Part shown: in pieces, positions 1 through 64,000 of the stretch | How positions within the stretch are numbered: the first letter of the stretch is position 1 | Layout of the letters: each line of letters starts with the position of its first letter | Source: Aurantiochytrium sp. KH105 | Lineage: Eukaryota > Sar > Bigyra > Thraustochytrida > Thraustochytriidae | Reading direction: 5' to 3' | Length of the DNA stretch: 64,000 bases | Assembly (NCBI GenBank): GCA_003116975.1 | Contig: BGKB01000037.1 | Coordinates: forward strand, 1 to 64,000 | Made by a program: the position numbers and the translations under genes | The notes under the pieces: model-generated | The model's database searches: none | What the model was told of the DNA's origin: nothing | The model's input: only the letters and a program-made list of their open reading frames with translations

Positions 1-85
1 ACTGTGACAGGGAATGAGAAGGAGAATGAATGACTCTGTGGATGGGGACGTGAGTGAAAGCAAGATTGACTGTGTATGAAGGCGA

Positions 86-362
86 GAATGAATGAATGAA
101 TGAATGAATGAATGAATGAATGAATGAATGAATGAATGAATGAATGAATGAATGAATGAATGAATGAATGAATGAATGAATGAATGAATGAATGAATGAA
201 TGAATGAATGAATGAATGAATGAATGAATGAATGAATGAATGAATGAATGAATGAATGAATGAATGAATGAATGAATGAATGAATGAATGAATGAATGAA
301 TGAATGAATGAATGAATGAATGAATGAATGAATGAATGAATGAATGAATGAGTGAATGAATG
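86..362. repeat. (TGAA)n tetranucleotide array
   Basis: About 275 bases of nearly perfect TGAA repeat. Degenerate copies (GAATGAAC, GAACGAAAGC, GAAGGCAAGC) continue to about 450. It lies upstream of the DDX54 gene. Seen directly. Confidence 0.98.
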
Positions 363-908
363 ACATGCATGAATGAATGAATGAAAGCGAATGAATGAAC
401 GAACGAAAGCGAATGAAGGCAAGCACGAAGGCAAGCATAAGAATGAAGGCAAGATTGAGAAGCGTGAAGACAACCATGCGGCAAGAATGCAAGCCCCCAC
501 CCCGAAGCAAAAACAACAAAGCAAGACAAGAGACCGGGCGATGGACAGCTAGCTAGCTCCCTCGACTTGTTGGCCATCCAGCCGCGACTCGGAGGCAGCC
601 TGCCAGGCGAAACTTGCGCATGGCCCACGCTTGCCTTGCTTGGCCCGGCCTCGTTGGTTCATAGGAGGAAAGCGCGGCAACCAGTGGTCGCGCCGCGCGG
701 GGGGCACGCTGCGAGACTTCGCGCGCCGCGCCGCGCTCGACACGGGTCGGGGCCCGGCGCGCGCGGCGCGGGTCCGCCGGCCCTGCCCCCCACGGGCCGC
801 CGTGGCCAGCCACGCGCAGAGCGACTTCGAGCGCGCCGCCGCGAGCGAGCACGAGACGGCGCAGAGAAGGCGAGGGCGAGCGGACGAGCAAGCGGCCGCA
901 AAGCGCTC

Positions 909-943
<35 letters not shown>

Positions 944-1082
944 CCAACCGGCCCGGAGCGGCGGAGACTGGCGAGAAGCGCAAAGGCAGAACTCATCTAC
1001 ATCTCTCCGGGCTTGCACAGCGAGCGCGAACCAGGCAGCCAGCGATTTGGCTCGAGCCGGAGCCGAGGTCGCGGGAGAGACG
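363..1082. other. Gene-free leader of the DDX54 gene
   Basis: Composition changes from A/G-rich degenerate tetramers to very G/C-rich DNA after about 650. It includes a (CCAG)n tract at 911-940. The helicase reading frame is open upstream to 567, but that extension begins at TTG, is Arg/Ala/Ser-rich low complexity and matches no helicase segment, so it is treated as leader or promoter. Confidence 0.7.
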
Positions 1083-3893
1083 ATGAAGGGCAACGGCGCG
1101 AAGACGAAGAACCTCAAGAGGTCGCGCGAGGCCATGGCGGCCAGCGCCGACCCTCTAAACGGGCAGATTGAGGGCTTTGGAGATGTCGACGAGCACGCTT
1201 CGGCTGCCAAGGCCAAGACCAAGGGCAAGGACGCCAGCGGCATCGACGCCGCCAGCATCACCGGGAACGGCCCCGCTTCGAAAAAGAGCAAGAAGAGTGG
1301 CGGGTTCCAGAGTCTCGGTCTTAGTCGCGCCGTGCTCAATGGTATCATGAAGCTTGGCTACAACGTGCCAACCCCGATCCAGCGCAAGTCGCTTCCCAGC
1401 GCGCTTGGCGGCAGAGACATCGTTGCCATGGCGCGCACGGGATCCGGAAAAACAGCAGCTTTTCTCATCCCTCTTTTGGAAAAGCTCAAGGCGCATTCGG
1501 CGGTCGTCGGCGCTCGCGGTCTTGTTCTCAGCCCCACGCGCGAACTCGCGCAGCAAACGTACCGCTTTGCGATTCGCATGGGCAAGTTCACCACCCTGCG
1601 CGCCTGTCTCCTCCAAGGTGGTGACTCCCTTACGGCCCAATTCGAGGCCCTGTCCAACAACCCGGATGTTATCGTTGCAACCCCTGGACGCCTCGTGCAT
1701 CTCCTTGCCGAGGTGAACGATCTCAGTCTCAAGCGTGTCGAAGTTCTCGTTGTCGACGAGGCCGATCGTCTCTTTGAGATGGGTTTCGCGCTCCAGCTCA
1801 AGGAGATTCTCGACAAGGTTCCCGAACAACGCCAAACACTCCTCTTTAGTGCCACGATGCCCGTGCAGCTCATGGAGTTCGCGCGCGCCGGTCTGCAGGA
1901 CCCGGAACTTATTCGTCTCGACGCAGAGACCAAGATTAGCGAGAACCTGAAACTCGCTTTTTTTATGATTCGTACCAAAGAAAAGATGAGCGCGCTCGTG
2001 CATCTTCTCACAGAGGTCATCTTCAAAGATGAGCTCACCATTGTCTTTGCCGCCACGCGCCATCACGTCGAGTATGTCAAGGATCTTCTTTGGGAACGGT
2101 CCGGCATCAAATGCAGTGCTGTCTTTGGATCCATGGATCAGCTTGCGCGTCAGTCAAACCTTGACCAGTTCCGCAAGGGGGAGACCCGCGTTCTCGTTGT
2201 GACCGATGTCGCAGCACGCGGCATCGACATCCCCCTTCTCAACAATGTCGTCAATCTCGAGTTCCCAGCTCAGCCCAAGCTCTTTGTGCATCGCGTTGGC
2301 CGCGCTGCTCGGCAAGGGCGCTCCGGCACGGCCTACAGCTTTGTGACCCAGGACGAAATGCCTTACGTCGTCGATCTTCACCTCTTTCTTGGCCGTCGTA
2401 TGCGCGGCTTCGATGCTGTTGTCGACGAAGACGAAGTCGAAGTTGATCGTACCGTCGCAAAGTACGACCAAACGACCATGACTCCGGACGACGTCGACAT
2501 TGGTCGATTTCCTCAGGCCATCATCGACGCAGAGAATGAGCGTCTCACCTCGATCATTGAGGACTCCCCGGAACTCGAAAAACTCGCCAAGGTCGTTTCC
2601 AACGCACATTCACTCTACGTGCGCACGCGCAAGGAGGCGTCGCACCGCTCCGTGAAGCGGGCCAAGGCCATTGGAACGCAGCCTCGAGTACATCCTTTGC
2701 TTACTACGCATGGTCACGGGGAGGCCGCTGCTGACCTGGATGCACAGCTGCGCGCCATCCGTGGCTTTCGCCCTGGCATGACTGTTTTCGAGCTTGAACA
2801 CTCCAAGAACGGTCACAAACTTGGCGAAGCTGCCTCCGCAATGGTTAAGAAGCGCATGGCGCATGGCTCTGTCATCTCCAAAGAGCACCGTCGACGATCT
2901 GAGCAAGAGGCAAGTCGCAAGGCTGAGGCCGTCAACCGCGAAGCTGCTGCTGCGGAAGACGCCGAGACGAAAGATCGCGGATCGGCCGCGGAGAATCTTG
3001 CAGACGTTGACGCAAAGGACCAAGACCGTCCTGAGCAGCCGCAACGTCGGCGACTGTCCAAAGCGGAGCGCAAGCAGCTCAAGAAGAAGGGTCTCCCTGT
3101 GGTGAGTCCTGCAGTTGCCCCTCGAGATGAGGAGAGCGACAAGCTTACGACAGTCGAGGCTCTTGACGCCGGCGCCTATCGCGACCCGGACGCCTACATT
3201 CCTTCTGTCCCTTCCGACTATGACGCTGCTGCAAGTCTGCATCTCTCCATCAACGGCGCCGGTGGTCGTTCAAGAGACGACCAGCCTTCCCAAGCCAGCC
3301 GTCTTGAAGACGCCTTGCTCGATCTCGTACCTGATGATCAGAACGACATCATGTCCAAACAGCGCACCTATCACTGGGATAAGCGCAAGAAAAAGTACGT
3401 CAAGGCATCCATGGAGGAACACATTCAGGCCAAGCGCGTCAAGAATGAAAGCGGTACCATGATTCGCATCAAGAACCGTGGCGAGCTCTACGACAAGTGG
3501 CAAAAGAAGTCGCGCAAGCGCGTATCCAATGCTGGAGGTACCGAGATTGACTCGGGCGCTGTGGGTAGTGACGCCAAGCTTAGTACGAATGTACGTCTGC
3601 TTGCGCGTGCCAGTCGGGACGCCAAGTCAGAAATGCCAAATGCACATCTTGCCGAAGAGGTCAAGGATGAAAAGACGATTCGCAAGGAGCGCAAGGAGAA
3701 ACAGAAGCGCCGCGATCGCAATGGTCCTAAGAAACCAGGTGCCGTCGCTGCGAAACGCAAACGTCCGGAGCCCGTGCCAAAGCGCGCCAAGGGCGAACCT
3801 CTTGAGTCCAAACATGCGCGCTCTCGCATTGTCGTCAAGGGTAGTGGTGGTGGTGGTGGTGCCAAGAAGAAGAAGTTCGGCTCGCGCAAGTAA
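1083..3893 (+). CDS. DBP10: DEAD-box RNA helicase, DDX54/Dbp10 family
   Basis: A 936-residue ATP-dependent RNA helicase, by family a nucleolar factor in 60S ribosomal subunit assembly. All DEAD-box motifs are visible: Q motif region from about residue 74, ARTGSGKT (117-124), PTRELAQQ, TPGR, VDEAD (224-228), SAT (256-258), TDVAARGID and HRVGRAARQG (from 403). After the helicase core comes a long charged region and, at about 752-815, the DBP10CT-type segment with QRTYHWDKRKKKYVK; the tail is Lys/Arg-rich with a Gly run. The first in-frame ATG is 1083 (ATGAAGGGC); ATG 1134 is an alternative. DBP10CT separates it from other DEAD-box proteins. No intron is evident. Confidence 0.93.
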   Translation: MKGNGAKTKNLKRSREAMAASADPLNGQIEGFGDVDEHASAAKAKTKGKDASGIDAASITGNGPASKKSKKSGGFQSLGLSRAVLNGIMKLGYNVPTPIQRKSLPSALGGRDIVAMARTGSGKTAAFLIPLLEKLKAHSAVVGARGLVLSPTRELAQQTYRFAIRMGKFTTLRACLLQGGDSLTAQFEALSNNPDVIVATPGRLVHLLAEVNDLSLKRVEVLVVDEADRLFEMGFALQLKEILDKVPEQRQTLLFSATMPVQLMEFARAGLQDPELIRLDAETKISENLKLAFFMIRTKEKMSALVHLLTEVIFKDELTIVFAATRHHVEYVKDLLWERSGIKCSAVFGSMDQLARQSNLDQFRKGETRVLVVTDVAARGIDIPLLNNVVNLEFPAQPKLFVHRVGRAARQGRSGTAYSFVTQDEMPYVVDLHLFLGRRMRGFDAVVDEDEVEVDRTVAKYDQTTMTPDDVDIGRFPQAIIDAENERLTSIIEDSPELEKLAKVVSNAHSLYVRTRKEASHRSVKRAKAIGTQPRVHPLLTTHGHGEAAADLDAQLRAIRGFRPGMTVFELEHSKNGHKLGEAASAMVKKRMAHGSVISKEHRRRSEQEASRKAEAVNREAAAAEDAETKDRGSAAENLADVDAKDQDRPEQPQRRRLSKAERKQLKKKGLPVVSPAVAPRDEESDKLTTVEALDAGAYRDPDAYIPSVPSDYDAAASLHLSINGAGGRSRDDQPSQASRLEDALLDLVPDDQNDIMSKQRTYHWDKRKKKYVKASMEEHIQAKRVKNESGTMIRIKNRGELYDKWQKKSRKRVSNAGGTEIDSGAVGSDAKLSTNVRLLARASRDAKSEMPNAHLAEEVKDEKTIRKERKEKQKRRDRNGPKKPGAVAAKRKRPEPVPKRAKGEPLESKHARSRIVVKGSGGGGGAKKKKFGSRK

Positions 3894-4394
3894 AAAGCAT
3901 AAACAAGGTTTTGGAAAATATGCACGTTGTTCGCGCCGTTTTCAAGTAAATATACAACAATCTTCTTTTTTGTCAAGATTTTTCCACTATAAGGCAAGGC
4001 TGTTCAGTCGATGAACAATAAACTCGCACAGTCAAGCTGCGTGGGGCCCAAAACGTGTGTACTATAGTACGAAGGCCTCAGGGACTTGGAAAATAAAAAA
4101 AGTTTTTTTATTTCAACGGACACATGCGGCTCCATACAGTTTTGACATCATGATGAAGAAATGAAGGAATGACAGGGGCGCGAGTAGGAAAGTAGGCAAG
4201 CGTTATGTCGATCAACGTCAAGCGCACGTGAGTGCTTGTCTTGGTGCACTTTATTGGGACTTGGAGCCGGGCGCCTTATATCATCATCTTCTACTTCCCA
4301 AGCTGGCTGGCCGGGCGCGAGCGAGCTTTGGTGGCCTCGCAGGCCAGCTCGGCGCGCAGCTCCTCCAGGTTAAATTTGTCGCGCAGTAGAGGCG
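3894..4394. other. Intergenic spacer between DDX54 and the EF/ankyrin gene
   Basis: A/T-richer 3' region of DDX54 with A and T runs around 4090-4112, followed by the leader of the next gene. No ORF or RNA gene was recognised. Confidence 0.6.
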
Positions 4395-7300
4395 ATGCCA
4401 AGTCCCGCCGCAAAAGGTGGTCTTAGTTCATCGTCAACTTCAACGTCGCAAGGCGAAAGCCGCAAGAAGCGTCAGGCTGCCGAGAAGGAGTATCGCGACT
4501 TCTTGTACGATGTGGAGAGCTCGGCGAAGCGAATTTTAAGAGACGCCACCAAGAAAAGGCAAGCGGAAGCCGTACGCGAGCGCCTCAAGCGACGCCAACA
4601 CCATAATGTCAGCCATCACACATCTGCAAAAACATCACTCCCACCAAAGGCAGGTGAGAAACGCCCTCGACCACCACCACCAGCCGCAGGAGGAGAAGAT
4701 CCGTCTCGACCCGAAGTCTCTCGTAGGAACGCCGATGATGATGCCGAGCGCCGCCTTGCTTTACCTGAGAACGATCGTGAAATGACGCTCCGTATTCCGC
4801 TCCCTCGAGGACGCGAATCAACAGCGCGGCAACAATTAAAGCACCCGCATCAGCGCATGGAGCAGCAAACGAAACACGAAACGACATCTCATTCCCAATC
4901 TCTTCCGGATTTACAATCTCCTGCGCGATACAAACCTAAGTCGACAAGCGTGGCCGCGAGCATCATCGCTCGCGTCAAGGAAAAGCTTGCAGACTCGCCT
5001 CTCGCCCCGAAATCCGATGCGTACCACGCTGGAGAGGCACGGAAACAAGTGAAAAGCGAGCGCGCCTTGCAGCAGCAGCAGCGAGCGCTCGAGGCCGCAC
5101 ATATGCAAGCGCGCAAACCCAAGCCTGTAGACGTTGTTGCACACGGCTCTGGAAAAATCGTGCAGCTCAAGGGCCACTTTGCGCCCGGAACGGTACCGCC
5201 GCGTGCCGAGCATGCTGTGCCCCGCCGACTCGCCCTGTCTGCGTGGCTAAACCCAAACAAACCATCAGCAGTGGAGAGAGGTATTAGTTCGCACGCCCTG
5301 AAAGCTTTGACGCAGGCAAACGAATTACAAGGCCCAACAAACTGGGCTTCTGTGGACCTTCGTGCAAAATATCGTGACGAGAAGCAGCGCACAGAAGCAT
5401 GGACGGTAAGCATTGAGCGAGCGATCGAAGCTGAACGACTCCAACGCGAGCAGCAAATCTTTATTCCCGTTGTGACCATTGGGGAACATCCCATTCACAT
5501 TGACTTCAAAGAGTGGATCGCACAAGAGAATATTGCCGCAGCCAAACAGGCTCGCGCGCGCAATCGTCTCAAAACCTTTGCGTACGATTTGCCCGTCATA
5601 TGGAATGCCAATCGGCCTGAAGATCCAGTTGAAGATCTCGCGAGCCGCTCGGCTCAAGCTCAAGATGCCTACCCGCCTCCCCCACGCGGCGTGCAGGGCA
5701 TTCAAGGCCGCCGTGACGTCCTGGCTCACGAAGATCGAGATTGCCAGGTGCAATCTGTAACGGCGGACCGTGCCATGCAAGGCGTCGTCCGTGTCAGCGG
5801 AATGCTCAAACTCCAGCGGACCGAATCCGAGTCCTCGCATGTGCAGAAGAAGCTCTCCGAAATGGGCCGTCAGCGTGCAACGAAGCGCCTCGTCACCGGG
5901 GCTAGTATTCTTGAGCGTGTACTTTCGCGAGAGCGCCGGCTCCATCGCGCTCAGGATGCGGATGCCATCTTTCGTGCCATCGTTCTTGCTCGCGGAGACG
6001 GTTCCATTGTTCAACATGATGAAGAAGATCGTGCGTCGATTCAGACGAGCGAAAATGACGCACCCGAGGAAAAAAGTACAGCAGCAGCAACAGCCGGGCG
6101 CGAGTCCATTCTGATCTCAGTTTTCAAAGATCCAGACTCATATGCTGTGCACGCATACTCGTTTGCAGATTCAACTGAATTTGCCACCGATATTGCTGTT
6201 GGCGACTTTGATGAGCTCGTCGAGAAAGAGATTGCAGTTCGCCAGCACGAACAAGCTGCGTTGGCCGCCTTGCACGCAGAGCGGATTGAGATTGAGCGGA
6301 CTTTTCGAGAAGAGCAAGTTGCGGAAGCTCAGGCGCACGAAATGGCTCTTTGGTGGTATGCTGCAAGCGTTGCAGCAAAGCGCGCGCATTTTCAGCCTTC
6401 AGAGGATGGATTTGCCGAGCTTGTTGGATACTCTTTGCAAGAGGCTCGCGCAAGCGCTGCGCGTGTTGAGGGCCTTATCAAACGCAACTTGCTGGCGCCC
6501 AAACTGGCGGCCTTGGCGCACCGCCAGTGCATTCGTGTACCACTCTTGCAAGCTCGCGAGGATGTCGGCCTGCGGGGCTCCTTCACGCTCACAGCATCTG
6601 TAGCAGCTGTTCGCGAGGATGACATGGATGGAACATGCGTGGTGCTGCATCTGAGAGAAGTATACACCTTGGCATCCTATGGTTTCTGTTTCTCTGTCAG
6701 TGCCTTGCGCAAGTGGATGCAGGATGCGGGGCTCACGGACCAAGTCGATCTGCCCCCTGCCATGCTAAAGTGGTGGCTCCTCGATTCAGAGTGGAAGACA
6801 CATGTCTTTAGCCTATTGTCGCGTAGGGTCGCAATCGATAGCGAAAGCATGCACGCCCGCGTCCCGGGCTTGGAGATTGCTCAGGGTGCGCTTCAGTACG
6901 AGAGAATGCGTCGCGCGGCGGCATCTGTGAACGACAACATTGCGGCGCACGAGCTTGGCCTTGAGGCCTTGGCTCCGATTGAAAGTCTTCCTTCCCTCTC
7001 GCAGGAGGAGGCTATTCGACGCGTGCTCTACAAAGGCTTTGGTATCGTCGCCCGACTGTGGGAACGGAAGCGTGCACTTTCTTTCAAGCGACTTAAAGAA
7101 AAAGCAGCGGCCGCGGCTCCGGAAATGTCGATTGGCGAGATCTCCCTCACACACGAAAGCGCCATGCCCATGGCGCTGGCGATTTGCGGTCGTCGTCACG
7201 GCGATGCAAATTTTATTGGTAAAGACCCGCCGTCAACGTCTCTGCATGGTCGCATGGGAATCACGCCGGTTCTCTTTTCGCGAGACCCTGAAATTTCTTC

Positions 7301-10259
7301 CACGAACTCGGTCACCTGCGTTGTCATGACCGCATTGGATTCGCCGATCCTAGCACCCGTGGTGATGAGTTTCGATCCAACGCAGGCGTACCCTGTGCCG
7401 GCTAAAGAGTATCTTGAGCTTCCCGCGCATCCAGTCCTCACGATTGCCCCGCATGTTGTCAAGCGTATCATCAGCAAGCTAGATTTTCGTGAAGCGAGCA
7501 CCATTGTCGTTCTCAACGCATGTGCCGAGGAAGCAGACCTTGGTCTCGAGAATCAGACCTTGCGGCCGGGAGAGGTGACAGAGGCCGGGGCAGGCCACCG
7601 GCGCTTGGAACCCGAGATCAATCCTCATTGCTTTCGCGTATGGGTATTGGCCCTTCGAGAGGAGCTGTGCCAGCCAGATCCCAATGTGACAAGCACAGTT
7701 TTTGGCGTGACGCAGTCGAGCGCGACCCTTAATACGCCCGATACGTGGCCCCACAGATATACGTGGCATTCGGACGAGCTTGTGACACAAGCAATCACAA
7801 GGCCTCGTACGGCAGCAGACTTTGCTGGCGTGAGCCATCGCGGTGCAACCGTTGGCAGCAACGATCCCAACGCGTACCAAAGTGTCATGGAGGCGTACGA
7901 TGAACGACTTTTAGCTCGTCATCCAAGGACGCAGCTTCTCAAGGATCTCTCGGACTACGAAGAACGCATGGAGAATACGCAGCAGGACGAGTTACTGGTT
8001 GCGCGAATGGAGGCCGCAGCAAAGAGCAAGGCACGTTCCGAGGAGGAGCGACTTCTTCTCGAACAAGAGCTCAACGACAAGCGACTTCGACGTGAGCGAG
8101 AGCTGCGCGGGAAAGCACGCGAAAGCGGCGCCGGTGCTGGCAGCGAGGACTGGAGGCGTCGCGTCGCGGATCCAACAACACGCAAACTTGGACGATGGCG
8201 GCATTGGCAGGCATACCTTTATCTTGATCATGAAGCCAAGGAGATCGTCCGTCGCGCAGCGCAACAGGTCGAACTTGATCAGCTTGCTCGCATTGCTGCG
8301 GGCAAGCGGCCCAAGCCAAGAGCCGAGCTTGAGGAAGAAGCTTTTTCACTTGCAGTAAGGGAGGGTATGCTCTTTTATCACCACAAGCTTGATGACTTTT
8401 TCCAGTGGGATCAGCCTGACGGATGGGAAGGAGTCGCCACGGTTCCTGATCCCCTCGAAGAGGAAGAAAAAGATGAAATCCTGGCCGCTCAAGAGGCGCA
8501 GCGTGAGCTTCAGCGTCAATCGCACAATCTCCGTGGTGACGAAGGGGATTTGGGCGAGGATGCCGTCGCGCTCACTCAAGAATTCGACGAAGCGCAGTTG
8601 TCGCAAAAGACGGACGAAGAGTTGCGTGTCCTGCAAAAGGCTGGAGCGGCGAGCGCTTTGGAAGCTGCTCGTCAAGTCGAGCACTCACGAAGGCTGCGAT
8701 TTATTGAGGAAAATGTGCGGACATGGTTCGACACCAAGGCTGGGGTTGCCTCGGCCGGTGGCGTCTTTGATTTGCGCGAGTGTTTCCGCGAGATGGACTT
8801 GGATCGAACTGGTGTCTTATCCTACGCAGAGTTCAAGATGGGGCTCGCGAACAACGCACTCGAGCTTCCAGTCGAGGACCAGGACACGCTCATCAAGCAT
8901 TTGGATGCGCGAGAGGATGGCGTCGTCGATTATTTGGAGTTCGTGCACTGGGCAATTTACACGCGCCCAGGGTCAATGTATCAATGGATGGAGGCGAGTA
9001 TGGACCTTCCCGACCTTGGGCCCAACTCGTGGGCCCGCATGCGCGCCAGCGACAAGCTGCTCGGTACGACTGCATTGCATGAAGAGTACAAGGAGACGCA
9101 AACGGGCCAGCATTATTTCCGCAACTTACAGACCGACGAGTACACTTGGGTTATGCCTGAAGTAGTTGCACTCAAGAAGCGTGAAGATCGAGATGCGAGA
9201 GAGCTTCGTCAGGCTCAAGTGGCCGCAGCTCTTGCAGCAAAGGCTGCAGCAGTCTCTGCAGCACAGGCTGAGCGCGCCTCAGACCGGTCGATGCAGCGTA
9301 TCGTAGATCATCTCTCCGCGAACGCTGATTTTGTGCAGCTTGTCGCGGACGAAATGGGGCTCAAGCAGCAGCAGATGCGACAGGACCAAGGCATCTTCTC
9401 CACTGGGCCCGACGCTGCGGGCGGCGGTGGGCCAGGTCTCGTGCCAGCTCTTCAATTAGACAATGGTGAAGATATCAGCGGACGGCTTTCTAGCGAGCGC
9501 TCGGATCTTTCCTCGAGCTGCAGCGAGGCCTCTTTTGAGGGCAGCGAGCTACCGATAGACCCAAGCAAGCGAACTGCTGCCACGGCGGCGACAATTGACG
9601 TTGAGAAGGCGAGCAAGAAGCCCGGCGTGGAGTGGCGTGCGCTGCGCGCAGGCAAGTTGCAAGGAGGGTTCGTAACCCAAGCCTTTACGCCGAAAACGAG
9701 GGGTGCAGACCTCATGGTGTACGGTCGTAACTTCAATCGACCTTCACTCGTGGGCGTTGTGGACCCAGCAGACGTGAGTCATATTCCATTTGAGGACTTT
9801 GCACCCGTAGAGGTCAAGTTCATCGCAGATATAATGGAGGACGCACTTCGCGGAACGGGCATGACGAAAGAGGAAGTCTTGGACAAGTCAGACGAAGAGC
9901 AAATGGCTGAGCAAATCCTGGATGCCTTTTTGGCTGTCAAGAACCTCAACATGGAAAGACTCGAGGAGGCGATCGAGTTTGGTGTCAATGTTGCCGAACG
10001 CGACGAGAACGGAAATACACTGTTTCTCATGGCTGCTCAGCAGGGCAGCAAACGTTTCGTCAAGTTCCTCTTGCGTCGCGGGGCTGACATCAATGCGCAG
10101 AACCTCCAAGGCAACACTGCCTTGCACTACTGCTTTCAGTACAGCTACAACGAGCTCGCCGAGTATCTCATTAGCAAGGGTGCCGACGATTCGCTTCTCA
10201 ACAAGGATGGTCTCACCGCATACGAGGGTTTGCATAAGGAAGCGGTGAATTCCCTGTAG
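4395..10259 (+). CDS. 1954-residue EF-hand / WW-like / ankyrin-repeat protein
   Basis: A single uninterrupted frame of 1954 residues starting at ATG 4395. The N-terminal third is basic and low complexity, with Gln and Lys/Arg-rich helices. The middle has long charged helices (Glu/Arg-rich near 1170-1230). A WW-like stretch ending in FFQWDQPDGW lies near 1320-1345. An EF-hand pair follows: a canonical loop DLDRTGVLSYAE (1468-1479) and a second loop DAREDGVVDYLE (1504-1515) with Arg at position 3. A second WW-like stretch (GQHYFRNLQTDEYTW) lies near 1560-1590. About three ankyrin repeats, including RRGADINAQNLQGNTALHY, close the protein (about 1854-1950). I recognise the domains but no named family. 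Calcium-responsive scaffolding is a reasonable inference only. Confidence 0.88.
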   Translation: MPSPAAKGGLSSSSTSTSQGESRKKRQAAEKEYRDFLYDVESSAKRILRDATKKRQAEAVRERLKRRQHHNVSHHTSAKTSLPPKAGEKRPRPPPPAAGGEDPSRPEVSRRNADDDAERRLALPENDREMTLRIPLPRGRESTARQQLKHPHQRMEQQTKHETTSHSQSLPDLQSPARYKPKSTSVAASIIARVKEKLADSPLAPKSDAYHAGEARKQVKSERALQQQQRALEAAHMQARKPKPVDVVAHGSGKIVQLKGHFAPGTVPPRAEHAVPRRLALSAWLNPNKPSAVERGISSHALKALTQANELQGPTNWASVDLRAKYRDEKQRTEAWTVSIERAIEAERLQREQQIFIPVVTIGEHPIHIDFKEWIAQENIAAAKQARARNRLKTFAYDLPVIWNANRPEDPVEDLASRSAQAQDAYPPPPRGVQGIQGRRDVLAHEDRDCQVQSVTADRAMQGVVRVSGMLKLQRTESESSHVQKKLSEMGRQRATKRLVTGASILERVLSRERRLHRAQDADAIFRAIVLARGDGSIVQHDEEDRASIQTSENDAPEEKSTAAATAGRESILISVFKDPDSYAVHAYSFADSTEFATDIAVGDFDELVEKEIAVRQHEQAALAALHAERIEIERTFREEQVAEAQAHEMALWWYAASVAAKRAHFQPSEDGFAELVGYSLQEARASAARVEGLIKRNLLAPKLAALAHRQCIRVPLLQAREDVGLRGSFTLTASVAAVREDDMDGTCVVLHLREVYTLASYGFCFSVSALRKWMQDAGLTDQVDLPPAMLKWWLLDSEWKTHVFSLLSRRVAIDSESMHARVPGLEIAQGALQYERMRRAAASVNDNIAAHELGLEALAPIESLPSLSQEEAIRRVLYKGFGIVARLWERKRALSFKRLKEKAAAAAPEMSIGEISLTHESAMPMALAICGRRHGDANFIGKDPPSTSLHGRMGITPVLFSRDPEISSTNSVTCVVMTALDSPILAPVVMSFDPTQAYPVPAKEYLELPAHPVLTIAPHVVKRIISKLDFREASTIVVLNACAEEADLGLENQTLRPGEVTEAGAGHRRLEPEINPHCFRVWVLALREELCQPDPNVTSTVFGVTQSSATLNTPDTWPHRYTWHSDELVTQAITRPRTAADFAGVSHRGATVGSNDPNAYQSVMEAYDERLLARHPRTQLLKDLSDYEERMENTQQDELLVARMEAAAKSKARSEEERLLLEQELNDKRLRRERELRGKARESGAGAGSEDWRRRVADPTTRKLGRWRHWQAYLYLDHEAKEIVRRAAQQVELDQLARIAAGKRPKPRAELEEEAFSLAVREGMLFYHHKLDDFFQWDQPDGWEGVATVPDPLEEEEKDEILAAQEAQRELQRQSHNLRGDEGDLGEDAVALTQEFDEAQLSQKTDEELRVLQKAGAASALEAARQVEHSRRLRFIEENVRTWFDTKAGVASAGGVFDLRECFREMDLDRTGVLSYAEFKMGLANNALELPVEDQDTLIKHLDAREDGVVDYLEFVHWAIYTRPGSMYQWMEASMDLPDLGPNSWARMRASDKLLGTTALHEEYKETQTGQHYFRNLQTDEYTWVMPEVVALKKREDRDARELRQAQVAAALAAKAAAVSAAQAERASDRSMQRIVDHLSANADFVQLVADEMGLKQQQMRQDQGIFSTGPDAAGGGGPGLVPALQLDNGEDISGRLSSERSDLSSSCSEASFEGSELPIDPSKRTAATAATIDVEKASKKPGVEWRALRAGKLQGGFVTQAFTPKTRGADLMVYGRNFNRPSLVGVVDPADVSHIPFEDFAPVEVKFIADIMEDALRGTGMTKEEVLDKSDEEQMAEQILDAFLAVKNLNMERLEEAIEFGVNVAERDENGNTLFLMAAQQGSKRFVKFLLRRGADINAQNLQGNTALHYCFQYSYNELAEYLISKGADDSLLNKDGLTAYEGLHKEAVNSL

Positions 10260-10522
10260 GCCTAGATAGAAAGCCCTATGATTTTTTCCGCGGGCGGGGG
10301 CGGGGGCGGGGCTGAGCGTAGTGAGTTCTTGCCATTGCCCAATCTTATTTCTTTTTCCATCTTATCTCACCTCGTCTTATCTCATCTCGTCTTGACTCGT
10401 CTTGACCATAGAAAAAGAGCGTCATGATGGTGGCGACCATTCGAGCAAAGCGCGACCTGCCTGCCTTGTCAGCCTGCGTGCTTGCGTGGGAGAGCTTGTA
10501 GAGCGAGTGGTTGCGTGCGGAA
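10260..10522. promoter_or_regulatory. Short spacer with G-rich tract
   Basis: Contains GGGCGGGGGCGGGGGCGGGG at about 10292-10311, followed by repeated TCTTATCTCATCTCG-like words up to the next gene. A promoter role is inferred from position; no defined element is proven. Confidence 0.35.
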
Positions 10523-11356
10523 ATGGCGGGACTCGCTGTGGCAGCGCGCGTGCTGAGCCGCGGCGCGCGCCCGGCCGTCGGCCGCGGCGGTAGTGCGGCA
10601 TGGCGCGTCTCGGCGCAGCGCATGAGCTCCGCTGCGACCGCGGCGCCAGCGGCTGGCGGCGAGGCGGCGGCCGCAGCCGCGGCAGAGGAGGGCTGGAGCC
10701 TGCGCTCTCGCGCGGCTGGCTTTGCGGCATTCGTGGCTGCTGGCAGCAGCGCCACCTTCACGTACATGCTGGCGACGGACGAGAACTTTTTGTTCGCGGC
10801 GCGCGACAGAGCCCCCAAGCTGGTGAACTTCTTCGCGCCTTGGGCAGGGCTCCCGGTGGAGGAGGAGTCGGGCGAGCTCGACGTCGAGGCCTTTTTCCCT
10901 CGTGAGATTTCAGAAATTGTGGGCGAAAAGGTCCAAGTTGCGTGTGTTTTGCGCTCGGGCCGTGTGATTGTGGTGGAGACCATTCCGGACGCGCCGCTTG
11001 CGGAGATTGACCAGCTTTTGCTCAAGAAGCTCAATGTGACCTCGCTGGTGGAGGACCCCGTGGTGAGCTTTAGCTTTCTTGACGCAGATGAAGCTGCCAC
11101 GTATGCAAGCAAGAGCGACGAGGAGCTCGCGAACGCCTTTCGTGCCAAGATCCCTCCCCTCCCTGCGCAAGGCACTGCCAGCAAGGCGGAGCTCCAGCAG
11201 CTGCTCAACGTGTACCGCAGGTATGAGCTTGAATACCGTACATCGGAGGAGCTTGCGCGACGGACTGGCGATGACACCACGCAGGCGCGACGGGCACTTG
11301 TTGAGATTGAGGCGCTCAAGAAGGAGGTCAAGGTTCGCATCAAGTCTGCGCAGTAA
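10523..11356 (+). CDS. Putative mitochondrial membrane-anchored protein of unknown function
   Basis: 277 residues from the first ATG at 10523; a longer frame from TTG 10511 is not used. The N-terminus is Ala/Arg/Ser-rich with few acids, like a mitochondrial presequence. One hydrophobic segment (AAGFAAFVAAGSSATFTYML) follows at about residues 60-80. The remainder is an acidic soluble domain with YRRYELEYRTSEELARRTG and a Lys-rich helical C-terminus. I do not recognise the family. The likely topology is one membrane pass with a large C-terminal domain; mitochondrial location is inference. Confidence 0.75.
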   Translation: MAGLAVAARVLSRGARPAVGRGGSAAWRVSAQRMSSAATAAPAAGGEAAAAAAAEEGWSLRSRAAGFAAFVAAGSSATFTYMLATDENFLFAARDRAPKLVNFFAPWAGLPVEEESGELDVEAFFPREISEIVGEKVQVACVLRSGRVIVVETIPDAPLAEIDQLLLKKLNVTSLVEDPVVSFSFLDADEAATYASKSDEELANAFRAKIPPLPAQGTASKAELQQLLNVYRRYELEYRTSEELARRTGDDTTQARRALVEIEALKKEVKVRIKSAQ

Positions 11357-11821
11357 GTGTGCATGTATGTATGCATGTAGCCAGCAGCAATACCACAACA
11401 GCACCAACAGAAACCACGACGACAACAACAACAACATCAACAACGACGCTACTACCAACACATTAACGATAAGGATAAAGCCATAAACTACTGACTGATT
11501 GATTAGCTGACACTGTGTGTGGTTCTAACCTCTGCAACTTACGATGAGAACGGTGCTAGAAAGACTTCCCCCCCCTTCAAAAGAAGAGGCCTTTCTCTCT
11601 CTTCACCTCCACTCTCCCCCCCCCCACCTCCACCCAAAAAGAAGAAACTTTTCATCTTCTTTTTGACATTTTCTTGCGCGGTGATGCAGGCAACGACCGC
11701 GAGTCTCTTTCCAAAAGAGTTGGGCCCACGGCGTTAAAAGTATATGCCTGCGAGGTAGCAGCACACTGGTACTGGAGCGTTTGAACAATAAGAGCTTTGC
11801 GAAGCTGAATCGATCGCGGAA
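11357..11821. other. Convergent spacer with C/T-rich tracts
   Basis: Lies between the 3' ends of the membrane protein gene (+) and the sirtuin gene (-). Contains CAACAACAAC-type words near 11400-11450 and pyrimidine tracts with C runs at about 11568-11640. No gene seen. Confidence 0.6.
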
Positions 11822-12796
11822 CTATCGTGCTGAAGCAGAGGTGCTGGACGAGAAAGAAACTCCCGGCCACGCGCTCGGTGGTCCAAGGAGGTCCTGCGTA
11901 AGCTCAGTGAGTGCTTGGCCACAGGTGACTTCATCGATCTTAAAATCAGCAATGGGATCGGCACGCGTCTCACCTACATTAAGAATGGCAAGCTCTTTGC
12001 CTTGATCCTTGGCCGCCTTGCAAAGACGGAAGCTGGACCACACCGTGACAGAGGATCCAACGACAAGAAGACGGTCAGCGTCCTTGACCGCGTCAAAGGA
12101 AGCCTGCTTGACATGTGCTGGCACGGTGCCACCGAAGAAGACAATCGTGGGCATGATAGTCCCGCCGCACTGAGAGCAGCTTGGAACAAAGAAATTGTCA
12201 TAGTCTGTGATGTCGAGATGAGCGTCACCATCGGCACGAATGTCTACGAAATCGTTGGGATCGAGGTGGAGGTCGAACCAACCCTTATTGACGGAGTAGA
12301 TCTTGTCCTGGTACTCGTGACGGGAGTATTCTGTGCCACAGGAGAGACAGTGCACGCCATGGCCATGACCGTGGAGTTCAAGGACGTTGGAGGATCCAGC
12401 CATGGTGTGCAGGCGATCAACATTTTGGGTGATGACCCGTGACACGAAGCCGGCGTGTTCGAGAGCGGCAATAGCCGTGTGGCAGGCGTTGGGTTTCGCC
12501 TCCCGAAAATGCTTTTGCGCAACGACAGCGCGCGCCCAGTATCGCTTACGTCGTGCTCCGGACTTGATAAAATCTTGGTGCGACATGGGCTTGTGTCCGC
12601 GGCTATATGAGCCTTCGGGGGACCTGTAATCTGGGATGCCGCTCTCCGTCGAGACGCCAGCGCCGCTGAGCACACAGATCCTGCCGGGGCGCGTCTTGTG
12701 GCCAGCAGATGCGCCGTGGCGAAAGAAGGAGACGAGCTCTTGGAGCGTTGCCGCGCGCAGCTTCGACCTCGCGGCTGGAGGCACGAAGGACGCCAT
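11822..12796 (-). CDS. SIRT4: NAD-dependent protein deacylase, class II (SIRT4-like) sirtuin
   Basis: 324 residues, close to the usual SIRT4 length. NAD-binding motif GAGVSTESGIPDYRS is at 45-59, TQNVD at 123-127 and the catalytic His in ELHGH at residue 142. Zinc cysteine pairs are C150/C153 and C207/C210. The segment with SHQDFIKSGARRKRYWARAV is typical of SIRT4-type sirtuins. By family it removes acyl groups from lysines in mitochondria using NAD. The ATG at 12796 places the sirtuin core close to the N-terminus; a clear presequence is not obvious, so location is unsettled. Class II assignment is firm, SIRT4 orthology probable. Confidence 0.88.
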   Translation of the reverse strand: MASFVPPAARSKLRAATLQELVSFFRHGASAGHKTRPGRICVLSGAGVSTESGIPDYRSPEGSYSRGHKPMSHQDFIKSGARRKRYWARAVVAQKHFREAKPNACHTAIAALEHAGFVSRVITQNVDRLHTMAGSSNVLELHGHGHGVHCLSCGTEYSRHEYQDKIYSVNKGWFDLHLDPNDFVDIRADGDAHLDITDYDNFFVPSCSQCGGTIMPTIVFFGGTVPAHVKQASFDAVKDADRLLVVGSSVTVWSSFRLCKAAKDQGKELAILNVGETRADPIADFKIDEVTCGQALTELTQDLLGPPSAWPGVSFSSSTSASAR

Positions 12797-13593
12797 GTCG
12801 TGTCAAAAGGAACTCGTCACCGAAGCCGAGGCAGATGCTGTTGTTGGCGACACCGGACTCGGCAGGTGGTGCGAGGCGAGGCGAGGCGAGGCGTGGCGAG
12901 GCGTGGCGAGGCGAGGCGAATAGAGAATGTGTGCAGCGATGCAGAACTTCTCCTTTGAGGTCTGGCAGCGAGTGCCTCACTGCCGCTTCGCTTGCCGCGA
13001 TGTTGTGATGGCGGCAGGATTTTGTCACCCCCTCTACATTGCTACTTACTACTTACTACTAGGCCTTCTACTAGTAAACCCTCATGACAGCCCCGCAAAC
13101 TGGTGACTTTCCATGGCCTGAGCCTAATAGGCCTAGATCAGAGAATAATCGCGACGATGTCAAATGATGGAACACGCCTAGACTATGTGCAGCGAGATTA
13201 AAGTGTAATTCTATGCCGATTGAACGTATATCTACACAAGCGAGGCAAGCAATTTAATGCAAAATTTTGGTCGCCTTTTTGCATCGCCAGATCTTTGCAC
13301 TGTTTCCTTGCTCGTTCGAACCGATTCGGATTCCCTGCTTGGAGCAGCTGACATTGCTTGCGAAGTCTACGATTTCATTCGCGGTTGATTTGCGTAAAGA
13401 CTTTCGAAGCAATTCTTTCGGTTCCTGAGAGAAAGCAACTGCAATAATGGCAATTGGGGGCTTCCTCTCCGTACAAGCAGCGAAGTTTCGACAAGAAGGG
13501 AGAAATAAAGAAAGAAGAGATAAATGCTTGCTTATATGTATGCAATAAATGAAATGTGTGAGGCGCGGCCGCCGAGAAAAGAGCACGCACGAG
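12797..13593. other. Spacer with GGCGA pentamers, upstream of the sirtuin gene
   Basis: Holds a (GGCGA)n array at 12871-12919, a TACTTACTACTTACTAC run near 13042-13060, and A/T-richer DNA to the 3' end of the monooxygenase gene. Reading frames on either strand are short and unrecognised. Confidence 0.55.
12871..12919. repeat. (GGCGA)n pentanucleotide array
   Basis: Nine to ten GCGAG units with two GCGTG variants, about 75 bases upstream of the sirtuin ATG. The same unit recurs upstream of the second CK1 gene. Confidence 0.9.
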
Positions 13594-15216
13594 TTACAGA
13601 CGCGAGCCGAGCTGGTAGTCACCCTTGTCGAGGGAGCTGAGGTGGTGCCAGAAGCGGATGCAGTTTCCGGCCCAGTTGTTGATGATGGTACCATCGGGGC
13701 GCTTGTACCAGCTGGTGCAGTTGGGATCCGCGAAGGTGGTCTGCTGGAGCTCGGACTGGAGGCGCTTCGTGTCCTCGTCGTACTTTTCCTCCTTGACCTC
13801 GATAGTGGCGGCACCGATATCGATCATGTAGCTGATGTGGCGCACAGCATAGTTGACCTGGGTCTCGACCATGAAGATGATGCTCGAGTGCGCCAGGTTG
13901 CTGCCGGGGCCATAGCAGAAGAAGAGGTTGGGGAAGTTGGGCACCGCCATGGACTTGAAGGCGCGCGGGTAGTCGTTGTCCTTGCTCCAGAAATCCTGGA
14001 GCGCAAGACCGTCGCCATTGCGAATGTCGATCTGGCTCATGAAGGCCGAAGAGTAAAAGCCAGTGGCGTAGATAATGACATCAGCCTCTTCCGTGGAGCC
14101 GTCCGAGTACTCGACTCCGGTCGGGGTGATGCGCTTGAGGCTCTTCTCAGCGCTGGTGATGAGATCGACATTGTCCCAGGAGAGCATGGGGAACCAGTTC
14201 TCGGCAAGGGCGACGCGCTTGCATCCGATGCCGTACTCGGGGATGATCTTCTCGGCCGGGTACCTGTTCTCGCTGTCCCTCATCATGCCGTTGGCGAAGG
14301 CATCGCGGCAGAAGGTGTAAAAGAGCGAGTTCGAGTTGCGGGTCTCGACGAGGTTGTAGAGGAGCTCGTTGAAGAGGAAGAAGAAGGAGCGGTAGGCCTT
14401 CATGGCGAAGGGGACGTACTCGAAGACGGCCTTTTGCGTGTCCGTGTACTCAAAGTCGTCCTTGGCGACGGCCCAGATGGGCGAGCGCTGGATGACGGTC
14501 ATATGCTTGGCCTCCTTGGCCACGACAGGGAAGGCCTGAATGGCACTGGCGCCGGTGCCGATGCCAATGACGCGCTTGCCCTTCATGTCGACGCTGTGGT
14601 CCCACTGCGTGGTGTGGAAGGAGACGCCCTTGAAGTCCTCGATGCCCGGGACGTTAGGGAGCTTGGGGATGCCGAGCTGGCCGGTGGCGGGCACGAAGAA
14701 GGTGAACTCGCTCTCCTTGGTGGAGCCATCGGCGTACTCGACCTTGATGTTCCAGCGCTTGGTGTCGTTGTTGAAGTGAGCGGACTTGATGGAGGCGCCA
14801 AAGTGGGTGTGCTTGGCGAGGCCGTACTTGGCGGCGACCTCCTCAAAGTAGGCGAGAATTTCCTCGCGCTTGGCCCACTTGCGCGACCAGTTGGAGCGCG
14901 GCTCGAAGGAGAACGAGTACAGGTGCGAGGGGACGTCGCATCCGCAGTCCGGGTAGTCGTTGTGGCGCCAGGTGCCGCCGAAGCCGTTGGACTTTTCGAA
15001 GATCTCGAAGGGGATGCCGGCCTCCATGAGCTTGATGGCTGCGCACATGCCGCTCATGCCTCCGCCCAGGATGGCCACCTTGACGCCCTGCACCTTGCAC
15101 CTTTCGGCACGCGTCGTCTTGTCCGAGTGCTTGACGTACTTGTTGTACAGCATCGCGCCCGCGCCCACCGCCGCCGCGGTCGCCAGCTTGCCCGGTCCCT
15201 TGCCTCCGCCCGACAT
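13594..15216 (-). CDS. Flavin-containing monooxygenase, Baeyer-Villiger type
   Basis: 540 residues from ATG 15216; an open extension to 15420 starts at TTG and is Arg/Ser-rich repeat translation. A hydrophobic segment at 11-28 could be a membrane anchor or targeting signal. The FAD dinucleotide-binding motif GGGMSG is at 51-56. FKGVSFHTTQW at 195-205 fits the Baeyer-Villiger fingerprint FxGxxxHxxxW exactly and is followed by Asp. The NADPH motif GIGTGAS is at 218-224, and ATGFYSSAF lies near the C-terminal third. By family it oxidises ketones to esters or lactones, or oxygenates heteroatoms, with NADPH and O2. The substrate cannot be told from sequence. Confidence 0.9.
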   Translation of the reverse strand: MSGGGKGPGKLATAAAVGAGAMLYNKYVKHSDKTTRAERCKVQGVKVAILGGGMSGMCAAIKLMEAGIPFEIFEKSNGFGGTWRHNDYPDCGCDVPSHLYSFSFEPRSNWSRKWAKREEILAYFEEVAAKYGLAKHTHFGASIKSAHFNNDTKRWNIKVEYADGSTKESEFTFFVPATGQLGIPKLPNVPGIEDFKGVSFHTTQWDHSVDMKGKRVIGIGTGASAIQAFPVVAKEAKHMTVIQRSPIWAVAKDDFEYTDTQKAVFEYVPFAMKAYRSFFFLFNELLYNLVETRNSNSLFYTFCRDAFANGMMRDSENRYPAEKIIPEYGIGCKRVALAENWFPMLSWDNVDLITSAEKSLKRITPTGVEYSDGSTEEADVIIYATGFYSSAFMSQIDIRNGDGLALQDFWSKDNDYPRAFKSMAVPNFPNLFFCYGPGSNLAHSSIIFMVETQVNYAVRHISYMIDIGAATIEVKEEKYDEDTKRLQSELQQTTFADPNCTSWYKRPDGTIINNWAGNCIRFWHHLSSLDKGDYQLGSRL

Positions 15217-15853
15217 CGTCCTTGCTCGCTGCTTCCTTCGTTCCTGCGCGCTGCCCTTCCTTCCTTCCTTCCTTCCTCTTCGGCTGCTGCTCCTGCTCCG
15301 GCTTCGGCTTCGGCTTCGAGTTCGCCTTCGAGTTCGAGTTCTGCTGCTCGCCGCCGCCGCGCTCGCTCCCGTCCTGCCTCTTCCCCTCCCTGCTGCTGTT
15401 TCCTGCTCCGCGCTCTGCAATATTCAGAATGCGGCGCGGCGAGGGCGCCGTCCGTGCGCGCGGGCGGTCTAAGATACCGCCGCAAGATACGCACGCGCGC
15501 CCGGGACGCCCGCGCCGCGTCCCCGGGGCAAGACTCGGAGAGGCTGCCTGCGCGCAGTCTGCAGCTGCTGCTGGCCGGCGTCGCGCTGCGATCCCCCGCG
15601 CAGCCTGAGCAAGCTGGCCGAGGCCAGCCGGCCAGCCTCCTGCGCGCGGGCGGGCAAAGTCGGCGCCCTCGCTTGCGTTTAGCTGTAGATTGGGTGAGTG
15701 AGTTCTTGGTTGGCCGGTTCGTTCGGTCGGTAGTTATAGTTAGGTGTCGCCGGCGGCGTCTGACCGGGCTCGCTTTCTCAGGCGGTGGCGGCCGCCGGGC
15801 CAGCCTGGTGCTCGCGCCGGAAGCTACTGCCAGGACAGACATTCTGGCAGGCC

Positions 15854-15873
15854 TACAGACAGACAGACAGACA
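15854..15873. repeat. (ACAG)n / GACA short array
   Basis: About five copies of ACAG followed by ACGC/ACGCATAC words. Simple repeat. Confidence 0.85.
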
Positions 15874-16294
15874 GTCAGAGACACGCACGCACGCATACAC
15901 GCACGCACGCGCGGTGGGCTCTTCGCTCTTGCTTGCCTCATTCACGCGGCTTCAGCAGCAGTGCAGCTCGCCCGGCGGATCCATGTCGCCGCCGCCGCGT
16001 CGGACTCGCCGCGCCTCTTCGATCTAGTTTTCGCCCGCTCAGTCCGCCAAACATTATCTTGCTTGCTTGCTTGCTTGCAATGCTTTGCATTTGCTGGCTG
16101 ACCCACGATTCCTACGTCGCGAATCGCGCTTACCACTACGACGCGGCGAGCCTCGGGAAGCGCCTCTTTGCCAGTGTATAGGCTGGTCTCCCCGCCTCTC
16201 CGTCCGTGACCCCTGTATGTATGTATGCATACATTCATTCATACTATACAGACATACACACGCACATGCGCTGCGAGCAAGTATGATGGCATAC

Positions 16295-16322
16295 ATGCAT
16301 GCATGCATGCATGCATGCATGC
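16295..16322. repeat. (GCAT)n array
   Basis: Seven perfect GCAT units, self-complementary, preceded by degenerate GTAT/CATT words from about 16,217. Confidence 0.9.
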
Positions 16323-16922
16323 ACAACCCGCTCGACACCGCCGCCGCGCTCGACGCGGGCGTCGCCACTGACGGTGTCCGCGAACTCTTTCGGGCGCAAA
16401 TATCATCGCGCAGCAGATACCATCATCATCGTCAGGCTTCTCGTCGCTCTTCAACGCACAGAGCGCCTTCCCTGCTTGCTTGCCTGCCTGCCTGCCCGCC
16501 TAACACATCTACAGCGCCGCCTCAGGCGGGCACTCAGTCGGTCGGTTCATCCTCGATCCGGGCTCCAACGCCTCTGCGGCTGGCTGCCAGGCTGCCCGGC
16601 TTCCTGCCTCCGCTCGGTCACTGGCACGTCGCGATCACGATGCCAGCCAGCGAAGACCAGTTCATCGTGCCCCGCCCCCTCGCCCGTCGCGTACGATGCG
16701 CCGCGGGTCTCCTCCGTCGCGCCTCCCGGTTCACAACTCGAATTCCCTTCCTCGTTTCCTTCCTCCTGCCTCCTGGAAATCCGCCCGCGCCGTGCGTCTG
16801 GCTGGCCGCCACGCGTGACCTCCCTCTCTACCGGAAAAGATACAGGCGCAAAAGATACTACAGGCGCTAAAGCTTCCCGGCGCCGCCGCCCACCCCGCCA
16901 GACACTCGAATCCCCAGCCGAA

Positions 16923-16982
16923 GCCACGCGATGCGATGCGAAGCCGCGCGGAGCCACGCGAAGCGATGCGAAGCCGCGCGGA
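16923..16982. repeat. 30-base tandem duplication
   Basis: Two adjacent 30-base units, GCCACGCGATGCGATGCGAA and GCCACGCGAAGCGATGCGAA each followed by GCCGCGCGGA. They differ at one base. Confidence 0.85.
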
Positions 16983-17188
16983 CCCAGCCGCGCGGGGCGA
17001 GCGGAGCGGGAATTCCGGGCGCGAGTCCGGCGGCGTCGCGCGGCCGCCGCCGGTCCGCATCTCGGCGCGGGGCGTCGACGGACCCGCCGGGTCACGACCG
17101 TCAGTCCTGCCGCAAAGACGCCCGGTCCAGCGCTGCCGCACCACCTGGCTGCCGACGCGGCGTGCTCGCTCTTCGAGCTGCTCTTCGA

Positions 17189-17216
17189 GCTGCTCTTCGA
17201 GTGCTTGAAGAGCAGC
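17189..17216. repeat. Inverted repeat, 10-base arms
   Basis: GCTGCTCTTC (17189-17198) and GAAGAGCAGC (17207-17216) with an 8-base loop. It follows repeats of CTGCTCTTCGAG from about 17,165. Function unknown; may be a chance product of the repeat. Confidence 0.6.
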
Positions 17217-19049
17217 AGCAGCTGCAGCGTGCGGCCGTGCTGGTGCTCGGCGGCGGCCGAGGAGGGAAGAAGGTAAGGGAGGGAGGAAAGAAAGAACGAA
17301 AGAAGGGAAGAAAGACTGCGGCGAGCGAGCGTGCGAGCGCAGACCTGCACTTTGGAGGGTGTGCGCGCGAGGTTCCAAGAGCGCGCCTGTGGACCCGCCT
17401 GCCTGGCCACGGGCGGCGTGGACCTTCAAATGCAGGTCCAAGACAGCCAAGACGAGACGAGAGGAGACGAGACAAGACAAGACAAGACGACCAAGCGCCA
17501 GTGGACGATGATTGGCTCCTCGCGGACCGCACCGGTGCAAAAAGGATCGCGGTGGATCTTCGAAAAGATATACGCTGCTCGGTTCTCCCCTGCTCGGGTC
17601 CACGCGACGCAACTCTGCAGCTCGAACGTCATGCTCTCGTGCCTGCCTGGCAGGCGTGCCTCGCGACGACGAAAGGACGGAGCATATTTTAATTAAGACT
17701 CCGAGAACGACCAAAGAGTTCCGACGACGCGCAGCGCAGATAGAGATAGATCTTCGCGCAGGAAGTCTGGGCCGGCGAGGTCTGGACTGGAAATCGATAA
17801 ATGCCTGCCGCATGCCACACCCCGCGATCGTCCATTGATCAATCGATCCGTCGTGCGTGCAGCAGCGTTACCTATTCTTTGACATGAACCAGCCTCCGGC
17901 CGGCTGCGGCGCGCCGCTCGAGGCCGCTGACGACGCCGCGTCGATCGACGCTCCAATCAGCCAGGCGGGCACGCGGCCCCGCGGCAGCAGCGCGTGGATC
18001 TCCCGCGAAAAGAGTCGTCCGCCCCGCGCCGCTGCCGCTCGCGCGATGCGCCGACTGGGCCCGGCGGGGCGGGTTGAGGATGCGGATCTGACGGCGACGT
18101 TAGGCGAACTTCGAAGAGCGCGGTCCGTCGAGGTGGCCACACCTCTGTCACTGGCCACTGCCACGTGCGTGGATAGACAAAGCTGAGCCGAACGCACGTA
18201 CGCGCCCAGCTTGGACACGCACGTAGGCGGGCGGGAATTCGAGCGAAGAGCGATTTCGAGACCTTCAAAATTGTCGCGGTCGAGAAGATCGATGTTGAGG
18301 GGAGAAGTTGGGCTTGCGAGCAGTGTAGGCCGGTGGGGCTTGGGCGATAAAGCTCGAAGCGCTAAATGGTGAACGGATGTAGTCCGCGAGGGAGAGAAAA
18401 GAGGTTCGTTCCCCGCAGGGCAGACTTGGTCCCGCCTTACTTGTGAACCGAGTCAGTCAGCAGTGGACCTTTTAGAAGAGGAATTCTAGAAGAGGAAAGA
18501 TATTGCTGACTTGCAATTCTGTTGTTGGGTGTTGTATTTATTATAAAGATCCTAGACAAGGCTAGAGCCGTGATTTCTGAGTGGTGAACTTTGCTCGCGG
18601 CAATGGACCCATCGTAGTACAATCGTAAACACCGCACCATCCATCAGTACTCTCTACTTGTTTTTGGAAATTCAATTTATCATTATCTGTTGCTGTTCAT
18701 TTTCTTTCACTGAGCCATTTGCACATCATCATTATCGAAACAAGCAAGCCTCAACTGCACGCAATCAAGTCAAAGAATTAGGCCTAGGTTTGTGGCGAGT
18801 AACAGGCGCTCTCAAAAAAAAAAAAAAACCACCCGGTTAGGTTCAAAATGGTATCCGGTTAGGTTTGTTGTATCGGAGAGGGACGCGGGGCAAAAGTCCG
18901 GCAAAAGCTCGTCGTCAAATTCGCAGTCCTCGCGCAGAGCGAGACGAAGGGCAGGAGAGCTTTGCGCTTGCGAGGAGAAAGACTCGGAAGGAGACGCGGA
19001 CGACGGTCACTTCGCCGCGACGTCTGCTTCTTTCTTACAGACAAAGACC

Positions 19050-19322
19050 ATGACCAAGGCCGCAGAGAGCGTCGCGGACGCGCAAAAGAAGTCGGAGGAT
19101 AGCGTGCGGCTCTTGAGCGCAGGCACCAACGCGGAGAAGAACGAGGGTATTCCTTCGTGCGAAGAAGAACACAAGAACTCGCTCAAATGCATCGAGAAGA
19201 ACTACAGCAACAAGCAGGTTTGTAGGCCTCTCTTTGACGCGTACAAGAACTGCAAAAAGGCGCGCACAGAGGCGCGCCTTCTCCGAAACAATGGTGGCAA
19301 GAAAGCTACGCTCTGGGATTAG
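19050..19322 (+). CDS. Twin CX9C protein, COX23/CHCHD7-like
   Basis: 90 residues with a CHCH fold signature: C37-x9-C47 and C58-x9-C68, in SCEEEHKNSLKC and CRPLFDAYKNCKK. Aromatic and basic residues around the second pair resemble COX23. Family members are imported into the mitochondrial intermembrane space by the Mia40 disulfide relay and help assemble cytochrome c oxidase. ATG 19050 is the only convincing start. It lies nine bases after TTTCTTACAG, which looks like a 3' splice site, so an intron in the leader is possible. The frame upstream is open but low complexity. Confidence 0.85.
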   Translation: MTKAAESVADAQKKSEDSVRLLSAGTNAEKNEGIPSCEEEHKNSLKCIEKNYSNKQVCRPLFDAYKNCKKARTEARLLRNNGGKKATLWD

Positions 19323-19788
19323 CTTATGCGTGAGCTTTGTGCACGAGACAGACTCTCGAAGCCGCCTTTGAGAAGATAGACGCTCGCGTTGCGCTGATAT
19401 TACTACCAACGTGGACCTCTTGATGGCGCTCTTTTCCCTTCCTTGTATTGCGGTCCGAGAATGGCCGTCGTCCAGATACACATCTTTCCTTTCGTTCTTC
19501 ACCATGAACTGACATATGTCGTCGCTTGCTCGCACCGCTGTAACGCCGTATTTGTGGATTTCTCGGAATGGGGGAAAGGGATAGCGGTGCAATCCATGAA
19601 CAGCACTTTGATTACGGCGTGGAGGCAAGACGACATTCGGCGCAAACATGTGCACGCATGCAGTTCAAGCGTAGTGTTTGCCTGCACTCAGTGGATGCAA
19701 GGTTCCCGTCAAGACGCTGCGTACGACAGAACATGATTCTCTATCATAACCCACAACAAAAGCCAGTACAAAAAAAGCACAAAATGAA

Positions 19789-20211
19789 TGCATTCTTGAC
19801 ACGATTTCGAAAACGCTACTGAGCTCGACGACGCCCTGTTGGAAGCGAACTTTGACATTGAACTCCTTGCGTGTCTCGATGAGCACCGTGTCGACTTCCG
19901 TCGAAGCTGAATTTTCAATACGTAAATTACGAAACGAAGGCATTCTTGACACGATTCTTAAAACGCTACTGAGCTCGACGGCGCCTTGTTCGAAGCGAAA
20001 TTTTGGCGTTGAATTCTCAACCAACACTGTATGGATCTCCGTGGAAGCAGATTTGCCACTGCAAAAAGCACAAAACAAAATTTTAATTCATGGCATTCTT
20101 GAAACGATTAATGCTAATGAGCTTGCCGACGCCTTGCTGGAAGCGACGTTTGGCGTTGAACTCCTTGAGCGTCTCGATGAGCACCGTGTTGACCTCCGTC
20201 GAAGCAGATTC
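19789..20211 (-). repeat. Three tandem copies of the kinase C-terminal (calmodulin-binding-like) segment
   Basis: Units at about 20091-20211, 19939-20054 and 19789-19911, with a period near 150 bases. The first is the end of the PH-CaMK gene (SASTEVNTVLIETLKEFNA). The second translates as SASTEIHTVLVENSTPKFR and the third as SASTEVDTVLIETRKEFNV. The second and third sit in one open frame beyond the kinase stop. The second is preceded, in kinase orientation, by GTTTTGTGCTTTTTGCAG, which resembles a splice acceptor. The spacers next to units 1 and 3 also share AAAAAGCACAAAA on the + strand. Tandem duplication is seen directly; use as alternative ends is inference. Confidence 0.85.
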
Positions 20212-21318
20212 TCCGGTAATCCATGGGTGCTCGAGAGCCTGCTCGGTCGTGAGACGCCGATCGGGATTCTTTTGCAAGAGGCCGCGCACGAGATCCTTTG
20301 CAGAATCAGAAATGCGGTCCCAGTATGGCGAAGGAAAATCATACGAGGCTGCCTTGATGGCCTCGAACATTTCAGCATCGTTCTCGGCATAAAAGGGCGG
20401 GAAACCGCAGAGCAAAATGTACACAATGACGCCGACGCTCCACATGTCGACCTGCTTGCCGTAGCCTTGCAAAAGGAGGACCTCCGGAGCCACGTAACCA
20501 GGGGTTCCGCATGCGGTGTGCAGCAGTTCGCCGTCCGTAATGAACTTGGACAGCCCAAAGTCAGCAATCTTGATCTCGGCATTTGGGCTGCGGTCCGTGT
20601 AGAGAAGATTTTCCGGCTTGAGGTCGCGATGCACGATGCCGAGACTGTGCAGATAGCCAATAGCACCGATAATACTTCGCGAAAGGTCCGAGGCATCCTT
20701 TTCGCTAAAAGTTCCATTTTCCACGATGCGATCAAAGAGCTCTCCGCCGTCGAGGACGTCCATGATGAGGTAGAGCTTTTTGCGCGTCTCAAAGATCTCT
20801 TTCATGTTGATGACATTGATGTGGTCGACCTGTTTGAGGATGGAAATCTCTGTGAGAAGGGCCTCGCGATTCTCCTGGAGTGTAGCTTTGTCGATAATCT
20901 TGATGGCGTACGCTTGGCCCGTTCGCTTGAGCACGCCGAGCTTGACCGTGGCAAAGGTGCCTGCACCGAGTTCGCGTTTGATATCGTAGAGGTCACGAAT
21001 TGTCATTTTGCTTGCCTGCGTGATAGCCGCGACCCACTCAGCAGTCTCGTCTGCGGAGTTGGCGCGCAATAGGTACGATCGGCTGCAAGCGATGAGCTCA
21101 AAGACGTTGTCGCAGTCCACTTTGCCGCCCTTTTCGACCGTGGAGACTGTGGACCCTTCGAGAGGAATCACGCCGTCCGGCCTCTGATCACCCTCCTTTT
21201 TGAAATAGTGCATGAAGTTGTCCTTGATCGAAAAGTACCGCTCCTTCCACTCTTTGCCTTTGTGTCCAAGCGCTTGCAGAGGCCCTGCCTGGCCATCGTC
21301 GCCGTGGAGGCGACCCAT
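20083..21318 (-). CDS. PH-domain calcium/calmodulin-dependent-type protein kinase
   Basis: 411 residues. A PH domain (about 10-101, with KGKEWKERYFSIKDNFMHYF) precedes a CaMK-type Ser/Thr kinase (about 111-365). Visible motifs are GAGTFATVKLG (118-128), Lys140, HRDLKPEN (230-237), DFG (253-255) and GTPGYVAPE (271-279). The tail from about 366 has KEFNAKRRFQQGVGKLI, resembling the autoinhibitory/calmodulin-binding helix of CaMKI/DCLK kinases. By family it is a Ca2+-regulated kinase brought to membranes by the PH domain. The ATG at 21318 leaves few residues before the PH domain. The last 40 residues belong to the repeat described for 19789-20211. The neighbour upstream is 4.1 kb away. Confidence 0.9.
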   Translation of the reverse strand: MGRLHGDDGQAGPLQALGHKGKEWKERYFSIKDNFMHYFKKEGDQRPDGVIPLEGSTVSTVEKGGKVDCDNVFELIACSRSYLLRANSADETAEWVAAITQASKMTIRDLYDIKRELGAGTFATVKLGVLKRTGQAYAIKIIDKATLQENREALLTEISILKQVDHINVINMKEIFETRKKLYLIMDVLDGGELFDRIVENGTFSEKDASDLSRSIIGAIGYLHSLGIVHRDLKPENLLYTDRSPNAEIKIADFGLSKFITDGELLHTACGTPGYVAPEVLLLQGYGKQVDMWSVGVIVYILLCGFPPFYAENDAEMFEAIKAASYDFPSPYWDRISDSAKDLVRGLLQKNPDRRLTTEQALEHPWITGESASTEVNTVLIETLKEFNAKRRFQQGVGKLISINRFKNAMN

Positions 21319-22707
21319 GCTCGCGCTGCGAGCTTACGTTCTTGAGCTGCACCTCCTGCCTGCCTGCCTGGCTGGCTGACGCGAGCGATGCGCGCCGGAC
21401 ACACGCGCTATTTTGTGCAATGCTTTGCTTTGCTTTGCTATGCTCTGCTTTGCCTCGTCACCGCTTGGATGGCTCCTCTCGGACACTTTGCGCGAGCAAA
21501 GGTCTCCAAGAATCCCTAGCGCGAGCCACCGCGCGCAGCGGTGTGATGTGGCAGCACCCAATCTGCCGGCTTCGTTTGGCTTGGTTTGGCTTGCCTTGGC
21601 TCGGCTTGCCTTGGCTCGGCTTGGCCTTGTTGTTGACTTTGGACTTCTAGCTTATATCTGTATTCTTTTGCTCTGCTGTGCTCTGGTGCGCTCGCTGGCT
21701 GCTGGACGGTGTGTACGCTTTTTCGCGCTTGGGTCGACTTTTCCTTCAGTTTGATTTGATTGCTGATTTCTCTCTACACGCTCGCAAGTTCGAAGCTGGC
21801 AGAACGAACGACTGAACGAACACCCGCCCACCCACCCACGTGAAAAAATAATAGGCCCGCCTCAAAGGTGTGCGCGCGCTCGCCACGTTCACAAAGGAAA
21901 AGAAGCTCGTCTCTTGTTGCGACGCTCACGATGTAAAATCCATCCATCCAATCAACCCTTTTCACCAACCTTCGGATTAGTCGGTTACGCAGCTTTTGAC
22001 GCTCCCCAGCGACGGCCCCACGGCTCGTTCGCTCGCTTGCTTGCTTTCCCCTAACACCATTTGTCCTCGTTGCAACGGCGTCAAGCACACCTGCTCCCTC
22101 CGTCGCAAACGTAACCATGCGCTCCTTCGTCTCTCCGGCTCTCCCTCTTTCTGACAAGGAAAATGGAAAACAGCTCGCCAACATGAGCTCGAACAAAGCT
22201 CCACGTACTGCGGAGATCCGTTGATCTGCGCAACCCCAAATCGCTCGCTGACCCGGCGGGAATCCGGGGAGTCTTCGAGCACGGCGGAGACCTGGCTGCT
22301 GCAGCTGCTGCTGCTGCACGTGCAGAAAAGGCGCGGGCGGTCCAGCGGCGGGCCGCAGAGGGTGCGCTTGCACGCGCACGCTCACACCGCGCGGTCGCGA
22401 TTTTCGCGCGCAGCCCTCGTCCGGGACGGTATGTACGTACGTACATACGTGCGCAGCTCGCCTCGCCTCGCCCGCTCGGGACGTGCAGGATGCGACCGCA
22501 CGTGCTGCGCGCTTTGTCCCAGCCCAGCCCAGCGCAGCACAGCACAGCAAAGCCTGGCAACCCAAGGCAGCTGCAGCACAGCAGGCAGAGGCTGCGCTGT
22601 CCTGGACGCTCCCCCTCCGTACGCGCTCAGCCTGCGCAGGCGCTCGAGGGCTCGGAGCGAGAGGAGGCCGTGCGCTCGACCAAAAAGAGCGACCAGTTCC
22701 TGCAGCC

Positions 22708-22737
22708 GAAGAAGAAGAAGAAGAAGAAGAAGAAGAA
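22708..22737. repeat. (AAG)n array
   Basis: Ten GAA/AAG units in a gene-poor stretch. Simple repeat. Confidence 0.9.
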
Positions 22738-24122
22738 CTCCTTCCTTCGTCGTCTTCACAATCCGTCACCCAAGGTGGCGCCTGCTGCAGTCGCTCGCAG
22801 CGCAGCGCAGCGTGAACCCGCGAGGAAAGCCGTCTCCATCATCATCAGCTCCTCCGGCGAGGAGCGGAGAAGGGAAAAAGGAGAGAAAGGCCCGTCCCTG
22901 CCCGTTCTGGGCTGCGCTACTGCGCTATGTAGGATATTCTGCTCGTCGCCGCGCTCGCAGCCGTCCATTTCGGGAACAAGCGCTCGCCGACGCAGCGTCA
23001 TCGCGCCCGGCGCCGCCTCCGGAGCCGCCCTTGCCCGTCCGCGCATGCATGCATGCTCGCACCGCACGCACGAATGCGCGGCTCCACGACCGGACGCGAG
23101 CGCAGGCGCGGCCGGAGGACGAGGAGTGAGAGCCCCGGCCTTGGTGGCCAGGCGCGAGGTGTGCGTGAAGGCAAAAACCGAGGCGGGTGAGCAAAACACA
23201 ACAGGCTCAGGTAGCTTGGACTTCATTCACGTTGGGCTTGACAGGTGTTGTGAAGGAATGAATGACCATGATGGGACGGGGTTGAGGACGAGAGTGAGGA
23301 GAAGGAGGACGAGCACGAGAAGGAGGGCGAGGACGAGGGGACGAGGACGAGGCCAGCAACAGCAACTCAAATGCATTTCACGTGGAGCAGACAGATTCTG
23401 GCTGAATTGACTGTATGCTACCAACCAGCACTGCAGAGCGCGCAGGACAAGACGGGCCAGATGAGGCGCCCCTGGAACTTGGAGCAGGACGGCGGCCTGG
23501 CCAACTACCAAGCAAGGAAGCAAGCAATGGCGAAGAAGCAGCCGCAGCAGCAAAAGGAAAGAACTGCTGCAGTGTCTGCAGGGAAGGAAGACGGCAGCCG
23601 CCAGCCACCAGTCGCGGCTCTCAAGAGGGGATGGAGGAGGAAAAGGAAGATGGTATAAGGGGACGCGAGGCGTGCTGCTCTTCTAGCTCGCGACGGCGAC
23701 TGCGGCTCGACCGACCAGGCGTCGTGGTCGACTCTATTCGACTCCATTCGACCCGACTCGACTCGACTTGGCGTGGCTTGGCTTGACGTGGTTTACGACT
23801 CGACTCGGCTTGACTTTGTTATTACGATTCGACTTGGCTTGACGTAAAAGTTGACGTATAAGATTCCACGCGACCTGGTTGATTGCTTCTTACGACACTT
23901 GTTCTCTTGCCATCGGTCGTGCCCGTTCAGCTGCGTGCACTGATCCGATCCCTCCCTCCCTCCCTGGCTGGGCTGTGCTTGTCTCCTGGCTCGCCGAGGT
24001 GCGTTGGCTCGCATCGACACAGCTTTCCTGGTCGAGCAATTCAGTTCGACTGGCTTGTGAGCGAGCAGCCGCCACGGATCGACTCGTCGACTCGTCGATC
24101 GATCGATTGACTGACTGCTGCT

Positions 24123-24143
24123 GATCGATCGATCGATCGATCG
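24123..24143. repeat. (GATC)n array
   Basis: Five GATC units, preceded by TCGTCGACTCGTCGATCGATCG. Self-complementary simple repeat. Confidence 0.85.
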
Positions 24144-24261
24144 TTGGCTGCGGTGCGGCCTCCAGTCGAGGCGGCGCGATCGAGCGGCAGGCAAGGCACG
24201 TGCGCCCCTTCTTCAGCTCGACAACCCTGTGCTCGCTCTCCCTGGATGCCTGCACTGACTG

Positions 24262-24312
24262 ACATGGCGTGGCATGGCATGGCATTGCAATGCATTGCAT
24301 TGCATTGCATTG
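24262..24312. repeat. GGCAT / TGCAT pentamer array
   Basis: ATGGCGTGGCATGGCATGGC passes into TGCAT units. Pentanucleotide repeat with a change of unit midway. Confidence 0.85.
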
Positions 24313-25093
24313 ATGACTGTGCTTGCGATGACGACGATCTCATTGCATTGTATCCGAGTCCCTGCCTTGGTCGGCCAGCTAGCTTGCTCAATCTTCGTCA
24401 TCGCCGCGCCGAGGCGGAGCCGAGCAGCGCCCGACACCACACCACGGAGGCGCGGGCGAGGCTTGCAGGAGGTAGTCAAGGCCGCGTCCTTTGTGGCGAG
24501 CAGCCTGCCGCGCAGTGCTCACCATCCGAGCCGTCATGGCATCGCGAGCCTTCCATTCTGCATGCAACCCGCCTCGCATGTCACCCCGCCTCGGCGCGCA
24601 GGTGCTCGGCGCTCGCGGCGTCTGTCCTGCGGCCAGCCAGGTCTCCCGCCACGGCCCAGCCTCCCCTTCGCACGCGCGCACTTCGCCTCGCCTCGCAGCC
24701 AGGCATGATGCGATATGAACCATGCCATCTGACTCCCCGCTCCCGGCTCTTCGCGGCGCCGGCTCCCGCGCGGGCTTCGCTGCTGCGCGACCTGCTCGAG
24801 CTCCGCGTGCGCCGTGCAGAGCGGAGTCGGGTCGGGCCGCGCGTGTCTGTCTGTCTGGTGCTCGGGTCGAGGCCTCCGTCGCGGGCGCGGCCTCGAAGGA
24901 GGAAAGGAGAGAAAGAACCCCGGCTGGAGGAGACCGGGATCCCCTCCTTGCCTGCCTTCCTGCTCTCTCTACTTCCTCCTGTGAAACAGCGTGCGGCAGA
25001 CAGGCAAACAAGCGCGCACCAGCCAGACAAAACAACTGGGGCTTCTTCCCGTTTGCTGGCTGGTGCCGCACTGTGAGTGCGGCGGCCATTCCG

Positions 25094-25118
25094 CACTTGC
25101 GGCGCGCGGCCGCAAGTG
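25094..25118. promoter_or_regulatory. CACTTGCGGC inverted repeat upstream of glutamine synthetase
   Basis: CACTTGCGGC (25094-25103), five bases, GCCGCAAGTG (25109-25118): a perfect 10-base palindrome, 314 bases before the GSIII ATG. The same core is found upstream of the first CK1 gene and the ATG8-like gene. CACTTG fits the E-box form CANNTG. The binding factor is unknown; a regulatory role is inferred from recurrence. Confidence 0.55.
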
Positions 25119-25431
25119 GACCAAACGCAGCAGCTTCCCAAGCGCGGCTTGCTTCCTGCTGTTTCCTCTTCCTCCCTTCCTCCCGGAGAGCAAAACACAG
25201 AGGGAGAGAGAGGCGCGGCGTGCAAACATCTCGTGGACGCGGCAGACGCGGCGTTGAGGCCTTCTTCCGGACGAGGAGCGGCGCCCGGAGAGACGCGGCA
25301 GACGCGCGGCAGCAGCAGAACCGCAACGCGCCCCGGCCTCTGATCTCGCTGCAGAACGTGTGGCAGGCAGGCAGCAGGCAGCAGGCAGCAGGCAAGCGAG
25401 ACACCGAGAAAGAAGAGCGAGCAGCGGCGCG

Positions 25432-27603
25432 ATGATGCGCAGCACCAAGACCACGCAGGCGCTCCTGCGCAGCGTGCGCCAGGCGCAGGCGACCAAGCCG
25501 GCGTGGCAGAAGATCGGCCTCCGCGGCCTCGCGTCCAAGGCCGCCGAGGAGGAGGCCCGCCGCGGCTCCCTCGTGTTCGATGTCGAAAAGTCCGCCGTTG
25601 CCGACGAGTGGCGCCAGAGCCTCGAGGAGTGGAGGCCCATGAGCAAGGAGGCCCAGAATAAGCTGGCCGAGGAGCTCGTCGCCTTCGCTGACAAGCACGG
25701 CGCCTCGTACTACGCCCACTGGGCCAGCCCCGTGCGCGGCCCTGTCAGCCTGACCAAGCACCAGACCTTTATGGACTACGAGTTCGACGGTGCCGACCGC
25801 CGCCTCGTGCGCGGCCTCTCCGGCTCCAAGGTCTTTGCCAGCGAGGCCGACGGATCCTCGTTCCCCAACGGCGGCCTCCGCCAGACGCACTCGGCCGCCG
25901 CCTACCTCACCTGGGATCGCACCAGCCCTCCCTTCATCCGCGGCGAGACCCTCTTCCTCCCCAGCGGCTTTGTCTCGTGGAAGGGCGATGCCCTCGATGA
26001 GAAGACCCCGCTCCTGCGCTCCGTCGATGCCATCGACCGCGCCGGCGGCCACCTCCTGCGCCAGATCGGCGAGACCGAGGCCACCGGCGTTCTCGCCAAC
26101 CTCGGCTGCGAGCAGGAGTTCTTCCTCATGGACCGCGAGCACTACCTGCAGCGCCCTGATCTCATGGCCTGCGGCCGCACGCTTCTCGGCGCCTCGCCCG
26201 CGCGTGGCCAGCAGACTGACCTCAACTACTTCGCCCCTCTCCCCGCTCGCGTCGCCGAGGTCCTCGACATCGCCGAGAAGGAGATGCAAAAGGTTGGCGT
26301 CACCAACACCGTCTACCACAGCGAAGTGGCCCCCGGCCAGTTCGAGTTCGCTCCTCTCTTCACCTCCCTCAGCGTCTCTGCCGACAACAACGTCGTCGCC
26401 ATGGAGATCCTCAAGGAGGCCGCCGAGTCCAAGGGCCTCGTCGCTCTCTTCCACGAGAAGCCCTTTGCCGGCGTCAACGGCTCGGGCAAGCACAGCAACT
26501 GGAGCCTCATCGAGCGCAGCACCGGCCGCCAGCTCTTTGTCCCCGGTGAGTCCCCGGAGGAGCAGCGCACCTTCATTGCCCTCATGGCATGCATGGTCCG
26601 CGCCGTCCACCTGCACGGCGACCTGATCCGCACCTCGGTCGGTTCCGCCGGCAACGACCACCGCCTCGGCGCCCAGGAGGCCCCTCCCGCCATTCTTAGC
26701 CTCGATGTCGGCGAGACCCTCGCCGAGCACCTGCAGCGCATCATCGACGACCCGTCGGCCCCCATTGAGGGCTTCGCGCTCGAGAAGAAGGAGATCAGCT
26801 TCAACACGCGCTCTCTTCAGCCCGTGCGCGGCGCTGGCGAAGACCGCAACCGCACGGCCCCGTTCCCCTTTTGCGGCAACCGCTTCGAGTTCCGCGCTGT
26901 GGGCTCCAACCAGCATGCTGGCTTCCCCATGACCTGCGTGCAGGCTGCCTTTGCCGAGTCCATGATGGTCATGGCCGACCAGCTCGCCGTTGGCACCCCT
27001 CTCGAGACTGTGGTGCGCCACTTCCTCGTTCAGCACGGCAACGCCATCTTCACCGGCAACGGCTACTCTTCCGAGTGGCAGGAGGAGGAGGCCCCGCGCC
27101 GCGGCCTTCTCAACCTCCAGACCACCGTTGATGCCCTCGAGACACTCGCCAGCGAGAAGAACGTCAAGCTCTTCTCCAAGGTTGGTGTCTTCACCCCGGA
27201 TGAGGTTCACGCCCGCCAGGAGCTCTACTTCGAGCGCTACGTTGAGGACATTATGATTGAGGCCAACTGCCTGCTTGACATGCTCGAGAAGGGTGCCCTT
27301 CCGGCCTGCGCTCAGGATCTCCAGACCTACAGCTACGCCAGCGGTCTCCAGGGCAACCGTGCCTCGATGTACTCGCACCTTCGCCAGGCCGTCGATGACC
27401 TCGCTGCCGGCATCCTTGCCATGCCTCGCGACGCTGAGATCGGGGTCCAGGCCCGCTACGCCGTCGAGACCATCAAGCCGCTTATGCTTGCCGCCCGCGA
27501 GCTCTCTGACCAGTCGGAGCGCCTTGTCGCCGATGGTCTCTGGCCCTACCCCTCGTACCAGGAGATGCTCTTTGAAGTGAACTCCATGCCTAGGTCTGCC
27601 TAA
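25432..27603 (+). CDS. GSIII: Glutamine synthetase type III with organelle presequence
   Basis: 723 residues from ATG 25432, the usual size of type III (GlnN) enzymes and about twice that of type II. It makes glutamine from glutamate, ammonia and ATP. Diagnostic stretches are NGSGKHSNWSL (from 349), GNDHRLGAQEAPPAI and RNRTAPFPFCGNRFEF (about 472-487). The first 35 residues (TKTTQALLRSVRQAQATKPA) are basic with few acids, which suggests a mitochondrial transit peptide. The frame is open upstream to GTG 25360, but ATG 25432 begins the presequence. The gene shows strong G/C bias at third positions, which opens a very long antisense frame. Confidence 0.95.
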   Translation: MMRSTKTTQALLRSVRQAQATKPAWQKIGLRGLASKAAEEEARRGSLVFDVEKSAVADEWRQSLEEWRPMSKEAQNKLAEELVAFADKHGASYYAHWASPVRGPVSLTKHQTFMDYEFDGADRRLVRGLSGSKVFASEADGSSFPNGGLRQTHSAAAYLTWDRTSPPFIRGETLFLPSGFVSWKGDALDEKTPLLRSVDAIDRAGGHLLRQIGETEATGVLANLGCEQEFFLMDREHYLQRPDLMACGRTLLGASPARGQQTDLNYFAPLPARVAEVLDIAEKEMQKVGVTNTVYHSEVAPGQFEFAPLFTSLSVSADNNVVAMEILKEAAESKGLVALFHEKPFAGVNGSGKHSNWSLIERSTGRQLFVPGESPEEQRTFIALMACMVRAVHLHGDLIRTSVGSAGNDHRLGAQEAPPAILSLDVGETLAEHLQRIIDDPSAPIEGFALEKKEISFNTRSLQPVRGAGEDRNRTAPFPFCGNRFEFRAVGSNQHAGFPMTCVQAAFAESMMVMADQLAVGTPLETVVRHFLVQHGNAIFTGNGYSSEWQEEEAPRRGLLNLQTTVDALETLASEKNVKLFSKVGVFTPDEVHARQELYFERYVEDIMIEANCLLDMLEKGALPACAQDLQTYSYASGLQGNRASMYSHLRQAVDDLAAGILAMPRDAEIGVQARYAVETIKPLMLAARELSDQSERLVADGLWPYPSYQEMLFEVNSMPRSA

Positions 27604-28769
27604 GTATTCAGAGTCACGGCGGAGGCGCGTGAACTCTGTGTGTAACTTGACTTGCAGCGTGGTCCGGTCTAAATAAGAAGAACAAGAAAAAGTAGAAGAA
27701 ATGAGCGACTTTACATGAGGTGGCGGCTTTCGCAACCTCAATTCCGCTCCCTTTGCCTTTTTCTCCATTTCTCTCTGCCAAGCAGAGATATAACTGCTAG
27801 ATCATAGTTTTTTTGACACAAACTGCAAAAAATGAAGAATCCGAATTGCTTTATTACGATCCAAATCATCTTTTGACGAAGGCTCCTCACAGAATCAAAA
27901 AGGCAAATCGATGCTTTGAACCAATGTTTTTGCTTTCGCAGCAAGAATAATGCTGCACAGACTTTTGCTTGTCGACGCCAACTGTAGCAGCATTTTCCCT
28001 TTCGAACCATCCGGTTCATTTTCTGGCTTGACTCGTTTTACCGAATACCCTGCCACGCATACCTAGAAAGCTAGATGACCCTGACAGCGTCCTGTGTGCA
28101 TTGTCATTTCCAAAATAAAATCTTCCCTTCCGAATACAGTACCTATACTCTTCAACGCATACAAAGTAAGCAATATGGCCTTGACAGCGTCCTGCATTGC
28201 TTCGTCTGTTTCAGAAAAAAAATATATCTTCAAAGGAAAGGTTTGAGGACGTAAACTCCGCCCACTCCCTTGTTATACAGTTTGTGCCAGCACTTGCATT
28301 GTTTCAAGTGCAAAGCAGCTAAAAGATCATTCTTTGTCTCAATCGCCAAGCCACCGAAAGACACGGCAAGAGCAATTATTCCTGACAGTGAATATCAATT
28401 CCTGTGTTTGCAAGTTGTTGTTTGCGGCGAGAGAGAAAACAAAAATCAAAAGGAGAAAATGTGATTATTCATTTTCGAAGTAGGAAGCTCGAGAGTCAAA
28501 GCGGGCGAGAACGTCTTTCCTTCCGTCTTGCAGGTCTTGATCTCCGGTTCCATCAATCATCCGGACTAACTGTAAAGATAGATTGCGAGCTCGACAGGAC
28601 ATCTTCGCTGCAAAACTAGCCAATCTTGGCTATCGACGCCACCCGACTCCCCGAGGGTACAGATGGAAGATGCACGAGTCACGAGCTCGAGCGCAAGCAA
28701 CTAAGTGGCAGTCCAAATTCAGGTCGAATCCCCAGTCACGTGGTCTTTCGTTTGTTGAGGTAGAGGTTT
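27604..28769. other. A/T-richer spacer with degenerate tandem duplication
   Basis: Composition is clearly lower in G/C than flanking genes. An imperfect direct duplication occupies about 28,041-28,230. Short frames on both strands match nothing I know. The right end is the 3' region of RBX1 on the minus strand. Confidence 0.6.
28041..28230. repeat. Imperfect tandem duplication of about 90 bases
   Basis: Two units each contain CGAATAC, then ACGCATAC, then TGACAGCGTCCTG, then a TTTC run before TCTTC. The core CCTTGACAGCGTCCTG versus CCCTGACAGCGTCCTG is the best-conserved part. Confidence 0.65.
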
Positions 28770-29402
<633 letters not shown>

Positions 29403-30875
29403 TGTGCTCTTCTCCTCCTCGTCGGAGACCGGCCTCGAGAGCGAACTCGCGAGCTAGGATCGACGAATTGCCGCGTCAAACGGCCGCTCTCTCGCTCGCT
29501 CGCCGCGCCGCAGCGGGGCCGCGCGGGCGGGCGCGGGCGCCGGGAGAGGGAGCGTCTGCGGGCGCTCCGGCCGCGCGTGCGCGATATCGCCTCCTCCTGC
29601 GCGTGCGTGCGGTCGGGCGCGCCGGCGGGCGGCTCGCGCTTGGGCTTCTACTCGCCTTCTTCTTCTTCTCTTTTTTCTTTTCATTCATTCTCCTTCTTCA
29701 CTCTCGCCACGTCTCGCCCGACAGACGAACGGCACCTTTGTGCCGCTCCCGCGCCGCGTTCTCCTCCCTTTGTGCCGCCCGAGGCCCCTCCCCGTATCTT
29801 GCGATGCGCGGCACCCCGCGCAAACCTTCGCGGAACGTATCCGGATTCTTTCCGGCACCGTCGCGGAACCCTCGGTGATGGCTGGCTGTTTTTTGCGTTT
29901 TGTTTTTTTGTTCTTGTTGCCAGTTACCATGGTTGGTTTGGGTTTTTTCCATGGCGGACCGCCACAGTGAATGCGCTGCGCTACAAGTGGAGTGCACACC
30001 CTATAGTTGACTTGTCGAGGGCCTCCGCGCTGTGTCTGCGGCGGCGACGTTCAGCAATCCTGCTCGCCTAGCAGCCAGCTAGCTATACCCCTAGGAGGCT
30101 GGCAGGCAGGCAGAGAGACAGGCAGGCAGCGGTGGTGGCTGGCTGGCTTTGTTTCCACGTAGTCAAGACAGAAGGCCTCGCATGCCGTATCTTGACCTCG
30201 GCTCCGACTCGGCCTCGGCCAGCAGCAGCTTGCCAGAAGGCAACGTGGCGGGCCGCAGTCGGCGCCTGGTGCCGGCTTCACTGACGATTGATCCTAGCTA
30301 CTGCTAGTATACTTGCCGTTGTTGCTGCTGGTGTGGCTGATGCTCATCAGAGTGGACGGCCTGCTGCCCGTCTGTCTCGCGGCGAGAGGGGGAGATACGG
30401 CCCGCAAGTGTAGAATGGCGGCATAGCGCACTTGCGGCGGCGGATGCTCGACTTGGGCGCGACGCGGATGAACACGGCGGATCGGGGACGGCGGCGGCGG
30501 CTGCCAATCCCTCTTCGACGACGTGGTCGAGCGCCCGCGCGCGCACGCCGCTCCGCACCTCGCCGCACCGCACCGCACGCACGAGCGCACGCACGCACGC
30601 ACGCACCGCCGCCGGCCGCTCCGCACGCACGAGCGCCTGCGCCAGCGCGCCCGCGCCCGCGCGCGCGCCTGCACGGAGCCGGCCCTCTCCTGTGCACGGA
30701 TTGAGCGAACAGGCGGGCGAGCGAGCGAGGGCGACAAAGGAGAACAGCAGCAGCAGCAGCTGCAGCAGCTGCAAGAGGAGCAGCAGCGGAGGAGTAGCAG
30801 GAAGGGCCTCGAGCCCGCCCAGTAGGGAGAACGGAGTCCTCTCCCGCCGCAACGGACGCGAGCAGGGCAGCTGAG
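29403..30875. other. Divergent spacer between RBX1 and the first CK1 gene
   Basis: Very G/C-rich near RBX1 (29,450-29,650), with TCTTC runs (29,655-29,705), and again near CK1 (30,430-30,680). It contains CCGCAAGTG and CACTTGCGG at 30,402-30,437 and an AGC-rich run (30,745-30,795). Frames here are Arg/Ala low complexity. No gene recognised. Confidence 0.6.
30402..30437. promoter_or_regulatory. CCGCAAGTG...CACTTGCGG element upstream of CK1 copy A
   Basis: CCGCAAGTG (30402-30410) and CACTTGCGG (30429-30437) form an inverted pair with an 18-base spacer, about 440 bases before the ATG. Same core as at 25094 and 51442, with the arms in the opposite order to those at 25094. Confidence 0.5.
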
Positions 30876-32003
30876 ATGGAGCGCCGCGTCGGTAAAAAGT
30901 ACCGCCTTGGCCGCAAGATCGGCAGCGGATCCTTTGGTGATGTCTACCTCGGCACCGATGTCACCACCGGCGAGGATGTAGCCATCAAGCTTGAGCGCAT
31001 CCGGACCAAGCACCCCCAGCTGCTCTACGAGAGCAAGCTCTACCGCGTGCTTCAGGGAGGCATCGGCATCCCCTACATGCGCTGGTTTGGCGTCGAGACC
31101 CACTACAACGTCTTGGTCATGGACCTTCTCGGCCCCAGTCTCGAGGACCTCTTTAACGCCTGCGGCCGCACCTTTACGCCGCTCTGCGTCATGATGATCG
31201 GCGAGCAGCTTGTCAGCCGCATCGAGTACATGCATGCCAAGCACTTTATCCACCGTGACATCAAGCCCGACAACTTTCTCGTCGGTCGCGGACGCCGCGC
31301 CAACCTTCTCTACATCATCGACTTTGGTCTCTCCAAGCGCTTCCGCCACCCGAAGACCAGGCAGCACATGCCGTACCGCGAGGGCAAGAACCTCACGGGT
31401 ACCCCGCGTTATGCTTCGATCAACAACCATTTGGGTGTCGAACAGAGCCGGCGCGACGACATGGAATCGATCGGCTACGTGCTCGTGTACTTTGCGCGCG
31501 GGTCTCTACCGTGGCAGGGCCTCAAGGCGAACACGAAGAAGCAAAAGTACCAGAAGATCATGGACAAGAAGATGTCGGTCTCGATCGGTTCGCTCTGCAA
31601 GGGTCTCCCCGAGGAGCTCCGCAAGTACCTGGACTACTGCAGGTCTCTTCGCTTCGAGGACAAGCCCAACTACCCTTACCTGCGCGCGCTGTTCAAGGAC
31701 GCGATCGATTCGGGCAAGTATGGCGACCCGATGAAGGGTTTCGACTGGATGAGCATGAGCCGCGGAGGATCCGCTACGGGAGGCTCTGCTTCCGAGTCCC
31801 GGCAGGAGTCCGGCCGCAACAACGGCGCCGAGGGCGTGCCTGCTGCCGCCGCTGTCGCTGCGCCGGGTGCCGGCAACGAGGTCTCGATGGGCGCCGCGGG
31901 TGAGGCAGCGGCTACGGGTGCCCCGCGTCAGTACGCCGACATGGAAATGGAGGGGACCCCCCGCGCAGACGCCTCGCACAGCGCGGATCCGCGTCTCCCC
32001 TAA
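30876..32003 (+). CDS. CK1: Casein kinase 1 (delta/epsilon type), copy A
   Basis: 375 residues. A CK1-family Ser/Thr kinase with [11 protein letters not shown] (16-26), Lys38, gatekeeper Met82 in [23 protein letters not shown] (126-133), DFG (149-151) and the CK1-specific [20 protein letters not shown] in place of APE. The kinase ends near residue 292. The tail is Ser/Gly/Ala-rich. Family members are constitutively active and act on primed substrates in cell-cycle, trafficking and signalling pathways. A second gene 2.7 kb downstream is nearly identical (33589-34722). Start ATG 30876 is at the normal CK1 N-terminus. Confidence 0.96.
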
Positions 32004-33404
32004 TTGAGCCCGCGGCCGGCCGGCCGGCTCGCCTAGCTGCCTGCCTAGCTGCCGGGGTGTCGCCTAGTCTCCCTCCTCGCGGCGTGCAGCGCAGTTCTGC
32101 GCATCAATCGTGGCACCGTCGAGCCCCCTTTCGATCCCCGGTCTCGATTCGCATGGGGCAGGCGCGCGGCCCCCCTAAAAACCGGCATGTGTGCCCCCGA
32201 TTGCTCGCGGACGCGCGGTTTATTCGCCTTCCGCCCCCCGAAGACGAGCAAGAAGTCGACTCACGGCAGGTGTCCCGCGCCGTTTAGCGAGCCTCTCCCC
32301 TCAGCCTGCGCTCAACGGCACTCTGCGCTGTGTGGACGACGCCCACTGGTCGTGCTTGAGAGGCTGCTGCGGGACGACATGGAAAGAGGAGTAGGAGGAT
32401 TGGGGGAGGAACCCAACGAGATCCAGCAGCGGCGGTAAGGCGCGTGGCCAGTGTACGCGAAGCCCGGTCCTCACAAACGCCTCTGCGAGTCGGACAGCAG
32501 CGAAACGCAGATACTTGCACTCCCGCTGTGGGCGCGGCGCGTCCTCACGTCCATTTTTTCCAATTCCCCCCACCTCGCGCTTTCCCCCTTATCAATATTT
32601 TTTTCTGACCCACACTTCGCCCAAGCTTTTGTTTTTTTGGCTAAAGTCCACAAAGAGGATTTTTCCGTTTGATCCGGGTCCTCCTAGCGCCGGCTATCTT
32701 TCCGCACTTGTGCACTGCGGGGATTCCGCGCCCTCCACGGTCCACTCTCCGCGCAAGACGCAGTGGCGCGAGGCCGGCCCCCACTGGGCGTCGCGCCCGC
32801 ACCGCGCCCGCGCCCCAGCGAGTCAAGTCCCGCCAGCAACGGGCGGCCCCGCGTCTGCCGCTACCGCGCTCGCGAGGCTGTCTGTCTCGGCGCCCACGCG
32901 CGCGCCGGCCGCGGGCGCGCGCGGACGGCGGCGGCGTGTCGGCAGGCGGCGTTCTGCGCGCGCGGCGCAGGAAAGAGCGGCGCGCGCGCGCGCGGCGGCG
33001 GCAGGAAAGAGCGGCGGCGGCGCGGGGCGGGCAACGAGCAAGGCCTCCCTTCTTCCTCCCTACTACGGCTAGCTAGCGGGAAAGAAAAGCAGAGCAGAGA
33101 GAGAGAGCAGAGGCGCAGCGCGACCAGTTGGACATCCAGCGCGGCGACGGCGACGGCGACGGCGCGCTCGGGCTCGCTCGCGGCAGGCACGCGGAGCGGC
33201 AGCGCGGAGCGGCGGCGAAGGCGGCGCGCAGACCCGCAGACCCGCAGGCGCCCGGCGGCGCGCGCGCGGGCGCGCGGCGAGGGGCGGCGAAGGCTTCGCT
33301 TCGTTCGTTCGTTCGTTCGCACGTTCGTACGTTCGTGAGCGCGCTCGCGTGCGTGCCTTCGCGCGCAACGCGCCAAGGAACGGCGGCGCCCAGAGCGTGA
33401 GCTT

Positions 33405-33450
33405 CGCGAGGCGAGGCGAGGCGAGGCGAGGCGAGGCGAGGCGAGGCGAG
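33405..33450. repeat. (GGCGA)n array upstream of CK1 copy B
   Basis: About nine perfect GCGAG units. A second run of the same unit lies at about 33,518-33,546, ending 43 bases before the ATG. Confidence 0.95.
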
Positions 33451-33517
33451 ACGGTCGTTTCGCTCGCAGGCGCGGCGACAAACAGACAGCCTGGAAGGGG
33501 CAACTCGGGCGCAGCGC

Positions 33518-33546
33518 GGCGAGGCGAGGCGAGGCGAGGCGAGGCG
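33518..33546. repeat. (GGCGA)n array adjacent to the CK1 copy B start
   Basis: Six GGCGA units in the immediate leader of copy B; none occurs before copy A. Confidence 0.9.
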
Positions 33547-33588
33547 TAGCAGCGCACAAGCCTGGCGAGCCAGACGGATATACAGACC

Positions 33589-34722
33589 ATGGAGCGTCGC
33601 GTCGGCAAAAAGTACCGCCTCGGCCGCAAGATCGGCAGCGGATCCTTTGGTGATGTCTACCTCGGCACCGATGTCACCACCGGCGAGGATGTAGCCATCA
33701 AGCTTGAGCGCATCCGGACCAAGCACCCCCAGCTGCTCTACGAGAGCAAGCTCTACCGCGTGCTCCAGGGAGGCATCGGCATCCCCTACATGCGCTGGTT
33801 TGGCGTCGAGACCCACTACAACGTCTTGGTCACCGATCTTCTCGGCCCCAGTCTCGAGGATCTTTTTAACGCCTGCGGCCGCACCTTTACGCCGCTCTGC
33901 GTCATGATGATCGGCGAGCAGCTTGTCAGCCGCATCGAGTACATGCATGCCAAGCACTTTATCCACCGTGATATCAAGCCCGACAACTTTCTCGTCGGCC
34001 GCGGACGCCGCGCCAACCTTCTCTACATCATCGACTTTGGTCTCTCCAAGCGCTTCCGCCACCCGAAGACCAGGCAGCACATGCCGTACCGCGAGGGCAA
34101 GAACCTCACGGGTACCCCGCGTTACGCTTCGATCAACAACCATTTGGGTGTCGAACAGAGCCGGCGCGACGACATGGAATCGATCGGCTACGTGCTCGTG
34201 TACTTTGCGCGCGGGTCTCTACCGTGGCAGGGCCTCAAGGCGAACACGAAGAAGCAAAAGTACCAGAAGATCATGGACAAGAAGATGTCGGTCTCGATCG
34301 GTTCGCTCTGCAAGGGTCTCCCCGAGGAGCTCCGCAAGTACCTGGACTACTGCAGGTCTCTTCGCTTCGAGGACAAGCCCAACTACCCTTACCTGCGCGC
34401 GCTGTTCAAGGACGCGATCGATTCGGGCAAGTATGGCGACCCGATGAAGGGTTTCGACTGGATGAGCATGAGCCGCGGAGGATCCGCCACGGGAGGCTCT
34501 GCTTCCGAGTCCCGGCAGGAGTCTGGCCGCAACAACGGCGCCGAGGGCGTGCCTGCGACCGCGGATGCCACCGCCGCGGCTGCAGCGCCGGGTGCCGGCA
34601 ACGAGGTCTCGATGGGCGCCGCGGGTGAGGCAGCCGCTACGGGTGCCCCGCGTCAGTACGCCGACATGGAAATGGAGGGCGCCACGCCCCGCACCGAAGC
34701 TGCTGACCCGAGGCTCCCTTAA
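33589..34722 (+). CDS. CK1: Casein kinase 1 (delta/epsilon type), copy B with Thr gatekeeper
   Basis: 377 residues, identical to copy A over residues 1-323 except position 82, which is Thr (ACC) instead of Met (ATG). I count about 14 other base differences over the same stretch, all silent. Residue 82 is the CK1 gatekeeper lining the ATP pocket. All catalytic residues (Lys38, HRD 126-128, DFG 149-151) remain. The tails diverge after residue 323 ([13 protein letters not shown] against [13 protein letters not shown]) but share the end motifs [10 protein letters not shown] and DPRLP. The 5' flanks are unrelated. Tandem duplication followed by purifying selection or gene conversion is inferred. 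Confidence 0.96.
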
Positions 34723-35095
34723 GCCCCTCTGACCAATCATCACCTTTTCCCGCGTCTCGTCTTTTTCCTCGCGTTGGCGACCGGCATTCTCATTGTAAAA
34801 GGCTCACACCCAACAAGAGGAATGAATGCCCTGATGCTCCAGGCACGTGGTCGTGAACCCAATCTACGGCCATGCATGCAGGGTGTGGATGAACGATTAG
34901 GAACGAGTTGCGCTCGAATCAAGATGCCGCCGTGTGCATGTCTTGGGATCTCCCAGCTCCTGCTGCGCATGCACACAATGCACACACACAATTCCCTTCC
35001 CTTAACATTACTACTTCGACTTCTTCTACCACATTTACAACAACTACTACTACTACTACTACGAAGCTTTTTTTCAGGTATTCTTTTCTTACTGT
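34723..35095. other. Convergent spacer between CK1-B and the LRR/IQ gene
   Basis: Contains ACTACTACTACTACTACTAC near 35,043-35,062 and short A/T-rich words. No gene seen. Confidence 0.6.
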
Positions 35096-38000
35096 TCATG
35101 ATTCATTTCCCTGACCTTTGCGCGCCCAAGCAGGCACAAGCTTGCGCGACCGCTTCAGCATATGCTGCTGTCGATCGCGCCGATTTACAGACATAAAGTT
35201 CAAACCGACTCGTCGCGAGGGCTTCGTGTTCTTGCCTTTCCGTGACTTCGCATTCTGCCCCAGAGAACGCCCAGATCGCTGTGGCATAGTCTCGGCCTCC
35301 TCGGCCTCCTCTTCTGCATGTCTGGAACGTGCACTCCGCAGAGCCTTTTGGTACCCTCGCGTGGGGTCCGGTGTCGACTGCAGCTCCTCACGGTCCCTTG
35401 AGTTTTGCATGTTTCTCTGCGTTCCGCACGACGACCGAGCAGACTGCACCATCGGCTTTTCCACCTCCTCCTCCTCTTCTTCTTCTTCTTCTTCTTGTTC
35501 ATAGGTTTCGGGCTGTACAGATGGACTCCTCGCGTGATCCTCGCTGCCTAGCGCCATGTTAGGTTGTCCAAGGCTATACACATCTCCTGCAGACCCACGG
35601 TCGTTCCATGCAGCAAAAGTCGCGGGCATATTCGTATGGCGATGGTGCATGTTCGTCGAACAGGCATTCGCTTCCTGCGATTGAAGTGGCAAACTCGACC
35701 TGTAGTGCATGTCTGCTTGACCTGGACGCGCCGCGTGCAATTGAAGTGGCAAACCAGTCCCATGATGAATCTCAGCCTGATTTGAACGCGGCGACAGCGT
35801 TTGAGATTGCAAACCCATGTGCACATTCCCGTTTGTCCGGGAATATGAGCTCAACGGTGCGGGGTGATCGTCCGCTTCTGCACGACTTTCCATGCGCGTT
35901 GCGCCCGGCGTGAACAAGGGTGAGGCGCTGGGGCTAACTTCAGGATCTAGAGCCAGCTCAGCCTCGTCTAGCTGTGGAATAAAAGAATCCATATCCACGC
36001 TTGCAAATTCGAGATCAAAGTCACCATCTTCCTTGCCATAGCCCTCCTGCGTTCGATCAAGCGCACGACGAATACGTTCTCGTGTGCGTGCCCCACGCCA
36101 TGCTGCTTGCAGCAAGACAATCTCACGTTCGAAAGCGCGCTCTCGGAAGAAAATATCACCATTAACAGACTTGAGGCGTCGAAGGAAACGACACGTGTAC
36201 TTTGTTGCCGATCGTGACAGTGCCCGCCCTCCAAGCTCAAGTCCCGTCAAATGAATGTGCTCCACCAGCGCCTCAACAAGGTCCTGCTCGGAAGTTCGCA
36301 CCTCGCGCAGATCCAGGCTTTGCAGTCCCGGACAGAGATGGGCGCTACGCTGCCGGAGCTTGCGCAGAGGGTTCCCCGCCAGCTTGAGCTCGAGCAGTTC
36401 GGGCAGCATACACGAGCTATCGAGTAGCGCCGGCCCTTCAATCGCGTTCTCTGACAAATCAACGACGCGCAGATGCGAGCTCGTCAGACGTTGTGGAGCG
36501 GTTGTGAGTCCACAATGCGTCAGGTATAGTCGCTCCAAAGGCGCCCCTTCGTTAATGACACGCTCTCCGTCAAAGTGGCCAAGTGCATTGCTTGACAAGT
36601 TCACCACGCGGAGATTTCGCAGGCTTTGCAAAGGTTTGAGCGCCGCGACGCTCAACCTGTTTCCTGACACATCGAGGTACTCGAGCGTTTGAGCGCAAAC
36701 GTCAATACCTCGCAGACTCACGAGCTCGTTGCGCGCGAGCTGCAAGCTCGAGAGCCGCGAGGCAAGCTCGCGATGCGTTACACAGTCGAATCGCGAAAAA
36801 CGGTTGCGCTCGGCAACAATGCACGTGAGCATGGCGCACTTTTGCGAAGGCACAGCGTCGCGCAGGTCACGCAGGTCTTTGCCAGAAAGATACGCCGTAT
36901 TGCCCACTGCAGATAGTTCCAAAAGTTTACTACTTGATGCACGAACTGCTTGCGCTGCATCATCTTCTGACTGCATCGCCTGCCATTCGGATCGAATGTG
37001 TGCGTGCAATCGCTGTGAGAGCACATCTTCCGCAGACATTGCGTGCTGCTCTCGGCGCGTCTTCGCTTGTTCCACATCTCTCAGCTCGCGTGCGTACGCG
37101 TCTTCCAGAGTCATATCGCGACGAGCTTTGGCCTGCGCGGCTGACTCGGCAAGCCGGATGGCTCGCGCAAGGCTATCCTCGCGCTCCATGTTGGTCTGCT
37201 CTTCCCAGAGTAAAGCACGAAGGGAGCGGGCAAGTTGGTCTTCTGCGGTCATGAACAAGCGCTCCATCTGCACCTCCTTCTCACGTCGAAGACGCTGACG
37301 TACGCGAAAACCTCGAATTTTGGCGCCAAAGCTACGCAAGGCGCGCTGCAAAAGGCCCGTTGCAGCGCGACGCTGCTGCTGCGCCTTGCGCGCGTTCCAG
37401 CCTCGAGCGGCGCGTTGAATTCGTATCGCCGCATCTTCACGAGCCCACTGAACCTCGAGAGCAGCTCGTTGCTGCTTTCGTTGCTCCTCGATCTCTTTCA
37501 TCATTTGTTTCCGCTCCATCTCCCGGGCGTCAGCCTCGGCTTGTAGTGAGGCGAGAAATTTTGCCTCAGCTTCTTTTGCGTCAGAGCTGTAGATGGATGT
37601 TGTTGGTTTACAGCCACTTCCATCGCTCTCTAATGCCGGTACCTTGCCATCATGGTCGTTGCTCGTATCTTTACGTTTCGACAGCGATTGAGCGGGCTCT
37701 ATCGCAGTCTCAAGAGATCCCAAGATCCCACCGAGCACACCGTTATTACTTTTTGTCACAGGCGCTGCATGCTCTCCTGATCGATCCGCTGCCTCTAAGT
37801 CGGCTTCTACACATGGCGAAGCAATCGATAATAAATTGTTTTCTTGACTGTGCCGAGAAGGCGATCTTGAACTTTTCGCCCGAGGTAATGGCGGATCCTC
37901 GATAGCCTTTACAAAATCTGCAATTGGCGTTATACGCTGCTCAACAGATACTGCTTTGTCCTCCACAGCATCTATGAGCTCGCCAACGACCACGCGAACG

Positions 38001-38347
38001 ACAGGATCAATATCAGCCTTATACCGCGCGAGACCGAGAAGCTCTTGAAAGTCTTTCTCGAACTTGTCCGCATTTTGGTGACGACTTTCGTTGCCAAGGT
38101 GCAAGTGCTCCCAGGCCTCGGCTAGCGAGTCGCGGCTCCCTTGACTGCCTTGGTCATCATCCCTTGCGTCTGCGGCATCATCTCGACCAAGCGTTGTGTT
38201 TGCCGCGATTACATGGCTGTCCCGCGCAAGGGACTGCGGTGACGACGGCTGCGACGAGGACGCCTCGCTTGCTAATTCTGCAAGTTCCGCGTCAAGCAGG
38301 GCGTCCAGGGCAGCATCGTCCAGGTCGGCTGCGTCGCAAGGCTTCAT
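35096..38347 (-). CDS. Leucine-rich-repeat and IQ-motif protein (LRRIQ1-like)
   Basis: 1083 residues from ATG 38347. The N-terminal 300 residues are acidic and low complexity. An IQ motif (AIRIQRAARGWNARKAQQQ) lies near 305-325 and a second basic IQ-like helix near 335-365. A charged helix follows to about 480. Five or so leucine-rich repeats (for example LEYLDVSGNRL, LRVVNLSSNAL, LELKLAGNPL) span about 535-690. A third IQ (LLQAAWRGARTRERI) is near 745-765. The tail is disordered with a Glu run (about 950-960) and Arg/Lys-rich end. The IQ-LRR-IQ order resembles LRRIQ1; calmodulin binding and a flagellar role are inference. Confidence 0.85.
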   Translation of the reverse strand: MKPCDAADLDDAALDALLDAELAELASEASSSQPSSPQSLARDSHVIAANTTLGRDDAADARDDDQGSQGSRDSLAEAWEHLHLGNESRHQNADKFEKDFQELLGLARYKADIDPVVRVVVGELIDAVEDKAVSVEQRITPIADFVKAIEDPPLPRAKSSRSPSRHSQENNLLSIASPCVEADLEAADRSGEHAAPVTKSNNGVLGGILGSLETAIEPAQSLSKRKDTSNDHDGKVPALESDGSGCKPTTSIYSSDAKEAEAKFLASLQAEADAREMERKQMMKEIEEQRKQQRAALEVQWAREDAAIRIQRAARGWNARKAQQQRRAATGLLQRALRSFGAKIRGFRVRQRLRREKEVQMERLFMTAEDQLARSLRALLWEEQTNMEREDSLARAIRLAESAAQAKARRDMTLEDAYARELRDVEQAKTRREQHAMSAEDVLSQRLHAHIRSEWQAMQSEDDAAQAVRASSSKLLELSAVGNTAYLSGKDLRDLRDAVPSQKCAMLTCIVAERNRFSRFDCVTHRELASRLSSLQLARNELVSLRGIDVCAQTLEYLDVSGNRLSVAALKPLQSLRNLRVVNLSSNALGHFDGERVINEGAPLERLYLTHCGLTTAPQRLTSSHLRVVDLSENAIEGPALLDSSCMLPELLELKLAGNPLRKLRQRSAHLCPGLQSLDLREVRTSEQDLVEALVEHIHLTGLELGGRALSRSATKYTCRFLRRLKSVNGDIFFRERAFEREIVLLQAAWRGARTRERIRRALDRTQEGYGKEDGDFDLEFASVDMDSFIPQLDEAELALDPEVSPSASPLFTPGATRMESRAEADDHPAPLSSYSRTNGNVHMGLQSQTLSPRSNQAEIHHGTGLPLQLHAARPGQADMHYRSSLPLQSQEANACSTNMHHRHTNMPATFAAWNDRGSAGDVYSLGQPNMALGSEDHARSPSVQPETYEQEEEEEEEEEEVEKPMVQSARSSCGTQRNMQNSRDREELQSTPDPTRGYQKALRSARSRHAEEEAEEAETMPQRSGRSLGQNAKSRKGKNTKPSRRVGLNFMSVNRRDRQQHMLKRSRKLVPAWARKGQGNES

Positions 38348-38831
38348 CGCGGGCTTCCCGCGTCAGTTTGCCAGCCTTTGCCGCGAGCGCGACGCCCCGC
38401 GTGCGCACACGAGCGGGCGACCGCTCGCGTGCTCCCAACTTGAGATTATTTATCAAGAGGCTTCGCTCCAAGTCCTTCATCCAAGGTTTTGGTCTAAGTA
38501 GTACCTAGGAAGTCTTATAAAAGTAGCCGTTGACTGGAACTCGAGCCTCTGAGTAATACTCTGGGTTGGGGAGAGGCTAGCGGTCATCGGGAGCACGTTT
38601 GGGCCTGCTGGAGCTGTTTCTCTTGGAGCTACTGCAGTGGTCGCAAATCTACAGGGGCTGTTTGGTCTGCGTCCGCTCTGCGGCAGGACCACGGAGCGCA
38701 TTTCCATGACGCGTTAAAGGCCTTTCCACTTCCCCGTCACTGGTGTGCGTGTCTTGTTGGCTGGCTGTTCTGCTGGCTAGCTGGCCGGTTGGCTGGCTGG
38801 CTGGCTGCCTGCCTCATAGACTCGATCCAGA
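38348..38831. promoter_or_regulatory. Divergent promoter region, LRR/IQ (-) and WD40 (+)
   Basis: 484 bases between two ATGs. Contains GCTGG/GGCTGGCTGGCTGGCTGCC near 38,758-38,811. No defined element identified; sharing is inferred from the arrangement. Confidence 0.4.
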
Positions 38832-41468
38832 ATGCAAGCTTCTTTAATGTGTGGCTTTGCCGTGGGCAAAGCACCTCGCGACCTCGATGTCTTCGCTTCC
38901 AGACCAGAGACAAGTGATGACACAGGCACACGCACAAGCTCACAGACCGCTTTAAAAGGATCCGAAACAACCATATACGTCGCTGTTTGTCAAGCGGGCG
39001 CTTGCCAGATCTGGCAGATAGCACGTTTTGCGCAGGAGCTTCTCGCAAGTATTCGTTTGCCCCAAAAGGCGAAAGCGCTCGCATGTCGATTTTCTTTCCA
39101 AGGAACGTCGCTTGCTCTTGTCTCGAGTCAAAAGGAAGTCAGTATTTGGGATTGGACATCGGAAACGTGTCGCCTTCGCTTGCACGGCCACCTCGATGAC
39201 ATCACTGGCTGTGAATATTTTGGCCTTGAGCAAGGACGCGAGCTTCTCGCCTCCTTTGGGGCAGACGGCAAGGTTCTGCTATGGGATACAGACTCTGACG
39301 ATCCGACCGCGCTTGACACGCTCCAACACTCTTGTACGGTCCATTGCGTTCACTTTGTACCATGTCAAGACAGTTTCACAGTGCGAATTTTCGTCGGCCT
39401 CGTCGAAGGGAGCGTCTTTGTGTGGGACGTTCACGTAAACCCAAACGACCTGCTCGAGCCCGTCTTAGTGTCAACTTTGCGAGAGCCAGCTGGCTATCTG
39501 TACTCATTATCGGCCACTCCAAGTGGCCATCGGCTTTGCGTCGGTGCTGGAAATGGTGCAGTCAGTGTGTGGAACGCCTTGCCTCTCAAGCTCGCTAGTG
39601 CTGCAAGACAGACGAGTCACGAACTCCGAATCGCTGGCACTTGCACCAAGCTTGCTCATGCAGAAAGCAATGCCGGCACCTATGTAGGAATGCCTGAAGA
39701 TTGCTTTCAAGTTGCTGATGGAGGTGCTTCAGGGCTCGATGAATGCCAGCGCGAATTTGAAGCAACTCTCCTCGAGTACCAATTCGAAGATCAAGACCAG
39801 GACCAAGGTGCCAATACGTCGACGCTTTCACTGGCGCGTGACCAGCTCACGTACAACAATCATCTCGAACCTGCAAGCCAAGCCTCCAGCGAAATCCCAA
39901 CCACGGACCTTGAACGTCTACATGACATCATGCTTGGGAGTAGCTGTATCAAGTCCGCATTCGCCTCGGGATCGAAAGCGGGCCCAAACGAGACGGCGGT
40001 GTTGTTTACGAGCTCTGCAGAAGGGCGTGTGGGCGCATGGTGCGCAGACTCCGGCAGACGACTCTTTGAGGCCAAGCTTGCTGCGCCTTTACTCGCAATG
40101 AAGGTCGTAGTGGCAGAAGCAAGTCGCTCAGGACTTTCCAGATATTTCATTTTTGGAACATGCATGCACGAAGCAGTGGGCTTTGAGGTTCGCGGCCTGG
40201 ATGAGCTCCAAGCTCTTGCTGATTTCGTGTCGAGCGCAGATGTAACGACTTGCGAAGCATACTGGGCACACGCACAGCGTCGCGCGGCTCTCGAGCGTGC
40301 CCTTGGGATTCTTGGACTTCAAGGTACCACGCAGGAAAGACAGAAATTGGCGACGCTCATGGACCAGCGCTCAAGGCTTGGAGAGGCCATGCAACACCAT
40401 ACAAGACCGCAGCAACTTGTGCATGCAGCCTCGGCAGAACACTTTCTGCGGACCTTGATTGGCCGCATCGAGAAGCGCACGGGTCGAGAGCTGTATTCTA
40501 GGGTGCTGAGTGCGACGCGCGAAATCGACTTGAACACGGAGACACTCTGCAAATGCATTGTCTCGTGTCCTTTCGCTATCGAGGGGATTCTCGACGCAAT
40601 AGCCATGCCGGCCACAACCTTCCTACGGTCAACTTCGCTCGAAAAGGATCGATTTATGCAAGCAGTCAAGGGAACTTCGGGCGAGCCTCCTCGCGCTTTT
40701 CTTGAGAGGCTCGGACTCGTGATCCTTCCACTTGCGCAACGTAACGCGTGGGGCGGCGATGCGCGCGTTGGCATGTTCCTTAAGCCAGCGCCTTTCTTCT
40801 ATGCTTGCACAGATGTCTCCGCAGCAGAAGCTGCGTCTACGGCGGACGCATTGGCGGCTGGAAATCCTCTGATTGCGCCGCTTTACGCCTTGGGAGAGGC
40901 TAAAGAAGCGGAAGAGGTACGCAGGTTACAAGAGGCGCACGAGCGCGAGATGCAGCGCGACGCAGAGACCCAGGACCAAATCTTGTCTCCTCCTCTGCTC
41001 GTGCGTCAGCTCGAGGTTCCTCACGTGCCTGAGAAAAGAGATCCCATCTCCCCTTGCTCAGGTCCGAGCAAGCGCAGCCCGTCACCTCATGGTGATCTCG
41101 CAGATCAGGCTTCTACCTCCTGCACGCCAACGTTGCCATATGCTTCAGACGCCAGCGAAATTGCTCTGCACAGCGCTGGACTCGCTGTCGACGTCAACGC
41201 GGCCCTGAAATTGGACGCGTTGCCGACGAAGAGCTTGGCGGCGTACACCGAGGAGCTCTCGCTCGCAGGGAGCGAGACGAGCAAATTGCAGCGCCCCAAG
41301 GCAGACTGGTTCCGGCCGGGTGAGCTCGCGGCCATGCGCGCCCCGGGATGTCTGGCGCTCTCGCCGGCGCCGCCGAGCGCGAGGTCTCCCGCCGCGAGTC
41401 CCAAGAACTGTGGGCGTCGCAGGAGCCCTCGGGTGGCCAAGCTCGCGTCGCAGTCGCAGCAGACCTGA
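38832..41468 (+). CDS. WD40-repeat protein
   Basis: 878 residues from ATG 38832. WD-type blades are visible in the first 260 residues: KEVSIWDWTSETCRLRLHGH, ADGKVLLWDTDS, EGSVFVWDVHV and NGAVSVWNAL. More appear near 400 (SAEGRVGAWCADSGRRLFEA). The second half is helical with charged stretches and a Ser/Pro-rich C-terminus. I cannot place it in a named family; WDR27-like is possible. It is probably a scaffold. It is divergent with the LRR/IQ gene and ends 105 bases before the J-domain gene. Confidence 0.83.
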   Translation: MQASLMCGFAVGKAPRDLDVFASRPETSDDTGTRTSSQTALKGSETTIYVAVCQAGACQIWQIARFAQELLASIRLPQKAKALACRFSFQGTSLALVSSQKEVSIWDWTSETCRLRLHGHLDDITGCEYFGLEQGRELLASFGADGKVLLWDTDSDDPTALDTLQHSCTVHCVHFVPCQDSFTVRIFVGLVEGSVFVWDVHVNPNDLLEPVLVSTLREPAGYLYSLSATPSGHRLCVGAGNGAVSVWNALPLKLASAARQTSHELRIAGTCTKLAHAESNAGTYVGMPEDCFQVADGGASGLDECQREFEATLLEYQFEDQDQDQGANTSTLSLARDQLTYNNHLEPASQASSEIPTTDLERLHDIMLGSSCIKSAFASGSKAGPNETAVLFTSSAEGRVGAWCADSGRRLFEAKLAAPLLAMKVVVAEASRSGLSRYFIFGTCMHEAVGFEVRGLDELQALADFVSSADVTTCEAYWAHAQRRAALERALGILGLQGTTQERQKLATLMDQRSRLGEAMQHHTRPQQLVHAASAEHFLRTLIGRIEKRTGRELYSRVLSATREIDLNTETLCKCIVSCPFAIEGILDAIAMPATTFLRSTSLEKDRFMQAVKGTSGEPPRAFLERLGLVILPLAQRNAWGGDARVGMFLKPAPFFYACTDVSAAEAASTADALAAGNPLIAPLYALGEAKEAEEVRRLQEAHEREMQRDAETQDQILSPPLLVRQLEVPHVPEKRDPISPCSGPSKRSPSPHGDLADQASTSCTPTLPYASDASEIALHSAGLAVDVNAALKLDALPTKSLAAYTEELSLAGSETSKLQRPKADWFRPGELAAMRAPGCLALSPAPPSARSPAASPKNCGRRRSPRVAKLASQSQQT

Positions 41469-41573
41469 AGAGGCGGCGCCACGCAGCTCGACGCGAGTCT
41501 TCGCTCGCTCGCTCCCTCGCTCGCTCGCTCGCCGCGGGCGGAGGCAGACGCGGACGGTGGCAGACCCGCGCCG

Positions 41574-41671
41574 ATGTGCTCCCGCGGACGGCCCGGGCAC
41601 GGCGTTGCTATCGCTGTCTCGTTTGCAGTCGGGGGGCTGCGTCGCGGCCATGCCGCCCTTGCGACGGCGTT

Positions 41672-41711
<40 letters not shown>

Positions 41712-42245
41712 CGGCGAAGGCCGTTGAGCACGTCAGCGGGCGAAGAAGTCAAACCTGGAAAGTCGCGGTTTCGACCACCAAAGGCAACAGGCGCAGTGGT
41801 CTCCAAGGCCGACGCCAGGAGCGACGGTCACGGCGATTTGTGGACGGGCGAGTTCTGCTGCCTCTTTTACGGGTACAGGACGCGCTGCCAGGCATGCCCA
41901 TTGCCAAAGGGCGTGCAAGATCTTTTTGAAGATGGCACGCTCAACGCAAGTAGATTTAGAGCCTTTGGCAAGCGAGATCAATGGCAGCAAAGAGGGGGTA
42001 ATGATAGCCGTGGTCCCGCGGGTGCAATGCACGATCGCTCTCTCGCGCAGTACGAGATGAGCTTGGCAGCGCTCGGTTTGGGCGAGAAGCGGCCAAAAAA
42101 GCTCGGTGAAATCAAGTTTGCCTTTCGAGAAAAGGCCAAGGAATTACATCCGGATGTTGGTGGAGACAATGCTGCCTTTCGGGAACTCGTATCTGCTTAC
42201 GAGTTGGCAAAATCGCTCTTCGCATTATACCGGACAACCTCATAA
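41574..42245 (+). CDS. J-domain (type III DnaJ) protein, probably organellar
   Basis: 223 residues. The N-terminus is Arg/Ala/Thr-rich without acids, like a mitochondrial presequence, and contains an (AT)n residue run encoded by a GGCGAC hexamer array. The middle has four cysteines (CCLFYGYRTRCQAC), possibly metal-binding. The J domain is at the C-terminus, with the HPD tripeptide at 192-194 (KELHPDVGGDN). J proteins stimulate Hsp70 ATPase. No Gly/Phe or zinc-finger region is present, hence type III. A C-terminal J domain after a Cys motif is less common. ATG 41574 gives the full presequence. Confidence 0.8.
41668..41712 (+). repeat. (GGCGAC)n hexamer inside the J-protein gene
   Basis: About seven hexamer units (CGACGG/CGGCGA), translated as alternating Ala-Thr in the presequence. 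It may vary in length between strains without a frameshift. Confidence 0.9.
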
Positions 42246-42535
42246 ATCTTCCAAGCAAGAGGAGAAACTAGTTGGAGCGTGTCACTCACTTCTTGTTCAT
42301 TAGAGGGCTCAGTCCTGAGGTGATCTGATGAGCGCTTCGTCAGAAAAAGCGCTTGTCGCACCGGCGTAAAAGGCTTCTCGAAAATCTTTGGTGTGCAACT
42401 ATTGTACAGTATGCCGCGCGCGCGAACGCAGGATACAAAAAGAGTTACTGTTTGTGAATTGCTATTTTTATAACATGAAAACACGAAAAGTTGAAATTAG
42501 CGTCGGCGCACTGCTTGATACTGCTACCTTCACTC
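42246..42535. other. Convergent spacer, J-protein gene and CDC5L
   Basis: 290 bases, A/T-richer, forming two facing 3' regions. Nothing recognised. Confidence 0.6.
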
Positions 42536-44857
42536 CTACATGGTGTCCACAAAAGCTTGCTGCAGTTCCCGCTCTCGCGCCTCCATGACCATTGCACGTT
42601 GCTGCCAATCCTCGAGGCGATTGGGAATGGCGGCCAGTTCAATTTGCTGCATGTGGGCAAAGGTTGACTGATTCCGCAAACTCGTTTCCAGCGAAGCCTG
42701 CGCCTCTTTGAAAGCCGCAGCAGCGCGGGCGGCGCGTTGTTGAAGTCCCAGAGTCAGTTTCGTCGCACGATCGACGAGTTTCGCGCGCTGACGTATCATC
42801 TCTTGAATGCGCGCTTCGATTGCGTGAAAGGTAAACGCACGGGCCTCCTCTGACGAGCCCACGGTCCCCTCTTCAAGCGTGAAAGGGGTCTCAGCAATGA
42901 GCTTTGTCTTATCTTTGCGACCCTTGGACACTCGCACTTCGGACGGCGCAACGCGCAACGAGGCGTGAGCAAGCTCTAATTGCTTGCCAAAGGCCTTCAG
43001 ATCGGGGTTCTCGTACGCGTCTCCAAACAACTCGCGCGACTCGTTGCGCAAGAGCTCGAACGCAGCTTCGATGCCTGCCGGACGCTTCCGATCACGTCCG
43101 TGCGCATCATCATCTACAAGTTTGTGGATCTCTTCCGCCCACGACCCTGCTATCGTCTCGCGCAAGCTTGCTTCTTCAACGCGGCTTACGAGCGCGAGGT
43201 CGACAGCAGCGGCGGCGGCGGCAGTGTCTTGCGGGGGCGCAGTCGTAGGAATGGGCAACTCACGCTTTGCCACATCCGTACGGTTGAGCAGCCGATGCTT
43301 TTCATTTGCAATGCGACGCTCGCGCTCAACTTTCTCCAAATGCGCAGCATCCTCGCTTCGTTTGTTGGCAGCATCTTCCTCGCCGTCGCTTGCAGCGGCC
43401 TCGGAGGCAAACTGACCTTCGTAATGGTCATATTTGGGTTCTGGAAGACCCTTGAGGCCGGCACGGAGCTGCGCCGTGGCTGCCTTGCGTTGCGCCTTGG
43501 CCTCGCGGCGCGAGGGCAAGGCTTCTGTCGCCGGCTCGACCTCTTGATTGATGCGCAAATGGTCCCTGACGCCGAGTTCAGCCGCTGCAGCAGCCGCGGC
43601 CGTTGTTACAGATGGCGCAAGTCGGACGCTCGGTGCAATCGCAGAACCAGCAAATCCAGTACCCTTGTCAATGGGAAGCGCTTTGCCGCCCTCGAGAGGC
43701 GTCTGCGCGTTGGATCGCTTCACGTGATTGCGCGCCTCTTCCATAACGAGGTCAGGCGCGACCGGCGTACGCATGGCGTCCCTACGCGCAGCAGATTCTT
43801 GCGCAGCATACGTGCAATCCAGCAGATCGGCACCAGTACCGGACGCCCGTACGCCTCGGGGACGCTTGCGACCGAGCTTGGCGATGATATCAATGTCTTG
43901 GTCTGAGACCTGGGGCGCGGGGAGGACCAAGGGAATCCGCTTTGCACGGACGGAGTTTCCAAGGTCTCCGTTTCGCTCGTCGACGAGCTTGAGTGCCTGC
44001 TCGAGATTGTCCTTGGCGAGTTTGTCAAACTTTTCGCGCTCGCGCTTGACCGCGGCGTCTGTTGCCTTGCGGCGCTTGTTCGGGTCGTCATTGGCGGCCT
44101 CGAGAAGCCTTTTTCGGCTCACGGCCGTATTCGCGCGTCGAACTCCCTCTTCTTGCTCCTCCGTTGTATCGTAGAAGCCTATGGGTACGCGTCTCTCGAA
44201 CGGGATTTCCGCAGCGTAGTCGATCTCACCCTTTTCGCGGCGGTCGAGCAGCGCGCGGTGCGAAGACATGCCGGCAGCCTTGAGTTCGCGATATTTTTGA
44301 AGCTTGGCCATGCGTCGAGCGTTCTCCAGGAGCTTTTCGCGAGCCTTTCGCTTGGCCTTTTTGCCGTTTACATTTGCGAGGCGTGCCTTGGCTTCGCTGA
44401 GCATTTCTTTTTCGTCGTCGTCCATGTCGATAGGATCGGGGCGCGCGGGTTTATCTTCAGGGTTGGTGTCAAGACGGTCGAGTCGGGCGTTGCGGGCTCT
44501 GTCGGCCTCGCCTTCTTGTCCCTGATCCTCCCCTGCGCCAGCCATGTCGAGTAGCTGGCCATAACGCTCGAGGCATTGCCCGGGCGTGCGGCCCACCATG
44601 GGAGCAATCGTCCGCCATTGCGTGGGCATAAGTTTCGTGAGATGAAGAAGTTTTTCGTCTTCCTCGCGAGTCCACTCAGTCTTCTTAATCATCGGATCAA
44701 GCCACTCGTTCCAGCGCCGCTTGCATTGTTTGGCGGTCTTGCGCGGGAGCAGGGATGCCACGCGCGGCCACTGGTTTTTGCCATATTTCATGATGGCTGC
44801 TTTGAGGATCTCATCCTCCGAGTTCTTCCACACGCCACCTTTGACGAGGACCCGCAT
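42536..44857 (-). CDS. CDC5L: Pre-mRNA splicing factor CDC5L/Cef1
   Basis: 773 residues. Two Myb repeats open the protein: residues about 7-54 (KGGVWKNSEDEILKAAIMKY, then KQCKRRWNEWLDP) and about 58-104 (WTREEDEKLLHLTKLMPTQW). The GRTPGQCLERYGQLLD end of repeat 2 and the following EDKPARPDPIDMDDDEKEML stretch are typical of CDC5L. The rest is helical and basic, with Ala runs. It is a core member of the NineTeen/Prp19 complex needed for spliceosome activation. Its presence agrees with the introns in RBX1. The start at ATG 44857 is the canonical N-terminus (MRVLVKGGVW versus MPRIMIKGGVW in animals). Confidence 0.95.
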   Translation of the reverse strand: MRVLVKGGVWKNSEDEILKAAIMKYGKNQWPRVASLLPRKTAKQCKRRWNEWLDPMIKKTEWTREEDEKLLHLTKLMPTQWRTIAPMVGRTPGQCLERYGQLLDMAGAGEDQGQEGEADRARNARLDRLDTNPEDKPARPDPIDMDDDEKEMLSEAKARLANVNGKKAKRKAREKLLENARRMAKLQKYRELKAAGMSSHRALLDRREKGEIDYAAEIPFERRVPIGFYDTTEEQEEGVRRANTAVSRKRLLEAANDDPNKRRKATDAAVKREREKFDKLAKDNLEQALKLVDERNGDLGNSVRAKRIPLVLPAPQVSDQDIDIIAKLGRKRPRGVRASGTGADLLDCTYAAQESAARRDAMRTPVAPDLVMEEARNHVKRSNAQTPLEGGKALPIDKGTGFAGSAIAPSVRLAPSVTTAAAAAAAELGVRDHLRINQEVEPATEALPSRREAKAQRKAATAQLRAGLKGLPEPKYDHYEGQFASEAAASDGEEDAANKRSEDAAHLEKVERERRIANEKHRLLNRTDVAKRELPIPTTAPPQDTAAAAAAVDLALVSRVEEASLRETIAGSWAEEIHKLVDDDAHGRDRKRPAGIEAAFELLRNESRELFGDAYENPDLKAFGKQLELAHASLRVAPSEVRVSKGRKDKTKLIAETPFTLEEGTVGSSEEARAFTFHAIEARIQEMIRQRAKLVDRATKLTLGLQQRAARAAAAFKEAQASLETSLRNQSTFAHMQQIELAAIPNRLEDWQQRAMVMEARERELQQAFVDTM

Positions 44858-45573
44858 GGTGACGACCTATTGTTGTCGGTTCTCGTTGTTCTTGCCTCCT
44901 GGCTTCTTCGCCGTCGCTTCTGTCTCAGGACGGTGGCGAGTGCGACTGGCCGGCGGCAAGTTGGTGCTCAGCAATGTCTCCTCGCTCGTCGCAGCCAAGA
45001 CGCCGGGCCGCAAGCGCGAGGCGAGTTCGCGGAGAGCGGATGGGCCTCTCTAGAGCTGCTCGCGCTGACGAGGCGCCGCCTCTCGCCGCCTCTGCCTTTG
45101 CGCCCGCGCCGCCCACACGCCGGCGCCGCGACCCCTTTCGCTTCTGGTTTTGCCTTCTCTGCTTGCTTGCTTGCTTGCTTGTTTGGCAAAAAAGAAAAGA
45201 AAAGAAAAGAAAAGAAAAGAAAAAGGACGAGTCGGGACCGAGTCGGGACAAGAAGAAAACATGAGGGGAAGGGGCACGACAAACCAACCTCCTGCGCTGA
45301 GTTCACAGGGCTTAACATTGGTCGTTGTGGCTGACCTTACAGTCAGTTCCCCAGGCCAAATGTGAATTGTCCCATCCGATCGGTCAAAGAATTGAGAGCA
45401 AGTGAAAGTCAACAAAGAGTAAACAGATGCTGAATGATTGATACGTGGCAGAGTACTTCGCAAAAACCATGATCTCGGTGATAGTTGGTAAGGAAGAAGA
45501 AATCTTGCAAGCGAGTTCCATCCATCTCGCATTATACAACACAAAAAAGAAGAAGAAAAGGAATAACACATGA
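44858..45573. other. Spacer between CDC5L and PH-domain genes
   Basis: Holds CTTGCTTGCTTGCTTG (about 45,163-45,180), an AAAAG array (45,188-45,225) and A/T-richer DNA. Lys/Arg low-complexity frames only. Confidence 0.6.
45188..45225. repeat. (AAAAG)n pentamer array
   Basis: Seven AAAAG units in the CDC5L upstream region (330 bases from the ATG). Confidence 0.9.
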
Positions 45574-47142
45574 TCAGTTCTCGAGCGCCGCAAGCAGACG
45601 CTTCGAGGTCGCTTCGACGTCGAGAGATGGTTGCACATCGTCAACAACCCGGGTAAGGCGCGCCCCGTCAGCGAACGAGCGATCCGCGCTGTCAAACATG
45701 ATGTCCTCGAGCTCAGTCATTCGCGTCAGGACAGTCGATTGGAGATTGAGACGTTCGACATCAAGAGCGTGCAAGGCCTTCAGCGCGACCTTCATGCGGA
45801 CAGCATGGCGGGATTCCTCCTTGCGCAAGGTAGTTTGCGTCTGCACGAGCATTGAGCGAATCGCCTCAATGTCCTCGGCAATGATCTCAGGCGTGCGCGA
45901 AGCCTGCTGACGAGATCGAAGGCGCGAGATGCCGAAAGCGGGAGCAAGGTTGACAACGTTGTCGTACTCGACCTGAAGCTCGCGAATCGACTGCTTCATA
46001 TCGTCAACACCCTTGTAGAGTCGTTCGAAGTTGGCGGCCGTCCCGTGGTGGTATCTGACAACACTTTCGAGCTCGCTTTGTACGCGTTCGACCATGTGCT
46101 GCACAGGCTCCAAGACCTCGTCCTGAAACGAAGCAAGGTACTTGCGTGTCAGCTCGACGCGGCGATCGAACGAACGGTACACCATGAGCATCATGCGAGC
46201 CGTAGAGCGCTGCTCGCTGGCAGCCACATCTTGCGACTTGTGCTGCTGCGCTTCATAAAGATCCACCTCGGCCTCGCCCATGCGCACAGATGTGCGCAAA
46301 TGGTCGTGCATGCGCTGAAGATCAATGAGAACGGGTCCAAAGTGCGCCACGAGCGCATTGTACGCGTGCAGCCCGTAATTGTCCCAGAGGCCTGCGTATT
46401 CGTTGGCAGAGGCCAAGAGCATGTCACGCCGCGTCTGGGTGGCAGCTTCCTCACCGACTTCCCGAGGCAAGTTCAGCCGAGCCGTCTCCTCTTCGTCAAT
46501 CTCTTCCTCCACCAGAAGAGCGGCAGGAGCACGCGGCGACGGGTTGTGACTCAGCGCACGGCGTAGATCTTCCTGGTGCTTGGCAAGGTCCTCCGCCGAG
46601 ATCATGATCGAAAGTCGGGTGAGGGGGTTGAGAGCAGCAGATACATCTTCGGAAGGGGCCATTTCCCAGGAGCGCAAAGCGTTGATGGCGAACTTGAGCG
46701 CATGAATCCACTTTCCGGCCGTGACACGCGCAAGGGCGCTCGAAGGCTCGCCCTTGGACTTGTCTGGCCTCAGGTAATATGTCCTTCCAAGGGTCAGAAG
46801 GCAAACGGTGGAGTGTCCGTAGAGCTCCACTCGCATGTGTATGTTGAGAGAGACCGTGCCCTTGGGCAGTGACTCGGGGTCTCTTTGCGTCGTAAAGTAT
46901 CTCAGCTCTGCGCGAGGTCCATTGCCGTTTTCAGGCGCTTTCGTGAGGAGCACAAAGTATCGCTTCTTTTCCCCAGAACCTTTGCGAAGGAGCGTACCTC
47001 TGCGAATCAGGCTTGGGGCTCGCGTCCGTGCTTTCGATTCGCGATCGAGCGTCTCGTCGCTCTTCTCCAGTTTGAAGCCTGCGCCGCGCTTCAGGAGGTA
47101 GCCTTCCATCTGCACGACCCAGACATCCTCCGCGAGAACCAT
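45574..47142 (-). CDS. PH-domain protein with long helical (BAR-like) region
   Basis: 522 residues from ATG 47142; the upstream TTG is not used and the Met of MEGYLLKRG (47109) is an alternative start. A PH domain covers about residues 11-160. It begins MEGYLLKRG and is interrupted by a basic insertion (RTRAPSLIRRGTLLRKGSG) before KKRYFVLL; it ends in a Trp-containing helix (AGKWIHALKFAINAL). Residues about 225-510 are mostly amphipathic helix with hydrophobic heptads (for example SFDRRVELTRKYLASFQDEV). That arrangement is like PH-BAR proteins, but no BAR signature is certain. Phosphoinositide binding and membrane shaping are inference. Confidence 0.78.
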   Translation of the reverse strand: MVLAEDVWVVQMEGYLLKRGAGFKLEKSDETLDRESKARTRAPSLIRRGTLLRKGSGEKKRYFVLLTKAPENGNGPRAELRYFTTQRDPESLPKGTVSLNIHMRVELYGHSTVCLLTLGRTYYLRPDKSKGEPSSALARVTAGKWIHALKFAINALRSWEMAPSEDVSAALNPLTRLSIMISAEDLAKHQEDLRRALSHNPSPRAPAALLVEEEIDEEETARLNLPREVGEEAATQTRRDMLLASANEYAGLWDNYGLHAYNALVAHFGPVLIDLQRMHDHLRTSVRMGEAEVDLYEAQQHKSQDVAASEQRSTARMMLMVYRSFDRRVELTRKYLASFQDEVLEPVQHMVERVQSELESVVRYHHGTAANFERLYKGVDDMKQSIRELQVEYDNVVNLAPAFGISRLRSRQQASRTPEIIAEDIEAIRSMLVQTQTTLRKEESRHAVRMKVALKALHALDVERLNLQSTVLTRMTELEDIMFDSADRSFADGARLTRVVDDVQPSLDVEATSKRLLAALEN

Positions 47143-47194
47143 GGTCTTGCACGGGCAATCGATGAGCAAACTTTGTACACGACGTGCTCAGCGC

Positions 47195-47195
<1 letters not shown>

Positions 47196-47234
<39 letters not shown>
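47196..47234. repeat. (CTG)13 trinucleotide array
   Basis: Thirteen CTG units, that is (CAG)13 in the direction of the PH gene, 54-92 bases upstream of its ATG. Likely in the leader of that transcript. Confidence 0.95.
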
Positions 47235-47235
<1 letters not shown>

Positions 47236-47744
47236 AGCGCGCGTTTGCTTGCTTCACTTGCTTCACTTGCTTTACTTGCTTCACGCACGCACGCGCGCGT
47301 CTGTGCGTGCGCACACCTTGCGCTGGAAAGACCGTCCCTTCGCTCGCTCCTCCTCCTCCTCCTGCGTCACGTCTCCCGTTCTGCCGCTCGCTCGCGCGCC
47401 GCGGCCGGCGGCCTCGCCCCGCTCTGCGCCCGCGCCCGCGCCCTCGCGCGCCTCGCTCGCGCGCTCCGCGTCCCCGCGCGCGCCGGAGCCCTCGCTCGAT
47501 CTCTGTTTGCTGCTGCGCCTTTCTCTCTCTCTCTCCCTCTCTCTCTCTGCTGTCTGTCGCCCCGTGTTGGCTGTACTATACTCCCACTGTGCGCGTGGTT
47601 TGTTCGAGTTCGCGTGTGTCTTTGTCGGGTTTCCGCGCGGCCCTCTTCACAGGCGCTCTTGCGGCACGCGCCGCGCGGGCGGGCGCACGCCCACCCTCGA
47701 TCCGCGCCCACCCTCCCGCCCTACTAACCCTCGCGGCGACCCGC

Positions 47745-47810
47745 GCGAGGCCGAGGCCGCCCTCGAGACCACGCCACGCGAGACCGAGGCCGCCCTCAAG
47801 ACCACGCCGC
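47745..47810. repeat. 33-base tandem duplication
   Basis: Two adjacent 33-base units beginning GCGAGGCCGAGGCCGCC and GCGAGACCGAGGCCGCC, differing at three positions. The period is a multiple of three, so a coding origin is possible. Confidence 0.75.
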
Positions 47811-47995
47811 GCTGGCTGGGCGGCCGCCGGAGCAGGGCCGCGCCGCGGCGCGTGGCGGGAGATGGATGGGACCGTGCGTGTTTTCTTTGGCCGGCCGGGG
47901 GCAACGAATGAACGGCGAGGATGATGAGCGAGGTGAACGACTACGGCGAGGGGAGCGAGGAGCTGCGTGGCGCGGCTTGGAGCTGCGTAGCGTGG

Positions 47996-48041
47996 GCTTG
48001 GCTTGGCTTGGCTTGGCTTGGCTTGGCTTGGCTTGGCTTGG
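47996..48041. repeat. (TTGGC)n pentamer array
   Basis: Nine perfect GCTTG units. Similar but degenerate pentamers occur at 21,575-21,630. Confidence 0.95.
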
Positions 48042-48850
48042 TGTAGGTATGATGTGATTTGGCGTGACTCAATTATTAACATGGCTTGGCATGCCATCAA
48101 TTCGTCGGCGTGCACAATGAATGCACAAGGTTGGATGCACTCCGCGAGAGGACGTCAAAGGCCTCGACGTGGACACGTAGAACGTGGTATAGAGCACTGG
48201 AAGCCTTGCCGCGAGAGAAGATGACCTCGGAAATTCCAGGACAGACAGAACGCCAGCTGCAGAATGCCCGTATGTCCCGAGATTTCGATCGTTGCATAGA
48301 CATGAAGGTGTTTGGCTACACAATGCCCAACGGGGGCATCCGAGCGGGGTCAAATGGCACGTATGCGCACGTGGTCTTACTTTTACCAAACGCGCATCAA
48401 TTACAGATGTGTTGTTAATAGTGACACAGCTAACGTGCGAATGTTACCCAAATATGATCTTCAATATCACGAAACGCTACGGGCAGCACCACCCGTGCAA
48501 CGGCAGTGGAGAGCCTAACGACCGACCGAAACGATCAAAGTCGCTGCGCTGCCAAACCGGGATAAGCGCGACGCCGAGCGCGCCGAGGCGGCGGCGGCGG
48601 TGGCGGCGGCGGTGGCGGCGGCGACGGAGAAGAAGGAGAAGGTGGACGCAGCGGTGCTCACGGGATTCACAACGGGGACGCTGGCAAAGCGGGCCCTGAC
48701 GCCGCAAACAGGTCGAAAGTAGAGGCCAAAGCACACGGTGCTTGGCCACGTCGTTGTGCCGTGCGAACTGCATACGTAAAAGTATAAACCCAAGCAGAAG
48801 CCGAGCAAGCTTGCAAGACCGAGCAGGACATTCTGTCGTTGGCTAGAAAC

Positions 48851-51040
48851 ATGACGGCTTCACCACGTAAAGAACTCTACGGCGGTGTCGACTTGCCCAA
48901 AACGACAAGCGTGCTTCGCACAACGCCGCGAGCACAGTTTGGAACAGCAGCTGTAAAAACACTCGCAAGACGCACGCCACGTAGAACACCGGCCTCGGCC
49001 TCGGCCTCGGCGAGCAGCGCCAGGGCTGAGCGGGGAGCCCTGACCCGTGAAGTCCCTACGCGAGAAGGCCCCTCCTCGCGAGGAGACGTTGCAACTCCAG
49101 ATGGGGGAGCAAAAGGAGCACCCCCAGCAGCAGCAAACGTAAACGCAAACGCAAACGCAAACGCAGGAAGTAGCGCAACGAGATCTCGTGGCATCGAGTA
49201 TAACGCGGGAGCGCCAGAAAGCGCCGTTGAGAACGTCATTGATAAAAAGGGTGGCCAAACGTACGCCAAAGGCAGGCTTCTCGGTAAAGGCGGATTTGCG
49301 AAATGCTACAAATTTCGTCATGTAACCAGCAAGCACGTTTGTGCAGGCAAGTGCGTCGAGAAGGCGTCCTTGAAAAAGGAGCGCGCGCGACGCAAGCTAC
49401 TCAGCGAGATCAAAATCCACCGATCGCTCTCGCACACGAACGTCGTTCGTTTTGAGCACTTTTTCGAGGACAAACACTTTGTCTACATCCTTCTCGAGTA
49501 TTGCAACAATCAAACACTCATGGAGCTTGTAAAGAGAAAGCGGCGCCTCAGTGAGTCGCACACGCGAACCATCATGCTTCAGCTTCTAGATGGCGTGGAG
49601 TACCTTCACAGCGTGAACGTGATTCATCGCGACCTCAAGCTGGGCAACATCTTCCTCACCGACGGTCTCAACGTCCGCATCGGCGACTTTGGGCTGGCTG
49701 CGCGCCTCGAACACAAGGAAGAAAAGAAGAAGACCATGTGCGGTACTCCAAACTACCTTGCCCCCGAGATCCTCGACGGAACGCTCGGCCACAGCTTCGA
49801 GGTCGACATTTGGTCCCTTGGCGTGATTCTCTACACGCTCTTGGTCGGCAAACCGCCCTTTGAAACGAAGAATGTCAAGCAGACCTACAAGCGCATTCAG
49901 GCGAATCTCTACGTGTTCCCTCGCGAGATTCCTCTCTCCGCAGAGGCCGTCGACCTGGTCCGCATCATCCTCAACAAGGATCCCAAGATGCGACCCTCAC
50001 TCAAGGCTATCCGCGCGCATCCCTTCTTCACCTGCGTTCACCCCCCTGCTGAACGTCGTCGCGACGACATCGCGAGTCCGTCGACTCGGACGTTTGCAGA
50101 CAAGGAGAATGCTGCTGCCTCTGGCAATCACGGCGCACGACCCCGCGCTTCACCCAAAATCAAGTCCCGTCACCAACTCGAACGTGAGCGCGCCGCGGAG
50201 CGCGGTCAATGGCTTCGTCAGTCACAGAACCCGCAGCACCCGCAGCAAGCTGACGTGCGCCGACTCGTCGCCGCGTCACCCAAGGTACCATCACCGTCGC
50301 CGCGGTCGAGTCGCCGGTCTTCCGAAGCATCGCCAATGTCTTTGGCATCGCCAACGACGCCCAAAGTACCCGCGCGATCCCCTGCCGAGGGCGCCCCACT
50401 CGTCGTGCAGAAATGGGTCGATTACACCTCTAAATACGGCTTGGGCTACCTCTTGCAAGGTGGTTTGGTAGGCGTGTATTTTAATGACGCCACCAAACTC
50501 ATTGTGGCGCCCAATCGATACGAATTCCAGTACTATGAGCGCGGCGCTCAAGACTTTGCGCGTCACACGCTGACGCGGTACCCCAAGGAGCTCCACAAAA
50601 AGGTTACGCTTGTCAAGCATTTCCGCAACTATCTCGAAAAGGAGCCTTCTGGAGACCCCGAGGCAACAGAGGCCGCAGCCGCGACCATGGCTGCAGCCGA
50701 GGCCATGGCGGCTTCGGCAGGTGGACGTTCCCCAGTTTCCCCCGAGCACTTTGAGGACGCGAGCGTCCCGCTGCCGTTTGTGAAGAAATGGGTACGCACG
50801 CGCCACGCCATTTTTTTCCGCCTCTCGAACCGCACCGTGCAGGTGGCATTCTTCGACGACACGCAAATCTTACTTTCTGCGCAGGCCAAACGTCTCACAT
50901 ACTTTGACAAGAGCCGTCAGGCACAAACACTGCCCATCGAGGAGGCGAAGATGGACGCAGAAATCTCCAAGCGTCTCCGCTACACCAAGGATGTCCTCCA
51001 CAAGCTCATTGCTGGTTCTTCGCCATCGCCGACTCGATAG
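48851..51040 (+). CDS. PLK1: Polo-like kinase
   Basis: 729 residues from ATG 48851. A disordered Arg/Ala/Ser/Asn leader is followed by a PLK-type kinase from about 137: LLGKGGFAKCYKF, HRDLKLGN (259-266), DFG (279-281) and TMCGTPNYLAPEIL with activation-loop Thr295. A Ser/Pro-rich linker leads to two polo boxes: PB1 from about 518 (VQKWVDYTSKYGLGYLL, with the conserved Trp) and PB2 about 640-715 (FVKKWVRTRHAIFFRLSN). PLKs drive mitotic entry, centrosome/basal-body and cytokinesis steps. PB2 reads FFDDTQILL where animal PLK1 has FFQDHTKLIL, so the His and Lys that grip phosphate are absent. The destruction-box-like RXXL content was not assessed. Confidence 0.94.
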   Translation: MTASPRKELYGGVDLPKTTSVLRTTPRAQFGTAAVKTLARRTPRRTPASASASASSARAERGALTREVPTREGPSSRGDVATPDGGAKGAPPAAANVNANANANAGSSATRSRGIEYNAGAPESAVENVIDKKGGQTYAKGRLLGKGGFAKCYKFRHVTSKHVCAGKCVEKASLKKERARRKLLSEIKIHRSLSHTNVVRFEHFFEDKHFVYILLEYCNNQTLMELVKRKRRLSESHTRTIMLQLLDGVEYLHSVNVIHRDLKLGNIFLTDGLNVRIGDFGLAARLEHKEEKKKTMCGTPNYLAPEILDGTLGHSFEVDIWSLGVILYTLLVGKPPFETKNVKQTYKRIQANLYVFPREIPLSAEAVDLVRIILNKDPKMRPSLKAIRAHPFFTCVHPPAERRRDDIASPSTRTFADKENAAASGNHGARPRASPKIKSRHQLERERAAERGQWLRQSQNPQHPQQADVRRLVAASPKVPSPSPRSSRRSSEASPMSLASPTTPKVPARSPAEGAPLVVQKWVDYTSKYGLGYLLQGGLVGVYFNDATKLIVAPNRYEFQYYERGAQDFARHTLTRYPKELHKKVTLVKHFRNYLEKEPSGDPEATEAAAATMAAAEAMAASAGGRSPVSPEHFEDASVPLPFVKKWVRTRHAIFFRLSNRTVQVAFFDDTQILLSAQAKRLTYFDKSRQAQTLPIEEAKMDAEISKRLRYTKDVLHKLIAGSSPSPTR

Positions 51041-51162
51041 GCAATTGCCCTTGCTTTGTCGTTCTGGCATTGAGGAAAGACGGACTATCCTGTGCACTGC
51101 ACTGTATAGCTGCAATCGCCATCTGGCGCTGCCAAAGACTCATGGCCTACCTTCGTCTGTCC

Positions 51163-51200
51163 GAGCTAGCTAGCTAGCTAGCTAGCTAGCTAGCTAGCTA
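51163..51200. repeat. (AGCT)n array
   Basis: Nine AGCT/TAGC units, self-complementary, directly before TATAAAAAAG. Confidence 0.95.
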
Positions 51201-51441
51201 TAAAAAAGAAAAGAAACTTTTGCAACGCTGTAGATCTCCCGATTCCGCTTTCTCCATCCATCAACCATCTCAACCATCGTCCTTCAGAGCAGAGCGCGTG
51301 TGCATCCGTGGATCCATCTTCGCCGGGGCCCCTTCCTCCTTCCTTCCCTCCGTCCGCCATTTTCTCGCCGGCGCGTCGAGGCACCGCTGCAGCGCGATCC
51401 CGGAACGTGCCGGACACGTTCCGGATACGAGTCCGTCGCGG

Positions 51442-51494
51442 CGCAAGTGGAGTTTCCGCGAACCGCCCACTTGCGCAGGGCGCCCGCAAGTGGG
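51442..51494. promoter_or_regulatory. Three CGCAAGTG/CACTTGCG elements upstream of the ATG8-like gene
   Basis: CGCAAGTGG (51442-51450), CCCACTTGCGC (about 51466-51476) and CCCGCAAGTGGG (51483-51494), about 490-540 bases before the ATG. Same core as upstream of GSIII and CK1-A. Confidence 0.5.
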
Positions 51495-51979
51495 CCTTTC
51501 CCTCCGAGCCGGTGCCCGGAGAACCCGCGGCTCGACCGCAACGCCTCGCTGTGCTGGCAGTAGGTATAGTATAGCAGACGACGATAGCAAATGAAACAAG
51601 AAATGAAAAGCGCTAGTAGGAACCTATACCTATACCCGCCAAGCAGAGCAAAACAAAGCGGACGAAGCAAACCCTCCTCGGCGAGCGGCCAGGCGACGGG
51701 CGCGGGCGCGAGCGCGAGCGCGGGCGCGAGCGCGGGCGGCGCGCGCGCGGCACCTTCCCGCGGCAGGCGGCAGGCGGCAGGCAGCAGGCCGCGCCGGCGA
51801 GCCCGGCGGGCCGCCGCGATCCGCGTGCGCGGGGAAGCCCTGGCGCCGGCGCAGCTGGCGGACGAGAGGAAGAAATCTCCGCGGTGCAGACGCACGGCAC
51901 AGACCATACAACCCGGGGCGCAGGGCGGGGCCGAGCGGCAGGGCGCGCGGGCGGAGGCGGCGGCGGCGCACAGGGGAAG

Positions 51980-54286
51980 ATGGAGGAGGGACGCAGGGAG
52001 CGCGAGAAGCGGCAGCAGCAGCTTGAGCAGCAGGGAAAACCGCCCATGTGCGACTCTGCTCGACGCATTCGCGGCAAAAACCCCGGCCGCATACCCATCA
52101 TCTGCAGGGCCGACACGGAAAAGGGGCTCCCGGGGTGGCGCACGAAACGGATTAAGTTTCTGGTTTCCGATAAACTCAACGTGAGCCAGTTTCGCCGCTT
52201 CGTACGGTCCAATCTCATTAACACCTTGGCCAGACCGGTCCCAGGCGACGGCAAGCTCAAGGCTCCCAAATTGCAACTCTTTCTCGAGTCAGGCGCCGAG
52301 CTCACCGATGATACACTGAGCATTACAGATCTTGACGCGCTCCACTGCGACGAAGACGGCTTCCTCTACTTGACGTACATCACCAAGCTGTCCTCTAAGA
52401 TGGATGTGGTTGTCCACCCGGATGATGACTCATCTCCAGACGGCGCAAAGGATTCGCAACTTCAAAGTAGGCCACAAAACGAAGCAGGTGAACCCGCTTC
52501 ACGCCAAACTCCCCCGGAAGAGAACCTGAATCAGATCAAGGAACCGGAACAGCATCAAGAGCCTCCGATGGACGAAGAAAAGCACGTAGACAAGCCAGTT
52601 CCTCAAAGCGCTGACAACGAATCGCAGGACCAAAGTCAAGAAGACAATACGCCCAAAGTGGAAGACCGAAATGTGAAAGAGCAAGAAGGCGAAGAACAAG
52701 ATGACAACGAGCCGGTCAAAGCGCCTGCGCAAGAGGATCAAGTAGAGGGTGAAGGAGCAGAAGAAAGCGAGCCGGCTTCGTCGGGCCTTGAAGCGACCGT
52801 TGCCTCGCTCTTGCAAGATATCGTCAGCGACGCTGTTCAAGATTCGCTCGAGGCGCCTCAGACTCAAGAGCTCTCAACGTCCCCAGTCACAGCCGAGAGC
52901 GAAGAAGCATCTGACATGGCAGACACGGCCCGTGCGGAACCATCGACATCGACCGGAGAGGCGCCAGAGCCGCAAACCCTGCCGTCTGCGACCTCGAACG
53001 CGAGCGTTGCCGGCGAGAGTGACAAAGCGAGCGAAATGCCCGCATCAGCCCAGCCTGTTGAATGCCCTGCCACGGCGCTCGATGCTGATGACCTCTACAA
53101 GTCGCCCGTGTTCGCGCCGAAGAAGGCTACCGACAGCGCCCAGACTTCGTCTGTGCCTGCCTTTGATCTCGGAGCACCCTCTTCGCAAGACAGTAGCACT
53201 CAGAATAGCGCCCGCGAACACTCGCCATCCCCGTCCCCATCCCCCTCGCCAGAGCAAACGTCCTCTCCTTTGTATGGCGCAGCTGGGCCGTCCAGCAATG
53301 TAACCATGAACGTCGCAGGCTTGACTGATTCGATGGCCTCGGCTGAAGCGGAAACAGAACGACGTTTGTTGTCTGATGACCGCAGCCCGAACGAAGGTGC
53401 AGACAACGACGACGTCGATGACGATGAGGAACTCCTCAAGGGTGGTTTTACTGGATTCGTCTCGATGATTTTGAGTGACGACAGCAAGGCTACAGCGGAT
53501 GGACAGTCATCCTCGGCAGACGCGAGGTCGCAGGCTCCCATGCTGCTGTCGCACATGCGTCAGCAGCAACTTTTGTTGCAACAGCAGCATCAACAACGGT
53601 ACCAGCATGGCGACCCATCCTTGGGTTTTCCATCGCAGCACGAGATGGCCCGGCAACAAGATCATCTTGCCGGTGATCTAAACATGATGTATCACGAAGG
53701 CGGGATTGCAACGAACCATCGGACCATCGACCACGCTCGGGAAGAGCCTCACAGTATGCACGGCGGTATGGGCCTAGGACCAGCAAGACCTGACGATCTT
53801 GCGGAAGAAGATTCGGATGATGACGATGAATGGATTGATGTCGACTCGTCAGCCCCCGTGGACATGTCCAAGCCTTCACTCAAGGATATTGGAAGGGCGT
53901 ATCTGATGCGCAAAATTGAGGAGCTCGAGCTGCAAAAGGTTGTCAACAAGGAGACGTTTACCTCTAGTGCCGCGTCATTACGCCAGCTTGCGTCAAACAT
54001 TGTCCAGAACGCCTCTCTCGAGCTCGAAAACCGGAATCTTCTCCCTGGCGCGGGCGCAACGGGTCGTGGGGATCTCTGGGATCTCCCGAGGCGGGCACAG
54101 GCTGCCGCTGCCTTCGCGTCGAACGCGGCATCGGATGTCTCGGCCAGAGCTGCAGCTGCTGCTGGCCTTGACGCCGCTGTGAGATCTCAAGACGTCGGCA
54201 ACCTTGCAGATGGAGATGAGGATGGTGATTGGACTTGCGTAAATTTTGATGGTGGTGACGAGTCTTTTGGTGCTCGTTTCCTTTGA
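51980..54286 (+). CDS. ATG8-like domain fused to a long acidic tail with LIR-like motifs
   Basis: 768 residues from ATG 51980. Residues about 26-133 look like an ATG8/LC3/GABARAP fold: RIRGKNPGRIPIICRA (cf. RKKYPDRVPVIVEKA), KRIKFLVSDKLNVSQFRRFV (cf. KKYLVPSDLTVGQFYFLI), then DEDGFLYLTY (124-133), the ATG8 hallmark. ATG8 proteins are cut after a Gly shortly beyond this motif and joined to phosphatidylethanolamine; here ITKLSSKMD follows with no Gly, then 630 residues of acidic, Ser/Pro/Gln-rich sequence. The tail has two LC3-interacting-like motifs, DDDDEWIDV (W618) and DEDGDWTCV (W751). An insert (LARPVPGDGKLKA) lies between strands. ATG8 kinship is strong by motif order; function is unknown. 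Confidence 0.8.
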   Translation: MEEGRREREKRQQQLEQQGKPPMCDSARRIRGKNPGRIPIICRADTEKGLPGWRTKRIKFLVSDKLNVSQFRRFVRSNLINTLARPVPGDGKLKAPKLQLFLESGAELTDDTLSITDLDALHCDEDGFLYLTYITKLSSKMDVVVHPDDDSSPDGAKDSQLQSRPQNEAGEPASRQTPPEENLNQIKEPEQHQEPPMDEEKHVDKPVPQSADNESQDQSQEDNTPKVEDRNVKEQEGEEQDDNEPVKAPAQEDQVEGEGAEESEPASSGLEATVASLLQDIVSDAVQDSLEAPQTQELSTSPVTAESEEASDMADTARAEPSTSTGEAPEPQTLPSATSNASVAGESDKASEMPASAQPVECPATALDADDLYKSPVFAPKKATDSAQTSSVPAFDLGAPSSQDSSTQNSAREHSPSPSPSPSPEQTSSPLYGAAGPSSNVTMNVAGLTDSMASAEAETERRLLSDDRSPNEGADNDDVDDDEELLKGGFTGFVSMILSDDSKATADGQSSSADARSQAPMLLSHMRQQQLLLQQQHQQRYQHGDPSLGFPSQHEMARQQDHLAGDLNMMYHEGGIATNHRTIDHAREEPHSMHGGMGLGPARPDDLAEEDSDDDDEWIDVDSSAPVDMSKPSLKDIGRAYLMRKIEELELQKVVNKETFTSSAASLRQLASNIVQNASLELENRNLLPGAGATGRGDLWDLPRRAQAAAAFASNAASDVSARAAAAAGLDAAVRSQDVGNLADGDEDGDWTCVNFDGGDESFGARFL

Positions 54287-54686
54287 ATAGAATTGAACTG
54301 CACGACGGGGATGCTTTTCGCGCGAAGCCTGGCTTTTGCGTATCGCAAGCGCCTTATGTCATCCGTATCAAGATCATGTTACACATTATAGCTTCAATTT
54401 CTGTGCGTCTGCACGCGTGACAACCCCCCCCCCCCCCCCTTCGCTCGCTCGCTCGCTTGCTTGTCTGCTTGTAAGGTCGGGGACGCTATTCCTTTTCCTA
54501 TGTGTCTCGTCCTAGATGCTTGTCTTGACTTCTTTTTGACAATTTTTTACGAATTCGCTTCCGCAGTTGAAAATAAAATAAAGGTCGTGCTCGTGCTGCC
54601 TCGTGGTTAGCGTTTCTCGTAAATTTGATGTTGCCGACCCATAGCTCGCCCTCTTTTTCTCTCTCTTCCTTTCCCAACAAAAGACT
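54287..54686. other. Convergent spacer, ATG8-like gene and CLN3
   Basis: 400 bases. It holds a run of 16 C (54,424-54,439) followed by TTCGCTCGCTCGCTCGCTTG. Otherwise A/T-richer 3' regions. Confidence 0.6.
54424..54439. repeat. Poly-C tract (16 C)
   Basis: Sixteen consecutive C bases followed by TCGC words. The length could be affected by sequencing error. Confidence 0.9.
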
Positions 54687-55997
54687 CTACAAGTCCCATT
54701 TTTCTCGTCCACATGTGAACAAGGGCGGCCCTTGATCCGTAATATCATTCGCTGCAAAAAGACAGCCCTGGATGATAATTCCTAACACATTGGCCAGAGC
54801 TGTCCCTGTTGTCGCCGCCCCAGCCGCCGAGGCCATCGCGAACTCTTGCGCTCCGCTAGGAAGCCTCTGTTCCATGAGCAGCATGGCGTGCACATAGATG
54901 GCACCGCCAAACATTCCCACAAGCAGGCAGAGTATTAGCACGGATGCATTCCACCAGACGTGAGCAACTGCATCCCAAATGAAAAAGACGAGCAAGCCAA
55001 ATTGGAGCAGAGGAATCACCCAAAGCTGCCGCAAGGAAAGGCGAAAAAGACCACCCGAAGATCGCGAGAGGAAAACGCCAACCTGGTAGAGCCAATTCGA
55101 GTACAAGTAAAACTTGTCGCGGGCTCCCTTATCATGCACAGGAAAACCCATGGCTGCCCAGGTCCCAGACTGCATAGCATACTCTGCAATATACACGACA
55201 AAGAGAGGCACCGTGAACGGCCATAGCGAGGAAAAGAGACGAAGGCGCTCCCCAAAACTCGAAGGGTCAGCGAGATCGACAATTGGCGTCGTCGTCGTCG
55301 TCAACATGGGCGTGCTCGTCGTCCCTTGCACACAATCTGCGCTGTCGTCATTCTCGTCACCCATTCGCAGGTACGAGTTTGCACAAGCCTCAGAGAGACG
55401 ACCATTTGTCTCAACGAAACAAGGGGCCTCGTCGTTTTCAACGTCATCATCAACGACTTGGAGGGAAGTCTGCGTACGATACAAGACGCCAAAGTAGACC
55501 ATGACAAACGCGAGGGGAAGGACGTTTGCCAAAAGCAAGGTTGCGTTGAATGTGAGTCCGCACAAGTCGACGAAGAGGGCTTTCCAGGCGTAGCCGAAGA
55601 TGCCCGCGAACCCGGTTCCGCTCGACCAGGCCGTGATCTCGGTGCGGCCGTAAAAGGAGGTGCGGGCCAGCATGGACGCCTCGCCGAGGCCTTGCGCAAA
55701 GGAGCCCACCATGACGCCCAACAGGCGAAGCCACACGGGCTTTGCGAGCGCGACGAGCGAGACCCCCGTCGCGAAAGACGCCCCGCACAGCAGCACGCGG
55801 CGGCGATACGCGACGCGGTGGAACCAGTACGGCCCGCTCACCGTGACGACCAGGTTCGGCAGGTTGTTGCAGAGGTAGATGACGCCGACGCCGCCCGGCA
55901 CGATGAGCGTCGCGCCGGCATTGAGCACCACGAAGATGCTGTTGTTGAGCAGGCCCAGCAGCCAGAACGCCGCCGCCGCGCCGCCGGGCCCCGCCAT
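54687..55997 (-). CDS. CLN3: CLN3/battenin family lysosomal membrane protein
   Basis: 436 residues from ATG 55997 (human CLN3 has 438). The opening FWLLGLLNNSIFVVLNAGA matches the CLN3 start. Other family stretches are FVVYIAEYAMQSGTW, LYQVGVFLSRSSGGLFR and GGAIYVHAMLLMEQRLPSGA. About eleven hydrophobic segments are visible, with an acidic hydrophilic loop (about 205-260) in the middle. CLN3 proteins sit in lysosome or vacuole membranes and affect pH, amino-acid and glycerophosphodiester handling. An open frame upstream to 56108 begins at TTG and is not used. It is divergent with the unknown gene at 56218. Confidence 0.92.
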   Translation of the reverse strand: MAGPGGAAAAFWLLGLLNNSIFVVLNAGATLIVPGGVGVIYLCNNLPNLVVTVSGPYWFHRVAYRRRVLLCGASFATGVSLVALAKPVWLRLLGVMVGSFAQGLGEASMLARTSFYGRTEITAWSSGTGFAGIFGYAWKALFVDLCGLTFNATLLLANVLPLAFVMVYFGVLYRTQTSLQVVDDDVENDEAPCFVETNGRLSEACANSYLRMGDENDDSADCVQGTTSTPMLTTTTTPIVDLADPSSFGERLRLFSSLWPFTVPLFVVYIAEYAMQSGTWAAMGFPVHDKGARDKFYLYSNWLYQVGVFLSRSSGGLFRLSLRQLWVIPLLQFGLLVFFIWDAVAHVWWNASVLILCLLVGMFGGAIYVHAMLLMEQRLPSGAQEFAMASAAGAATTGTALANVLGIIIQGCLFAANDITDQGPPLFTCGREKWDL

Positions 55998-56217
55998 GCG
56001 CCAGGTCTGCGGCCGGCCTCGGCTCCGCTTGCTCGCTTGCTTGCTTGCATGCAGTAGCTGGGCTGCTGCAGCAGCTCGGGCGCCGCGTCGAGGTTCAAAC
56101 TCGTTCAAACCGATCGATTCAAACCGATCGATTCAAACTGAGGTTCAAACTGAGGTTCAAACTGCGCGCAGATCCGCTTGCCGCGCGCGCGGGCCGGGCC
56201 GAGGGGGGCTGGGCGCT
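55998..56217. promoter_or_regulatory. 220-base bidirectional promoter, CLN3 (-) and unknown membrane protein (+)
   Basis: The two ATGs are 220 bases apart. The region holds six TTCAAAC words (described separately), TTGCTTGCTTGCTTGCTTGC near 56,031-56,048 and GCTGCTGCAGCAGC at about 56,062-56,076. Shared control is inferred from spacing. Confidence 0.6.
56094..56162. repeat. Six-copy TTCAAAC array in the shared promoter
   Basis: TTCAAAC begins at 56094, 56104, 56118, 56132, 56144 and 56156, with spacings of 10, 14, 14, 12 and 12 bases. Intervening words are CGATCGA and TGAGG. All copies point the same way. Confidence 0.9.
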
Positions 56218-57258
56218 ATGGGCGCGCGCGCGAGCCGAGGCCTCGTCGTGCGCTGGAACGTCATGGCCGCGGCGGCGGCCGCGCTCGTGCTGGCGTGGCT
56301 GTGGCCGACCTCGTGGCCTCCGAGCGGGGCGCCATGGACGCCGCCGCGCGCAGGAACCCGGCGCCGCGGCGGGACCCCGCGCCAAGGCGCTGCCGGCGAC
56401 GCCGCCGGCCTCGAGGGGGTCCTCCGCGCGATCGTAGCCTCCCCGGGCGCGCACAGCCTCGCCACGGTCGTCGTCATCGCGGCGACCGCGTACTACTACA
56501 GACATCAGGCTGTGCCCGCGCTCGACGCGTGCGGCTTGTCCTTTTTGGTGGACCTGCTCGGCCTGTCGCCCAAGGCGCTGCCCCCAATGGAGGACCAAGA
56601 GGATGACATTTCAGACCTTCCGCCTCTGATTGATGCGAGCGACGACGACGATGATGATGATGATACCAGCGTCGCAAATGATGTTGCCAAGATCAATGAG
56701 ACGCCGGGCGAGACCTCAACCGACCTCGACGGATCAGAACGCAAAGACTTTGATGGTTCTAGTAATGTCGATGGCCTTGGCGGTGGGCTCGACGATGCTG
56801 CCTCGTCGCATTCTTGCAACAGGCTCGTATTTATCCCTTGCGTGGATCAAAGCAAAGGTGGAATCTGCCAAGGTCTGGATCATGAGACCGATGGTTTCAA
56901 TGGTGCCGAGCACTCGGTGGTGTCGCCACCTATGGTTTTCGACAATTGGCTCGGCCTCATCCCCGCGGAACCTGGTCTGCGTTGGCGAAAAGAACCGGCT
57001 TGTAAAGAGGGACCTCGTCACAATGCGACATCAAAAGCTGCAAAAACGAAAGTGCTGCCCCCGGTCCGAAACTCTGCGCCAAAGCGATTCGTCATTCGAC
57101 ACCATCAGGAAGATTTGCCATCATCAAAAGTTTTCACACCATCGCCTGCAGGGGCATCTTCAACTGCGAACTCCGCATCCGCATCAAATTATCACGAATC
57201 TCGCAGTCGTCCGCAGGCGCAGCGGCATTCTGGCCAAGCCACCGTTGGAGTACACTAG
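56218..57258 (+). CDS. Unknown protein with two N-terminal membrane segments and acidic tail
   Basis: 346 residues from ATG 56218; the frame upstream overlaps CLN3 antisense and is rejected. The start MGARASRG fits the N-myristoylation pattern MGxxxS. A first hydrophobic segment (MAAAAAALVLAWLWP) follows at about 16-30 and a second (LATVVVIAATAYYY) at about 83-96. After that come acidic runs (about 142-150 of Asp) and a Ser/His/Lys-rich tail. I do not recognise the family. Myristoylation and a membrane segment so close to the start rarely combine, so the lipid site may be chance. It shares a promoter with CLN3, which hints at a membrane or endolysosomal role. Confidence 0.65.
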   Translation: MGARASRGLVVRWNVMAAAAAALVLAWLWPTSWPPSGAPWTPPRAGTRRRGGTPRQGAAGDAAGLEGVLRAIVASPGAHSLATVVVIAATAYYYRHQAVPALDACGLSFLVDLLGLSPKALPPMEDQEDDISDLPPLIDASDDDDDDDDTSVANDVAKINETPGETSTDLDGSERKDFDGSSNVDGLGGGLDDAASSHSCNRLVFIPCVDQSKGGICQGLDHETDGFNGAEHSVVSPPMVFDNWLGLIPAEPGLRWRKEPACKEGPRHNATSKAAKTKVLPPVRNSAPKRFVIRHHQEDLPSSKVFTPSPAGASSTANSASASNYHESRSRPQAQRHSGQATVGVH

Positions 57259-57543
57259 ATTTTCCTTGATTTTTTTTTCCTGGCTCGCTTCGCGGCCCCA
57301 AAATCTCGCACAAGGATGGATGCACAAATTATATACAAGTGAAGCTTCCTTTTTCTTCCTTTTCTTTTTCTTTTTTGGTCTTCTCTTTTTTTCACAAAAG
57401 CTCGGTACAAAAACACCAGCAGAGCACCTTAGGTTTCCCCATTTCGCTTGCATGTTCGCGTTTACTGACACGCTTGAAATAAATAAATAAAAAGCTCCCC
57501 GGCGCAAAGAGGACCCGGTTTGCTCGAACGCATGCACATTTTG
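57259..57543. other. Convergent spacer, unknown gene and DNA polymerase lambda
   Basis: 285 bases with T-rich tracts (57,268-57,290 and 57,348-57,392) and AATAAATAAATAAAAAG at 57,478-57,494, which includes AATAAA polyadenylation-type words. Confidence 0.6.
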
Positions 57544-59166
57544 CTAGGCAAATGTTACATCGTAGCAGTTGCGCTCAGTCGGATGTTTGTATGGAAACCC
57601 GAGCCAGTCAAAGACATCCTTCTCGGTGCGAAAATGCGTGTCGACGGGACGCGAAGCCTTGGCGATACGCTCGCTACGCTGGCGCTGCGCAGAAAAGATA
57701 CCCTCATCACTCATCGACCAGCCTTTCCTTTTCGCAAAGTTTCGCATCGAACGATTAAAGTGATCGTTTCCTGTAAAGTACAGGAGGGCAAAGGGAAATT
57801 GTTCACGCGGGTAAAATTTGACGTCAAGTCGCCGGTGCACCTTGTATCCGGGCAGCTTGCATATTCCCATGTACGTTTGCTTGCGAGCCACCTGTCCCTG
57901 GCGGTTCACAGGAAGCTGGTCCTTGGGCTGCGTCAAGTCAGCAGCAATAAACTTGCGCGCATGCAACTCTGCAATTAGATCGGCCAAAGGAGGACAGCCA
58001 GCCTGATCCGGAGTGGTAAGAATAACGTCCACATCGCCCGAGGACGACTTGCCACGTCGATAGGACCCACACGTTTCCACAGCGAGCGCCTTGGACGGCC
58101 AGAGTGCGCGAGCCGTATCCTCAACAAACTTTCCGATTGCGCCTGTCTCTGCACGTGGAATGCGCTGTTCAATGTCGTCGAGGTACTCGAGACCAATGAG
58201 CTGCACCGAGTTGAGCAGCTCCTTGTGCTCTCGCAGTTCCGCGACAGAACGTATACCGCGCTTGTGAAGATCTCGCGCCACTGTCGCGCCGATACCATGC
58301 ACGCGCTGCAGGTCGCGCAACGATACTGCAGCCTCGGACTTCCACACTTCCTTTGCACGTGTTATGTATCCTGTCCGCAACGCTTCGTCGATCATTGCGA
58401 ATACCTTGGGCCCAATGCCGCGATAGCTGCGCAACTGGTCTGCACTTGTTACCTTGAATTTCAAGGAGCGCAAAAGATCGATCACGCGCTTGAAAGACAC
58501 TTTGCGCCACTCCTCGTCATTAAAGATCTCGTAGTAGTCTACCAGAGGCTGAAACGCATTGGTGAGGTGCTCATTCAGATTCGGCTGTACAGCTATAGTA
58601 CCCGACTTGAAACACGCGTACCCTTGGTGCGCATCATATCGTTTGCGTTTCTTCGAAGGCTGTGCATCATGTCGAGGAATTTCGGAAGGAGGAAAGTCGG
58701 CCAGACCAAGATACTTTCCGCGCAAAACAAATGCATTGCAACGCTGCAAATACCTTGAAGGAATTCTTCGGCCATCGGTTGAAGTCGAGGTGTTACCAGA
58801 GAGTCGCATTTCTACCCACGCTTGAAAATCCGCGCCTGCGGACTTTACTTGGCCCTCCCCGTCCGGAGCGCCATTTCTCTGCATGGCTTTGCATCGTCGC
58901 CAGTCCATTTCGGCCGTGAGCTCAGATGGTTCGTGCCCCTGTTTGGAGACAACATATTGTAACCACGCGAGCGTGACAATCTGGACGTCCTTGTCAAGTC
59001 CCACCGGCGCCTCGCGAGCAAACAACGAGGCAACGACGTGCGTCACGCCAGGTGCGGAAACATTGGTTCCTGCGTGGTCTACTTCGAGTGCTTCGAGCCG
59101 CTTCGTCGCAAGCGCAACATACTTTGCCGTCACGTCGCGACCTTGCACAAAGAAAGCCACCTTCAT
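57544..59166 (-). CDS. POLL: DNA polymerase lambda (family X, BRCT + lyase + polymerase)
   Basis: 540 residues from ATG 59166. A BRCT domain (about 1-76, ending LAWLQYVVSKQ) is followed by a linker. The dRP-lyase 8-kDa domain (about 196-265) has Lys226 aligned with the human Schiff-base lysine (K312) and a helix-hairpin-helix YRGIGPKV. A second hairpin VHGIGATVARDL is at 289-300. The polymerase part has GSYRRGK (367-373), catalytic Asp378 and Asp380 in GDVDVIL, and Asp448 in RRLDVKF. YF in LLYFTGND is the sugar-gate region. Pol lambda fills gaps in base-excision repair and end joining. The BRCT plus lyase set favours lambda over beta; mu and TdT are less likely. Confidence 0.92.
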   Translation of the reverse strand: MKVAFFVQGRDVTAKYVALATKRLEALEVDHAGTNVSAPGVTHVVASLFAREAPVGLDKDVQIVTLAWLQYVVSKQGHEPSELTAEMDWRRCKAMQRNGAPDGEGQVKSAGADFQAWVEMRLSGNTSTSTDGRRIPSRYLQRCNAFVLRGKYLGLADFPPSEIPRHDAQPSKKRKRYDAHQGYACFKSGTIAVQPNLNEHLTNAFQPLVDYYEIFNDEEWRKVSFKRVIDLLRSLKFKVTSADQLRSYRGIGPKVFAMIDEALRTGYITRAKEVWKSEAAVSLRDLQRVHGIGATVARDLHKRGIRSVAELREHKELLNSVQLIGLEYLDDIEQRIPRAETGAIGKFVEDTARALWPSKALAVETCGSYRRGKSSSGDVDVILTTPDQAGCPPLADLIAELHARKFIAADLTQPKDQLPVNRQGQVARKQTYMGICKLPGYKVHRRLDVKFYPREQFPFALLYFTGNDHFNRSMRNFAKRKGWSMSDEGIFSAQRQRSERIAKASRPVDTHFRTEKDVFDWLGFPYKHPTERNCYDVTFA

Positions 59167-59465
59167 GCTGTTCTTTCGCGTCGCCCTTGCGTCTTACGAC
59201 GGCACCTCCCTTTAGGTTGCTCGCGCAGGGCTTCTCGACGCGGTGATGCCAAGAGCCCTTTCCCTTCTCTTCCCTTCCCTCTCCTCTTGTCCCGTCCCGT
59301 CCCGTCCTATCCAAAGAGCTATGCGCTCGCGCGACACCGCTTTGGCGAAAGATTCGCAGACTCGTGCAAAGCGTAGCGTAAACGTCTGCCCCACGATCGC
59401 CCGCGACGCTGAGGCTTTTGTTGAGAAATTGTGCGCGATGGCCAAGTCTGTGCGAGGAGAGAGAG

Positions 59466-59481
59466 AAAAAAAAAAAAAAAA
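59466..59481 (-). terminator. RNA polymerase III T-run after tRNA-Arg
   Basis: Sixteen A on the + strand, that is T16 immediately after the tRNA in its own direction. Typical Pol III termination signal. Confidence 0.9.
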
Positions 59482-59553
59482 GTCCCTGCTGGGAGTCGAA
59501 CCCAGGCCCTTCTCCTTAGGAGGGAGACGAATTAACCACTATTCTACAGGGAC
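59482..59553 (-). tRNA. tRNA-Arg (anticodon CCU)
   Basis: 72 bases, full cloverleaf on the minus strand. Acceptor GTCCCTG/CAGGGAC, D stem GAAT/ATTC, anticodon stem TCTCC/GGAGA with loop CTCCTAA, variable loop AGGGC, T stem CTGGG/CCCAG with loop TTCGACT. Anticodon CCT reads AGG. The 3' end is followed on that strand by a run of about 16 T, a strong RNA polymerase III terminator. No intron; CCA is not encoded. The B box GGTTCGACTCC is intact. Confidence 0.96.
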
Positions 59554-59804
59554 GATGCAACGTAATTGCTCCGATGGTGAGGTTGCTTATACCTATCCAT
59601 GGCTTATCTTCCTCGAGACTCGTGCGCGACAAAAGCTCGCATCGGCGACTGCAGTCAAGAACGATCCCCCGCTCGCTCGCCAGCTAGTCAGTCAGTCAGC
59701 CAGCCAGTCGGAAACAAAACAGAGTCTTTCTTCGAAAAAAAAGCGAAACACAATAAGAACAAAAGGCATGTTTTCTCGCAAAAACAAGGGCGACAGAACG
59801 TTTA

Positions 59805-62624
59805 CTAAATTTCGATGTGCTGCGGCTTTGGTGGGCGGATGTGTCGCATCGTAGAACCCGCAGGCGTCGGCTTGAAGGGAGCCTGGGCACCATAAGGCTT
59901 CGGAACCCCAAGCGCATCATTGGGAATATAGGCATTAGGTCGTGGCTGAGCAGTGGAGCGTTTAGGGCCCACATCCGTCTGAGCAAAGGGGTCACCCCCA
60001 GCGCTTGAGAGCTCTGCAACCTCCTGGGCGCGGCGCTGGCGTTCCTCGAGACGCTTCTGCACGCGATACCACTCGAATTCGGCTTCCTCGGAGGGCGGCT
60101 CGTTTCGACCAAGCCGAAGCTGTGCATCATGCAGCTCTGCCTCGCGGTCATGCTTCTCTTGCTCCAGCTTCATGGCCGTGGCCTGGTACATGGACAGCTC
60201 AGACACAATGGCCATCATGCGCCGTGTGGTGTCTTTGATGCGAGACTGAAAGGTGTTGACCTTCTTTGCAAGCGTAAGTGTGTTCTTCTTTCCGTCCGAG
60301 GCCTTGGCTCGAAGCTTCTCTGCGAGCTCGCTGACCTCCTCGAGCACGAGTTCCTTTTCTAAAAGATGCTCCTTCTTTCCATTGAGCCGATGATTCAGGA
60401 CCTGAAGCTTGGCCTGGAGCTGCTCGAGGTCTGGGTCGTCGCCAAGAAGGGCGCGCCAGCGATCTGCGTTCTCCGGCGTCTCAAGGTCGGCGCAGAGCTT
60501 CTCCGTAAGAGAGCGCTCGTGCGCGAGGTCGCGCTTGAGCGCAAGAACCTTTTCTGCCAGCTCGGGAACCACGGGAAGACGTTTGCGCGTCGTCTGGAGA
60601 CTGCGTTCGAGCTCTGCAATGGCAATCTTTTCGAGTCGAATGGCCTCCTCTTGGTCGCGCAAGCCAATCTCTCCTCGCTTGAGCGTTTCCTCCTGAATGT
60701 TGGCCTTCTCGTAGAGAATACAGAGCTCGTCGTTGCGGTCAATAAGTTGAACTCCAGAAAAGTTGCGGTTCTCGACCGCAGCCTCATACTGTTTCTTCAG
60801 GCGCACCATGGATTTCTCCATGTTGTTGATGATCGAGTTGAGCTTGTCGATCTCAACAATCTGCTTCTCCACCTGGGTCTGGCGCTCCTGGTATACGGCC
60901 TGCGACTTGTTCATGTCGTGCCGAGCCGTATCGCGCTGACACTGGGCAGCCTGGTGCGCGAGATGCTCCTTGGTCAGAGACTTGTCCTTGGCGATGGACT
61001 CGTTGCGAAGAATTTCGACCTCGTTCTCTAGAATTTTGATTTTTTCCTTCATTTCCGCCAACGCCTGCGAGCTGGCCTGAATCAAGTTCACGTATTTGTT
61101 TCGCTCGTTCTTCACCACGTCGTAAAGCGTTGAAAACTGTCGTAACTTGTTGGTCGTCTCGGTCAGACGCTTGCTCAAGTCCAATACCGTGAGCTCCTTA
61201 ATGCGAAGGTCCTGGACGGCAGCTTTGTGGCTTGCGGCGGCCTTGCTTGCATCGCGCGTGCGCAGCTCGCGCTGCGCCGACAGCATCGAAAGCTGTTTTG
61301 CCTGTTTATGTTCTTCCTCGATCCAGAGGGCAATCTGATGCTCGCAGGCCTTGACTTGCGCCATGGCTGTCTCCATTTCCTGCTTCTTCGACTTTTCGAT
61401 GCTTTCTTGCCGCAGGTAATTGGCGATAAAAATGTCAATCTCCTGCTGTAACGCTGCCAGCTTGCGTGTCAGCTCTTTGTTTTCTGTATTGTATAGATTG
61501 CGCGAGGCAGTGAGGTCTGCCTGATTGGCGTCCAGCTGGGGGATGGTAGCTTTGACGTTGTCGAGCTGCGCTACACTCTTTTTCAGCGCCTTTTTCACGC
61601 CCTCGTAGGATTTTTTCGTTTGAGCAAGGTCTGTGAGCAAATGCTTCAAGCTGAGGCGCTCGTCTTTGAGTACGAGCTCAAGCTGGACACGTTGCGCGAG
61701 AATGTCTTGGTGCGCGCTCTTTTCCTCCTCGAGCGATTTACGCAGGGCGTCGACGTCACGTTCGCGCTGCTCCAAAGTTGACCGATGCATATCCAGCTTG
61801 CGCGAGATCTCCTTTCCGCTCTCTGTGATTGCTTGCTTTTTGGCCTCCTGCGCCATGAGTTCCTCGTCAGAGGTCGCGATCTGACTCTGTAGGGTTTCAA
61901 CTTCCTGGCCAAGGTTTACAACAGCAGTCTCTACAACGTCGGCCTGCTTTTGAATGCGTTCGGGGTCGGCGCGTATTTTGCTGAGTGTTTGCTTCAGCTG
62001 AATTCGAGTTTCTGCAAGATCTTCGGCGAGATTGCTCAATTCCTCGTTGCGCTTAACAAGAGTTTCCCTCTCCTTTTTACTCTCCTCGAGAGCCTTGTCT
62101 TGCCGCGCGCACTCTTGCTCTAGATTCTTGGCCTTTTCTGTGTTTTCTTCGAACACTGGGTTGACGAGGTTCTCATTTTCCTTGATGATAAACTCAAGTT
62201 GGCGCTCGAGTTCATCCTTTTCAGACTGACACTCCACGACCTGAACGTGTAAAGCAGTACCCTTTCCCATGAGCTCGCTCAGCTCGTGCGCTGTGCTCTC
62301 ACATTCCTTGTTGAGCGCGACCGTCGACTGCGTGTCCTCATGCTTGCGAATGCTGAGCTTTTCCAGCTTAATTTTTTCCGCAAGCAAGTCCTGGTTTAGC
62401 TGTTTGGCCTTTTTTAGCGTCTTCTTTTCTTCATGATAGAGCTCGAGCGTACTCTTGTGCAAGAGCTCGTATTGCACCTTGAGCGCGTCCGCGGCCTCCT
62501 GATCGATCTTTCCCGTGCTGACGAGGTCATTGAGCAGGACGAAGGCTGCCGAGTTGCTAATGTCCACGATCTCGACTTCGTGTACCTCTGGCAGTTCCTC
62601 GGTCTCTCCGCCCTCGGAGGCCAT
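59805..62624 (-). CDS. CCDC146: Coiled-coil protein CCDC146 (MBO2-type)
   Basis: 939 residues from ATG 62624; an upstream extension to TTG 62798 is Cys/Arg-rich and not used. Almost the whole protein is coiled coil, rich in Glu, Lys, Leu and Gln. FSTLYDVVKNERNKYVNLIQ and the following KIKILENEVEILRNES match the CCDC146/MBO2 family. The end is Pro-rich with EEAEFEWYRVQKRLEERQ near residue 860 and a basic tail. In Chlamydomonas MBO2 is needed for normal flagellar beat, and animal CCDC146 is a centriole/sperm flagellum protein. Its presence implies a flagellated stage. It may be controlled independently of the nearby DNA polymerase. Confidence 0.9.
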   Translation of the reverse strand: MASEGGETEELPEVHEVEIVDISNSAAFVLLNDLVSTGKIDQEAADALKVQYELLHKSTLELYHEEKKTLKKAKQLNQDLLAEKIKLEKLSIRKHEDTQSTVALNKECESTAHELSELMGKGTALHVQVVECQSEKDELERQLEFIIKENENLVNPVFEENTEKAKNLEQECARQDKALEESKKERETLVKRNEELSNLAEDLAETRIQLKQTLSKIRADPERIQKQADVVETAVVNLGQEVETLQSQIATSDEELMAQEAKKQAITESGKEISRKLDMHRSTLEQRERDVDALRKSLEEEKSAHQDILAQRVQLELVLKDERLSLKHLLTDLAQTKKSYEGVKKALKKSVAQLDNVKATIPQLDANQADLTASRNLYNTENKELTRKLAALQQEIDIFIANYLRQESIEKSKKQEMETAMAQVKACEHQIALWIEEEHKQAKQLSMLSAQRELRTRDASKAAASHKAAVQDLRIKELTVLDLSKRLTETTNKLRQFSTLYDVVKNERNKYVNLIQASSQALAEMKEKIKILENEVEILRNESIAKDKSLTKEHLAHQAAQCQRDTARHDMNKSQAVYQERQTQVEKQIVEIDKLNSIINNMEKSMVRLKKQYEAAVENRNFSGVQLIDRNDELCILYEKANIQEETLKRGEIGLRDQEEAIRLEKIAIAELERSLQTTRKRLPVVPELAEKVLALKRDLAHERSLTEKLCADLETPENADRWRALLGDDPDLEQLQAKLQVLNHRLNGKKEHLLEKELVLEEVSELAEKLRAKASDGKKNTLTLAKKVNTFQSRIKDTTRRMMAIVSELSMYQATAMKLEQEKHDREAELHDAQLRLGRNEPPSEEAEFEWYRVQKRLEERQRRAQEVAELSSAGGDPFAQTDVGPKRSTAQPRPNAYIPNDALGVPKPYGAQAPFKPTPAGSTMRHIRPPKPQHIEI

Positions 62625-62836
62625 TTTTGGCGATCTGCCGGGGCGCGCGCCGCCGCCGCGGCAGCAGCACCAGCAGCACCTGCGCCACCTGCAGGTTTTG
62701 CCTGCCAGACGCGACTGCTTTGGCTCATTCGCTCGCTGCAAAAAAAATACACATTTCGATAGCTCTAAAAACCCTGCGCAACCCTTTTCAGAGTTCAACG
62801 GATCTAAGTTTTATTCGATGATCACAAGTGTATAGG

Positions 62837-62856
62837 TCTAGGCCTAGGCCTAGGCC
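62837..62856. repeat. GGCCTA hexamer repeat
   Basis: TCTAGGCCTAGGCCTAGGCC, three palindromic units. CAGGCCTAGGGG recurs at about 62,876. Confidence 0.85.
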
Positions 62857-62908
62857 CTACTTGAAGTTTCGAACCAGGCCTAGGGGTAGTTTGAGCGAGT
62901 GGGAGAAA

Positions 62909-62911
<3 letters not shown>

Positions 62912-62948
<37 letters not shown>
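62912..62948. repeat. (GA)n dinucleotide array
   Basis: About 18 GA units passing into (GATG)3 at 62,946-62,958. Confidence 0.95.
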
Positions 62949-62952
<4 letters not shown>

Positions 62953-63014
62953 TGGATGGGCTTCACGCTCATCCATCACAATCAGTTTGGCAAGGAACGG
63001 TTCAACTGGGCTTA

Positions 63015-64000
63015 CTACATTTCCTTTCGTGGAATCTCTTCCTCGACGATGACTTGACAGACTGAGGCTTGAGTGTCATCAGCAGAGCCACCCAGCGTGC
63101 CAAGTCGCACAGCCAGAGTATGTACGCCGGGACGGACCTTGCGCTCGCCCCTTTGATTCGGTAACTGATAAGCATAAGGATCCACAGAGATTTCGACCTT
63201 GCGCGACTCGCCAACGTCAAGAGAAATTCGACGAAAACCCACGAGCGTTTGCAACGGGGTCGGTCGCTCATCTTCGTCTGCCTGCGACGCTGATGGAACG
63301 TGATACACCTGAAGAACTTCATCACCGCGACGCGGACCTGTGTTCCGGATGGCGCAGAAGACGGCGTCGCGTGTGCACTTGCAAGCCTGAAGACTGAAAC
63401 TGGTGTACGACAAGCCAAACCCAAAGGGAAAGAGCGCTTTGGGTCCTGTGTAGTAGCGATAGGTACGACCCGGAGGTTTTGACATGTCAAAGTCAAATTT
63501 CGATACTTGATGTTGATATGCGCTCGGATACATTGTGTACGGGAGCTTGCCCCAGCGGTTTTCGCGACCGCTAAGAAGCTGGGCAACAGCTCGCATACCA
63601 CGCGCATTGGGCGTAAATGTCTCGACAATGGCCAAAGGGTTTTCAAACGCCGAAACAAGCCAATCTTCCGAGATGGGTCCCCCGTTTTGAAGAACAATAA
63701 TCGTCGGTTTCCCAAGAGCAAGAACAGACTTGGCAAAGTCGGCTTGAAAACCAGGGAGGTCCGTGCTCTTTCGATCGAGCGTTTCGCGCTCTTGGCTGCG
63801 AGAGGTGCCAAGCGTCAGTACGACTACGTCTGCAAGGCGGGCGAGTTGCATGGCAAGTGCAGTGTCCGTCTCATTGGGCGGCCCCTCTCGAGGAACCCCT
63901 TCGCTGTGAGATACATCAAACCCTTCGCTTGCAAAAGCGTCAACCAGAGTCATGGCGCATGAGGATGAATCATTCGGACACCGCGGCTTTGACGCATAAT
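63015..64000 (-). CDS. Glycoside hydrolase family 3, C-terminal part (beta-xylosidase/glucosidase-like), partial
   Basis: The frame is open from the right edge to its stop at 63015, about 328 residues, so the 5' part with the catalytic barrel lies outside the window. Seen here: the end of the second GH3 domain (ADVVVLTLGTSRSQERETLD, LPGFQADFAKSVLAL, VLQNGGPISEDWL) and the PGRTYRYYTGPKALFPFGFG motif that is shared by plant and fungal beta-xylosidases. The fibronectin-III-like C-terminal domain follows (LQTLVGFRRISLDVGES). These enzymes cut terminal sugars from plant or algal polysaccharides. ATG 63954 to 63952 within the frame is internal, not the start. A signal peptide cannot be checked. Confidence 0.88.
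   Translation of the reverse strand, partial: YASKPRCPNDSSSCAMTLVDAFASEGFDVSHSEGVPREGPPNETDTALAMQLARLADVVVLTLGTSRSQERETLDRKSTDLPGFQADFAKSVLALGKPTIIVLQNGGPISEDWLVSAFENPLAIVETFTPNARGMRAVAQLLSGRENRWGKLPYTMYPSAYQHQVSKFDFDMSKPPGRTYRYYTGPKALFPFGFGLSYTSFSLQACKCTRDAVFCAIRNTGPRRGDEVLQVYHVPSASQADEDERPTPLQTLVGFRRISLDVGESRKVEISVDPYAYQLPNQRGERKVRPGVHTLAVRLGTLGGSADDTQASVCQVIVEEEIPRKEM

Follow-up and report, generated by a model that had tools for sequence, protein, structure and literature searches.

We identified a single gene, at positions 51980..54286 on the plus strand of the window (the whole 64,000-nucleotide stretch of DNA analysed), whose predicted product is a fusion of an ATG8-family domain, lacking the conjugation glycine, and a long extension in which two candidate LIR motifs lie. 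Its open reading frame encodes 768 residues and starts at the ATG at 51980, the first in-frame ATG downstream of an in-frame stop at 51617; the frame, its start, its length and the positions of the two motif tryptophans, W618 and W751, are all as given in the original prediction. The N-terminal ATG8-like domain occupies residues 26-135 (52055..52384) and contains the hallmark DEDGFLYLTY (residues 124-133, 52349..52378), past which the chain runs on for 635 residues. On the same strand there follow a linker (52406..53419, residues 143 to 480 or so) that is acidic and for the most part unstructured, as judged from its charge blocks and a low-confidence AlphaFold2 (AF2) model; LIR-like motif 1, SDDDDEWIDVD (residues 612-622, with W618; 53813..53845); a helix-rich part (about residues 634-736, 53879..54187), with low-confidence AF2 helices and few changes between the two copies of the gene described below; and LIR-like motif 2, GDEDGDWTCVN (residues 745-755, with W751; 54212..54244). 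The earlier description of the extension as an acidic tail holds for its overall charge, the strongest acidic blocks being at residues 145-336 and 577-624, but not for residues 625-720, which are about neutral, and the low-confidence AF2 model places helices from about residue 480 on.

The gene lies downstream of a gene for a Polo-like kinase (window 48881-51037, plus strand), with a kinase domain and two POLO_box stretches, and directly beside a convergent CLN3-family gene (window 54690-56108, minus strand; 260.9 bits). The window (positions 1-64000) holds 27 ORFs of at least 330 residues. Eight other long ORFs were scanned against Pfam: three were without a match, and the five that matched were of ankyrin/EF-hand, LRR/IQ, WD40, Myb/Cef splicing factor and DNA polymerase beta/lambda type.

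The homology of the domain to ATG8 is firm at the level of sequence, resting on the combined Pfam, phmmer, hhalign and shuffle scores. The Pfam ATG8 model (PF02991), the check that had been proposed for the predicted ATG8-like domain, matched residues 26-135 at E 5.5e-8, its 33.4 bits exceeding the cut-off of 27, which substantiates the assignment; it scored 36.2 bits at the domain in a six-frame search of the genome, and no Pfam family besides it matched the 768-residue protein at E up to 1. A phmmer search against PDB chains, with E limited to 1, returned 69 distinct sequences (best E 6e-5), and the 60 of these 69 that were listed were all ATG8-family proteins (LC3, GABARAP-type, Atg8 or lgg-2) or chimeras containing one. 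An HMM made from eight ATG8 stretches gave residues 21-142 a score of 50.3 bits, the top score among 5000 shuffles being 7.3, and hhalign matched the domain (a query of two copies, effectively one sequence) to the profile of the eight stretches with a probability of 98.7. Compared with the canonical ATG8 of the same genome, the domain has 37% identity and a 12-residue insertion ahead of the third strand; the stretch from PDB entry 4eoy has an insertion at the same place. As predicted, a processing glycine is missing: residues 134-154 contain no glycine, and the first one past Y133, the last residue of the hallmark, is residue 155. In conjugatable ATG8 proteins this glycine serves processing by ATG4 and lipidation, the latter by way of ATG7 and ATG3. 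Because it is missing, the protein, which carries an ATG8-family domain, is apparently no conjugatable ATG8 modifier. Two other identities were considered and rejected, namely, an ATG12-like protein, since a search with PF04110 at E 0.01 picked out ATG12 at two places and also the canonical ATG8, but not the fusion locus, and a derivative of NBR1, since Pfam gave no FW, ZZ, UBA or PB1 match in the 768-residue protein.

The assembly (76 Mb in 367 contigs) contains a second copy of the gene on contig C269, the copy described above being on contig C37. The C269 copy also has 768 codons, with 42 amino-acid differences and no coding indel, and over the stretch compared, window 44.3-64 kb, C269 aligns collinearly in three BLAST pieces of 94-96% identity; C37 and C269 appear to be related as a second haplotype would be, or as recent duplicate chromosomes (homeologues). 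The pair provides a built-in test for coding constraint. Between the copies the 2304 aligned bases of the CDS have no gap run, whereas the 5' flank has 18 (1454 bases) and the 3' flank four (1487 bases). Substitutions were counted by the Nei-Gojobori method over segments whose borders we picked, and dN/dS between the two copies is 0.25 for the whole protein. Residues 1-20 have three nonsynonymous and no synonymous changes, and residues 21-142, with the domain, have none and six, respectively. Over residues 143-635 we counted 36 nonsynonymous changes at 1145 sites and 38 synonymous changes at 334 sites, a nonsynonymous deficit with a Fisher P of 3e-8, and over residues 636-768 three nonsynonymous and four synonymous changes; the difference in constraint between domain and tail has a P of 0.03 in this two-copy comparison. 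From the gap-free CDS and the deficit of nonsynonymous changes we infer that domain and tail are translated as one unit and that each of them is constrained, more strongly so in the domain. Judged by the same counts, constraint along the protein is uneven: there is no nonsynonymous change in the segments 481-540, 511-570 and 631-690, and there are eight nonsynonymous and no synonymous changes in residues 571-630, which hold motif 1. That two adjacent genes, or an assembly join, have been read as a single frame is very improbable, as the same 768-codon frame stands without an indel on a separate contig that is collinear over window 44.3-64 kb, with too few nonsynonymous changes in domain and tail alike; we rejected the artefact on these grounds, and the claim of one continuous gene, for which transcripts separating domain from tail would have been the counter-evidence, is upheld by the second copy.

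To find LIR-like sites we scanned for [WFY]xx[LIV] with at least three acidic residues among the four preceding ones, a rule that was fixed after the motifs had been seen. In residues 143-768 the rule has two matches, W618 and W751, both acidic WxxV, so the two motifs of the original prediction conform to it. Among 20,000 shuffles of the tail composition, at least two such tryptophan sites arose once and at least two such aromatic sites 34 times. An acidic context of this kind is found at 7 of the 623 tail positions, both motifs counted, and a control that preserves acidic clumps gave P values of about 4e-4 for two of the three tryptophans and 0.017 for two of the 18 aromatics; the motif excess is thus modest when all aromatics are counted. 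Motif 1 differs between the copies at its +2 position (D620N in the C269 copy), and motif 2 is identical in both.

The pocket positions (HP1 and HP2) were taken as listed for LC3B in PMC7615515 and mapped to the domain through the LC3A stretch from the PDB phmmer search, with the canonical ATG8 of the genome as the reference. Six of the seven HP1 positions and two of the six HP2 positions are identical between the domain and this reference; among the HP2 changes in the domain are a Ser in place of Pro and a Phe in place of Val. Of the HP1 positions, the first (LC3 residue 19) is placed differently by two alignments and is changed in both. Identity in the pocket (8/13) exceeds that in the other aligned columns (33/109) with a P of 0.029. 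When the comparison is confined to positions conserved in the eight-sequence profile, it becomes 8/13 versus 24/65 (P 0.09), and with invariant positions only, 5/6 versus 5/10 (P 0.22). These counts suggest that the pocket is kept in outline, without demonstrable favour by selection over other conserved positions.

Structure prediction with AF2 was run without an alignment, on residues 1-146 and on the full length. The ATG8 family has a ubiquitin-like fold to which two N-terminal helices belong. The model of residues 1-146 (mean pLDDT 44) has one N-terminal helix followed by strand-strand-helix-strand-helix-strand, an order of elements that agrees with ATG8 at this pLDDT and without an alignment. 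In the full-length model (mean pLDDT 42) the domain region reads helix-strand-helix-strand-strand-strand, an order unlike that of ATG8; elsewhere this low-confidence model shows coil over residues 143-480, apart from a helix at 270-287, helices within 482-576, and further helices at 634-655, 664-686, 696-700 and 702-736. A Foldseek search of PDB with the poor domain model (pLDDT 44) gave no match at E 0.001 and 464 with the limit raised to 10, and no ATG8 protein was among the best 50 of the 464. The AF2 and Foldseek results, at the quality of these models, speak neither for nor against an ATG8 fold.

The canonical ATG8 is a separate gene (on contig C28), at one place in the genome listing and with its glycine; it reads DKDGFLYVTYSGESTFG, the glycine stretch being SGESTFG, and then 18 more residues. 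By sequence comparison, the fusion brings an extra ATG8-family domain, apparently non-conjugatable and set in a long protein, beside this normal ATG8. ATG4 has two places, L008 (G000:C36) and L009 (C17), both frames ending in GGDEFVLL, so that an acidic, LIR-like FxxL forms the C-terminal end. This end resembles the C-terminal LIR of human ATG4B. ATG12 has two places, the ATG3-family E2 two places, with a further weak match interrupted by two stops, and NBR1-type FW domains six places. The matches to ATG4, FW domains, ATG12 and the ATG3 family come in pairs, like the fusion gene. Read by eye, the L013 frame of the FW-domain set has an FW domain preceded by Cys-rich zinc-finger-like stretches, and its end is UBA-like. 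Scanned for acidic LIR-like sites, ATG4 showed its C terminus and one further site, and the NBR1-type L013 and L014, as partial frames of 640 residues, showed none. Canonical ATG8, ATG4, the ATG3 family, ATG12 and the FW-domain proteins are all possible partners of the fusion protein. As further observations on this genome, a second FW-domain (N_BRCA1_IG) pair, L015 and L016 (G000:C189 and C29), has long His/Gly/Pro-rich low-complexity stretches whose repeat number differs between the copies, and pieces of a PfaA-like polyketide synthase score up to 930 bits, below the family cut-off of 1010, with a model that also gives weaker matches in 11 of the 14 control genomes; these pieces, taken with the intron-poor layout, would point to a thraustochytrid.

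Relatives were sought in several collections. A protein search of the own genome returned the protein itself, its C269 copy and, at E 0.0017, the canonical ATG8; one more match, on C9, is at chance level (E 0.77, with one internal stop). No confirmed relative was found in viral contigs with the domain, the canonical ATG8 or the C-terminal 308 residues as queries, or in bacterial and archaeal genome contigs with the full protein or the canonical ATG8; these negatives are uninformative for other eukaryotes, because the canonical ATG8 found nothing there either. The C-terminal 299 residues matched none of 177,635 PDB sequences at E up to 5. Among the open-access papers listed, by title and start of abstract, none describes an ATG8 fusion of such a layout, and the statement that no named family has it is uncontradicted in that literature; the novelty of the fusion, relative to the same literature, is provisional.

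With ATG8/LC3/GABARAP proteins (PF02991) the fusion shares a homologous domain, the DEDGFLY hallmark, the RIP[IV]I strand and most HP1 residues; however, it differs from them in having no conjugation-site glycine, in its 12-residue insertion and in the 635 residues past the hallmark. Autophagy receptors of the p62/NBR1 type have PB1 and, for cargo binding, a UBA, ZZ or FW domain. Like these LIR-bearing receptors, the fusion has an N-terminal domain and, after it, a long and partly disordered chain that contains acidic Wxx[LIV] motifs, but that N-terminal domain is ATG8-like and the protein is without a PB1, ZZ, FW or UBA match; the NBR1-type FW-domain proteins of this genome are separate genes. 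The UBL shuttle and chaperone proteins ubiquilin and BAG6 have an N-terminal ubiquitin-like domain and then a long low-complexity chain, a layout like that of the fusion; the fusion differs from them in that its single Pfam match is to ATG8.

We tentatively favour, at somewhat below an even chance, the reading that the protein serves selective autophagy as an adaptor or scaffold. The LIRs of its tail would dock on lipidated canonical ATG8, its N-terminal domain, with the LIR pocket largely kept, would hold LIR-bearing partners, and the protein would bridge or multiply LIR contacts while itself never being lipidated. An ATG8 homology over the curated cut-off and far over the shuffles, a single translated unit (no gap runs in the CDS, P 3e-8 over residues 143-635) and the presence of possible partners in the same genome are consistent with this role. 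The original interpretation, a non-lipidated scaffold that could bind true ATG8 or fold back on its own LIRs, is supported in part. The pocket argues both ways: HP1 is kept at six of seven positions and the comparison with all columns gives P 0.029, but P rises to 0.09 against conserved and 0.22 against invariant positions, and HP2 has lost a Pro (to Ser) and a Val (to Phe). Further points against an adaptor are the eight nonsynonymous and zero synonymous changes in residues 571-630 around motif 1, the modest all-aromatic motif excess (P 0.017), the lack of an acidic LIR-like site in L013 and L014 (partial frames of 640 residues), the poor quality of both AF2 models and the best 50 Foldseek matches without an ATG8 protein.

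A rival reading is that the domain serves an interaction independent of autophagy and that the Trp motifs are acidic sites which arose incidentally, most of the tail being disordered. We consider this possible, if on the doubtful side: the 37% identity to canonical ATG8, the lost glycine, the 12-residue insertion, the modest all-aromatic motif statistics, the fast change around motif 1 and a pocket unfavoured relative to other conserved positions all agree with it, whereas the largely kept HP1 positions, the unchanged motif 2 and the absence of any amino-acid change in residues 21-142 do not. Self-binding, in which the ATG8-like domain would be occupied by LIRs of the tail, either of the same chain folded back (autoinhibition) or of another molecule, head to tail, is rather unlikely in our judgement; the latter arrangement would make a self-assembling scaffold, as p62 assembles with itself through its PB1 domain. 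Here the pocket and the LIR halves do lie in one chain, with about 480 residues, much of them coil in the low-confidence model, between the domain and motif 1; but canonical ATG8 is an equally plausible target of the motifs, and the copies diverge fast around motif 1.

ATG8 is normally a small modifier that is attached to lipid. In the fusion, both halves of the ATG8-LIR interaction would be present in one chain, as two LIRs and an ATG8-like pocket that is fixed and never lipidated, and the protein might self-assemble or self-inhibit, and cross-link receptors and ATG8 membranes without conjugation, a proposal to which we give a rather low probability. If true, it would mean that a pocket-LIR pair can be used without conjugation, the ATG8 domain being built into a long protein at the level of the genome, and mutants of the pocket and of the LIRs would offer a simple way to test what ATG8 binding does apart from membrane attachment.
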